From Sterolibacteriaceae bacterium (GTDB lineage: Bacteria; Pseudomonadota; Gammaproteobacteria; Burkholderiales; Rhodocyclaceae), in contig JANYCD010000075.1 in the NCBI GenBank assembly GCA_025360425.1, positions 1-40,140 on the forward strand: a stretch of DNA of 40,140 bases, written 5' to 3'. Every line of letters begins with the position of its first letter. The first letter of the stretch is position 1. Positions 1-40,140 of the stretch are shown here, in pieces. The notes under the pieces are model-generated. The model worked only from the letters and a program-made list of their open reading frames with translations. It ran no database searches and was not told the DNA's origin. A program made the translations under genes and the position numbers.

Positions 1-422
1 TTATTGCAGCGATGACAAACAAGACTTCTTTTCCGCCCCTCAACCTCCTGATGTTGCAGAAGCGATTTTTTGTCTTGGTTGAAGCAATTGCTACAAAGTT
101 TTTGCATGTTTTTCATTGGGGTCACGTCGCCTTGGCGGGCATGCACAAAAATGCCAGGGGCGATTTCCAACGGAGAATATTGGTCGGCTTCTGCACGCCA
201 GTTTTTAAAGGCGGCGTTCTCTCCTTCCAACTCTCGGTTTCGAGTCGCCAGCGAATTGGCCTCATTGAGCGCTGAGAGGGCGTGGGTTTGAATAACGACA
301 AGCTCGCTGTTCAGTTGCTTAATGTCTGCGGTGATGTCACTCGACTTAGAAAACTTGGCGACAAGCTCACCAAGGAGTTTTGCAGCGGCAATCGCTTCGG
401 CAATGCCGGCATCTATGGGCAT
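1..422 (-). CDS. Integron cassette protein: coiled coil plus C-terminal zinc ribbon (partial)
   Basis: An open frame starts with ATG at 422-420 and runs off the left edge after 140 codons without a stop. A strong ribosome binding site (GGAGG, about 429-433) precedes it. The N-terminal half (about residues 10-75) is Ala/Leu/Glu-rich and looks like a coiled coil. The C-terminal part has two Cys pairs, LCSNC and VCHRC, about 25 residues apart, a probable zinc ribbon. It resembles small phage-associated proteins with a coiled coil followed by a zinc ribbon, but I cannot assign a function. The gene begins 15 bases inside the cassette boundary at the core site, as first-cassette genes do. It is probably transcribed from an integron promoter near attI or intI. 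Confidence 0.75.
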   Translation of the reverse strand, partial: MPIDAGIAEAIAAAKLLGELVAKFSKSSDITADIKQLNSELVVIQTHALSALNEANSLATRNRELEGENAAFKNWRAEADQYSPLEIAPGIFVHARQGDVTPMKNMQKLCSNCFNQDKKSLLQHQEVEGRKRSLVCHRCN

Positions 423-436
423 AAAAACCTCCAGCA

Positions 437-443
437 ATCTAAC
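437..443 (-). other. Integron recombination core site (attI / first cassette junction)
   Basis: Read on the minus strand this heptamer is GTTAGAT, which fits the integron core consensus GTTRRRY. Exchange would occur between the G and the TT, so the cassette begins with TTAGAT and its gene starts 15 bases later. The adjoining bases 444-450 (GTTAAGT on plus) also fit the core consensus in the opposite orientation, making a small inverted pair around the junction. The rest of attI would lie in about 444-560, toward the integrase gene. Confidence 0.65.
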
Positions 444-488
444 GTTAAGTAGACCTCCTATTTGACGGAAAGCATTCCATCAAACAGG

Positions 489-510
489 CTGTATAAAAAA
501 CCAGTACAAT
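489..510 (+). promoter_or_regulatory. LexA-box-like operator and -10 element of the integrase promoter
   Basis: CTGTATAAAAAACCAG at 489-504 matches the CTG-N10-CAG core of the proteobacterial LexA site, with one deviation (CCAG for ACAG). It is followed at once by TACAAT (505-510), a good -10 hexamer. Integron integrase genes are known to be under SOS control through LexA sites at this place. No good -35 box is seen at normal spacing. The ribosome binding site of intI is GGAG at 551-554. Confidence 0.55.
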
Positions 511-562
511 GTGAAAATCTAATGTCATCAGTCACTTGATTCGATTTAGTGGAGCCTAAAAA

Positions 563-1564
563 ATGGATACCCTACCGGCGCGTTCCGAGTCCTCTTCCGC
601 ACCCCGGCTGCTTGACCAGGTTCGAGGAAAAATCCGGCTGAAGCACTACAGTATTCGTACCGAGCAGGCCTATCTGGATTGGATTAAACGATTTATTCGG
701 CATTTTGACAAGAGGCATCCGCGTGAGCTGGGGGCGGACGAGGTGGAGGCCTTCCTCACTCACCTTGCCGTGGCCGGTAAGGTTGCGGCTTCAACGCAGA
801 ATCAGGCCAAGAGCGCCTTGCTGTTTCTTTATCGCGAAGTGCTTGAGGTTCAGCTACCCTGGCTCGATAACGTGGCGCAGGCCAAGACGCCCAAGCGTTT
901 GCCGGTGGTGCTCACGCGTGCCGAGACGCAATCGGTGCTGATGCGGCTGAAAGGCACGCATTGGCTGATTGCCAGCCTGCTTTATGGCACTGGGTTGCGC
1001 CTGATGGAAGGTTTGCGGCTGCGCGTGAAGGACGTGGATTTTTCGCGCGGCGAAATTCTGGTGCGCGACGGCAAGGGCTTCAAGGACCGGGTCACCATGC
1101 TGCCAGCCACGCTGGCGCAACCGCTGAAAGAACACTTGGCGAAGGTCAATGCCTTGCACCAACGTGATTTGGCCGGGGGTGGGGGAGAGGTTTACTTGCC
1201 TTACGCACTGGATCGAAAATATCCCACTGCCGGACGCGAGTGGATGTGGCAATACATCTTTCCGTCGGCGACGTTATCGGTCGATCCCCGTTCCGGAAAA
1301 ACCCGTCGTCATCATCTTCAGGATCAGGCGGTACAACGCGCGCTCAAGCAGGCGGTGCGCGATGCCGGTGTGAACAAGCCAGCCACGCCCCATACCCTGC
1401 GCCACTCCTTCGCCACGCATTTGCTCGAAGGCGGTTACGACATTCGCACCGTGCAGGAACTGCTGGGGCATTCCGATGTGTCGACGACCATGATTTACAC
1501 CCACGTCTTGAACAAAGGCGGGCGAGGAGTGGTCAGTCCTATTGATCAGATGGCGCTGGCGTGA
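563..1564 (+). CDS. intI: Integron integrase (tyrosine recombinase IntI)
   Basis: This 333-residue tyrosine recombinase is very close in length to IntI1 (337). It catalyses recombination between attI and cassette attC sites. An N-terminal SAM-like core-binding domain (about 14-100) precedes the catalytic domain. The catalytic residues are present: R146 (GTGLR), K171, H277 and R280 (PHTLRHSF), H303 (GHS) and nucleophile Y312 (TMIYTHV). The extra segment that separates IntI from XerC/D is also there, around 213-252 ([21 protein letters not shown], then RRHH). The gene is intact and therefore potentially active. It is transcribed away from the cassette, with a LexA-like site upstream. Confidence 0.95.
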
Positions 1565-1574
1565 GGCGCCGCTT

Positions 1575-1616
1575 CCTTTCCAGCAAAACAGCTACTGGAA
1601 GGGTTACAGGTTTTTT
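1575..1616 (+). terminator. Possible terminator after intI
   Basis: A 9-bp stem with one G-T pair (1575-1583 with 1595-1603) and an 11-base loop is followed seven bases later by a run of six T (1611-1616). The gap before the T-run makes it a weak candidate. It overlaps the end of the convergent hicA remnant by one or two bases. Confidence 0.3.
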
Positions 1617-1815
1617 GGTGTTAAACCGGTGTGCTTGGCGATGCGAGCCAGCATGCGTGGGCCGATTTCTTCACCATCATGAAATGCGAAAACGAAATCG
1701 GGGCAGCCTTCACGTGACAAGGTGCGGTGGGAACCGGATTGTCGCTTGAGCTCCATCCAAGGCCAAACAGGGCCGCGAGCAAACGTCTGGCCTTGACCGA
1801 CGGCCATTGACTCAT
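1604..1815 (-). pseudogene. hicA: HicA-family mRNA interferase toxin, frameshifted
   Basis: HicA toxins are small dsRBD-fold RNases that cleave mRNA. The protein is split over two frames. From ATG 1815 the frame reads MSQWPSVKARRLLAALFGLGW, the usual N-terminal helix. The continuation, LKRQSGSHRTL with the catalytic-type His, then HDGEEIGPRMLARIAKHTGL, is in another frame ending at 1604. The frames join near 1753-1755, where restoring one G (TGGGAG for TGGAG) would give a continuous protein of about 70 residues. The start overlaps the hicB stop as ATGA, the normal coupled arrangement. Either the toxin has been inactivated or there is a single-base sequence error. Confidence 0.75.
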
Positions 1816-2021
1816 GCGGCAAGCGGGATGGAAATGCTGATATCGACAGCTTTCGATTCACCATGTTCAAGGCGCTCGGCCATGGTGCGAAGCGCGAGAA
1901 CCTCCACCTTTGACATCGCTTCTTCCGCAGATTTACCGTAGCTTAAGACGCCGGGAAGCTGAGGAACCTCGGCAAGCCAGCGGCCGTCAGTCTCTTCTTC
2001 GCACTCGATGCTGAAATTCAT
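1812..2021 (-). CDS. hicB: HicB-family antitoxin
   Basis: This 69-residue protein has the UPF0150/HicB partial RNase H fold. It begins MNFSIECEEETDGRWLAEVPQLPGV, the family pattern in which a strand pair leads into the WxAxxPxLPG turn, followed by a helix (SAEEAMSKVEVLALRTMAERLE). It lacks the C-terminal DNA-binding domain of longer HicB proteins, so autoregulation would need another factor or a short tail. It is upstream of and coupled to hicA. A purine-rich site (TTGGGA) precedes the start. The antitoxin is intact while its toxin is broken. Confidence 0.85.
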   Translation of the reverse strand: MNFSIECEEETDGRWLAEVPQLPGVLSYGKSAEEAMSKVEVLALRTMAERLEHGESKAVDISISIPLAA

Positions 2022-2192
2022 GATTTATTCCCAAGAGTGGATTTTGAGAAATAATTGTAACGCCATTGATGATTGACGCCGAAAAACCATTTGGAGCTGA
2101 CAGGCAAGAGATGCAACCAAACATGAACGCGGAGAGTGCAAATCTTATGGCCAACCCAAGCCCTGACGTGACAGTCAGACTTGCTCCAATGG

Positions 2193-3134
2193 CTATGTGA
2201 TAAAGCCTTCCACCTTGTCCATCATCGTTTTTGTGATCCCGCTGTCTTCGCAGTCGGCGCGCTCAACGTCGTCGAAGCTGTTGAACCAGGTCAGTTGCCG
2301 CTTGGCAAATTGACGTGTGGCGTAGATGCCGCGGTCGCGCAGTTCGACTTTCGGCAAATAGCCTTCGAGCATTTCCCACACCTGCCGGTAGCCGACGCAA
2401 CGCATTGATGGCAGGTTGCCATCGAGCGTGTATTTCTTGCGCAGCGACTCGACTTCATTAACCAGACCTGCGGCCAACATAGCGTCGAAGCGCTGCGCGA
2501 TGCGCTGGTGCAGCCAATTGCGGTTGGTGGGTACAAGGCCGATGGAGAGCATGCGGTAGGGCAGGGCATGCGCCTTTTGTGCCGCAAAAAAACTGCCCAG
2601 CGTTTGCCCGGTGAGGCGCACCACTTCCAGCGCACGCTGGATACGCTGGGCGTCGGTTGGCTTCAATCGCGTCGCAGTTTCCGGGTCATGGCGCGCCAGC
2701 TCGGCGTGCAACGCCGGCCAGCCGGTGCGCGCCGCTTCGGCGTCGATGGCGGCGCGAGTGGCGGGGTCGGCCTCGGGCAGGTCGGCGAGGCCCTGGCGCA
2801 GCGCCTTGAAGTAGAGCATGGTGCCGCCGGCCAGCAGCGGCACGCGGCCGCGCGCGGTGATGTCGGCCATGGCATTCAGCGCATCGGCGCGAAAGCGTGC
2901 GGCGGAGTAACGCTGTTCGGGCGTGATCAGGTCGATCAGGTGATGCGGAAAGCGGGCCAGCGTCGCCGCATCGGGCTTGGCGGTGCCGACGTTCATGTCG
3001 ATGAAGACTTGTGCCGAGTCGACACTGACAATTTCCAGCGGCAGGCGCGTGGCGAGTTCCATTGCCAGCGCGGTTTTTCCCGATGCGGTGGGGCCGAGCA
3101 GAAAGACTGCGGGTGGTAGCGCTTTATCGTCCAC
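2193..3134 (-). CDS. miaA: tRNA dimethylallyltransferase MiaA
   Basis: MiaA transfers a dimethylallyl group to N6 of A37 in tRNAs that read UNN codons. The protein has 313 residues, the usual length. The P-loop GPTASGKT is at 14-21, followed by the family signatures SVDSAQVF (Asp of the catalytic site), GGTMLYFKAL, and MRCVGYRQVWEML with the closing ATRQFAKRQLTWF segment. It is the last gene of the minus-strand operon. Its start overlaps the end of mutL by 11 bases, so translation is probably coupled; mutL-miaA is a common proteobacterial pair. Confidence 0.97.
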   Translation of the reverse strand: MDDKALPPAVFLLGPTASGKTALAMELATRLPLEIVSVDSAQVFIDMNVGTAKPDAATLARFPHHLIDLITPEQRYSAARFRADALNAMADITARGRVPLLAGGTMLYFKALRQGLADLPEADPATRAAIDAEAARTGWPALHAELARHDPETATRLKPTDAQRIQRALEVVRLTGQTLGSFFAAQKAHALPYRMLSIGLVPTNRNWLHQRIAQRFDAMLAAGLVNEVESLRKKYTLDGNLPSMRCVGYRQVWEMLEGYLPKVELRDRGIYATRQFAKRQLTWFNSFDDVERADCEDSGITKTMMDKVEGFIT

Positions 3135-4872
3135 GCAAAAACAATTTGTCCAGATCGGCCAGCGAGAACTGCACCCAGGTCGGCCGGCCGTGGTTGCACT
3201 GGTCGGCGCGTTCGGTGGCTTCCATATCGCGCAGCAGGGCGTTCATCTCGGGCACGCTGAGCATGCGGTTGGCGCGCACCGCGCCGTGACAGGCCATGGT
3301 GGACAGCAGTTCGTTGCGGCGCGCTTCGATGACTCTGCTGGCGGGGAATTCCTTGAGGTCGGCGAGCAGTGCCCGCACCAGTGCCGGCAGGTCGCCGCTG
3401 GCCAGCAATGCCGGCACGCTGCGCACCACAAGCTGTTGCGGTCCCATCGGCGCGATGTCGAAGCCGAGCAGCGCGAGGGCTTCGCCGTGTTCGGCGGCGG
3501 TGGCGATCTCGCCGCTGCCGGCGTTGAGCAGCAGCGGCACCAGCAGCGCCTGGGCGGGCGCCGGGCCGGCGTCGAGCTGCTGCTTGATGCGTTCGTAGAG
3601 GATGCGCTCATGCGCCGCATGCATGTCCACCAGCACCAGCCCGGTCTCGTTCTGCGCCAGGATATAGATGCCTTGCAGTTGCGCCAGCGCATAGCCGAGC
3701 GGCGCGTTTCCATCCGCAACCGACGGCATGGATTGTCCTGCATCGGCAAAGGCGCTGCGGGCGAAGTCCAGGTAACTGGTTGCCGCTGCCTGGTTGACCT
3801 CAAGCGGCGATTGGCGCGGCAACGATGCAAAATACGATCGTTCGTTCTGCGTGTTCAGAGCGGTTTGCGCCGTCGACATTGCGGTTTGCATACCAGGCGG
3901 AACCGCCAGTGCGCGTTGCAGTGCATGGAAAATGAATTGATGGATACCGCGCGAATCGCGGAAGCGCACTTCGGTCTTGGCCGGGTGCACGTTGACGTCG
4001 ACGCCGGCCGGGTCGAGTTCGAGAAACAGCACGTAGGCCGGATGGCGACTGCCATGCAGGATATCGGCATAGGCTTCGCGTGCGGCGTGGGTAAGCACCT
4101 TGTCGCGCACGAAGCGACCATTGACATAGAAATATTGTTCATCGCGGCCGGAGCGCGAATAGGCCGGCAGGGCGGCGAAGCCGTGCAGCCGCAACGGGCC
4201 GGCGGGGTCGTCGAGGGCGCGGGCATGGGCGAAAAACTCGTCGCCAAGAATTTCGCGCGCGCGGCGCTGGGCTTCGCCGGCCGCCAGCCTTCGACGCACG
4301 CTGCCGTTATGCACGAAGCCGAAGGTGACGCCGGGATTGGCCAGTGCCATGCGTCGCAGTACCTCGTCGCAGTGGGCGTATTCGGTGGCTTCGGTCTTGA
4401 GGAATTTGCGTCGCGCCGGGGTGTTGAAATACAGATCGGCGACTTCGACGACAGTGCCTGAAGTCAGCGCGGCGGGCTCCACTTTGGTCGAGTCGCCCTG
4501 GATGCGAAAGCCATGTGCCGCTTGCGCCGTGCGGCTGCCGAGCGTTACGCGCGCGACCGCCGCGATTGACGCCAGCGCCTCGCCGCGAAATCCATAGCTC
4601 GCTACTCTTTCCAGGTCGTCGAGACTGGCGATCTTACTGGTGGCGTGACGCGTGAGTGCCAATGCAAGATCATCTGCATCGATGCCGTGGCCGTCGTCGG
4701 CAATGCGGATCAGGCGCACGCCGCCCTGTTCCAGTTGCACGTCGATTTTGGTGGCGCCGGCATCGAGGCTGTTCTCGATCAGTTCCTTCAATACCGACGC
4801 GGGTCGTTCGACCACTTCGCCGGCGGCGATCTGGCTGACCAACAGGTCGGGCAACGGATGAATGCGGGCCAT
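3124..4872 (-). CDS. mutL: DNA mismatch repair protein MutL (endonuclease type)
   Basis: MutL links MutS mismatch recognition to strand removal. The chosen ATG (4872) gives 582 residues starting MARIHPLPDLLVSQIAAGEV, the family N-terminus; a start 15 codons upstream would add an unrelated stretch. The GHKL ATPase motifs are present (ELIENSLDAG, DDGHGID, GFRGEALASI). A Pro/Ser-poor linker leads to the C-terminal dimerisation domain, which has DMHAAHERILYE, matching the endonuclease motif DQHA-x2-E-x4-E with Q replaced by M, and CNHGRPTW near the end. The DMHA form also occurs in Neisseria MutL. This fits a species that lacks MutH and nicks with MutL itself. It lies 28 bases after the MFS pump gene. 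Confidence 0.96.
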   Translation of the reverse strand: MARIHPLPDLLVSQIAAGEVVERPASVLKELIENSLDAGATKIDVQLEQGGVRLIRIADDGHGIDADDLALALTRHATSKIASLDDLERVASYGFRGEALASIAAVARVTLGSRTAQAAHGFRIQGDSTKVEPAALTSGTVVEVADLYFNTPARRKFLKTEATEYAHCDEVLRRMALANPGVTFGFVHNGSVRRRLAAGEAQRRAREILGDEFFAHARALDDPAGPLRLHGFAALPAYSRSGRDEQYFYVNGRFVRDKVLTHAAREAYADILHGSRHPAYVLFLELDPAGVDVNVHPAKTEVRFRDSRGIHQFIFHALQRALAVPPGMQTAMSTAQTALNTQNERSYFASLPRQSPLEVNQAAATSYLDFARSAFADAGQSMPSVADGNAPLGYALAQLQGIYILAQNETGLVLVDMHAAHERILYERIKQQLDAGPAPAQALLVPLLLNAGSGEIATAAEHGEALALLGFDIAPMGPQQLVVRSVPALLASGDLPALVRALLADLKEFPASRVIEARRNELLSTMACHGAVRANRMLSVPEMNALLRDMEATERADQCNHGRPTWVQFSLADLDKLFLRGR

Positions 4873-4900
4873 GCGATGGACTATTGAACTTGACGTGTTG

Positions 4901-6460
4901 TCATTCGGCCACGGCATGCACTGGCGCAGCGCCGGTCGCCTTGTTGGGCTTGGTGAGCCAGATAAGCGGGATCACCGATAGACACAGATAACCCGATAAG
5001 CGGAAAAAATCGTCGATGCCGAGCATTGCCGCCTGTATGGTCAATTGGTGTTCGATGACGCCCAGCGCCTGTTGCGTATTAAGACCGAGCGCGGTGAGCC
5101 CATCGACCGCCTGGTGTGCGGGTGCATTGTAGGTTTGGATCGATTCCACCAGGCGGGCGTGGTGCAGGCTGGTGCGGTTGTCCCAGATGGTGGTGGCGAG
5201 TGATGCGCCGAACGCGCTGGCGGTGGTGCGCATGAAATTCGACAGTCCTGAAGCCTGCGGCACCATGCTCGGCGGTATTCCCGACAGGAGAATGGTGGTG
5301 AGCGGAATGAAGAATGCGCCGACGCCGATGCCCTGCGCGATTTGCGGCCACAGCAGGGCGTCGACATCGAGATTGGTGTTGAAGCCGGAGCGCATCAACG
5401 ACATGCTGCTCAAGCCGACAAAGCCGATGGTCGCCAGCACGCGCGTGTCTACCTTGCCGATGTATTTGCCGACCACCGGCGAGGCCACGAGGGCGACAAA
5501 GGCGGCGGGCGCGGTGACCATCCCCGCCCAGGTCGCGGTGTAGCCCATATACTGCTGCAGCCATAGCGGCAGCAATACCAGATTGCCGAAATACAGACCG
5601 TAGCCGATCGAAAGTGCCACGGCGCCCAGCGCGAAATTGCGTCGCTTGAAAAAACGCAAGTCCACTACCGGATGTTTTTCGGTGAGTTCCCACACCAGAA
5701 AAGTGCAAAAGCCAATAAATGCGACGGCTGCCAGCAGGGTAATCACGCCCGAATTGAACCAGTCGAGTTCGCGCCCCTTGTCCAGCATGATTTGCAGCGC
5801 ACCGACCCAGATCACCAGCAGCACCAGTCCGATCTTGTCGATCGGCACAATGCGGGTGGGAGATTCGCGCTTGTGCAACACCGTCCACGCCGACCATGCG
5901 GCGATCAGGCCGACCGGAATGTTGATGTAGAAGATCCACGGCCACGACAGGTTGTCGGTCAGCCAGCCGCCGAGGATGGGCCCGGTGACCGGCCCGACCA
6001 GTGCGGTCATCGACCAGACGGCAAGCCCCATGCCGGCCTTTTCGCGCGGGAAGGATTGCAGCAACAAGGCCATGGAGATCGGGATCATCGGCCCCGCCAC
6101 CAGCCCCTGCACGACCCGGAAAAACAGCAGCATCGGCAGGCTGGTCGACAGCCCGCACAGGATCGAGGCGGCGGTAAACAACAACACCGAGGTGACGAAC
6201 AGGCGCACCGAGCCGAAGCGCTGCGCCAGCCAGCCGGTGAGCGGCACGCCGATGGCATTGGCCACCGCGAACGAGGTGATGATCCAGGTGCCTTGTGTCG
6301 GCGAGACGCCAAGGTTGCCGGAGATCGCCGGAATCGAGACGTTGGCGATGGTGACGTCGAGCACGTTCATGAAGGTCGCCAGTGCCAGCGAGACGGCGGC
6401 GATGAACAGAGTGCGGCCATGCAGCGGGGGGAGTTCGTTGGCGTGCGTGTCGTCTGCCAT
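4901..6460 (-). CDS. DHA2-family (EmrB/QacA-like) MFS drug efflux transporter
   Basis: This is a proton-driven inner-membrane exporter of about 519 residues and 14 predicted membrane helices. The first helix carries the DHA2 signature LDVTIANVSIPAISG. Motif A-like GWLAQRFGSVRLF and motif C-like GPILGGWLTDNLSWPWIFYINIPVG are both present. The ATG at 6460 is chosen over one 21 codons earlier: GAAAGG lies about 7 bases upstream of it, and the earlier start would overlap the RND gene. EmrB usually works with an EmrA adaptor; here the only adaptor in the operon belongs with the RND pump. The substrate is unknown. Confidence 0.9.
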   Translation of the reverse strand: MADDTHANELPPLHGRTLFIAAVSLALATFMNVLDVTIANVSIPAISGNLGVSPTQGTWIITSFAVANAIGVPLTGWLAQRFGSVRLFVTSVLLFTAASILCGLSTSLPMLLFFRVVQGLVAGPMIPISMALLLQSFPREKAGMGLAVWSMTALVGPVTGPILGGWLTDNLSWPWIFYINIPVGLIAAWSAWTVLHKRESPTRIVPIDKIGLVLLVIWVGALQIMLDKGRELDWFNSGVITLLAAVAFIGFCTFLVWELTEKHPVVDLRFFKRRNFALGAVALSIGYGLYFGNLVLLPLWLQQYMGYTATWAGMVTAPAAFVALVASPVVGKYIGKVDTRVLATIGFVGLSSMSLMRSGFNTNLDVDALLWPQIAQGIGVGAFFIPLTTILLSGIPPSMVPQASGLSNFMRTTASAFGASLATTIWDNRTSLHHARLVESIQTYNAPAHQAVDGLTALGLNTQQALGVIEHQLTIQAAMLGIDDFFRLSGYLCLSVIPLIWLTKPNKATGAAPVHAVAE

Positions 6461-6474
6461 CAGGCAACCTTTCG

Positions 6475-9400
6475 TTATGTCGGCGTTGCGACGGTGCGGC
6501 GCATGCGGCGCTGCGTCAGCCATTCGCCGAAGCCGTCCAGATACAGGTATATCACCGGCGTGATGTAGAGCGTGAGAAATTGCGACAGCAGCAGCCCGCC
6601 CACCACGACCAGACCGAGGCCCTGACGGCTGGCGCCGCTGGCGCCGACGCCGAGTGCGATGGGCAGGGTCGCCAGCAGCGCCGCCATGGTGGTCATCATG
6701 ATCGGGCGAAAGCGGACCAGGCAGGCGTCATAGATCGCCTGACGCGCCGGCAGATTGCGGGTGCGACGCGCTTCCAGCGCGAAGTCGATCATCATGATGG
6801 CATTTTTCTTGACGATGCCGATCAGCATGATGATGCCGACGTAAGCATAGATATCCATCTCGCGCTGGAACAGCAGCAGCGTGAGCAGCGCGCCGAGTCC
6901 GGCGGTGGGCAGCCCGGAAAGAATGGTGAGCGGATGGACCGTGCTTTCGTAAAGGATGCCGAGCACGACATAGATCACGAAGATGGCGATCACCAGCAGC
7001 GTGCCCATGCCTGCCAGCGAGGCCTGGAAAGCCTGTGCCGAGCCCTGGAAGCTGCCGGTGAGGGTGGACGGCGCCTTCAAATCGGCCTGCATCTTTTGTA
7101 TTTTTTCGATGGCGGTTGACAGCGAGACGCCGGGCGCCAGATTGAACGAGATGGTCACCGAAGGCACCTGGCCCTGATGCGTCACGGTGAGCGGTGAGAC
7201 GCTGTTGCTGAGTTGGGTGACGGCGTTGAGCGGCACCAGCGTGCCCTGTGACGAGCGGATGTAGAGCATGCCCAGCGCCGCCTGGTCGGCTTGGTATTCG
7301 GGCGCGGCTTCGAGAATCACCCAATATTCGTTGGTGGGGGTGTAGATGGTCGACACCTGGCGTGAACCGTAGGCGGTATAGAGTGCGGCCTCGATTTGCT
7401 GCGCGGTGACGCCGAGCGCCGAGGCTTTGTTGCGATCAATTTCCACCGACAGTTTTGGATTGGAAATTTGCAGATCGCTGGTAACGTCCTGCAAGCCGGG
7501 AATCGCGCGCAGTTTTTCTTCCAGCAGCGGCCCCCATTTGAACAGCTCTTTGGTATCGGCATCCTGCAATGTGTATTGGTAGAGGCTCTTGGTGAAGCGG
7601 CCACCAATGCGAATGACCGGGATGTTCTGCAGGAACACCTTCATGCCGGGCACCCCGTTCAGCTTGGGTCGCAACCCCTGGATGACCTGCTCCGGCGGCA
7701 GGCGCTGGCCGGGCGGCTTGAGGATAACGATCATGCGCCCCAGATTGAGTGTCGAGCTGGAACCGCCAGCGCCGACAAAGGACATTACCGACGCCACGTT
7801 GGGGTCGGCGCGAATGATGCGGGCGATCTGCTGCTGTTTGTCGACCATGGCGTCGTAGGAGATGTCCTGTGCCGCTTCGGCGAAGGCGATCATTTGCCCG
7901 GTATCGTCACTCGGCAGAAAACCCTTCGGCACCAGCGCGAACAAAGCGGCGCTGGCGGCGACCACGGCAACGAAGACAAGCAGCGTCAGGCGTGGCCGAC
8001 CCAGCACCCACACCAGAGTTTGGTCATAGCCCCGCTTCCACGCTTCGAAGAAATTCTCGCTCAGTTTGTAGAGTTGGCCATGCTCGGCATGGTGGTCCGT
8101 CGTCTTGAGGATGCGTGCAGCCAGCAAGGGCGTCAGCGTCAGCGAGACGAAGCCGGAGACCAGCACCGCGGCCATGATGGTGATGGCGAATTCGTGCATC
8201 AGGCGGCCGACGATGCCGCCCATGAACAAGATGGGAATGAACACCGCGACCAGCGAGATGGTCATCGAAATCACCGTGAAACCGATCTCCTGTGCGCCCT
8301 CCAGCGCGGCCTGCAGGGGCGCTTTGCCCATCTCCAAATGGCGCGAAATGTTTTCCAGCACCACGATGGCGTCGTCCACCACGAAGCCGACGCACAGCGT
8401 CAGCGCCATCAGTGAAAGGTTGTCGAGGTTGAAGCCGGCCAGGTACATGACCGAGAATGTGCCGATGATCGACATCGGCAAGGCCAGGCTGGGAATCAGC
8501 GTCGACACGCCATTGCGCAGGAACAGGAAGATCACCAGCACCACCAGCGCCAGCGACAGCAGCAGGGTAAATTTGACGTCGGCCAGCGAACTGCGGATGG
8601 TGAGCGAGCGATCAAACACCACCTCCATCTTGATGCCCGGCGGTATCTGCGCGCGAAAAGCCGGCAGCAGTTGCTTGACGGCATCCACCACTTCAACGGT
8701 ATTGACGCCGGGCTGGCGCATGATGGCCAGCATCACCGCCGGTTCACCGTTGAACCAGGCGCCAGCCTTGTTGTTCTGGATGCTGTCGATGACCTGTCCC
8801 ACTTCGCCGAGCCGCACCGGCGCGCCGTTGCGATAGGCCACGATCATCGCGCGGTAGGCGGCGGCATCGAGCAGTTGTCCGGTCGCTTCGACGGTCAGCG
8901 CCTTGTTCGCCCCATACAGCGTGCCGGTCGGGGTGTTGACATTCTGGCTGGCGATGGCCTGCTGCACTTCGTCGATGCCGATGCCACGGCTGGCCAGCGC
9001 GTTGGGATTGACCTGCACCCGCACCGCATATTTGCGCGACCCGTAGACCAGCACCTGGGCGACGCCGTTGATGGTGGAGATGCGCTGCGCCATCAGGGTT
9101 TCAGCGTATTCGTCCACGTCCGATGGCTTCATGGTGTCGGAAGTCAGGCCGAGATAAAAGATCGGCGAGTCAGCCGGATTGACCTTGTTGTAGGAGGGTG
9201 GCGTGGTCATTTCCGGCGGCAATTGCTTGAGTGCGGCGGCGATGGCCGACTGCACATCCTGCGCCGCGGCGTCGATGTTGCGGCTCAGCGAAAATTGCAG
9301 GGTGATCTGGGTCGTTCCCTGGGCGCTGGTCGAGGTCATCGAATCCAGCGCGGCGATGGTGGAAAATTGTTTTTCCAGTGGCGTCGCCACCGCCGCTGCC

Positions 9401-9576
9401 ATGGTCTCGGCGCTGGCACCGGGCAGCGTCGCGCTGACCGAAATGGTGGGGAAGTCTACATTGGGCAAATCGGAAACCGGCAGTTGCTGAAAGGCGATGA
9501 TCCCGAACACGACAATGGAGAGCATCACCAGGCCCGTCATTACCGGGCGGCGGATAAACGGCGCGGAAATGTTCAC
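6475..9576 (-). CDS. RND multidrug efflux pump, inner-membrane component (MdtB/MdtC-like)
   Basis: This 1033-residue resistance-nodulation-division transporter exports drugs or other amphiphiles as the proton-driven part of a tripartite pump. It starts with GTG and overlaps the adaptor gene as GTGA. It begins NISAPFIRRPVMTGL, the MdtB/MdtC type of N-terminus. It has two large periplasmic loops after helices 1 and 7. Helix 4 contains FVVDDAIVVLENISRH, with the paired Asp residues of the proton relay. Helix 10 contains the Lys of GIVKKNAIMMIDFA. No outer-membrane channel gene is in the window, so a shared TolC-type protein is likely. Substrates cannot be inferred. Confidence 0.95.
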   Translation of the reverse strand: MNISAPFIRRPVMTGLVMLSIVVFGIIAFQQLPVSDLPNVDFPTISVSATLPGASAETMAAAVATPLEKQFSTIAALDSMTSTSAQGTTQITLQFSLSRNIDAAAQDVQSAIAAALKQLPPEMTTPPSYNKVNPADSPIFYLGLTSDTMKPSDVDEYAETLMAQRISTINGVAQVLVYGSRKYAVRVQVNPNALASRGIGIDEVQQAIASQNVNTPTGTLYGANKALTVEATGQLLDAAAYRAMIVAYRNGAPVRLGEVGQVIDSIQNNKAGAWFNGEPAVMLAIMRQPGVNTVEVVDAVKQLLPAFRAQIPPGIKMEVVFDRSLTIRSSLADVKFTLLLSLALVVLVIFLFLRNGVSTLIPSLALPMSIIGTFSVMYLAGFNLDNLSLMALTLCVGFVVDDAIVVLENISRHLEMGKAPLQAALEGAQEIGFTVISMTISLVAVFIPILFMGGIVGRLMHEFAITIMAAVLVSGFVSLTLTPLLAARILKTTDHHAEHGQLYKLSENFFEAWKRGYDQTLVWVLGRPRLTLLVFVAVVAASAALFALVPKGFLPSDDTGQMIAFAEAAQDISYDAMVDKQQQIARIIRADPNVASVMSFVGAGGSSSTLNLGRMIVILKPPGQRLPPEQVIQGLRPKLNGVPGMKVFLQNIPVIRIGGRFTKSLYQYTLQDADTKELFKWGPLLEEKLRAIPGLQDVTSDLQISNPKLSVEIDRNKASALGVTAQQIEAALYTAYGSRQVSTIYTPTNEYWVILEAAPEYQADQAALGMLYIRSSQGTLVPLNAVTQLSNSVSPLTVTHQGQVPSVTISFNLAPGVSLSTAIEKIQKMQADLKAPSTLTGSFQGSAQAFQASLAGMGTLLVIAIFVIYVVLGILYESTVHPLTILSGLPTAGLGALLTLLLFQREMDIYAYVGIIMLIGIVKKNAIMMIDFALEARRTRNLPARQAIYDACLVRFRPIMMTTMAALLATLPIALGVGASGASRQGLGLVVVGGLLLSQFLTLYITPVIYLYLDGFGEWLTQRRMRRTVATPT

Positions 9577-10736
9577 GTGCCCTTGTCCGCCTGTTTATCG
9601 ACCTGCCTGATTTCGACCGTGGCTCCGGGTGCCAGGCGCGACTGGCCGTCAATCACCGCTTTTTCACCGCCGCGGAGCCCCTTGCTGATCACCGTCTCGC
9701 GACCTGTGCTGCGCTCCACCTCCACTGCACGCAATGTGGCCTTGTTGGCGGCATCCACCACGAACACATAGTTGCCCCTGGGGCCGATCTGCACCGCATC
9801 CGCAGGCACGACGACGACATCCTCCTGCTGGCCCAGACTCATCAATGTGTGTACGAACTGGCCCGGCCACAAGGCTGCGTCCTTGTTGGCGACTGAGGCA
9901 CGCAGGCGGATGGTGCCGGTGGCGACATCGACACTGTTATCGACAAAACTCAGCTCGCCCCGGGTGCGAATTTCACCACCATCGTTACCACTGGCGATGA
10001 TGTCCACCGCGCTTTTGCCGGTTTTCATCACCGCATGAATCTGCGCCAGATAGCGCTCGGGTACCGCGAAGCTGACAAAGATCGGGCTGATCTGGTTGAT
10101 CGTCGCCAGCGCCACGGTGTCATTGGCTTTCACGATGTTGCCCTGCTGTACCAGGATGCGTCCGGCGCGGCCGTTGATCGGTGAGCGCAAGGTGGCGTAC
10201 TCGACCTGCAAGCGGGCGTTTTCGAGCGCGGCCTTGTCGGCGTCCACGGTGGCCCGTGCGCTGCCCAGATTGGCCTTGATCTGGTTGTAGGCATCGGGCG
10301 AAATGAAATTCTTCTGCAGCAGGTCCTGGTAGCGGGTGTCCTGATCCCTGGCGTGCGCGTAATGCGCGTTGTCGCTGGCGAGCTTTGCTTCGGCCTGTTT
10401 CATTTGTGCCATTACCGGCCGCGCATCCAGTTCGAACAGCATCTGGCCCCGGGTAACGTCGGCGCCATCATGAAAACCGAGCTTGACGATCTGGCTGTCA
10501 ATGCGTGATTTGACGGCGACACTGGTGATCGCCTCGACATTGCCGATGCCCTCGACACTGATCGGCATGTTTTTCCTGACGACTTCAGCGACAACGACCG
10601 GAACCGTCGCAGCCGGAGCCTTGGCACCGGGGGGAGTGGAGTCGGCGCCACAGGCCGCAAGCAATCCGCCAATGAGTGCCGTCGAGATGGCCGTGACAAT
10701 GGCGTTTGGTTGCCGCCGGAAGTTGATGTTCGCCAT
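9573..10736 (-). CDS. RND efflux periplasmic adaptor (membrane fusion lipoprotein, MdtA/AcrA-like)
   Basis: The adaptor bridges the RND pump and the outer-membrane channel. From the ATG at 10736 the protein has 387 residues, with a lipoprotein signal ending in LLAAC (lipid-anchored Cys29). The upstream extension to 10847 is unlikely because it would bury this signal. The order is HlyD/AcrA-like: a barrel-sandwich half (VAVKSRIDSQIVKLGFHDGADVTRGQ), an alpha-helical hairpin (about 95-165), the second lipoyl half (LRSPINGRAGRILVQQGNIVKAND), beta-barrel and membrane-proximal domains. It is the first gene of the efflux-mutL-miaA operon and overlaps the pump gene by four bases. No clear ribosome binding site is seen. 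Confidence 0.92.
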   Translation of the reverse strand: MANINFRRQPNAIVTAISTALIGGLLAACGADSTPPGAKAPAATVPVVVAEVVRKNMPISVEGIGNVEAITSVAVKSRIDSQIVKLGFHDGADVTRGQMLFELDARPVMAQMKQAEAKLASDNAHYAHARDQDTRYQDLLQKNFISPDAYNQIKANLGSARATVDADKAALENARLQVEYATLRSPINGRAGRILVQQGNIVKANDTVALATINQISPIFVSFAVPERYLAQIHAVMKTGKSAVDIIASGNDGGEIRTRGELSFVDNSVDVATGTIRLRASVANKDAALWPGQFVHTLMSLGQQEDVVVVPADAVQIGPRGNYVFVVDAANKATLRAVEVERSTGRETVISKGLRGGEKAVIDGQSRLAPGATVEIRQVDKQADKGT

Positions 10737-10888
10737 GATTTGTAAAATTCGTTTGCCGTGCCAGGCATGTCCGCGTTGATTCCCCCGCCAGCCCGGCATG
10801 TTAACGCAGCCGGCCCCGCTCCAGTCTGACGAATGTAGAGAAGTCATCGGTTAAACTGTGCTTCCTCTGACTTTCCCACCCCCCTGTT

Positions 10889-11533
10889 GTGGAAATAATC
10901 GCGCAATTCATCGACATCATCCTGCATCTGGACGCCCATCTCGAAGTGTTGGTTCAACAATATGGGCTGTGGGTTTATGCCATTTTGTTTGCCATCATTT
11001 TTTCTGAAACGGGCTTTGTCGTGCTGCCGTTTCTGCCCGGCGATTCCCTGCTATTTGTGGCCGGGGCACTGGCCGCGATGGGCGGCATGGATATTGACGC
11101 GCTGATTGCGGTGCTGACGGTGGCGGCGGTGCTTGGCAACACTGCCAATTACGCGATCGGACGTTATCTTGGCCCCAGGGTTTTTCAGTGGCCGGATTCG
11201 CGCTGGTTCAATCGCAGTGCCCTGGAGAAGACCCACGCTTTTTATGAGCTGCACGGTGGCAAGACACTCGTCCTTTCCCGCTTTCTGCCGTTGTTCCGTA
11301 CTTTTGCGCCATTTGTCGCCGGTATCGGGGCGATGAATGCGGCGCGATTTACCCTCTTCAATCTGACCGGGGCCGTGCTTTGGGTCGGGTCGCTTTCGCT
11401 GGCGGGATACTGGCTGGGTAACCTGCCAGTGGTGAAGAACAACCTCTCGATGATGATCGTCGGCATTGTCGTTGTCTCGTTGCTGCCGGCCGCAGTCGGC
11501 TGGTGGAAGCACCGACAGGCTCAGGAGACTTGA
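10889..11533 (+). CDS. DedA-family membrane protein
   Basis: This 214-residue inner-membrane protein belongs to the DedA/SNARE-associated family, whose members act as flippases of undecaprenyl phosphate or phospholipids and affect membrane homeostasis. Signatures seen are ETGFVVLPFLPGDSLLF (the re-entrant loop with its acidic residue), the central GRYLGPRVF, and FLPLFRTFAPFVAGIGAM with the conserved Arg. The start is GTG at 10889; no Shine-Dalgarno sequence is evident. It is divergent from the efflux operon with 152 bases between starts. It is the first gene of the plus-strand run through mscS. Confidence 0.93.
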   Translation: MEIIAQFIDIILHLDAHLEVLVQQYGLWVYAILFAIIFSETGFVVLPFLPGDSLLFVAGALAAMGGMDIDALIAVLTVAAVLGNTANYAIGRYLGPRVFQWPDSRWFNRSALEKTHAFYELHGGKTLVLSRFLPLFRTFAPFVAGIGAMNAARFTLFNLTGAVLWVGSLSLAGYWLGNLPVVKNNLSMMIVGIVVVSLLPAAVGWWKHRQAQET

Positions 11534-11557
11534 TTCATGCGTCATGGTCGCCGATGA
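11523..11557 (+). promoter_or_regulatory. Shine-Dalgarno with six-codon leader ORF overlapping the lipoprotein start
   Basis: AGGAG at 11523-11527 is 9 bases from an ATG at 11537 that opens a short frame reading MRHGRR and then TGA (11555-11557). This stop overlaps the ATG of the lipoprotein gene (11554) as ATGA. The same site would be 26 bases from the lipoprotein ATG, too far for direct use. Ribosomes may translate the mini-frame and reinitiate. The arrangement is read directly; its function is inferred. Confidence 0.4.
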
Positions 11558-12267
11558 TTTTTCGACGTTGCTTCATCGTTGCGATGCTGATGCTGCCGGC
11601 GGCCTGCGCAACGCATGGGAGCTCGCCGAAGAGCAAACCCTCTTCGTTTGAAGCCACTCAACTGGGCAAGAACGACATCGATCGGGTTTGCGAAGTGCAT
11701 CGGCAGGAAGTGTTCGCGAGCCTCAGGCTGGTTGCGGAAAAGATGTATCGGCGCAACCCGCGGGAATGGAAAAAAAGCAACGCGACCGGACCGGAAGAAA
11801 TTGTGGCGCGGCTGTTCAACCCGGCTGCGGGCTGGCGCTTCGTGGAACTCGATGGGCGCTACGGCGTCGAAGCGATTCAACTGGCGTTTCGCGCCGACTA
11901 TCAGGGCGACCGCGTATTTGCGCTGATGGCCGGGTTGAGCGGAATGGTCCATGCCGCCTTCGATGGCAAGAGCGAGTTCTACATGACGGATGAACTGGAT
12001 CCGCAAAAACTTTACAACGCTGCCCGCAATGTGGAAATTGCAATGTGGAAATTGTCCAATGATCGTGGTGTCGACGGCAGTCTGTTTTTGTTGTCCAACG
12101 AGGCTGGCCCGCCGGCCAACCTCAGTTATGAGCGCGAGTTTGGAAAAATGATCGGCAATCTCGATACGCTTTCCATCGTCGTCGCCGCGAGATCGGATCG
12201 CACCGTGGTCAAGGTACTGCAAGCCATGGCATCCGCCGTTTTTCTGCCGATAGCAATATTCAAATGA
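11554..12267 (+). CDS. Conserved hypothetical lipoprotein
   Basis: From ATG 11554 the product has about 237 residues: MIFRRCFIVAMLMLPAACATHG, a lipoprotein signal with the lipid-anchored Cys in LPAAC. The mature part has a helical segment around DIDRVCEVHRQEVFASLRLVAEKMYRRNPREW and a later region rich in hydrophobic strands. I do not recognise a catalytic motif. The LPAAC signal predicts export and anchoring, probably to the outer membrane. It is translationally linked at both ends: a leader frame before it, and an ATGA overlap with purN after it. Confidence 0.8.
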   Translation: MIFRRCFIVAMLMLPAACATHGSSPKSKPSSFEATQLGKNDIDRVCEVHRQEVFASLRLVAEKMYRRNPREWKKSNATGPEEIVARLFNPAAGWRFVELDGRYGVEAIQLAFRADYQGDRVFALMAGLSGMVHAAFDGKSEFYMTDELDPQKLYNAARNVEIAMWKLSNDRGVDGSLFLLSNEAGPPANLSYEREFGKMIGNLDTLSIVVAARSDRTVVKVLQAMASAVFLPIAIFK

Positions 12268-12902
12268 ACGCCAAACGCTATGTGGTGCTGGCTTCGGGGC
12301 GCGGCAGCAACTTGAACAGCCTGCTCGGCGCCGGCCTGCCCGGTCGCTGTGCCATGGTGATCTGCAATCGCCCCGGCGCTGCTGCCTTGAACGTCGCGCA
12401 GGCGCACGGTATTGCGACGGTGGTGATCGATCATGCGCAATATTCGTCGCGCGAAGCATTCGATGCCGCATTGGCGGAAGAAATCGAGCGTCATCGACCT
12501 GATCTGGTTTTGCTGGCAGGCTTCATGCGAATACTGACCGACGACTTCGCGCGCCGCTTTGCCGGCCGCATGCTCAACATCCACCCGTCGCTGTTGCCCG
12601 CTTTTCCCGGCATGACTACGCATGCACTGGCGCTGGCGTCCGGTGTACGCATTCATGGTTGCACCGTCCACTTCGTGACGCCGGATCTCGATTCGGGGCC
12701 AATCATTTTGCAGGCGGCGGTACCGGTGCTGGATGATGACACCGAGGAAACGCTGGCGGCACGCGTGCTTGCGCGCGAACATGAGGTCTACCCGATCGCC
12801 GCGGCGTGGTTTCTCAAGGGTGAGTTGAAACTTGATGGCCGGCACGTGCGCTATTCGGGGCCGCAGTCGGAATCGGTCTGGCTATGTTCGCCGCCAGCCT
12901 GA
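12264..12902 (+). CDS. purN: Phosphoribosylglycinamide formyltransferase PurN
   Basis: PurN transfers a formyl group from 10-formyltetrahydrofolate to GAR in step three of purine synthesis. The protein has 212 residues. It starts with the GAR-binding loop ASGRGSNL, and contains NIHPSLLPAFPG with the catalytic Asn and His and then HGCTVHFVTPDLDSGPII with the catalytic Asp. The start overlaps the lipoprotein stop as ATGA and the 3' end overlaps the next gene by 19 bases, so expression is coupled within the operon. Confidence 0.97.
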   Translation: MNAKRYVVLASGRGSNLNSLLGAGLPGRCAMVICNRPGAAALNVAQAHGIATVVIDHAQYSSREAFDAALAEEIERHRPDLVLLAGFMRILTDDFARRFAGRMLNIHPSLLPAFPGMTTHALALASGVRIHGCTVHFVTPDLDSGPIILQAAVPVLDDDTEETLAARVLAREHEVYPIAAAWFLKGELKLDGRHVRYSGPQSESVWLCSPPA

Positions 12903-13969
12903 GCCTAATGGGGCCGCTCCACGTTGTGGACGTGAAGCGCAACAGTGCGCGCAGAAATTTCGTGCTCGGCATTGCATGGGCGCTGGCGATATCGTTGCTG
13001 CTGCATGTGCTGCTGATCATGTCACCCGCATGGCAGTTGCCAAATCTTGACGCATTGCTGAGTAACGAAGCGACACCCATCGAAGCGCATCTGGTCAGGC
13101 GTAACGTCTCCCATCATATCTCCCACTCGGCGCCAGGACGTACCGCGCATCCAGTGCCGGCACCGCCCTCGTCGCCGGCACTGGATGCGGATGCGGATAC
13201 GGAGATACCGCAGAGCAAGTCTGTCGATGCGGCGCCAGTGGCCGATCCTGTAATACCGCCGCCGACGAACGAGCAGCAAGCGGCGCCGGAACCGGAGATG
13301 CTGCCTGCCGTCATTCCCGATGTCGCTTTTGCTTTGCCGCATCGTGGCCGTATCCGTTTTTCGGTCTCGCAGGGCCAGGATGGCTTCGTGCTGGGAAAGA
13401 CAACCCATGAGTGGCATCACGATAACCATACCTATTCGATGACCGGTACCACCGAGACCACCGGACTGGCGGCGTTGTTCCGCCCGATCAAGATCGTGCA
13501 GACCAGCGAGGGCGGTTTCGCCAAAGGCGAACTGATGCCGCGCGAATTTCGTGATGACCGCGGCGATGGCACGGTCAATACCGCCAGCTTCGATTGGGAC
13601 AAACTGCAAGTCACCCTCAACGGCCAGCAGCAGGTCTCCATCGCCGGTGGCGCCGAGGATCTGTTGTCGATGTTCTACCAACTCACCCAGGCGGCGACGC
13701 GTGGCGAAGGATTCGAAATGGCGATTGCCACTGGCCGCAAGGTGGAGCGCTATGCCTTCGAGTGGCTGGATGAGGAAGACATCAGTGTCAGGGCGGGAAA
13801 GTTCCGCACCTGGCATGTGCGGGTGCATGCCGTATCTGGCGCCAAGGACATCACTGAGGTGTGGCTGGGGCAGGAAGTTGCCGGATTGCCGGTGAGAATC
13901 CGCCAGACGGATCGCAAGGGCGGCATTGTTGATTTGCAGGCTGAAGAAATTGATTACGAAGGGAAGTAA
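12884..13969 (+). CDS. DUF3108 domain protein, membrane-anchored
   Basis: This 361-residue protein has an N-terminal signal anchor (about residues 27-46, VLGIAWALAISLLLHVLLIM), a Pro/Ala-rich linker (about 80-140) and a C-terminal DUF3108 domain (about 150-360). The N-terminal part is reminiscent of TonB-like anchors with Pro-rich spacers. DUF3108 proteins are periplasmic beta-rich proteins of unknown function. The start at 12884 lies inside purN; an ATG at 12908 would shorten it by eight residues and keep the anchor. purN-DUF3108 is a recurring betaproteobacterial pair. The rsmB-type gene starts one base after its stop. Confidence 0.88.
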   Translation: MFAASLSLMGPLHVVDVKRNSARRNFVLGIAWALAISLLLHVLLIMSPAWQLPNLDALLSNEATPIEAHLVRRNVSHHISHSAPGRTAHPVPAPPSSPALDADADTEIPQSKSVDAAPVADPVIPPPTNEQQAAPEPEMLPAVIPDVAFALPHRGRIRFSVSQGQDGFVLGKTTHEWHHDNHTYSMTGTTETTGLAALFRPIKIVQTSEGGFAKGELMPREFRDDRGDGTVNTASFDWDKLQVTLNGQQQVSIAGGAEDLLSMFYQLTQAATRGEGFEMAIATGRKVERYAFEWLDEEDISVRAGKFRTWHVRVHAVSGAKDITEVWLGQEVAGLPVRIRQTDRKGGIVDLQAEEIDYEGK

Positions 13970-13970
13970 C

Positions 13971-15233
13971 GTGTCACGTATCACCGCAGAAATGATTTTG
14001 TCGGCGACTGAAGCCCTGACTTTGATGCTGGACTTCAGGCAGCCCGCAGACGGGACTTTGTCGGGTTACTTTCGCAACCATCGCGAACTCGGCCAACACG
14101 AGCGCGCCTTCGTCGCCGAGACTGCCTACGCCGTATTGCGCCGCAAGCGCTCTCTGGAACGCCTTTGCGGCGAAGGCGCCAAGCCGCGTCAATTGGTGCT
14201 GGCGGCACTGGTGTCGATTCAGGGCGTGAGCCAACGGCAATTATCGGATGCGATATCAGAGGCCGATACCGCCTGGCTGACGCAAGTGAGAGCCGCGCCG
14301 GAACCCGTGCTGAGTCTGGCCGAACAGATGGACATGCCGGACTGGCTGGTTGAACGTTTGTCTCTCCAGATGGACACTGATTCCCTAGTCGCGCTGTCGC
14401 GCGGGCTAAACAGATCTGCACCGCTTGACCTGCGCGTCAATCCGCTCAAGTCGGATCGCGAGCGTGTGCTGGAGCAGTTCAAGGCCAACGATTTTGAGGG
14501 TGGTCCGTGTCCTTATTCGCCGCTCGGGATTCGACTCAAAACAAAACCGGTACTGGCGCGTCATCCGCTGTTTCTCGACGGCAGTTTTGAAGTACAGGAT
14601 GAGGGCAGTCAATTGCTGAGTTATCTGCTGGCGCCCAAGCGCGGTGAAATGGTGGTCGATTTTTGCGCCGGTGCGGGTGGCAAAACGCTATTGCTGGGTG
14701 CATTGATGCGCTCCACGGGCCGGCTCTATGCCTTTGATAATTCCGACAAGCGTCTTGCCAAATTCAAGCCGCGCATGGCGCGCTCCGGGCTTTCCAACGT
14801 GCATCCGGCGGCGATTTCCGGCGAGAACGATATCCGCATCAAGCGCCTCGCCGGAAAAATCGACCGTGTGCTGGTCGATGCGCCTTGTTCGGGGCTCGGC
14901 ACCTTGCGCCGCAATCCCGATCTGAAATGGCGGCAGACACCGCACAGCGTGGACGAACTGACGCACAAGCAGACCGCGATTCTCGCCGCTGCGGTGCGGC
15001 TGCTCAAGCCCGGCGGGCGGCTGGTGTATGCCACCTGCAGCCTGCTCGCCGAAGAGAACGAAAGTATCGTTGATGCATTCCTTGCTGCGCATGACAACTT
15101 CCGTCGCATTTCCTGCGCCGAAATTTTGGCGCAACAGCACATTGCACTCGACACTGGTGATGACCTGCGGCTGCTGCCGCATGTGCACGGCACCGATGGC
15201 TTTTATGCGGCGGCGCTGGAGCGCGTGACTTGA
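13971..15233 (+). CDS. rsmB: RsmB/NOP-family RNA m5C methyltransferase
   Basis: The product (420 residues from a GTG start with GGGAAG just upstream) is a SAM-dependent cytosine-5 RNA methyltransferase, probably acting on 16S rRNA. A NusB-like RNA-binding domain (about 1-140) precedes the Rossmann methyltransferase domain. Motif I is VVDFCAGAGGKT (228-239). Motif IV is DAPCSGLGTLRRNPDLKW with Cys306. Motif VI is YATCSLLAEEN with nucleophile Cys356. The paired Cys residues are diagnostic of the family. Whether the target is C967 (RsmB) or another site cannot be settled by eye. Its stop overlaps the next start as TTGA. Confidence 0.88.
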   Translation: MSRITAEMILSATEALTLMLDFRQPADGTLSGYFRNHRELGQHERAFVAETAYAVLRRKRSLERLCGEGAKPRQLVLAALVSIQGVSQRQLSDAISEADTAWLTQVRAAPEPVLSLAEQMDMPDWLVERLSLQMDTDSLVALSRGLNRSAPLDLRVNPLKSDRERVLEQFKANDFEGGPCPYSPLGIRLKTKPVLARHPLFLDGSFEVQDEGSQLLSYLLAPKRGEMVVDFCAGAGGKTLLLGALMRSTGRLYAFDNSDKRLAKFKPRMARSGLSNVHPAAISGENDIRIKRLAGKIDRVLVDAPCSGLGTLRRNPDLKWRQTPHSVDELTHKQTAILAAAVRLLKPGGRLVYATCSLLAEENESIVDAFLAAHDNFRRISCAEILAQQHIALDTGDDLRLLPHVHGTDGFYAAALERVT

Positions 15234-15787
15234 AAAAGCGGACGCTGTTCGCTGCGGCCTGGCTCTGCGCGGCTGGCGCGCTGGCAGCCGGGCCGATGCC
15301 TGCGGTGGGTACGGTGGAAGTTGCCTTCACGCCTTGGGACGATGCCGAGGGCGCGGTGTTGCGCGCGATCAAGGCGTCACGCAAGACGATCTACGTCCAG
15401 GCTTATCTGCTTACCAGCCGGTCGCTGGCCAAGGCGTTGATCGAAGCCAGGCAGCGCGGCGTTGCGGTGGAAATTCTGACGGATCGCGAGATGCTTGCGA
15501 AGGGTGACAACTCGCAAATTCCACAGTTGGCGGAAGCCGGCATTCCGGTCCGGCTTGAAGTGCGTTACGCGGCGGCCCACAATAAAATTTTGTTGATTGA
15601 TCCCGAAGAATCGGATTCTGCGGTGATCACCGGCAGTTACAACTTCACCTGGTCGGCGCAGGCGCGTAATGCCGAGAACCTGCTGATCATGCGCGATAAC
15701 CCGGCCCTGGCCGCCGCCTACCTGAAAAACTGGCGTCGTCATCACGACGAGGCGCTGCCTTATCCGGAGGGACTGTCCACACCATGA
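15230..15787 (+). CDS. Secreted PLD-superfamily (Nuc-like) phosphodiesterase
   Basis: The protein has 185 residues: a cleavable signal peptide (KKRTLFAAAWLCAAGALAAG) and one phospholipase D-like domain. A single HKD motif, H117-x-K119-x4-D124, is followed by GSYNFT and RNAEN. A single motif per chain is typical of Nuc-type nucleases, which dimerise to form the active site. It is thus more likely a periplasmic nuclease or phosphodiesterase than a lipase. The start is TTG at 15230, overlapping the rsmB stop; it overlaps mscS by ATGA. Confidence 0.85.
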   Translation: MKKRTLFAAAWLCAAGALAAGPMPAVGTVEVAFTPWDDAEGAVLRAIKASRKTIYVQAYLLTSRSLAKALIEARQRGVAVEILTDREMLAKGDNSQIPQLAEAGIPVRLEVRYAAAHNKILLIDPEESDSAVITGSYNFTWSAQARNAENLLIMRDNPALAAAYLKNWRRHHDEALPYPEGLSTP

Positions 15788-17094
15788 ACGAACAAATTTT
15801 GCTCAGCGCTTTTTTTAGCGACTTCGATTATCCCGATTATTGGTGGCAGATCGGTGCGCTGCTGTTGTGTCTGATTGGCGCCAAATTGTTTGAGCGCTAT
15901 GTGCGTGGACGGCAGGACAAAACCTCCCATTCCCTCAGCCAGGGTGGCGTGAAGCGGCTGGCATTCCCGCTTACAGGCCTGTTTCTGGTGGAGGCGGCGC
16001 GGGCGCTGTTACATGTTGCGCATCACCCGGTAAACTTGTTGTCCATCGCCATCCCGCTGCTGCTGTCGATGGCGATCATCCGCATGGTGTTCTTCGTGCT
16101 GCGGCATACCTTCGTGTCTTCCGCCTGGCTTGCCGGTTTTGAGCGCGGGTTTGCCCTGCTGATATGGAGCGTGGTGGCGATGCACATCGTCGGTGTGCTG
16201 CCGCAGATGATCCAGTTCATGGAAGGTATTTCCTTCACCACCGGCAAGCAGCAACTGAATCTGTGGTTGATTGCCCAGGGCGTTGCTATCGTCATTGTGA
16301 CGCTGCTGCTCGCACTGTGGCTGGGTGGGCTGGTGGAAGCCCGACTGGCGCGGGCCGAGGGGCTCGACCGAAATTTGCGGGTGGTCTTCTCACGCCTGTC
16401 CAGGGCGTTGCTGGTGATACTGGCGGTGTTGATCGGGTTGCCGCTGGTGGGCATTGATCTCACCACCTTGTCGATATTCGGTGGCGCAGTGGGCGTAGGT
16501 CTCGGTTTCGGTCTGCAAAAAATCGCCAGCAATTACGTGTCGGGCTTTATCATTTTGCTCGATCACTCGATTCAGATCGGCAACGTTATTTCCGTTGGCA
16601 GTGAGCGTGGCCAGGTCACGCGGATCACGACGCGCTATACCGTGCTGAAGGGCATGACGGGCGTTGAAGCCATCGTGCCGAATGAAATATTGATAAGTTC
16701 GGTGGTCATGAACGAGTCGCTGTCGAGCCCCCAGGTGAGGGTGTCGCAGTCGGTGCAGGTGAGTTACGCCACCGATCTTGAACATGCGATGGCACTCATG
16801 GTCGACGCCGCCCGACTGCAGCGTCGAGTATTGGTCGATCCACCGCCACAGGCATTTTTACTTGCCTTTGCCGATTCCGGTATCAACCTGGAGCTTGGAT
16901 TCTGGATTGCCGATCCGCAGGAGGGGACTTACCAGATTCGTTCCGACATCAACCTCGCCATTTGGAGTGCCTTCAAGGCGGCGGGAATCGAGATTCCATC
17001 CCCGCAACGGGAAGTCCGGCTGATTGGGACACAACCCGCCGGATCGGATGTGACTATCGGGGGGGCTGCAAACCGCGTAAAATCCCCAAGCTGA
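15784..17094 (+). CDS. MscS-family mechanosensitive ion channel
   Basis: This 436-residue inner-membrane channel resembles MscS with extra N-terminal helices (roughly five to six membrane segments before residue 260). The pore helix and following segment read SIFGGAVGVGLGFGLQKIASNYVSGFIILLD, with the Gly/Ala packing pattern of MscS TM3. The beta domain (IGNVISVGSERGQVTRI, VPNEILISSVVMN) and the C-terminal alpha/beta vestibule follow. It would release solutes on osmotic downshock. It is the last gene of the coupled plus-strand run and starts with an ATGA overlap. Confidence 0.93.
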   Translation: MNEQILLSAFFSDFDYPDYWWQIGALLLCLIGAKLFERYVRGRQDKTSHSLSQGGVKRLAFPLTGLFLVEAARALLHVAHHPVNLLSIAIPLLLSMAIIRMVFFVLRHTFVSSAWLAGFERGFALLIWSVVAMHIVGVLPQMIQFMEGISFTTGKQQLNLWLIAQGVAIVIVTLLLALWLGGLVEARLARAEGLDRNLRVVFSRLSRALLVILAVLIGLPLVGIDLTTLSIFGGAVGVGLGFGLQKIASNYVSGFIILLDHSIQIGNVISVGSERGQVTRITTRYTVLKGMTGVEAIVPNEILISSVVMNESLSSPQVRVSQSVQVSYATDLEHAMALMVDAARLQRRVLVDPPPQAFLLAFADSGINLELGFWIADPQEGTYQIRSDINLAIWSAFKAAGIEIPSPQREVRLIGTQPAGSDVTIGGAANRVKSPS

Positions 17095-17122
17095 GTACCC
17101 TGACGATGAAAGGTTTACGGGC

Positions 17123-18289
17123 ATGATGTTTTCCGGTGTTTTCGATCTTCCCTGGTGGGGTTATGTGTTGACCGTGCTGGCAATGACGCACGTCACCATC
17201 GCAGCGGTCACCATCTTCCTGCATCGTCACCAGGCGCATCGCGCGCTGGATCTGGGTCCGGTTCCGTCCCATTTTTTCCGTTTGTGGCTGTGGCTGACGA
17301 CGGGCATGGTCACCAAGGAGTGGGCGGCGATTCACCGTAAACACCACGCCAAGTGCGAAACCCCCGACGATCCTCACAGTCCGCAACAGGTGGGTTTGCC
17401 GCGCGTGTTGTTCGGAGGCGTGTTGTTGTATGTGAAGGAATCGCGCAATAGCGAAACCATGCAGCATTACGGGCGCGGCACGCCCGACGACTGGTTGGAG
17501 CGCAAGCTTTATACGCCATGGCAAAAGAGCGGCATTGTCATCATGCTGGCGATTGACATTGCCCTTTTCGGCCTCGCCCCCGGCGTCTTGATGTGGGGCG
17601 TGCAAATGCTGTGGATTCCTTTCTGGGCAGCCGGGGTGATCAACGGAGTCGGCCATTTCGTCGGCTATCGCAACTTTGCCTGCGAAGATGCCAGCACCAA
17701 TCTGATTCCCTGGGGCATCCTGATCGGTGGCGAGGAACTGCATAACAACCATCATGCCTTCCCTACCTCGGCCAAGCTTTCCAACAAGTGGTACGAGTTC
17801 GACATCGGCTGGATGTATATCCGCATCCTGGAAATGCTGGGCATGGCGCATGTCAAGAAAGTGGCGCCGCGGCCCAAGTTGGGTGCAGCGCGAACGGCAG
17901 TCGATCTGGAAACGCTGCAGGCAGTGATTACTCATCGCTACGATGTGCTGTCGAAATACCTGAAATCGCTGGGTCAGATCGCAGCGGAAGAATTCGAACA
18001 TCACAAACTGGATGCCCGTCAGAGCAAGGCCATCAAGCGTCTGCTGCATGAGGCCGGCGACGAACTCCAGGACGCTGACAAGACCCGGCTTGAGTCGATG
18101 CTCCAGAAAAGCGATCGCTTGTCCAAGGTCTATGCCATGCGTGCCGAGCTGGAGTCGCTGTGGGTTCGCTCCACCGCCACGCACGAGCAATTACTGAAGC
18201 AGTTGCAGGAATGGATCCACAACGCCGAACAAAGCGGGATCCACCAACTGGAAGAGTTCTCGCGGCGCTTGCGTAGGTACGCCCTCTGA
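17123..18289 (+). CDS. Membrane acyl-CoA/acyl-lipid desaturase with C-terminal helical extension
   Basis: This di-iron membrane desaturase is probably a delta-9 type that introduces a cis double bond into saturated acyl chains. The three His boxes are HRHQAHR (about 34-40), HRKHH (about 71-75) and HNNHH (about 207-211). Hydrophobic helices surround them. From about residue 255 the protein continues as a charged helical region of roughly 130 residues ending SGIHQLEEFSRRLRRYAL, absent from minimal desaturases but, as far as I recall, common in betaproteobacterial ones. That tail superficially resembles the C-terminus of ISL3-type transposases; I see no sign of a real transposase. It ends just before a strong bidirectional terminator. 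Confidence 0.92.
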   Translation: MMFSGVFDLPWWGYVLTVLAMTHVTIAAVTIFLHRHQAHRALDLGPVPSHFFRLWLWLTTGMVTKEWAAIHRKHHAKCETPDDPHSPQQVGLPRVLFGGVLLYVKESRNSETMQHYGRGTPDDWLERKLYTPWQKSGIVIMLAIDIALFGLAPGVLMWGVQMLWIPFWAAGVINGVGHFVGYRNFACEDASTNLIPWGILIGGEELHNNHHAFPTSAKLSNKWYEFDIGWMYIRILEMLGMAHVKKVAPRPKLGAARTAVDLETLQAVITHRYDVLSKYLKSLGQIAAEEFEHHKLDARQSKAIKRLLHEAGDELQDADKTRLESMLQKSDRLSKVYAMRAELESLWVRSTATHEQLLKQLQEWIHNAEQSGIHQLEEFSRRLRRYAL

Positions 18290-18308
18290 TCGCTCCCTGG
18301 TCATGCAA

Positions 18309-18349
18309 CACCAATAAAAAACCCGCCAGTGGCGGGTTTTTTATTGGTG
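18309..18349. terminator. Bidirectional intrinsic terminator
   Basis: A perfect 19-bp inverted repeat (18309-18327 with 18331-18349) has a 3-base AGT loop. The inner CCCGCC/GGCGGG stem is flanked by six A on one side and six T on the other, so it can terminate both the desaturase transcript (+) and the rpmB-rpmG transcript (-). Confidence 0.93.
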
Positions 18350-18358
18350 GCCAGGCAA

Positions 18359-18526
18359 TTACTTGAGCTTGGTTTCCTTGTAGGCAACGTGCTTGCGCGC
18401 CTTCGGATCGTACTTGGTGATCTCAAGTTTTTCCGGGGTGGTGCGCTTGTTCTTGGTCGTGGTGTAGAAATGGCCGGTGCCGGCCGACGACTCAAGCTTG
18501 ATTTTTTCGCGGCCGCCTTTAGCCAT
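18359..18526 (-). CDS. rpmG: 50S ribosomal protein L33
   Basis: This 55-residue basic ribosomal protein starts [14 protein letters not shown], continues [19 protein letters not shown] and ends in ETKLK. The Cys pairs of zinc-binding L33 are absent, so this is the Cys-free form usual in proteobacteria. It is 20 bases downstream of rpmB and co-transcribed with it. Confidence 0.97.
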
Positions 18527-18546
18527 GGTCGCTCTCCGTAAAAGGG

Positions 18547-18783
18547 TTAGACGCGTTCGCCGCGACTACGCAGCTCGGCGAGGATGACTTCGATACCCTT
18601 TTTGTCGATGGTGCGCAGGGCGGCGTTCGATACGCGCAGACGCACGAAGCGATTTTCGGATTCGACCCAAAAGCGGCGGCTCTGCAGGTTCGGCAGAAAG
18701 CGGCGCTTGGTCTTGTTGTTGGCGTGGGAAACATTGTTTCCCACCATCGGGGCCTTGCCCGTCACTTGGCAAACGCGGGACAT
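18547..18783 (-). CDS. rpmB: 50S ribosomal protein L28
   Basis: This 78-residue ribosomal protein has the L28 features [23 protein letters not shown], then [16 protein letters not shown]. The ATG at 18783 has GGAG six bases upstream and matches the family N-terminus; the longer frame to 18822 is not needed. rpmB-rpmG is the standard proteobacterial order. Confidence 0.97.
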
Positions 18784-18820
18784 GTGATTGCTCCAGGAAG
18801 CTGATTCAGTAAAGCCGGGC

Positions 18821-18850
18821 ATTGTACCCGAGAATTTGGCCGAAATTCAA
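18821..18850 (-). promoter_or_regulatory. Likely sigma-70 promoter of rpmB-rpmG
   Basis: On the minus strand TTGAAT (18850-18845) is followed after 18 bases by TACAAT (18826-18821). This gives a start site some 30 bases before the rpmB ATG. Both hexamers are near consensus, as expected for ribosomal protein genes. Confidence 0.5.
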
Positions 18851-18880
18851 GCCTCTTTCCCGGATTGGAAGAGGGCAGCC

Positions 18881-19561
18881 CTACAACAGGCCGCGTTCGG
18901 CGAAAGACAGCGGATTGCCCAGCCCCGCCACCACAATGTGATCGACGACTTTCACGTCCACCATTGCCAGGGCTTCGCGCAGCGAACGGGTCAACAATTC
19001 GTCAGCGCGCGACGGCTCGGCAACGCCGGAGGGGTGGTTGTGCACCAGCACCACGGCCGCCGCGTTGCGCAGCAGTGCCTGTTTGACCACCTCACGCGGA
19101 TAGACGCTGGTCTGGCTCAACGTGCCGCGAAACAGTTCGTCGTATTCGATCAGGCGGTTTTGGGTGTCCAGCCACAGCGCGCCAAAAACCTCATAAGGCA
19201 GGGACGCCAGCTTGAGGCGCAGCCAGTCACGCACCGCAGCGGGTGAGCCGAGCAGGTCGCGACCACGCAGGTCTTCGCGCATGGCGCGTCGCGCCAGTTC
19301 CAGCACAGCCATCAACTGGGTCGCTTTCGCCGGCCCCATGCCGGGCAGTTTCGACAATTCTTTTGCCGTGGCATTGGCGAGTTGTGAAAGTTGTCCATCG
19401 AAATGCGTCAGTAGTTCGCGCGCCAGATCGACTGCGCTCTTGCCGCGCACGCCAACGCGCAAAAAAATCGCCAGCAGTTCTGCATCGGACAGCGCAGCCG
19501 CCCCATGCGCCAGCAAACGTTCGCGCGGCCGCTCGGCCGCAGGCCAGTTGGTGATTGCCAT
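18881..19561 (-). CDS. radC: RadC-family JAB/MPN domain protein
   Basis: The protein (226 residues) has an N-terminal helix-hairpin-helix region (about 40-85, [21 protein letters not shown]) and a C-terminal MPN+/JAB domain. The metal motif is [14 protein letters not shown], with an upstream Glu. Despite the name, a role in recombination repair is not supported for RadC; the domain resembles deubiquitinase-type metalloproteases. It is divergent from coaBC with 45 bases between starts, a frequent arrangement. Confidence 0.95.
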
Positions 19562-19606
19562 AAAGAGTTAAAATCCTCGCTCGCTTTTATCTGAATTCTA
19601 CCTGTC

Positions 19607-20827
19607 ATGGCTTCACTTTCCGGCAAGCGCATTGTGCTGGGTGTCACCGGCGGCATCGCGGCATACAAGAGCGCAGAATTGACGCGTCTGCTGGTGAAAG
19701 CCGGGGCTATGGTGGATGTGGTGCTCACCGAGGCGGGTGCGCGCTTCGTTGGCGCCACCACCTTTCAGGCGTTGTCGGGGCGGCCGGTGTGGACTTCATT
19801 GTGGGACGAGCGTATGCCCAACGCCATGGCGCATATCGATCTCACGCGTGGTGCAGACTTGTTGCTGGTTGTGCCGGCGACCGCTAATTTCCTCGTCAAA
19901 CTGGTTCATGGAATGGCCGACGATCTGCTGTCCACGCTGTGCCTTGCCCGCCCCCGCGCTGGTGTTGATGGCGCGTTGCGCGATTGTCCTCTGTTCGTGG
20001 CGCCCGCCATGAACCGGCAGATGTGGGAAAGCCCGGCCACGCAACGCAACGTGACACAACTGCGCGATGACGGTTTGCACATTCTCGGCCCAGGCAGCGG
20101 CGACCAGGCCTGCGGTGAAATGGGCGATGGCCGCATGCTTGAGGCTGCGGAAATATTCGCGGCGCTGGAAGCGTCATTGTGCCCGAAACTGCTTGCGCGC
20201 AAACGCGTGTTGCTCACCGCCGGGCCGACCTTCGAAGCGCTCGATCCGGTGCGCGGCCTGACCAATTCAAGTTCCGGCAAGATGGGTTTCGCGCTGGCGC
20301 GCGCCTGTGCTGAAGCCGGCGCCGAAGTCACGTTGGTGGCGGGACCGGTCACCCAAACCACGCCCGCCGGTGTGACGCGCATCGACGTCACCAGCGCACT
20401 GCAAATGCGTGACGCGGTGCTGGCGAATCTGGGTGGCCAAAACGTATTCATCGCCGTGGCCGCCGTGGCCGACTACCGGCCTGCCGCGCCGGCCGATCAC
20501 AAGATCAAGAAGTCGGGGCAGCCGCTCAGTATCGAGCTGGTGCCGAATCCGGACATCCTTGCCGAGGTGGCGAGTCGGTCCGATGCACCTTTCTGCGTTG
20601 GTTTTGCCGCCGAGAGCCGCAATCTGGCCGAATATGCCGAGGGCAAGCGCAAAGCCAAGAACCTCGCATTGGTGGTCGGCAATCTGGTGCAGGACGGATT
20701 AGGTGGCGACATCAATGCAGTGACATTATTTGACGCGGCCGGAGCTCACCCTTTGCCGGCGGCAGAAAAACTTGAAGTCGCGCGTGGCATCGTGGCGCAC
20801 ATCGCCAGCATGCTGGCGACGCGGTAG
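19607..20827 (+). CDS. coaBC: Bifunctional phosphopantothenoylcysteine decarboxylase / phosphopantothenate-cysteine ligase
   Basis: CoaBC performs two steps of coenzyme A synthesis. The N-terminal flavoprotein domain (about 1-190) has GVTGGIAAYK, the active-site His in HIDLT (His77 region), PAMNRQMW, and the substrate clamp CGEMGDGRM with Cys169. The C-terminal CoaB domain (about 195-406) has the nucleotide-binding start LLTAGPTFEALDPVRGLTNSSSGKMG and the Lys-containing KIKKSG segment. The total of 406 residues is normal. dut follows 19 bases downstream, the usual coaBC-dut operon. Confidence 0.97.
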   Translation: MASLSGKRIVLGVTGGIAAYKSAELTRLLVKAGAMVDVVLTEAGARFVGATTFQALSGRPVWTSLWDERMPNAMAHIDLTRGADLLLVVPATANFLVKLVHGMADDLLSTLCLARPRAGVDGALRDCPLFVAPAMNRQMWESPATQRNVTQLRDDGLHILGPGSGDQACGEMGDGRMLEAAEIFAALEASLCPKLLARKRVLLTAGPTFEALDPVRGLTNSSSGKMGFALARACAEAGAEVTLVAGPVTQTTPAGVTRIDVTSALQMRDAVLANLGGQNVFIAVAAVADYRPAAPADHKIKKSGQPLSIELVPNPDILAEVASRSDAPFCVGFAAESRNLAEYAEGKRKAKNLALVVGNLVQDGLGGDINAVTLFDAAGAHPLPAAEKLEVARGIVAHIASMLATR

Positions 20828-20846
20828 AAATTTTTGAGGATATGAC

Positions 20847-21296
20847 ATGCCCCGTATTGACATAAAACTCCTTGACCCGCGCCTCAAGAATGCGCCTCCG
20901 CAATACGCGACTCCCGGCGCGGCGGGCCTCGATCTGCGTGCCTGCATCGATACGGCGATCAAGCTGCATCCGGGCGAGACCCAACTGATCCCCGCCGGCA
21001 TCGCCATCCATCTCGCCGATCCGGGCCTCGCCGCCATGATTCTGCCGCGCTCGGGACTCGGTCACAAGCACGGTATCGTGCTGGGCAATCTGGTGGGGCT
21101 GATCGACTCGGATTACCAGGGCGAGATATTCGTCTCGACCTGGAATCGTGGTCACGAAACATTCACCATCAATCCCATGGACAGGCTGGCGCAATTGGTG
21201 GTGGTGCCGGTGGTGCAGGTGGCGTTCAACGTGGTTGATGACTTCACCCAAAGCGAGCGCGGTGCGGGCGGGTTTGGCAGCACCGGGCACGCCTGA
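20847..21296 (+). CDS. dut: Deoxyuridine 5'-triphosphate nucleotidohydrolase
   Basis: dUTPase converts dUTP to dUMP, keeping uracil out of DNA and feeding dTMP synthesis. The 149-residue protein carries the five trimeric dUTPase motifs: [10 protein letters not shown] (1), [11 protein letters not shown] (2), [15 protein letters not shown] (3, catalytic Asp), DRLAQLVV (4) and the Gly-rich [11 protein letters not shown] (5). GAGG precedes the start. It is the last core gene before the accessory region. Confidence 0.97.
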
Positions 21297-21327
21297 ACAC
21301 TGATCCCCTGCAGACTTGAACGTGCTA

Positions 21328-21347
21328 GCAAATGCCTTGGCATATGC
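21328..21347. promoter_or_regulatory. Putative VapB operator
   Basis: GCAAATGCC-TT-GGCATATGC is an inverted repeat with eight of nine pairs. It lies just upstream of the strong ribosome binding site AGGAGG (21356-21361) of vapB. VapB/VapBC complexes bind such palindromes to repress their own operon. Confidence 0.45.
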
Positions 21348-21365
21348 TTCAATTCAGGAGGCCCC

Positions 21366-21563
21366 ATGGATACCCAACGCCACGCCCGCTTGTTCCGGAA
21401 TGGCCGCAGCCAGGCGGTGCGCATTCCGCGCGAATTTGAGTTTGAAGGGAAAGAAGTCTTTATTCGCAAGGATGGTGACCGCTTGATTCTGGAGCCGGTA
21501 AAAAAACACAAAAATCTGCTCGCCTTGTTGGCGACGGGAACCTATCGAAGAAGAGTTTCCTGA
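21366..21563 (+). pseudogene. vapB: VapB-type antitoxin with frameshifted C-terminus
   Basis: The first 52 or so codons encode a normal AbrB/SpoVT-type VapB DNA-binding domain ([17 protein letters not shown], then [20 protein letters not shown]). The current frame ends early as [12 protein letters not shown]. The expected toxin-binding tail, [19 protein letters not shown], is present in another frame from about 21553. Adding two bases near 21537-21541 would give LLATWEP and restore it. The gene has probably lost the toxin-neutralising tail while keeping its DNA-binding part. It is followed by a truncated vapC, so the whole locus is decaying. Confidence 0.75.
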
Positions 21564-21602
21564 CATCAACGACTTGCTACCGCTCGATGACATCAAGTTC
21601 TG

Positions 21603-21842
21603 TTGTCATCCCGGCGCTATCTGCTGGACACCAACATACTCTCCGATCTGGTTCGTCGACCGCAAGGCGCCGCCGAGCGTCATATCGACCGTGTCGGTTT
21701 TCGCAACGTCTGCATTAGCGTCATTGTCGCGTGTGAAGCCCGCTTTGGTATTCTGAAAAATGGTTCGGAGCGGCTTTCACAGCAGATCGAACTCATTCTC
21801 TCCAAGCTCGACGTATTACCGCTGATTGTGCAGGAGCCCTGA
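21603..21842 (+). pseudogene. vapC: VapC-type PIN-domain toxin, C-terminally truncated
   Basis: The frame gives 79 residues starting MSSRRYLLDTNILSDLVRRP. DTN contains the first catalytic Asp of PIN-domain RNases, and SVIVACEARFGI contains the conserved Glu. It stops after LSKLDVLPLIVQEP, where an intact VapC (about 130 residues) would continue with the segment carrying the remaining acidic residues (PxDxxIAA). No frame downstream restores that part, so this is a truncation rather than a single frameshift. It is unlikely to be an active RNase. Confidence 0.75.
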
Positions 21843-21949
21843 TGCAAGGCCAACTCTTTACCCAGGACTTCCTGCACCGCATCCTGGAGTTCCCGAACGA
21901 CGAGAGCGTGCATTTTTCAGTCCGTCAGGAAGTCGATGCATTGGGGTAA
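21842..21949 (+). CDS. 35-codon orphan frame after vapC
   Basis: A short frame (MQGQLFTQDFLHRILEF and so on) starts at an ATG overlapping the vapC stop by one base (TGATG). I do not recognise it. The first dozen residues look like the N-terminus of a longer protein, so it may be a remnant joined to vapC by a deletion. Confidence 0.3.
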   Translation: MQGQLFTQDFLHRILEFPNDESVHFSVRQEVDALG

Positions 21950-22222
21950 TGGTGGAAATGAAATAGGGTAATGGCGATATCAATTACCCCATTTTTCGCG
22001 ATGGCTTCCCCCATTCAGGCTGTGGATATTGGGCTAACGCAATACCGCTGCTGGCGTGTGCTGGAGCGTTCGGCCGGCCGCATGGCAGGAATTGGTTTAG
22101 AATAAAACAAATGATCGTTTTTCAACCGTTTCAAGCGAAAATTTGCTCGACTTGGCAGGGTTCGATCAGAATCCGGTGACGACCAAAAATAACCAGCAGG
22201 ACTAACCATCAGGAGAAGAGAC
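21950..22222 (+). promoter_or_regulatory. Control region ahead of the catabolic cluster
   Basis: This 273-base stretch has no convincing gene. It holds a 7-bp hairpin (21966-21972 with 21983-21989) followed by five T, a possible weak terminator of the vapBC remnant. A possible -10, TAGAAT, is at 22098-22103, without a recognisable -35. Directly after it is a palindromic element, AACAAATGATCGTTT, at 22106-22120. A near copy occurs at 31282-31296. The strong ribosome binding site of the first SDR gene (AGGAG, about 22210-22214) is at its end. Confidence 0.5.
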
Positions 22223-22963
22223 ATGGCCGGACGATTGAGTGGAAAAGTAGCGGTGATCACGGGTGCCGGTTCCGGCATGGGTGCGGCGATGGTCGCGGCG
22301 TTTTGTGCCGAAGGCGCCAAGGTGATCGCAGCCGATATTTCGGGCAAGCAGAACGAGGTTGCCAAGGGGGCCGGCAGCGCCTGCGTGGCGGTGCAGGTGG
22401 ATGTTGCCGACAGCGACAGCATCCAGGCAATGCTCGCAACGGCGATCAAGCAGTTCGGCCGGCTCGACATCATTTGCAACAACGCCGGGGTTCAGGGCGA
22501 TAACGCCCGGACCGCGGACTACAGTCTTGCCGAGTTTGATCGCATCATGGCGATCAACTGCCGTGGCGTATTCATGGGAATGAAATACGCCATTCCGCTG
22601 ATGCTCAGAACCGGTGGTGGGTCGATCGTGAACACCTCGTCGATGGCTTCGCTGGTGGCATTCCCTGGCATGCCGGCCTATTGCGCATCGAAGGGTGCGG
22701 TGTCGATGCTGACGAAATTGACGGCTGCGGAATATGCCGCCGATAATATTCGCGTCAATGCCATCCTGCCGGGTGCCATCGATACCGCGATGGTCAAGGC
22801 GCTGCCTCCTGACGTTCGCGCTGGCGCGATCAAGGGCACCCTGATGGGACGCCTTGGCCACCCGTCCGAAATCGCCAACCTGGCACTGTTTTTCGCCAGC
22901 GACGAATCGTCGTTCATCACCGGCACCCTAGTGCCCGTCGATGGCGGATACACCCTGCTGTAA
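22223..22963 (+). CDS. Classical short-chain dehydrogenase/reductase (SDR 1)
   Basis: This NAD(P)-dependent alcohol/ketone oxidoreductase has 246 residues. It has the classical SDR marks: cofactor motif TGAGSGMG (13-20), NNAG (86-89), and catalytic Ser140, Tyr153 and Lys157 (YCASK). The C-terminus ends in ITGTLVPVDGGYTLL. An acidic residue at the end of strand 2 (AADIS) suggests NAD rather than NADP. It is first in the five-gene plus-strand run and would plausibly oxidise a ring or side-chain hydroxyl made by the oxygenases downstream. It is clearly paralogous to SDR 2 at 31419, with catalytic residues at the same positions. Confidence 0.93.
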   Translation: MAGRLSGKVAVITGAGSGMGAAMVAAFCAEGAKVIAADISGKQNEVAKGAGSACVAVQVDVADSDSIQAMLATAIKQFGRLDIICNNAGVQGDNARTADYSLAEFDRIMAINCRGVFMGMKYAIPLMLRTGGGSIVNTSSMASLVAFPGMPAYCASKGAVSMLTKLTAAEYAADNIRVNAILPGAIDTAMVKALPPDVRAGAIKGTLMGRLGHPSEIANLALFFASDESSFITGTLVPVDGGYTLL

Positions 22964-22983
22964 GGAAAAGACAGGCCAGTGTG

Positions 22984-24063
22984 ATGCGTGCCCTCGTCTG
23001 CAACGGCCCCGGCGATTTTCGTTTCGAAGATCGGCCTGTTCCGACGCCCGGTGCGGGCGAGGTGCTGGTGCGCCCGCTGTTCAACGGTATCTGTTTTACC
23101 GACAAGCATGTCTACGACGGCCACATCGGACGCAAGCCGGGCTGGGTGCTGGGCCATGAGTTCAGTGGCCGGGTCGAGGCACTTGGGTCCGACGTCAGCG
23201 AGTGCAATGTGGGCGATCTCGTTTCAGTCGATCCGCGCCTGCGCTGCGGCGAATGTCTGCCGTGTCGGGCTGGTCTGGAGACGCTATGCACGAAGGCAGG
23301 ATTCATGGGCGTCGACGGCGGTGACGGTGGACTTGCCGAGTTTGCCGTCGTGCCAGCCTACAGCCTCTATCGCCTGCCGGAAAAATGTTCGCCGCTGGAA
23401 GCGGCCTGTGTCGAAGCGGCTTGCTGCGCCACGCGGGCAACGCGCTCCGGCAATGTGGTGGTTGGCGACAACGTCGTCTTGCTTGGATTGGAGGATTACA
23501 ACCTCTACATGGCGCAGTGGCTGAAAAGCCAGGGTGCCGTCGTGATTGGTGTCGATCCGCTGGAGATACGGCGTCGGGCTGCACTGGATTTTGGCGCGCA
23601 TCATGCCTTTGATCCGACCGAGGGCAAGGCCTCCGCACGCATTCGTGCCCTCATGCCGTTCGGCGCTGATGTAGTGGTGGTGGCGCTGGAAGATTACATC
23701 CCGCAAGCGAACGAGTATGTGGCACTGGCGCATCGCATCGCGCGCATTCAGGGCAAGGTCATCATGATGCGCTCCTACGGCAGTGCGCCGTTTTTGAAAG
23801 TGCAACCCAACCATGCGTGGCTCAAGGAACTGACCATTCACCACTTCGGCAATTTTTTTGGCAACGAGCCGGCGCGCGGCGGACGCGCGCGCGGCGACTG
23901 GCAGGTAACGTTGGATGCGATGGCGCGTGGCACATTGTCAGCGCCGCCGCCAGGCGCGCTGGTGAAGCCGTTTTCGAGTTTGGCCGGCAAGGCCGATATC
24001 GATGCCTTGTTTGGAGCGATGCCGGGACAGGCCAGCAAGGTCATCATCGACATGTCAGTGTAA
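22984..24063 (+). CDS. Zinc-binding MDR-family alcohol dehydrogenase, atypical cofactor motif
   Basis: This medium-chain dehydrogenase (359 residues from ATG 22984; a GTG three bases earlier is possible) has Cys37 and His58-Glu59 (GHEF) for the catalytic zinc. The four Cys for structural zinc are C88, C91, C94 and C102 (CGECLPC, then C). The Rossmann fold is there by pattern (VVLL, then VIGVDPLE) but the expected GxGxxG is GLEDYN (168-173). That may alter cofactor binding or indicate a sublineage with a different role. It follows SDR 1 by 20 bases. Substrate unknown; an alcohol in the same pathway is the natural inference. Confidence 0.88.
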   Translation: MRALVCNGPGDFRFEDRPVPTPGAGEVLVRPLFNGICFTDKHVYDGHIGRKPGWVLGHEFSGRVEALGSDVSECNVGDLVSVDPRLRCGECLPCRAGLETLCTKAGFMGVDGGDGGLAEFAVVPAYSLYRLPEKCSPLEAACVEAACCATRATRSGNVVVGDNVVLLGLEDYNLYMAQWLKSQGAVVIGVDPLEIRRRAALDFGAHHAFDPTEGKASARIRALMPFGADVVVVALEDYIPQANEYVALAHRIARIQGKVIMMRSYGSAPFLKVQPNHAWLKELTIHHFGNFFGNEPARGGRARGDWQVTLDAMARGTLSAPPPGALVKPFSSLAGKADIDALFGAMPGQASKVIIDMSV

Positions 24064-24114
24064 ATGAATGACGACCGGGCCGATTTCCTGGCCCCACATT
24101 TTTAGGAGAAGCAG

Positions 24115-25269
24115 ATGAACGCAGTATCAGACGAAGATAAGATAGAGGCCGCGCATCTCGCGAAAGAGGCGGCACGCGCCTATCCGACCGAGGCCGAGAA
24201 GCAGTATCCGCTGCCACCCAGCGTGATTGATGTCAGCCGCTACACAGACGAGCGCTTGTTCGAGCGCGAGATGGAACAGATTTTTTACAAGACATGGTTT
24301 CCTGCCTGCCCATCGATCGACCTCAAAAATCCGCGGGACTATGTGGTCTTTGACCAGTTGCGTCAGTCGGTGATCATTTCGCGGCTCGATGACGGCAGCG
24401 TGTCGGCGTGGCACAACGTCTGCCAGCATCGCGGCACGCGTCTCGTCATGGAATCGGGCAATTGCAAACCGGGGCGTTTCTCCTGCCCGTGGCATGGTTT
24501 CCAATATGACCTGACCGGAAAAGTGCGTCTGGTTCCGTTGAAGGATTCCTTCGATCCCAAAAGACTGGAGAATCTGCGCGCTCCGGCGGTGCGGGTCAAG
24601 GAGTGGGGAGGTTTCGTCTGGATCTGTTTCTCCGACGAGGGGCCCGATCTCAAGACTTATCTTGGCACCATCGGCGAGGAACTGGACTTTTTCGGGCTCG
24701 ATAAATTCGAGACCAAATACCGCTTCCGGCTGGAACTCGATGCCAACTGGAAGATGGTGGTCGATGCGTTCAACGAGACTTGGCACGTGCCATGGACGCA
24801 TACCAAGACGTTGTCCAAGCTGGTGCTGTGGCGTGATGCACGGCTGCGGATCACCACGCCCCATAGTTGGATGACGATTCCGTTGGAAGGCTTTACCGAC
24901 AAGTTGGGCGATGTCGACCATCGTCTCAAGCATATCTGTCACTACCTCGCGTTTCCCAACACGATCTTCAGTTGCTTCCCCACGCATTTGCAAACCTGGA
25001 ACATCTGGCCGGTATCGGTGGACAAGACGATTTTCACCGCGTGGGGCGTGGTCGGGCCGAAACCGGAAGGCTTGACCGATGAGCAGTGGACCAAGCAGAA
25101 CGATCGCGACTGGAAGCATTTCTGCGCGATTTCTGCGGAGGATGCCGAGGTGCTTAATAGTTGGAAGAGCGTCTCGCATTCGCTGGGGACGCGTCAATAC
25201 ATGTTCAACACGGCGGAGAGTCGCCTGACCGCGTTCCACGCCGAAGTGGCGCGCAGAATCAGGCTTTAA
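24115..25269 (+). CDS. Rieske non-heme iron oxygenase, alpha subunit
   Basis: This 384-residue Rieske oxygenase hydroxylates or demethylates organic substrates with O2. The N-terminal Rieske domain has C103-x-H105 and C124-x2-H127 for the 2Fe-2S cluster. The catalytic domain has DAFNETWHVPWTH, with His224 and His229 as iron ligands and Glu221 at the position of the bridging acid. The third iron ligand should be an acidic residue near the C-terminus. A strong site (AGGAG) precedes the ATG. No beta subunit, ferredoxin or reductase gene lies nearby, so it is an alpha-only type or borrows partners. The substrate cannot be told from sequence. Confidence 0.93.
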   Translation: MNAVSDEDKIEAAHLAKEAARAYPTEAEKQYPLPPSVIDVSRYTDERLFEREMEQIFYKTWFPACPSIDLKNPRDYVVFDQLRQSVIISRLDDGSVSAWHNVCQHRGTRLVMESGNCKPGRFSCPWHGFQYDLTGKVRLVPLKDSFDPKRLENLRAPAVRVKEWGGFVWICFSDEGPDLKTYLGTIGEELDFFGLDKFETKYRFRLELDANWKMVVDAFNETWHVPWTHTKTLSKLVLWRDARLRITTPHSWMTIPLEGFTDKLGDVDHRLKHICHYLAFPNTIFSCFPTHLQTWNIWPVSVDKTIFTAWGVVGPKPEGLTDEQWTKQNDRDWKHFCAISAEDAEVLNSWKSVSHSLGTRQYMFNTAESRLTAFHAEVARRIRL

Positions 25270-25340
25270 GTTGCAGGTTGAATGACGGCGATCAAATTCT
25301 GCCCGGCAGAAAGATCGCCGCACCATCGGGAATGACAAGC

Positions 25341-26459
25341 ATGTCGAAACAAAAAATAGGCGTCGGCATCATCGGCGCAAACCCCGCGCGCGGCTGGGCT
25401 TTGAATGCGCACATACCGGCATTACGATCGCTGCCGCAATTTGAACTTGCCGCGGTCAGCACCAGCCGCAAGGAGACCGCTGCCGAAGCCGCAAAAGTTT
25501 ATGGCGTGTCGCTGGCGTTCGACAACCATCAGGATCTGCTGAGCCGTCCGGAAGTTGATCTGGCCGTCATCTCGGTCAAGGTGCCTTTTCATCTGGAGCT
25601 GGCCAGTGCCGCGTTGAAGGCACGCAAAGCGGTGTATTGCGAATGGCCATTGGGCAATGGCCTGGCCGAGGCCGAGCAACTGGCTGCGATGGCGCGCGAG
25701 TTTGGTGTGGTGGCGCGGGTCGGCTTGCAGGCACGTTCATCGCCGGTGGTGAATCATGTACGTCAACTGCTTGCCGAAGGCTACGTCGGCGAAGTGCTTT
25801 CCTCATCCATCGTGGCCTCGGTATCGAACTTCGGCCCGGAGGTGATTCCTTCTTCCGTTTATCTGTTGGACCGAAAGAACGGCGCGTCCATGCTCACCAT
25901 TCCCTTCGGACATGCGGTTGACGCGTTTTGCTGGTGCCTGGGCGAATTTGTCGAACTCAAGGCGACGTTTGCCACGCGTTACCCCGAGGTGAGAGTCGCT
26001 GACGGCACCAATGTGAATAGCAATATCGCGGACCAGATCAGCGTCAGCGGCACCTTGCAGAACGGCGCCGTGGCATCGATCCATTTTCACGGCAGCAAGT
26101 CGCGTGGCCCAGGCTTCCAGTGGGAAATCAATGGCACGGACGGCGATCTGCTGATCGAGGGCGTCAGCGGCCACATCCAGATGACGCCGATAAAATTAAA
26201 GGGTGCGCGCGGCGCGGAGAAAAAAGTCGCGGATCTACCGACCCCGACTTCCTGCCTCTGGGCGCCCAAGGAAACGCCCGAGGGCTCTCCATTCAACGTT
26301 GCTCAGGCGTATGTCCACGTCGCCGAAGATATGCTGACCGGCAGCAAAAAAGCGCCGACCTTCGACGATGCGGTGTTGCGGCATCGCATGATTGAAGCGA
26401 TCGTCACAGCAGCGAAGACCGGTCGTCAGCAGAGTTACGATCTGAGCAGGCCTGCATAG
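25341..26459 (+). CDS. Gfo/Idh/MocA-family protein, Gal80-like, lacking the catalytic Lys
   Basis: The protein has 372 residues from ATG 25341, which is 9 bases after GGGA; an in-frame ATG at 25332 is possible. The N-terminal Rossmann domain starts GVGIIGANPARGW. The usual EKP motif, whose Lys is catalytic in most Gfo/Idh dehydrogenases, reads C100-E101-W102-P103. CEWPLG is the pattern I associate with Gal80-like members. The C-terminal alpha/beta domain is complete. It may be a non-canonical oxidoreductase acting on a pathway intermediate, or an NAD(P)-sensing protein. It lies 71 bases after the Rieske gene. Confidence 0.85.
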   Translation: MSKQKIGVGIIGANPARGWALNAHIPALRSLPQFELAAVSTSRKETAAEAAKVYGVSLAFDNHQDLLSRPEVDLAVISVKVPFHLELASAALKARKAVYCEWPLGNGLAEAEQLAAMAREFGVVARVGLQARSSPVVNHVRQLLAEGYVGEVLSSSIVASVSNFGPEVIPSSVYLLDRKNGASMLTIPFGHAVDAFCWCLGEFVELKATFATRYPEVRVADGTNVNSNIADQISVSGTLQNGAVASIHFHGSKSRGPGFQWEINGTDGDLLIEGVSGHIQMTPIKLKGARGAEKKVADLPTPTSCLWAPKETPEGSPFNVAQAYVHVAEDMLTGSKKAPTFDDAVLRHRMIEAIVTAAKTGRQQSYDLSRPA

Positions 26460-26583
26460 GCCTTTCCATCCGCTATGGAAATCGCATTTCTATCCTGTTC
26501 GCCGACAGGCTTGTCCTCGCCTCAGATGAGTACGCCATCGCTTATCAGCGAAGCATTAGAACCATTTGCGAGGAGACTGAGCC
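26460..26583 (+). other. Hairpin-rich gap between the Gfo/Idh and P450 genes
   Basis: Three small perfect inverted repeats follow one another: 26463-26469 with 26475-26481, 26494-26498 with 26505-26509, and 26538-26542 with 26547-26551. None is followed by a T-run, so they are not typical terminators. They could act in mRNA processing or as attenuator-like elements between the first four genes and the P450. The P450 ribosome binding site GAGGAG follows at about 26569-26574. Confidence 0.35.
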
Positions 26584-27831
26584 ATGAACACTGCAGATGA
26601 CAATGCCAATTTAGAGGTTGGGCCGACAGCGGGAGAACTCAAGGCACGTTTTGGCCGCGACATTTTTCGCGATTTCGATTTTGAAGACCCCAATTTCAAC
26701 GATCACTTTTTCGACATTCTCGACGCGCAACTGGCGCACTGTCCGGTCGCGCGCAGCAACGTCGGCCACGGCTACTGGTGGGTCACCCGCAATGACGACG
26801 TGCGACGGATCGCGCAGGACTGGAAAACGTTTTCCAATGCCCTGGGCTACCACCCCAATCGCCCGGAGGGGGTTCCCTATCTGTATCCGGAAGAGTGCGA
26901 CCCGCCGATCCATACCGCATGGCGCAACCTGCTCAGTCCCTTCCTCAGCCCCAAAGCCTGCGCTGCGCTGGAGGCCATGGCGCGCGAAGACGTCAATACG
27001 CTGATCGACCGCTTCATCGGCCGCGGCGAATGCGAATTGATCAGCGAGTTCGCCGGGCTGGTGCCGGGCTGGGCGTTTTTCAAGAACGTTTGCGGCGTTC
27101 CGGTTGACGACATGCAGATGCTGATTGAAGACCTTGAATTCGCCAATTTCGGACCTGTTTCCGAGTCGGAAAAAAAAGCCAAGTGTTACGAAAAGGTATT
27201 CACTTATCTCGGGAATTTCCTCAAGCTGCGATCGCAGCAGCCTCCCAAAGGCGACATGGTGGACGGTATCGCCAAGGGGGTTATCTACAAGGACGGCAGC
27301 GCTTCGACATGGGACGAAAACCTGAGCGTATTGGTGGACCTGGTGCAGGGCGCCATCGCCACCACAACCTATGTGATGGGCTCCTCGATTCATCATCTGG
27401 CGACGCACCCGGAAGACGCAAAGCTGTTGCGGGAAAACCCGGAATTGATTCCGCAGGCCGTCGAAGAGTTCATCCGTGTTTTTCCGCCCATCGTCGGCCT
27501 CGGCCGCACCTGCATGCAGGACACCGAGATTTCCGGAACAAAGATCACGGAGGGCGATTTCGTCATGGTGGTGTATTCCGCCGCATCGCGTGACCCGCGC
27601 GTTGTGGAAAACCCGGCGAAAGTCGACATCACGCGCAAGAACATCGTCCATTCCACCTTCGGCGTCGGCCCGCACCGCTGCGTCGGTTCGAATCTGGCGC
27701 GCATGCAATTGAAGGCCACCCTGGAAGAATGGCTGAAACGGATCCCCGAGTTTTCAGTGAAGCCCGGTACCAGCCCGGTCTATAGCACGGCGTTCATGCG
27801 TTCCATGCACAAGCTGGAGTTGGTGTTTTGA
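26584..27831 (+). CDS. Cytochrome P450 monooxygenase, atypical I-helix
   Basis: This soluble class I bacterial P450 has 415 residues and hydroxylates an organic substrate using electrons from a ferredoxin. The heme loop FGVGPHRCVG has the ligand Cys366. The K-helix E-x-x-R is E295-R298, and the C-helix has HTAWR (110-114). The I-helix reads QGAIATTT (255-262): the Thr (T260) is kept but the preceding acid (Asp251 of P450cam) is Ala259. That acid normally helps proton delivery. It is the last gene of the plus-strand run, convergent with the NTF2-like gene 68 bases on; no terminator is evident between them. Confidence 0.94.
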   Translation: MNTADDNANLEVGPTAGELKARFGRDIFRDFDFEDPNFNDHFFDILDAQLAHCPVARSNVGHGYWWVTRNDDVRRIAQDWKTFSNALGYHPNRPEGVPYLYPEECDPPIHTAWRNLLSPFLSPKACAALEAMAREDVNTLIDRFIGRGECELISEFAGLVPGWAFFKNVCGVPVDDMQMLIEDLEFANFGPVSESEKKAKCYEKVFTYLGNFLKLRSQQPPKGDMVDGIAKGVIYKDGSASTWDENLSVLVDLVQGAIATTTYVMGSSIHHLATHPEDAKLLRENPELIPQAVEEFIRVFPPIVGLGRTCMQDTEISGTKITEGDFVMVVYSAASRDPRVVENPAKVDITRKNIVHSTFGVGPHRCVGSNLARMQLKATLEEWLKRIPEFSVKPGTSPVYSTAFMRSMHKLELVF

Positions 27832-27899
27832 AACGCGGCCACGGAAAAAGCTGAACGAGGTAACCGGGAGAAATTTGTGGTCTTCGTCCCTTTGCAAGT

Positions 27900-28523
27900 T
27901 CAACTCTTTCCGGCCAGGCGCGCGGCACGATCCCGAAATGCCTGGACACGCTCCGCGGGGATGATCAAGGGCCTCTGATACGAGATGTCGTTGCGGTCGC
28001 GCGACGGCTGCGGGCCACCGCGCATGATCGCGCGGAGTGCCTCATCCTGAATCTTGACTATCGTCATTTTGCTTTGGTCGAGGGAATCGGGTATCTCGGT
28101 GAGTGGGGCCCAGTCGCGGATGCAGACCCGCGCCGCGATGGCCCATCGCCCGTTGCGCTTTTCCATCCGATCGATATATCGCCCGCTGGAGTTGGCTGTC
28201 GGTGCCCCGGCGCGGTTCATCGCCAGGAACATGTAGTAAGTCTCGGTATGTGCGACATCGCCATCGAGGTCGCAGGTATGGTTTAGCACGCAGTGTTGGT
28301 GCGACAGGTGCGTCGCCGTGTGCATGGCGATTGCCCAGTCGACGAACTCCTCCGGCGTGCCGATGAACACACCATGATCATCGATGGCATCGGGGTGATA
28401 GACGGACAGCAACAGCGCCCGGTCGAGGCGGTCGACACCGCGCGAGTACGTTGCCAGCAGATCCTGAATCGCCTGCCGATCACGCAACTCTTCGACGATC
28501 TTTTCCAGATTTTCGTTGCTCAA
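27900..28523 (-). CDS. SnoaL/NTF2-like protein (1)
   Basis: This 207-residue protein has a SnoaL-type cone fold, judged by its start: a helix LRDRQAIQDLLATYSRGVDRLD, then LLLSVYHPDAIDDHGVF. This is the pattern of the family that includes scytalone dehydratase-like and LinA-like enzymes, with the Asp and a His (HLSHQHCV) in the pocket. It may be an isomerase, dehydratase or hydrolase for a ring intermediate. The TTG at 28523 is preferred because AGGAG lies 8-9 bases upstream; GTG at 28547 would add eight residues. It is the last gene of the minus-strand group, 111 bases after the BVMO gene. Confidence 0.82.
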   Translation of the reverse strand: MSNENLEKIVEELRDRQAIQDLLATYSRGVDRLDRALLLSVYHPDAIDDHGVFIGTPEEFVDWAIAMHTATHLSHQHCVLNHTCDLDGDVAHTETYYMFLAMNRAGAPTANSSGRYIDRMEKRNGRWAIAARVCIRDWAPLTEIPDSLDQSKMTIVKIQDEALRAIMRGGPQPSRDRNDISYQRPLIIPAERVQAFRDRAARLAGKS

Positions 28524-28634
28524 AGTTTTCTCCTCTCGCTGTCGCACCTTGTTGGAGGGCGCATATGCATTTCACCTAAATCAAGATCTTTTCATGAGGC
28601 CCACCGGTTTGTATTCGCGAATGAGCCCGAAGAA

Positions 28635-30272
28635 TCAGCTTAGCCGGAAACCTTCGTAGTCTTTTTTCGCGCTGTTCCAGCATTCCTCAAGGAACATGGG
28701 CATGCCGCCGACGAAATAAAGCGATTCGAGTTCCCGTCCTGGGATGTTGCCGCCGAACCACCAGCTACGGGTGCGTGACAACAGTGAGGGACTGGAGACG
28801 GTTTTGACCTTCTCCAACCAGTACGCCTCCGCCTCCGGCGTCGCGTTGATGCGGTTGAGCTTCTTGTCGCGCATGTACTTGATGCAAGCGACGACCCATT
28901 TGCCCTGGTGTTCTGCGAGGGAAGGGCCATTGGCCACCGCTGCGGGGGATTGCGGACCATAGACGAAGAACAGATTCGGGAATCCGGCGGATGCCGTGCC
29001 ATACGCTGTTCGGAAGCCCTGGCTCCAGTACTGGGCCAGCGTCTTTCCTTCGATGCCGTGGATATCGATGCTGGGGACGCCGCCAGTCACTGCGTCGAAG
29101 CCGGTGCCGAGCAGGATGATGTCCAGTTCATGGAATTTATTTTTGGTCTGGATGCCCTTCGGCGTGACGCGCACGACGGGGTCAGCCTTCATGTCGGCCA
29201 GCTCGACATTGTCCTGGTTGAACATGTCGAAATACCACTGCTCCAGGCCCATGCGCTTGGTGCCGTAGAAGATCGGCTTTTCTGCGGGCGCGAGTTTTTC
29301 AGCGACCTCGGGATTTTTCAGGCGGGCGTGCACCTTGTCGCGCCAGAACACGTAGGCCGCCTCGTTGACTTCCTCGTCGACCAGCGTTTCCCTGAAGGTG
29401 CCGAGCCACGGGTGGAAGGCACCTTCCTGCCAGACTTTCTCAAACGTGGCCTGGCGTTCTTCGGGCGTGCAGTCGTACCAGGATTTGGCCAGGAACTCGT
29501 AGTCAAAGCCAGCGAAGGAGGTGCCGCGCAGCTTCATGATTTCCGGATAATCCTTTTTCATTTCCTTCTGCGCTTCCTTGTCGAGTTTTACCTGGCGCAG
29601 CGGCAGCGCCAGCGCCGGCGTGCGCTGGAAGACCGTCAAGTGTTTCGCCTTCAGACTGGCCTGTTCGGCGAGCTGCACACCGCTGGAGCCAGTGCCGATC
29701 ACGGCAATGCGCTTGTCGGTGAAGTCGATGCCCTCCTGCGGCCAGCGCCCGGCGTGTGCCATTTGGCCGGCAAAGCTGTCGAGCCCCTCGATCTCGGGGA
29801 TGTAGGGCTTGGAGGCGAAGCCGGTGCAGATGACGAAATAGCGGGCGCGGACCGTATCACCCTTATCCGTCTTGATGACCCACTGGTTTTTGTCCTGATC
29901 GAACATTGCCGATTCGATGCGCGTACTGAGCTGTACATCCTTGCTCAAGTCGAGCTTCTTGTCGACGTACTTGAAGTACTCGCGGATTTCGGTCCAGGCC
30001 GGGAACAGCTCGGTGTACTCCCAATCTTTCCAAAGATCTTCGCGTGAGAACTGATAGAGCGGGCAGGTGGAATCGACGCGCGCGCCCGGATAGCAGTTCC
30101 AGTACCAGATACCGCCGATCTGCGCGGCGTTGTCATAGACCCTGACCTTGAAGCCGAGGTCGCGCAATTGCATCAGTTGGTACAGGCCGGCAAAGCCGGC
30201 GCCGACGATGAGTACATCGAGATCTTCCACTGCGTCGACCTTCGGCGCAGTCCCATTGCTGGTTGTGTTCAT
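28635..30272 (-). CDS. Type I Baeyer-Villiger monooxygenase
   Basis: This FAD- and NADPH-dependent flavoprotein inserts oxygen next to a ketone to give an ester or lactone. The protein has 545 residues, like cyclohexanone monooxygenase. FAD motif GAGFAG is at 24-29. The GGIWYWNCYPGARVDS segment is at 53-68. The family fingerprint F-x-G-x3-H-x3-W-P is met by FAGQMAHAGRWP (167-178). The NADPH motif GTGSSG is at 193-198. The ATG at 30272 has AGGAG nine bases upstream. It lies just downstream of an esterase gene, a typical pairing for ketone to ester to acid plus alcohol. The substrate could be alicyclic, terpenoid or steroidal; the sequence does not decide. Confidence 0.95.
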   Translation of the reverse strand: MNTTSNGTAPKVDAVEDLDVLIVGAGFAGLYQLMQLRDLGFKVRVYDNAAQIGGIWYWNCYPGARVDSTCPLYQFSREDLWKDWEYTELFPAWTEIREYFKYVDKKLDLSKDVQLSTRIESAMFDQDKNQWVIKTDKGDTVRARYFVICTGFASKPYIPEIEGLDSFAGQMAHAGRWPQEGIDFTDKRIAVIGTGSSGVQLAEQASLKAKHLTVFQRTPALALPLRQVKLDKEAQKEMKKDYPEIMKLRGTSFAGFDYEFLAKSWYDCTPEERQATFEKVWQEGAFHPWLGTFRETLVDEEVNEAAYVFWRDKVHARLKNPEVAEKLAPAEKPIFYGTKRMGLEQWYFDMFNQDNVELADMKADPVVRVTPKGIQTKNKFHELDIILLGTGFDAVTGGVPSIDIHGIEGKTLAQYWSQGFRTAYGTASAGFPNLFFVYGPQSPAAVANGPSLAEHQGKWVVACIKYMRDKKLNRINATPEAEAYWLEKVKTVSSPSLLSRTRSWWFGGNIPGRELESLYFVGGMPMFLEECWNSAKKDYEGFRLS

Positions 30273-30311
30273 GGTGCTCAATCTCCTGTTGCTGATTCTC
30301 GTGTTTGTTGA

Positions 30312-31220
30312 TCAGAGGCCAAGAATGGGCTTGACCCAGCTCGCCATTCTTTGCACGGCATCGTCCGCTTCCGGCGCGGTGCCGGCCATCAGCTCGAAGC
30401 AGTGCTGCATCTCCGGAAAGATGTCGATCTTCACGTTCACGCCGGCGCGTTTTGCGCTTTCGGCGGCACGCGTGCTGTCATCCATCACGGCTTCGTAACC
30501 ACCGACCTGAATGTAAATCGGCGGGAAACCTTTGTAGTCGATACACAGTGGATTGGCCAGTGGATCCTTCGGATCACCGTTCGGCCCAAGGAACAACTGG
30601 CCGATGATTTCCGACATGCCGCGTGTGACCAATACATCCGTTTTGCTATTGGTGTCGTAGCTTGCCCCCGATGTATCTGCGCCTGCCCACGGAGACATCG
30701 GCATGGTGGCCGCCGGTATCGGCAGCTTCTGCGCACGGATGGCGGCGACCGTGGTGAGCGACAGCGCGCCACCTGCAGAGTCTCCAACCAGTGCAATGTC
30801 GTTCGATTTGAATCCCTGCTCCAGCAACCAGCGGTATGCATTGACCATGTCGTTGACCGGTGCGGGATGCGGAGATTCCGGCGCCAGACCGTAGTTGACG
30901 CTCAATGCCTTGCAGCCCACCGCCTTAGCGATGTGCCCGAAGAGTTTGCGGTGCGTGTACATCGAGCCGGCCACATAGCCGCCACCATGGGCGCACAGCA
31001 AAACCTTTTTTGCGTTGCAGCCTTTGGGAACGACCCACATCGCGGCTATCGATCCGGCATCGACCTCGATGTAGTCAACGCCGCCCGGTTCGGCCGTCAC
31101 GTCGCCCCAGTGATCGAACATGCGTCGCATCTCCGGCATCGACATGTTCGGGTTCGCTGTCTGCGCTGCCGCCCAGGTCTTGTACAGCGTGGTGAGCTCC
31201 ATCGATTCCGGACTGGCCAT
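30312..31220 (-). CDS. Alpha/beta hydrolase of the hormone-sensitive lipase family
   Basis: This 302-residue carboxylesterase has the HSL-family oxyanion motif HGGG (78-81) and nucleophile Ser148 in GDSAGG. Asp247 (AVMDDS) and His273 (MQHCFE) complete the triad. No signal peptide is seen, so it is cytoplasmic. ATG 31220 is chosen because AGGAG lies about 11 bases upstream and the longer frame lacks support. It is first in the minus-strand group, 39 bases before the BVMO gene. The natural inference is hydrolysis of the ester or lactone made by the BVMO. Confidence 0.92.
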   Translation of the reverse strand: MASPESMELTTLYKTWAAAQTANPNMSMPEMRRMFDHWGDVTAEPGGVDYIEVDAGSIAAMWVVPKGCNAKKVLLCAHGGGYVAGSMYTHRKLFGHIAKAVGCKALSVNYGLAPESPHPAPVNDMVNAYRWLLEQGFKSNDIALVGDSAGGALSLTTVAAIRAQKLPIPAATMPMSPWAGADTSGASYDTNSKTDVLVTRGMSEIIGQLFLGPNGDPKDPLANPLCIDYKGFPPIYIQVGGYEAVMDDSTRAAESAKRAGVNVKIDIFPEMQHCFELMAGTAPEADDAVQRMASWVKPILGL

Positions 31221-31418
31221 TTTGCTTTTGCTCCTCTTTGTTGGATGGGGCAGTCTGCGCTGCCCACTCATGTGATAATCACAACAAACGATTGTTTGGC
31301 CACTATAAATGAGCCCAATGGCATGTCAACCGGAATCAATCAAAATGTTCCTGTGGGCAAGGGAGGCAGCGCGTTTTGCTCAACAGGGCCACTAATAAAA
31401 CTGGGGGAGACTCGCTTC
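31221..31418. promoter_or_regulatory. Divergent control region of the esterase-BVMO group and SDR 2
   Basis: This 198-base gap between divergent genes holds a perfect 11-base palindrome, GTGATAATCAC (31271-31281), directly abutting AACAAACGATTGTTT (31282-31296), which has CAAAC/GTTTG arms. The second element matches the one ahead of SDR 1 (22106-22120) at 13 of 15 positions. TATAAA at 31303-31308 is a possible -10 toward SDR 2, though no -35 stands out. The layout suits a repressor or activator acting on both directions. Confidence 0.5.
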
Positions 31419-32159
31419 ATGGGCGAAAGATTGAAAGGAAAAACTGCGGTGGTCACCGGTGCCGCAACAGGCATTGGGCGAGCCATCACCGAACGCTTTT
31501 GTCAGGAGGGCGCACGGGTGTTGGCGGTGGACTTGTCGGGCCGGCAAAACGCATTGGCGGAAAGCCTGGGGTCGGTCTGCATTCCCTTTCAGGCCGACGT
31601 ATCCAGGGGTGAAGAGATGCAGGCGCTGTTCGAAGCGGCACGCACGCACTTCGGCAAACTGGACATCCTGTGCAACAACGCCGGGATCAAAGGACACCTT
31701 GCGCTGACCGAGGATTACAGCGAGGAACATTTCGATCAGGTCTGGAACGTCAACGGCCGCAGCATTTTTCTGGGCATGCACTACGGGTTGTCCCTGTTGC
31801 GAGCAAACGGTGGCGGTTCGATCATCAACATGGGCTCCATGGCCAGCGTGGTGGCGGCGTCGCATATGATCGCCTACTGTGCCGCCAAAGGCGCCATTCG
31901 CATGATGACCAAGGTGACCGCCGTCGAATATGCCAGCCAGGGCATCCGTGCAAACTGCATTTGCCCTGGTACCATCGACAGCGAATTGCTCTCCCGTTTG
32001 CCGCGCAGCACGATACAGAACATGGTGGACAACAGCCCGATGAAACGCCTCGGCCAGCCGGAGGAAGTGGCGGCACTCGCCGTGTTCCTGGGCAGCGACG
32101 AATCGCGTTTCATTACCGGAACGGAGATAATGATCGACGGTGGTATCACCGCAATTTAG
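31419..32159 (+). CDS. Classical short-chain dehydrogenase/reductase (SDR 2)
   Basis: This 246-residue SDR is paralogous to SDR 1. The cofactor motif is TGAATGIG (13-20), NNAG is at 86-89, and catalytic Ser140, Tyr153 and Lys157 (YCAAK) are at identical positions. It ends ITGTEIMIDGGITAI. VDLS after strand 2 suggests NAD. GGGGGAG precedes the ATG by about eight bases. It is divergent from the esterase-BVMO group and followed by a small NTF2-like gene. It probably oxidises a second alcohol in the pathway, for instance the one released by ester cleavage. Confidence 0.93.
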   Translation: MGERLKGKTAVVTGAATGIGRAITERFCQEGARVLAVDLSGRQNALAESLGSVCIPFQADVSRGEEMQALFEAARTHFGKLDILCNNAGIKGHLALTEDYSEEHFDQVWNVNGRSIFLGMHYGLSLLRANGGGSIINMGSMASVVAASHMIAYCAAKGAIRMMTKVTAVEYASQGIRANCICPGTIDSELLSRLPRSTIQNMVDNSPMKRLGQPEEVAALAVFLGSDESRFITGTEIMIDGGITAI

Positions 32160-32234
32160 CCAAGAAACTGGTGCGCTACGAAATGAAAACTTTTGCGACG
32201 TTGTATATTCATTAACTTAAAACCAAGGAGAAAG

Positions 32235-32651
32235 ATGATGTCGACCAGATCGATAGTTCAGGCTTACATGGACAAAATGTGCAGTGGCGATTTTGCCGGC
32301 GCCTTTGAGTTGTTCGATCCCGAGGGCAAATACACCATCATTGGTGACACGCCCGCATCAAAGACCTACATTGGCATCAAGGGGGTGCAGGAAGGATTAT
32401 TTCCGTTGCTGTCTGAAGGATTCACGGGCCCTCCCACGATTAAACTACTCGAACTGATTATCGATGGTAATCGCGGCGTCGCCCTTGCGACCGGTTCGGC
32501 ACCGGCAAAATACGGCACATACACCCAGAAGCACTATGCCTTCGTGTTCAAGGTCGAGAATGACAAGGTGACGGAGTTGATCGAGTTCATGGATCCGACC
32601 CAACTTCATACCAAGGTGTTTGGCCAGCAGCTTTCTCCGATTCCGGCCTAG
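32235..32651 (+). CDS. SnoaL/NTF2-like protein (2)
   Basis: This 138-residue single-domain protein of the SnoaL/ketosteroid-isomerase-like superfamily starts with the usual helix (IVQAYMDKMCSGDFAGAFELFDPEGKY), has a curved sheet and closes with KVTELIEFMDPTQLHTKVFG. AAGGAG is at 32225-32230. It could be an isomerase or dehydratase; it is not clearly related in sequence to the other NTF2-like protein in the cluster beyond the fold. It is the last gene of the cluster, followed by a strong terminator. Confidence 0.82.
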   Translation: MMSTRSIVQAYMDKMCSGDFAGAFELFDPEGKYTIIGDTPASKTYIGIKGVQEGLFPLLSEGFTGPPTIKLLELIIDGNRGVALATGSAPAKYGTYTQKHYAFVFKVENDKVTELIEFMDPTQLHTKVFGQQLSPIPA

Positions 32652-32684
32652 ACTTTCATCTATCGTTTCGGTTTCAGGAAAGTA

Positions 32685-32714
32685 AAAAACGGCACCCAGC
32701 AGGGTGCCGTTTTT
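32685..32714. terminator. Bidirectional intrinsic terminator
   Basis: A 13-bp perfect stem (32685-32697 with 32702-32714) has a 4-base loop. The inner CGGCACCC/GGGTGCCG is flanked by A- and T-runs. It can end the SDR 2/NTF2-like transcript (+) and the malate synthase transcript (-). Confidence 0.92.
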
Positions 32715-32734
32715 ATTTGCGGAAATTTATGCGC

Positions 32735-34333
32735 CTATTCCATCGCTTCGTACAGTGGCAGCGTGAGAAACTCCGGATACTCTGGTGACAGCGACATCTT
32801 GTCGAAGATGACAGCGGCTTGTTCATAAGTCGCCGTGGCTTCACCGGCAGCACTGACGGTGGCTTTTACCTTGGCCAGTTCTTCGGCAATCATCGCACGC
32901 ACCATGTCGGCGGTGACTTTGCGGCCGTCATCGAGTTTGCCTTTTGGAGAGACTACCCATTGCCATACTTGCGAGCGGCTGATTTCGGCGGTGGCGGCGT
33001 CTTCCATCAGATTGTGGATGGGTACGCAGCCGTTGCCGGTGAGCCATGAGCCAAGATAGTGGATGCCGACGTTGATGTTGTTGCGCAGACCGGTTTCGGT
33101 AATGGGTTGCTCGGGAACGAAGTTCAGCCAATCCTTGGGGCCGAAGCTGCCGCTGACCTGCTTGCCCCACTGGTTGGGCTTGTCGCCGAGTACCTTCTGA
33201 AACTCTTCGGCGGCGATGGAGACGAGGCCGGGATGGGCCACCCAGCCACCGTCGAAGCCGTCGTTGGCGTCGCGGGTCTTGTCATGGCGAATGCCGGCCA
33301 GGGCCTTTTCATTGGCGACGGGGTCGCCCTTGATCGGGATCAACGCGCTCATGCCACCCATGGCGGGAGCGCCGCGCTTGTGACAAGCCTGTACCAGGGC
33401 CAAGGCGTAGCCGCGCATGAACGGCACTTCCATGGTGATGGCGCTGCGCTGGGCCAGGCAGAAATCCTTGTTCTTCTTGAATTTCTTGATGCAGGAAAAG
33501 ATGTAATCCCAGCGGCCGGCGTTGAGGCCCGCGCTGTGGTTGCGCAGTTCGTAAAGAATTTCTTCCATCTCGAAAGTGGCGAGGATGGTTTCCACCAGCA
33601 CGGTCGCCTTGATGGTGCCTTGAGGCACGCTGATGTGATCCTGCGCCAAGACGAAGATGTCGTTCCATAGACGGGCTTCGAGATGGCTTTCCATCTTCGG
33701 CAGGTAGAAGAAGGGGCCGGCGCCGCGCGCGACTTGTTCCTTCGCATTGTGGAAGAACACCAGGGCGAAGTCGAAGATGCCGCCGCCAACGCGCTGACCA
33801 TCTACCGTCACATGCTTTTCATCCAGATGCCAGCCGCGCGGGCGAATTTGCAGAGTGGCAATCTTGTCGTTGAGCTTGTATTCCTTGCCGGCTTCATTCT
33901 TGAAGCTCAGCTCACGGCGAATGGCCTTGTAGAGGTTGAGCTGACCCTGGATCTGGTTGTCCCACTTCGGGCTGTTGGAGTCCTCGAAGTCGCTCATGTA
34001 ACTGTCAGCGCCGGAGTTGTAGGCGTTGATGATCATCTTGGCTTCGACGGGACCAGTGATCTCGACGCGGCGGTTTTCCAGTGCCTTCGGTAACGGCGCT
34101 ATCTTCCAGTCGCCTTCGCGGATATTCTTTGTTTCGGGCAGAAAGTCAGGCATTTCACCAGCATCGATCCGCGCCTGACGTTCGATGCGTTTTTTCAGCA
34201 ATTCCTGGCGGCGTGTTTCAAAAGCGCGATGAAGTTTTGCAACCAGCGCCAGGGCGTCGTGCGTCAGGATTTGTTCGTAATCGGGTTTGATGGGCGCGTT
34301 GATTTGCACGCCGGCGGGCAGCTTGAGACTCAT
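32735..34333 (-). CDS. aceB: Malate synthase A
   Basis: The enzyme condenses glyoxylate with acetyl-CoA to malate, the second step of the glyoxylate bypass. The protein has 532 residues, the AceB (A form) length. Signatures seen are MSDFEDSNSPKWDN, RPRGWHLDEKHV, the TVLVETILATFEMEEILYELR segment with the catalytic acids, and GFDGGWVAHPGLVSIA. GAGGAA precedes the ATG. No isocitrate lyase gene is in the window. Its position next to a catabolic cluster could be chance, though growth on acetyl-CoA-yielding substrates needs this enzyme. Confidence 0.97.
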   Translation of the reverse strand: MSLKLPAGVQINAPIKPDYEQILTHDALALVAKLHRAFETRRQELLKKRIERQARIDAGEMPDFLPETKNIREGDWKIAPLPKALENRRVEITGPVEAKMIINAYNSGADSYMSDFEDSNSPKWDNQIQGQLNLYKAIRRELSFKNEAGKEYKLNDKIATLQIRPRGWHLDEKHVTVDGQRVGGGIFDFALVFFHNAKEQVARGAGPFFYLPKMESHLEARLWNDIFVLAQDHISVPQGTIKATVLVETILATFEMEEILYELRNHSAGLNAGRWDYIFSCIKKFKKNKDFCLAQRSAITMEVPFMRGYALALVQACHKRGAPAMGGMSALIPIKGDPVANEKALAGIRHDKTRDANDGFDGGWVAHPGLVSIAAEEFQKVLGDKPNQWGKQVSGSFGPKDWLNFVPEQPITETGLRNNINVGIHYLGSWLTGNGCVPIHNLMEDAATAEISRSQVWQWVVSPKGKLDDGRKVTADMVRAMIAEELAKVKATVSAAGEATATYEQAAVIFDKMSLSPEYPEFLTLPLYEAME

Positions 34334-34407
34334 GGGATTCCTCGGGAAAGAGCGGCGGAAAGTGTAATTTTATAACGGAAGGGATTCGGGGATGGGCGAG
34401 TGCGGAT

Positions 34408-35148
34408 TCAAGTGAGCGCTGTGCCATCCCAATAGCGGAATTTCCACTGATCGGCGTCGCAGGCCAGGCAGTTGCCTGCCGTGTCCGACCAATCGCCTAG
34501 CACCCAGCGCTGACAGATTTGGCCATCGACGCTGTGTTCGTGGTGCGCGAGCCGGTGGGTATGACCGTGGATCATCCGGGTCACACCATGTTCACTAAAG
34601 GCGGCGGCCACGGCATCGTTATTGGTATCCATCAACGCCATGGACTTGCGCTGTTTTTCCACCGTGCTGCGCTCGCGCAAACCTTCAATCACCGAAATGC
34701 GTTCGGCGAGAGGACGGGACAGGAAATCGCTGCGCCACTGCGGCGCGCGAACCATGGTTCGAAAGTTCTGGTAGTCGATATCATCGGTACACAGCGTATC
34801 GCCATGCAGGAGCAGGGTGGGTTTGCCGGCGATGTCACGGATCAAGGGTTCTGTCAGCAGGCTCGTACCGCAGGCACGGGCAAAATCTTCACCGACCAGG
34901 AAATCACGATTGCCGGCGAGAAAGAAAACAGGTATTCCGTGAGTGGCGACGGCCTTGATCGCAGTGCAGACACGGGCGTTGAATGGATCGCCCAGATGGT
35001 CGTCGCCCGCCCAGTATTCAAACAGGTCGCCGAGGATGTATAACGCGCCGGCCCGTGCCGCCGGGCCGGCGAGAAAGCTCAGCAACAGCGCCGTCGCGCC
35101 GGGGCGCGACGGACAGAGGTGCAGGTCGGAGATGAGGTAAGTCGTCAA
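34408..35148 (-). CDS. lpxH: UDP-2,3-diacylglucosamine diphosphatase LpxH
   Basis: LpxH hydrolyses UDP-2,3-diacylglucosamine to lipid X in lipid A synthesis, at the inner face of the cytoplasmic membrane. The 246 residues carry the metallophosphoesterase metal ligands: SDLHL (Asp8, His10), GDLFEYW (Asp41), GNRDF (Asn80), LLHGD and HGHTHR. The start is TTG, with a weak GCAGGA just upstream. It is the last gene of the minus-strand set, seven bases after ppiB. Confidence 0.95.
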   Translation of the reverse strand: MTTYLISDLHLCPSRPGATALLLSFLAGPAARAGALYILGDLFEYWAGDDHLGDPFNARVCTAIKAVATHGIPVFFLAGNRDFLVGEDFARACGTSLLTEPLIRDIAGKPTLLLHGDTLCTDDIDYQNFRTMVRAPQWRSDFLSRPLAERISVIEGLRERSTVEKQRKSMALMDTNNDAVAAAFSEHGVTRMIHGHTHRLAHHEHSVDGQICQRWVLGDWSDTAGNCLACDADQWKFRYWDGTALT

Positions 35149-35154
35149 TCCTGC

Positions 35155-35658
35155 TCAGACAAGTTCGGCGCGTTCGATGACGACGTCTTCCACCGGCACG
35201 TCGGCGTGGAAACCGGATTTACCGGTCTTGACCGCCTTGATCTTGTCGACCACATCCATGCCGTCAACGACACGGCCGAACACGCAGTAGCCCCAACCGT
35301 TGCCGGAGGGCGCGGTGAAGTCGAGAAAGGCACTGTCGGCGACGTTGATGAAGAACTGGGCGGTGGCAGAGTGCGGGTCGGAAGTGCGGGCCATGGCTAG
35401 CGTGCCGCGCTTGTTTTTAAGGCCTGTCTTGTGGCCGAGTTCGGCTTCATTGTCGATCGGTGCGCCGACGGATTTCTGTTTCATGCCGGATTCGAAGCCG
35501 CCGCCCTGGATCATGAAGCCATCGATGACGCGATGGAAAATCGTGTTGTCGTAGTGGCCGGCTTTTACATAGTCGATGAAGTTCTGCGCGGTCTTGGGCG
35601 TCTCAGCCGAGTTCAGTTCGATGGCGATGACACCGTGGTTGGTATGCAGCTTGATCAT
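35155..35658 (-). CDS. ppiB: Cytoplasmic cyclophilin-type peptidyl-prolyl isomerase
   Basis: This 167-residue cyclophilin has no signal peptide. [13 protein letters not shown] contains the catalytic Arg, followed by [18 protein letters not shown] and [17 protein letters not shown]. It accelerates cis-trans isomerisation of prolyl bonds. It is paired with a secreted paralogue 19 bases upstream. Confidence 0.96.
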
Positions 35659-35677
35659 GTCGCGTTTCCTTGAAGAT

Positions 35678-36217
35678 TTACTTTTTTGGAGAAAGAAGTT
35701 TTACCGATTCAATCGTCACCGGTGTGGTCGGAATGTCCTGGTAGCCGGTGGGCGTGCCACCGATTTTCTGGACGATATCGAAACCCTGCGTGACCTTGCC
35801 GAACACCGCGTAACCGGCCCCCTGATCAAGAAATGCGTTATCAGCCAGGTTAATGAAAAACTGTGCCGTCGCAGAGTTTGGGTCGCTGGTGCGGGCCATG
35901 GCGATGCTGCCGGCGACGTTCTTCAAACCATTGCCGGATTCATTAATGATGGGATCGCGGGTGTCTTTATGTTTCATTCCGGCTTCAAAGCCACCGCCTT
36001 GAATCATGAAGTTGTTGATGACGCGGTGAAACAGGGTGGCGTTGTAAAAGCCAGCCTTGACATATTGCAGGAAATTGTCGACCGACTTCGGCGCTTTCGC
36101 CGGATCAAGCTCAATCAGGATGGTGCCTTGACTGGTTTTCATTTCCACCACCGGGTTGGCGGCGACTGCCGAGAGTGAGATGAGAAAAATGCCGAAGGCG
36201 CAAATGAATTTTTTCAT
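35678..36217 (-). CDS. ppiA: Periplasmic cyclophilin-type peptidyl-prolyl isomerase
   Basis: From ATG 36217 the product has 179 residues with a cleavable signal peptide ([20 protein letters not shown]). The cyclophilin core has [19 protein letters not shown] and [23 protein letters not shown]. It acts on periplasmic proteins. The frame extends to 36289 but that would bury the signal peptide. It lies between the L,D-transpeptidase-like gene and ppiB. Confidence 0.95.
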
Positions 36218-36251
36218 GAGAGTTCCGGTTGTTCTGTTGAATGGGGAGGGT

Positions 36252-37445
36252 TCAAACGGCACCTTCGAAAAGGATCTTCCAGTTGCCATCCTGCTTGATC
36301 CAGTATTGACGCTTCTTCATGCGGTTGGAAAGGTTGTTGCTTTTGTAGTCTTGTTCGAATGTCACCACAACGTATTCTTCCTTGCCGGGATTGCGGAACA
36401 TGCTGATGTTGTCGATCCTGACCTTGATCCAGCTTTTGCCGGCATTCACTTTCTGCTTTTGCTGAACCCACTGCTGGTAGTTTTGTCCATCGCTGCTAAA
36501 TGATGGCGAGTAATGGCTGGCGTAACGTGCGACATCCCGCGTTTCCCAGTCGCTGCGCCACTCGTTGATTTTCGTCAGCAGTGAAGAGCGTTCGCTCTGC
36601 CAGTCGTCAAGCGACAGCCACTCGATGTTGTTGCTGATGATGACCGGCGTCAAGCCGATCTGGAAATCTTTGGAGATCGCGTCGAGATCGCGATTGGCCA
36701 GCACCACGCAGCCATCGGAGGCCCGCGGTGGACGCGAAAATGTGTCGGAAGGCGTGCCGTGCAGCCAGATGCCATGGCCGTTGCGCCCCATGCGCTTGTC
36801 CCATTCGTTGGGATAATTGAGCGGGAATGCGCCGCTGCCATACAGATCGCTGAGTTTCTGTTTGGGCAGGCTGGAAGTGACGCGATAAACACCGATCGGC
36901 GTACGCTGGTCGCCTTCCTTGATCTTGTCGGCGCCGAGCTTGCCTTGTGTCACATAGTAATCGGCGACGAAGTGAGGCATTCCCTTGTCGTTCTGGTACA
37001 GATAGAGCCGCGATTTTTCAGTGTCGACCACCAGCGCGTACTTCTGATCCGGCCCCATTTGCATGAGATAGCGCGGTATATAGTTTTTCGGCGGCCTGGT
37101 CTTGTAGGCGGTGAGTCGGGCAATGGCTTCAGCGCGCAGATCTGCGATCTTGCCAGCCGATGCCTTGCCGCCGCCCTCGCCAAAGCTGGTTAGCGGCCGG
37201 GTGCGTGCCAGCAGCAGGTCACCGCGAATCAGGTGGGCCAAGCGAAAATTGGGATAGGCCTTGATCAGCGCTTCGACGCGATTAAGCGCCTCGTCATACT
37301 GGTTTTGCTCAATCGCGCTGAACGCATCAGCTAGCAAAGGCTCCGGTCCGGCATCGCTGTAGCGCGCGGTGACCGCGTCGGCAACCGAACAAACGGCAAA
37401 CGCGAATATCGCCAGCAGCAGTCGGAAGCGAACCGGCTTCTTCAT
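36252..37445 (-). CDS. YkuD-type L,D-transpeptidase-like protein with C-terminal NTF2-like domain
   Basis: The protein has 397 residues: a signal peptide, a short TPR-like helical pair (about 37-80), a YkuD catalytic domain (about 134-265) and a C-terminal NTF2-like domain (about 285-397). The catalytic signature is HG at 229-230 and SDGC at 243-246, with Cys246 as nucleophile. SDGC replaces the common SHGC and is like the YafK/ErfK-related subgroup. The protein may cross-link or trim peptidoglycan, or attach or release lipoproteins. The start overlaps the TPR gene stop by one base (TGATG). The two share the same C-terminal domain type. Confidence 0.88.
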   Translation of the reverse strand: MKKPVRFRLLLAIFAFAVCSVADAVTARYSDAGPEPLLADAFSAIEQNQYDEALNRVEALIKAYPNFRLAHLIRGDLLLARTRPLTSFGEGGGKASAGKIADLRAEAIARLTAYKTRPPKNYIPRYLMQMGPDQKYALVVDTEKSRLYLYQNDKGMPHFVADYYVTQGKLGADKIKEGDQRTPIGVYRVTSSLPKQKLSDLYGSGAFPLNYPNEWDKRMGRNGHGIWLHGTPSDTFSRPPRASDGCVVLANRDLDAISKDFQIGLTPVIISNNIEWLSLDDWQSERSSLLTKINEWRSDWETRDVARYASHYSPSFSSDGQNYQQWVQQKQKVNAGKSWIKVRIDNISMFRNPGKEEYVVVTFEQDYKSNNLSNRMKKRQYWIKQDGNWKILFEGAV

Positions 37446-38449
37446 CAACTGCCGATCCGCTCCTGTTGAATCAGCCATTTTCCGTTTTGCTTGACCATCA
37501 CCAGCACCTTGTTGCTGGACGATTTGAGCGACGCGGAAATATAGTGTTGGCGGAATTTGACGGTGGCCTGATCGGGCCGGCTGGCGGTGACTTTAAGATT
37601 CTCGACGGTGACCTGAATGGCGCCGGGTTTTCCTACGCGACTGCCACGCTCGGCTTCCCACTTTGCACGCGATACACCGCCTGGTGTCTTGAAGCTTGCT
37701 GCGTAGTGCGACAGATAGCCTTTGACGTCCTTGGATGACCATGCCGACGCCCAGCTGTCGATGGCCTTGGCTATCTCGTCAGCATCGGCTGAAACGGCTA
37801 CTGCTTTCTCCGGTTCGGGTGGAGTTGGTGTTACGACGTGCTTGACCTCGGGTACCGCCGCCACCTGAATCGGTTTCGAAGGTTCTGCAACGACTGGCGC
37901 TGCCGCCGTGCGCGTTCCGCGTGGGGTGACACTCATCAGTTCGCGAATCATCGCCAGCTTGGTTTGTGCGCTGGAATTGGAAGAGTCGAGTTGCAACGCC
38001 TTGTCGTAGGCCTGGCTCGCCATGCGGGCATAAATATCGCCCAGGTTCTCGTGGGCGGTGGCATAGGAAGGATGGGTGCGAATAGCCATTTCCAGCGCCT
38101 GCCTGGCCTTGTCGTACTGCTTCTGCTGGGCGTAAATCACGGCCAAATTGTTATAGGGCTCCGGCAGTTCCGGGTAGTCCTCGGTCAGTTTGGTGAAAAC
38201 ACCGACAGCATCCTGCGTTCGGTTCATCTCGGTCAGAATCACGCCCTTCAGAAAACGTCCCTGAGCGTCGTTCGGATTTCCCGAAAGATATTTGTCGACT
38301 TGATCAAGTGCTTGGGCATTTTGTCCCTGCTTCAGCGATTTCGTCGCATCCTGCAGCGAGTCAGCATGGACCGGCAACGCCATCAAGGCGACGGAGAATG
38401 CCAAGGCGGCAGCAAGGGCGTAGGGAAGGGCAGCGCGGCGTGCGGTCAT
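37445..38449 (-). CDS. Periplasmic TPR protein with C-terminal NTF2-like domain
   Basis: The product (334 residues from ATG 38449) has a signal peptide (ALPYALAAALAFSVALMALPVHA). About four tetratricopeptide repeats follow (about 30-160: DAQGRFLKGVILTEMNR, PEPYNNLAVIYAQQKQY, ATAHENLGDIYARMA). A Pro/Val-rich linker leads to an NTF2-like domain (about 225-334, AIDSWASAWSSKDVKGYLSHYAASF). That domain aligns by eye with the end of the next gene product (WETRDVARYASHYSPSF). TPRs probably bind partner proteins in cell-wall assembly. A TTG start at 38479 is possible. It is first in the operon and divergent from cysS. Confidence 0.88.
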   Translation of the reverse strand: MTARRAALPYALAAALAFSVALMALPVHADSLQDATKSLKQGQNAQALDQVDKYLSGNPNDAQGRFLKGVILTEMNRTQDAVGVFTKLTEDYPELPEPYNNLAVIYAQQKQYDKARQALEMAIRTHPSYATAHENLGDIYARMASQAYDKALQLDSSNSSAQTKLAMIRELMSVTPRGTRTAAAPVVAEPSKPIQVAAVPEVKHVVTPTPPEPEKAVAVSADADEIAKAIDSWASAWSSKDVKGYLSHYAASFKTPGGVSRAKWEAERGSRVGKPGAIQVTVENLKVTASRPDQATVKFRQHYISASLKSSSNKVLVMVKQNGKWLIQQERIGS

Positions 38450-38583
38450 GTTATATTGTCGACACGGATGGATGTTCAATCTGAGATTCTAACAAAGAAG
38501 CCAAGGCTGATTCCAACCACAACGCCCGATTGGAAGAAAACCGACTCTCCTTGGGCTTTGCTCAAACCCCAGGGTGCGTTTCC

Positions 38584-39963
38584 ATGCTGAAGCTCTTCAA
38601 TTCCCTCGCCCGCGAAAAGCAGGACTTTGTGCCGATCGAACCGGGCAAGGTGCGCATGTATGTCTGCGGCATGACCGTGTACGACTTCTGTCACCTCGGC
38701 CATGCCCGGGTCATGGTGGTGTTCGACATGGTGACGCGCTGGCTGCGGGCCAGCAGATATGCGGTGACCTATGTGCGCAACATCACCGACATCGACGACA
38801 AGATCATCAAGCGCGCCGCCGAGAATGGCGAGACCATCCGCGCCTTGACCGACCGTTTCATTGCCGCCATGAACGAGGACGCCGCGGCACTGGGTGTGAT
38901 CAAGCCCGACCATGAGCCGCGCGCCACCGAATATGTGCCGCAGATGCTGGACATGATCGGCGCCCTGGAAAAGAACCGTTATGCCTACGTCGCCGGCAAT
39001 GGCGACGTCTGCTACCACGTGCGCCGCTTCAAGGGCTACGGCAAGCTGTCGGGCAAGTCGCTGGAAGACCTGCGCGCGGGTGAACGGGTTGATGTGATGG
39101 AAGGCAAGCAGGATCCGCTCGATTTTGTGCTTTGGAAACACGCCAAGGCCGACGAACCGGCCGAGGCGCGCTGGGCGTCGCACTGGGGTGAGGGCCGTCC
39201 CGGTTGGCACCTCGAATGTTCGGCGATGAGTTCGCAATTGCTCGGCAGGCATTTCGACATTCATGGCGGCGGCATGGACCTTCAGTTTCCCCATCATGAA
39301 AACGAGATTGCCCAGTCCGAAGGTGCGCACAACGAAGTTTCGGTGAACTACTGGATGCACAATGGTTTCGTCCGCGTCGATGAAGAAAAAATGTCGAAAT
39401 CACTCGGCAACTTTTTCACCATTCGCGAGGTATTGAAGAAATATGACGCCGAGGTGGTGCGCTTCTTCATCCTGCGCGCGCATTATCGCAGCGGGCTCAA
39501 CTATTCCGATGCCCATCTTGACGATGCGCGCCAGTCGCTGGCACGGCTATACACGGCACTGAAGGACTGCAAGGGCGTGGCTGTCGTCGATTGGCAGGAG
39601 GCGCACGCACAGCGTTTCCGTGCCGCGATGGACGACGACTTCGGCACGCCGGAAGCAATGGCGGTGCTGTTCGATCTTGCAGCCGAAATTAACCGTAACG
39701 CTGATCCAACGCTTGTATCGCAGCTCAAGGCGTTGGGCGGAGTTCTCGGTTTGCTGGAACGGGAGTCGGCACAATTTCTTCAAGCCGCACCGAAATCGGA
39801 AAGCGGTTTGAACAACGCGGACATCGAAGCGAGTATCGCGGCGCGTAATGCTGCCAAAAAAGCAAAGAACTATGCCGAGTCCGACCGGATTCGTGATGAA
39901 CTCAAAGCGGCGGGTGTTGTGCTGGAGGATTCGGCAGCAGGCACGACATGGCGGCGCGCCTGA
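38584..39963 (+). CDS. cysS: Cysteinyl-tRNA synthetase
   Basis: This class I aminoacyl-tRNA synthetase charges tRNA-Cys. The 459 residues have the HIGH-type motif HLGHA within [16 protein letters not shown] and KMSKS ([12 protein letters not shown]). Zinc ligands include Cys in MYVCGMTVY, Cys in WHLECSAM and His in FPHHENE. The ATG at 38584 gives the family N-terminus ([18 protein letters not shown]); a start 18 codons earlier is not supported. It is 134 bases from the divergent TPR gene and 19 bases before pyrF. Confidence 0.97.
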
Positions 39964-39982
39964 TCTGTCTTCGGGAGATCGC

Positions 39983-40140
39983 ATGACCTTCATTTCTCGC
40001 CTCAACGAAGCTTGGCGCAGCCGCAACTCGTTGCTCTGTGTCGGCCTTGATCCCGATCCGCGCCGGTTTCCGACGCACCTCGCGAATCACCCCGATGCCA
40101 TCTTCGAATTCTGCCGGGACATCGTCGATGCCACGGCTGA
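39983..40140 (+). CDS. pyrF: Orotidine 5'-phosphate decarboxylase (partial, runs off the window)
   Basis: Only the first 52 codons are present. [30 protein letters not shown] shows the start of the type 2 PyrF barrel with LCVGLDPDP at strand 1. It decarboxylates OMP to UMP. GGGAG lies about 7 bases before the ATG. Confidence 0.88.

Follow-up and report, generated by a model that had tools for sequence, protein, structure and literature searches.

The ten genes at 22223-32651 are probably a detached branch of one catabolic regulon that extends across phyla and is predicted to be controlled by a TetR-type protein. The predicted regulon is itself well supported by an operator-like palindrome found near related genes in other genomes. 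To judge from gene content and operator sites, the ten genes appear not to be a chance assortment, and CoA chemistry appears to belong to them; they are probably part of a larger, commonly switched breakdown set that probably opens and digests a ring-shaped natural compound. The window referred to below is the whole stretch of DNA analysed (40,140 nt).

Gene content and organization of the cluster

The ten oxygenase, Baeyer-Villiger monooxygenase (BVMO) and dehydrogenase genes listed in a preliminary description of this DNA are all intact in the ORF translations, with no internal stops. They lie within the limits then given and carry motifs that we take to be those of the named enzymes; gene starts were chosen by coding score and upstream context. 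The set lies between dut and the malate synthase gene, a slot whose content differs from relative to relative (that of genome G002 was read for 18.3 of its ~21.1 kb). Three transcription units are spread over both strands, which rules out a single operon. The first unit, on the plus strand, contains the genes for SDR1, a short-chain dehydrogenase with the SDR YxxxK motif (22223-22963), a zinc-dependent MDR alcohol dehydrogenase (22981-24063), a Rieske oxygenase alpha subunit with both Rieske motifs (24115-25269), a Gal80p-like Gfo/Idh/MocA protein with an EWPLG motif (25341-26459) and a cytochrome P450 with the Cys loop and ExxR (26584-27831). The start given for the Gal80-like protein in the ORF list, 25161, is unlikely, as it would overlap the Rieske gene. 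The second unit, on the minus strand, codes for a hormone-sensitive-lipase (HSL)-type esterase with HGGG and GDSAGG motifs (30312-31220), a type I BVMO with the fingerprint and two GxGxxG motifs (28635-30272) and a SnoaL_4/NTF2-like protein with a cystatin-like fold (27900-28523). Divergent from it, on the plus strand, lie the genes for SDR2, a further short-chain dehydrogenase with the SDR YxxxK motif (31419-32159), and a SnoaL_2/NTF2-like protein (about 32238-32651). No ferredoxin or reductase gene was called within the ten-gene cluster, so the electrons for the P450 and the Rieske enzyme would come from carriers encoded elsewhere.

A palindrome links the cluster to CoA genes of the host

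Two operator-like palindromes flank these units. One (AAACAA-ATGA-TCGTTT, 22105-22120) stands before the SDR1 unit and the other (CAACAA-ACGA-TTGTTT, 31282-31297) between the divergent esterase and SDR2 units, each with one mismatch to AAACAA-N4-TTGTTT, a form settled after sites in other loci had been seen. When up to two mismatches were allowed, the window alone gave three sites, against a mean of 0.9 and a maximum of 3 in 30 shuffles, so that this count does not exceed the shuffled range. Directly upstream of the second palindrome is a promoter-like sequence for the esterase-BVMO-SnoaL_4 unit (TTGACA-16-TATAGT, 31302-31329, minus strand, 11/12), obtained in a scan whose overall yield was not above that of shuffled sequences (6 found, 4.5 expected). 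That the units have a palindrome in common supports the earlier view that the genes belong together in oxidative catabolism.

The 2.47-Mb host assembly (84% complete) contains five copies of the palindrome when a single mismatch is tolerated: two in the window, two on contig C82 and one on contig C22, where it precedes an SMP-30-like operon. Apart from the window pair, two of the three sites fall on C82, which makes up 1.4% of the assembly (~6e-4 under an even spread), a concentration that is less telling once the window pair, from which the motif was derived, is set aside. C82 carries genes for two CoA ligases, an acyl-CoA dehydrogenase, two hydratases, two thiolase-type proteins, a zinc-ribbon protein (presumably forming, with a thiolase-type protein, a DUF35-type aldolase), a MaoC-like protein, a CoA-transferase, a P450 and a TetR protein (C82:16164-16817). 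The palindrome stands there before the P450 gene and also before a gene series that encodes, in turn, MaoC, thiolase, zinc-ribbon, CoA-ligase, thiolase, hydratase, amidohydrolase and CoA-transferase proteins; a copy with two mismatches lies ahead of the TetR gene. The genes behind the C22 site, and behind a two-mismatch site on contig C76, have relatives in the Rieske loci L074, L069, L077 and L079. The reported lack of a CoA ligase and a thiolase is correct for the window and incorrect for the regulon of which it appears to be part, since C82 has both with the same palindrome. Nor is it supported that this lack marks a self-contained upper pathway, since the C82 CoA genes share the palindrome and other genomes have homologues of them close to the orthologous Rieske gene.

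The palindrome in other genomes

The form first seen in the window, AACAAAYGATYGTTT, was found exactly at 11 places in 11 of the 21 other loci of the system (353 kb) and in none of 50 comparison loci (885 kb, a set that leaves out locus L179). With one mismatch, it was present at 34 places in 16 system loci versus one place in the comparison loci. For AAACAA-N4-TTGTTT with at most one mismatch, 55 sites were distributed over 22 system loci (394 kb, window included; L059 was counted and L075, on the same contig, was not), 20 of which were positive; 49 of these sites lay no more than 300 bp upstream of a called start, positions that represent 27% of the sequence. The 51 comparison loci (905 kb) contained a single site, in L179, which had entered that set because of its palindrome. 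Three loci with P450 relatives but no Rieske gene (L060, L032 and L033) were placed among the comparison loci, and no palindrome was found in them. The palindrome, the Rieske gene, the P450 and the TetR gene occur together in loci that include those of Novosphingobium lentum and Pseudonocardia acidicola, and the BVMO units of Rhodococcus sp. 008 and D14_bin-0553 also bear the palindrome. The Sporichthya locus L077, which has the Rieske, P450 and SDR1 genes, showed no site at one mismatch and no TetR gene of this family within 11.5 kb. Sphingopyxis sp. FD7 (L127) was rejected as a relative: it has an SDR1 relative of 69% identity, a BVMO of 33-34% and an amidohydrolase, with no palindrome, Rieske or P450 match in 36 kb.

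KstR2 is a relative of the TetR protein (E 3e-19), and the structures 3vpr and 3dcf outscore KstR2 as matches. The palindrome agrees with the operator published for KstR2, AnCAAGnnCTTGnT (PMC3068626), in half-site skeleton and spacing. A classical steroid regulon, of the KstR2 type for rings C and D, would account for both likenesses; we nevertheless regard it as very unlikely, given the better scores of 3vpr and 3dcf and the fact that the KstR2 core GnnC is not conserved in the palindrome. Two other regulators were discarded: PheR is described as an IclR-type protein with another site (PMC13273656), and the palindrome given for EdcR is different (PMC8700777).

The Rieske gene marks the system

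The most specific marker of the system is the Rieske gene, found in 14 loci at 55-72% identity (L082, with a Rieske protein of 33%, is not among them). The ten gene types were not found together in any of these 14 Rieske-anchored loci, so the earlier proposal to look for the same set in other genomes gave a negative answer. The best locus, L073 of Pseudonocardia acidicola, has five of the types, one of them frameshifted, and close counterparts of the esterase, MDR, SDR2 and SnoaL_2 genes were absent from all 14. The Rieske ligands (CQH, CPWH) and the His-His iron site (NETWHVPWTH) are present, and the bridging position is a glutamate (NETWH) in 14/14 aligned sequences. In CntA, a Rieske monooxygenase of the GbcA/CntA type, a bridging glutamate likewise replaces aspartate. 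The protein scored 119 bits against the NCBIfam GbcA equivalog, whose cut-off is 670; the enzyme is on this score related to the GbcA/CntA type and is not predicted to be GbcA.

The P450 family was present in 11 of the 14 genomes that hold the Rieske gene (in the same locus in seven), versus 3 of 297 genomes of the host's family, host included; at E 1e-80 it was absent from the other three. The Cys heme loop (FGVGPHRCVG) and ExxR (EEFIR) are present, and the I-helix acid is replaced by Ala or Gly in 14/14 aligned family members; the acid-alcohol pair of this helix is common in P450s, not universal. The nearest solved chains include CYP101 enzymes. SDR1 relatives stand near the same P450 type on host contigs C82 (58%) and C60 (65%), in Rhodococcus sp. 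008 (55%), in a Sporichthya MAG (54%) and in Frankia and Protofrankia genomes. Gal80p is the closest solved relative of the Gal80-like protein (E 3e-33), with EWPLG aligned to EWALA; the usual Gfo/Idh/MocA motif is EKP, and Trp here takes the position of its lysine. EWPLG is kept in 5/5 relatives of 43-51% identity; the frameshifted L073 copy has GWPLG, and the residues are different in L084 and L127, whose proteins are remote relatives of 25-26%. Neither plasmids nor solved structures yielded a close relative of the MDR.

The BVMO, the esterase and the SnoaL-like proteins

Type I BVMOs have the fingerprint FxGxxxHxxxW(P/D) and two GxGxxG motifs, seen here as FAGQMAHAGRWP, GAGFAG and GTGSSG. 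The closest solved relative of the BVMO is 6jdk, followed by others that include phenylacetone monooxygenase. At E 1e-60, matches were found in 16 of 150 relatives' genomes including the host, those outside the host at 34-42% identity; a sample of 398 genomes of the phylum provided two more (45-53%), in whose surroundings the palindrome was not found. The window BVMO shares only 36-37% identity with those of the other units that bear the palindrome, so their ketones may differ. The SnoaL_4 protein has conserved Tyr, Asp and His residues and matches that include the BaiE dehydratase and LinA, and SnoaL_2 is rare (a match in 1 of 72,556 plasmid records).

The best NCBIfam match of the BVMO was PtlE (204 bits), and the P450 matched pentalenolactone synthase (85 bits), as might be seen in a biosynthetic cluster for a secondary metabolite of the pentalenolactone kind. 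We consider such a cluster barely conceivable: the curated cut-offs, 1100 and 700 bits respectively, are far above these scores, a terpene synthase or other scaffold enzyme was absent among the window genes scanned, and the palindrome-linked genes are of a CoA-catabolic kind. Neither a steroid nor a pentalenolactone assignment was accepted from NCBIfam, the matches being below the curated cut-offs.

In the nearest plasmid contexts, those of Cupriavidus and Actibacterium, the BVMO is paired with the same esterase type, and the palindrome was not found in either locus. On Cupriavidus pMTS2, genes for an Fe-ADH and an aldehyde dehydrogenase come after the pair, and the glutarate hydroxylase GlaH is encoded nearby on the opposite strand (451 bits, cut-off 333); the neighbours of the Actibacterium pair are a semialdehyde-type dehydrogenase and a CoA-transferase similar, below the cut-off, to succinate-glutarate CoA-transferase (503 versus 750 bits). 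These contexts would suit two unrelated pathways in the window, the Rieske, P450, SDR1, Gal80-like and SnoaL_4 genes belonging to the TetR regulon and a separate BVMO-esterase-SDR2 group serving small cyclic ketones of the cyclopentanone/cyclohexanone type. Such a division is improbable in our judgement, as the esterase-BVMO unit of the window has the palindrome beside its promoter-like site, and the SnoaL_4 gene assigned to the first group is the last gene of that very unit.

Proposed pathway and substrate

For the single regulon favoured here, we infer the following order of chemistry. The TetR protein would repress all units until a CoA-thioester intermediate binds. The P450 and the Rieske monooxygenase may then introduce hydroxyl groups at unactivated carbons of an isoprenoid-like alicyclic skeleton, and SDR1, MDR or SDR2 would convert the alcohol into a ketone. 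The BVMO would insert oxygen, the HSL-type enzyme, proposed to be a lactone or ester hydrolase, would hydrolyse the product, and a second dehydrogenase would oxidize the freed alcohol. SnoaL_4 might contribute a dehydration or isomerization step, and the C82 enzymes would shorten the resulting acid as a CoA ester.

The events could also run in another order, with the CoA locus acting first: a side chain ending in a methyl-branched acid would be cut back to a methyl ketone by a CoA ligase, a hydratase and a thiolase-type aldolase, the BVMO and the esterase would then remove acetate, and the ring would be attacked by the P450 and Rieske enzymes. This scheme would suit abscisic acid and ionone-like compounds, and it agrees with the two thiolase-type proteins of C82 with their zinc-ribbon partner and with the presence of phenylacetone monooxygenase among the closest solved BVMOs after 6jdk. 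Rhodococcus sp. P1Y converts abscisic acid via dehydrovomifoliol to rhodococcal acid (PMC9599779, PMC7996341), and a BVMO was suggested by the authors for the second step (PMC9599779). We think this order unlikely, since the palindrome-bearing BVMO unit has an SMP-30-type hydrolase in two other lineages, which favours cyclic lactones.

An alicyclic or isoprenoid compound, the substrate type named in the preliminary description, is still the best guess. More tentatively, soil and plant-associated bacteria of several phyla might use this TetR regulon to obtain carbon from an alicyclic isoprenoid of wide occurrence, perhaps a plant hormone such as abscisic acid or else a terpenoid acid related to it; the one conserved operator shared by a Rieske/P450/CoA core would have captured exchangeable BVMO-plus-hydrolase modules of different ancestry. 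The palindrome makes the set of ten plausible enzymes testable as a unit, because it leads to the C82 TetR gene, to further members in the host and to culturable holders of the system, such as Novosphingobium lentum NBRC 107847 and Sphingomonas echinoides ATCC 14820, that can be screened for substrate and inducer. It also suggests that a shared switch, and not gene order, can identify as one pathway those enzymes that were captured next to BVMOs of different families.

Comparison with known systems

The combination had been described as not being a recognized operon, and among the titles and abstract openings of the open-licence PMC literature searched, no characterized operon or locus of this make-up was found. 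Cyclopentanone and cyclohexanone operons encode a dehydrogenase, a BVMO, a lactone hydrolase and further dehydrogenases. They follow the same order of ketone, lactone and hydroxy acid, and the BVMO-esterase pair recurs in Cupriavidus and Actibacterium; unlike them, the window adds a P450, a Rieske enzyme, a Gal80-like protein and two SnoaL-like proteins, and its palindrome is common to a CoA locus. The camphor and cineole pathways, which use a P450, a dehydrogenase and a BVMO, share the logic of P450 hydroxylation followed by a dehydrogenase and a BVMO. The window differs from them in its P450, which lacks the I-helix acid that P450cam has, in its extra Rieske oxygenase and in the TetR/CoA regulon.

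The Rieske/CoA loci of Novosphingobium lentum, Pseudonocardia acidicola, Streptomyces acidicola, Frankia and others have an orthologous Rieske gene, many of them with the P450, the palindrome and the TetR gene. Unlike in the window, CoA genes adjoin the Rieske gene in these loci, and in the stretches compared the HSL esterase and SnoaL_2 were without a match, MDR and SDR2 without a close one. The KstR2 regulon of mycobacteria and rhodococci, as presented in PMC3068626, likewise combines a TetR repressor, divergent catabolic operons and the palindrome skeleton AnCAA-N4-TTGnT. The system described here differs from it in the core of the palindrome, in including a P450, a Rieske enzyme and a BVMO, and in having its units distributed over several contigs.

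Gene layout and genomic context

The ten genes of the preliminary description were all found in the window, at positions 22223-32651. From strand and spacing, three transcription units are inferred: unit A on the plus strand (SDR1, MDR, Rieske oxygenase, Gal80-like protein and P450), unit B on the minus strand (HSL-type esterase, BVMO and SnoaL_4) and unit C on the plus strand (SDR2 and SnoaL_2). The cluster is flanked by coaBC and dut upstream and by the malate synthase gene downstream. The dut-malate synthase interval (21297-32734) spans 11.4 kb in the host; in six relatives both flanks are conserved and the content is variable, the length of the interval ranging from 0.7 kb (genome G004) through 2.1 kb (G005) to about 21-23 kb (G007, G009, G003 and G002). 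Apart from the flanking proteins, no window protein had a match among the genes called in the slots of these six relatives (18.3 of about 21.1 kb for G002). The conserved flanks and variable interval indicate that the cluster sits in a variable insertion slot of the host's family. The G+C content of the cluster is 0.58, as in other stretches of the host (0.58), and differs little from the remainder of the window (0.59), so composition is uninformative on recent arrival. Between dut and the cluster (about 21366-21840), inspection by eye showed a VapB-like antitoxin gene and, behind it, the truncated and frameshifted remnant of a VapC-like gene. Elsewhere in the window, the Pfam profiles of a fatty-acid desaturase and of an ISL3-type transposase match a single ORF (17123-18289), which may represent a fusion or an overlap.

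Distribution of the Rieske gene and its neighbours

Among 369 genomes of the class, only the host had the window-type Rieske gene (E 1e-50); counting the host, the P450 occurred in three of 297 family genomes (E 1e-60) and the BVMO in three of 398 phylum genomes (E 1e-150). The host's five other Rieske genes are not close to it (25-35%). A scan of an 84,980-species collection, using an alignment of two Rieske sequences as query, gave 15 loci in Proteobacteria and Actinomycetota, 14 of them 55-72% identical, a lower bound since one of two exact peptides was required. All 14 aligned Rieske sequences keep the bridging glutamate.

None of these 14 loci carries all ten gene types, the set that the preliminary description had proposed to seek in other genomes. 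The esterase and SnoaL_2 had no match in any of them, and MDR and SDR2 were matched weakly (27-29%), in L074 only. The locus with most window types, L073 of Pseudonocardia acidicola, contains P450, Rieske, SDR (33%), SnoaL_4 (63%) and a frameshifted Gal80-like gene (40%). The P450 (55-61%) shares the locus with the Rieske gene in seven cases (L069, L073, L075, L076, L077, L078 and L079) and is present somewhere in the genome of 11 of the 14 holders (E 1e-80); in Frankia and Protofrankia it lies apart from the Rieske locus, beside an SDR1 relative and the palindrome described below. The Rieske loci also contain, in varied combinations, CoA ligases, acyl-CoA dehydrogenase, enoyl-CoA hydratases, thiolase-type proteins, CoA-transferase, amidohydrolase, a small zinc-ribbon protein, MaoC-like proteins, ferredoxins, ferredoxin reductase and TetR (the names zinc-ribbon and MaoC follow the annotation of the Rhodococcus sp. 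008 plasmid). The same CoA gene set is present on host contig C82, together with a P450 (64% identity to its window counterpart) and an SDR (58%).

A palindrome shared by the cluster and contig C82

Two similar short sequences, with AACAAAYGATYGTTT in common, lie before unit A (22105) and between units B and C (31282). Searching other loci with it led to a fuller form, AAACAA-N4-TTGTTT, fixed after the loci of the proposed regulon (system loci) had been inspected; counts of the unaltered, window-derived AACAAAYGATYGTTT are thus a check independent of that refinement. Exact copies were found at 11 places in 11 of the 21 other system loci (353 kb) and nowhere in the 885 kb of 50 comparison loci. 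With one mismatch allowed, there were 34 places in 16 system loci versus one in the comparison loci. The fuller form (at most one mismatch) had 55 copies, 27 of them exact, in the 22 system loci (394 kb including the window), 20 of which held at least one; 49 of the 55 precede a called start by no more than 300 bp, a placement covering 27% of the sequence. The 51 comparison loci (905 kb, drawn from other BVMO, P450 and Rieske loci, from further contigs of the host and from relatives' slots) had one copy, in L179, a locus chosen because of that copy. The palindrome was missing, at one mismatch, from system loci L077, in which two LuxR-type regulators were identified, and L129. In the window alone, with two mismatches, the fuller form occurred three times, not above shuffled sequences (mean 0.9; largest of 30 shuffles, 3).

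Searched for across the genome of the host, the pattern with Y-R at its centre occurs, with at most one mismatch, at five places: the two window sites (C13:22105 and C13:31282), C82:3514 before the P450, C82:16047 before a MaoC/thiolase run, and C22:21666 before an SMP-30/Vgb-like gene, behind which come DUF7064, phosphotransferase-like, one unnamed and SDR genes. Excluding the window sites, two of the remaining three fall on C82, which makes up 1.4% of the assembly (about 6e-4 under even placing). Relatives of the C22 DUF7064 (50%) and phosphotransferase (43%) genes occur together in Rieske locus L074; the C22 phosphotransferase is closest to a copy on host contig C36 (54%), where no palindrome was found within the 20 kb read. 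Sites with two mismatches add 20 places, a class largely due to chance, since the total of 25 compares with 12 for the reversed control pattern. They include one site upstream of the TetR gene (C82:16979), one that separates the acyl-CoA dehydrogenase gene from a CoA ligase gene (C82:1645), and C76:27470 before a small membrane protein gene with COX3- and COX4-like neighbours (C76:27466-29271, corresponding to L180 9466-11271). Relatives of the C76 membrane and COX3-like genes are present in L069, L074, L077 and L079 (25-51%). Host contig C60 (L049) carries a third P450 of the window family (56%), close to an SDR1 relative (65%); the palindrome is absent there at one mismatch, so this P450 is apparently outside the regulon.

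Palindrome, Rieske gene, P450 and a TetR of the C82 family occur together in four loci: L069 (a Gammaproteobacteria MAG), L073, L076 (Novosphingobium lentum) and L078 (a Novosphingobium MAG). The other Rieske loci show fewer of these marks within the stretch read.

The BVMO and its hydrolase partner

The nearest plasmid-borne pairs to the window BVMO and esterase are in Cupriavidus (BVMO 52%, esterase 61-62%) and Actibacterium (46-48% and 62-63%). Aldehyde or semialdehyde dehydrogenase genes lie near both and, in Cupriavidus, also a glutarate hydroxylase gene on the opposite strand; these surroundings suggest that the window pair converts a ring ketone to a lactone and then to a hydroxy acid. 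The BVMO units of Rhodococcus sp. 008 and D14_bin-0553 that carry the palindrome belong to a separate BVMO clade (77% mutual identity, 36-37% to the window) and include an SMP-30-type hydrolase. A BVMO and a hydrolase thus seem to have joined the regulon on two or more occasions, each time with different genes. This recurrence is taken as the best argument for ring or ester opening as a regular step.

Small proteins and active-site residues

In SnoaL_4, Tyr, Asp and His are conserved across seven aligned relatives; the structure model of the protein (mean pLDDT 77) matched the cystatin-like fold. Uncharacterised proteins came first among the matches, followed by the BaiE dehydratase and LinA; CaMKII hubs and oxygenase beta subunits were also present, and with so mixed a list a dehydratase or isomerase role is only likely. 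Catalytic members of the Gal80-like protein's superfamily carry a lysine at a motif position where the window protein, like Gal80p, has tryptophan; it may act as an enzyme or as a sensor. In Sphingobium TKS, Sphingobium MI1205, Microvirga and Pseudonocardia, the gene for the Gal80-like relative has a SnoaL-type gene next to it or close by; that of Ancylobacter has none. Gal80p-like proteins with the EWPLG motif overlap or adjoin SnoaL/NTF2-like genes on Sphingobium plasmids and in Microvirga (L083, L138 and L137), a recurring pair. All 14 aligned members of the P450 family lack the acid of the I-helix acid-alcohol pair.

A proposed regulon and its relation to known systems

The cluster was earlier interpreted as a catabolic unit forming a self-contained upper pathway. 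This reading is partly supported. Its first part stands; the second is not supported, as the CoA gene set on C82 shares the palindrome, and the cluster is more probably one branch of a wider TetR regulon linked to CoA chemistry. No description of the ten-gene locus was found among the open-licence papers listed by the literature searches. Alicyclic terpenoid acids or ketones are candidate substrates. Abscisic acid would be an attractive compound to try, since its breakdown by bacteria has been suggested to include a BVMO step (PMC9599779).

Relatives of the C82 TetR were found in nine Rieske loci, with two more in Rhodococcus sp. 008; they share 36-91% identity with one another and have similar recognition regions. 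By protein comparison, KstR2 is the third-best solved relative of the C82 TetR (E 3e-19). The published KstR2 site, AnCAAGnnCTTGnT (PMC3068626), shares both skeleton and spacing with the palindrome. KstR2 responds to a CoA ester (PMC8700777); the C82 TetR may do so too, and may be the protein that binds the palindrome.
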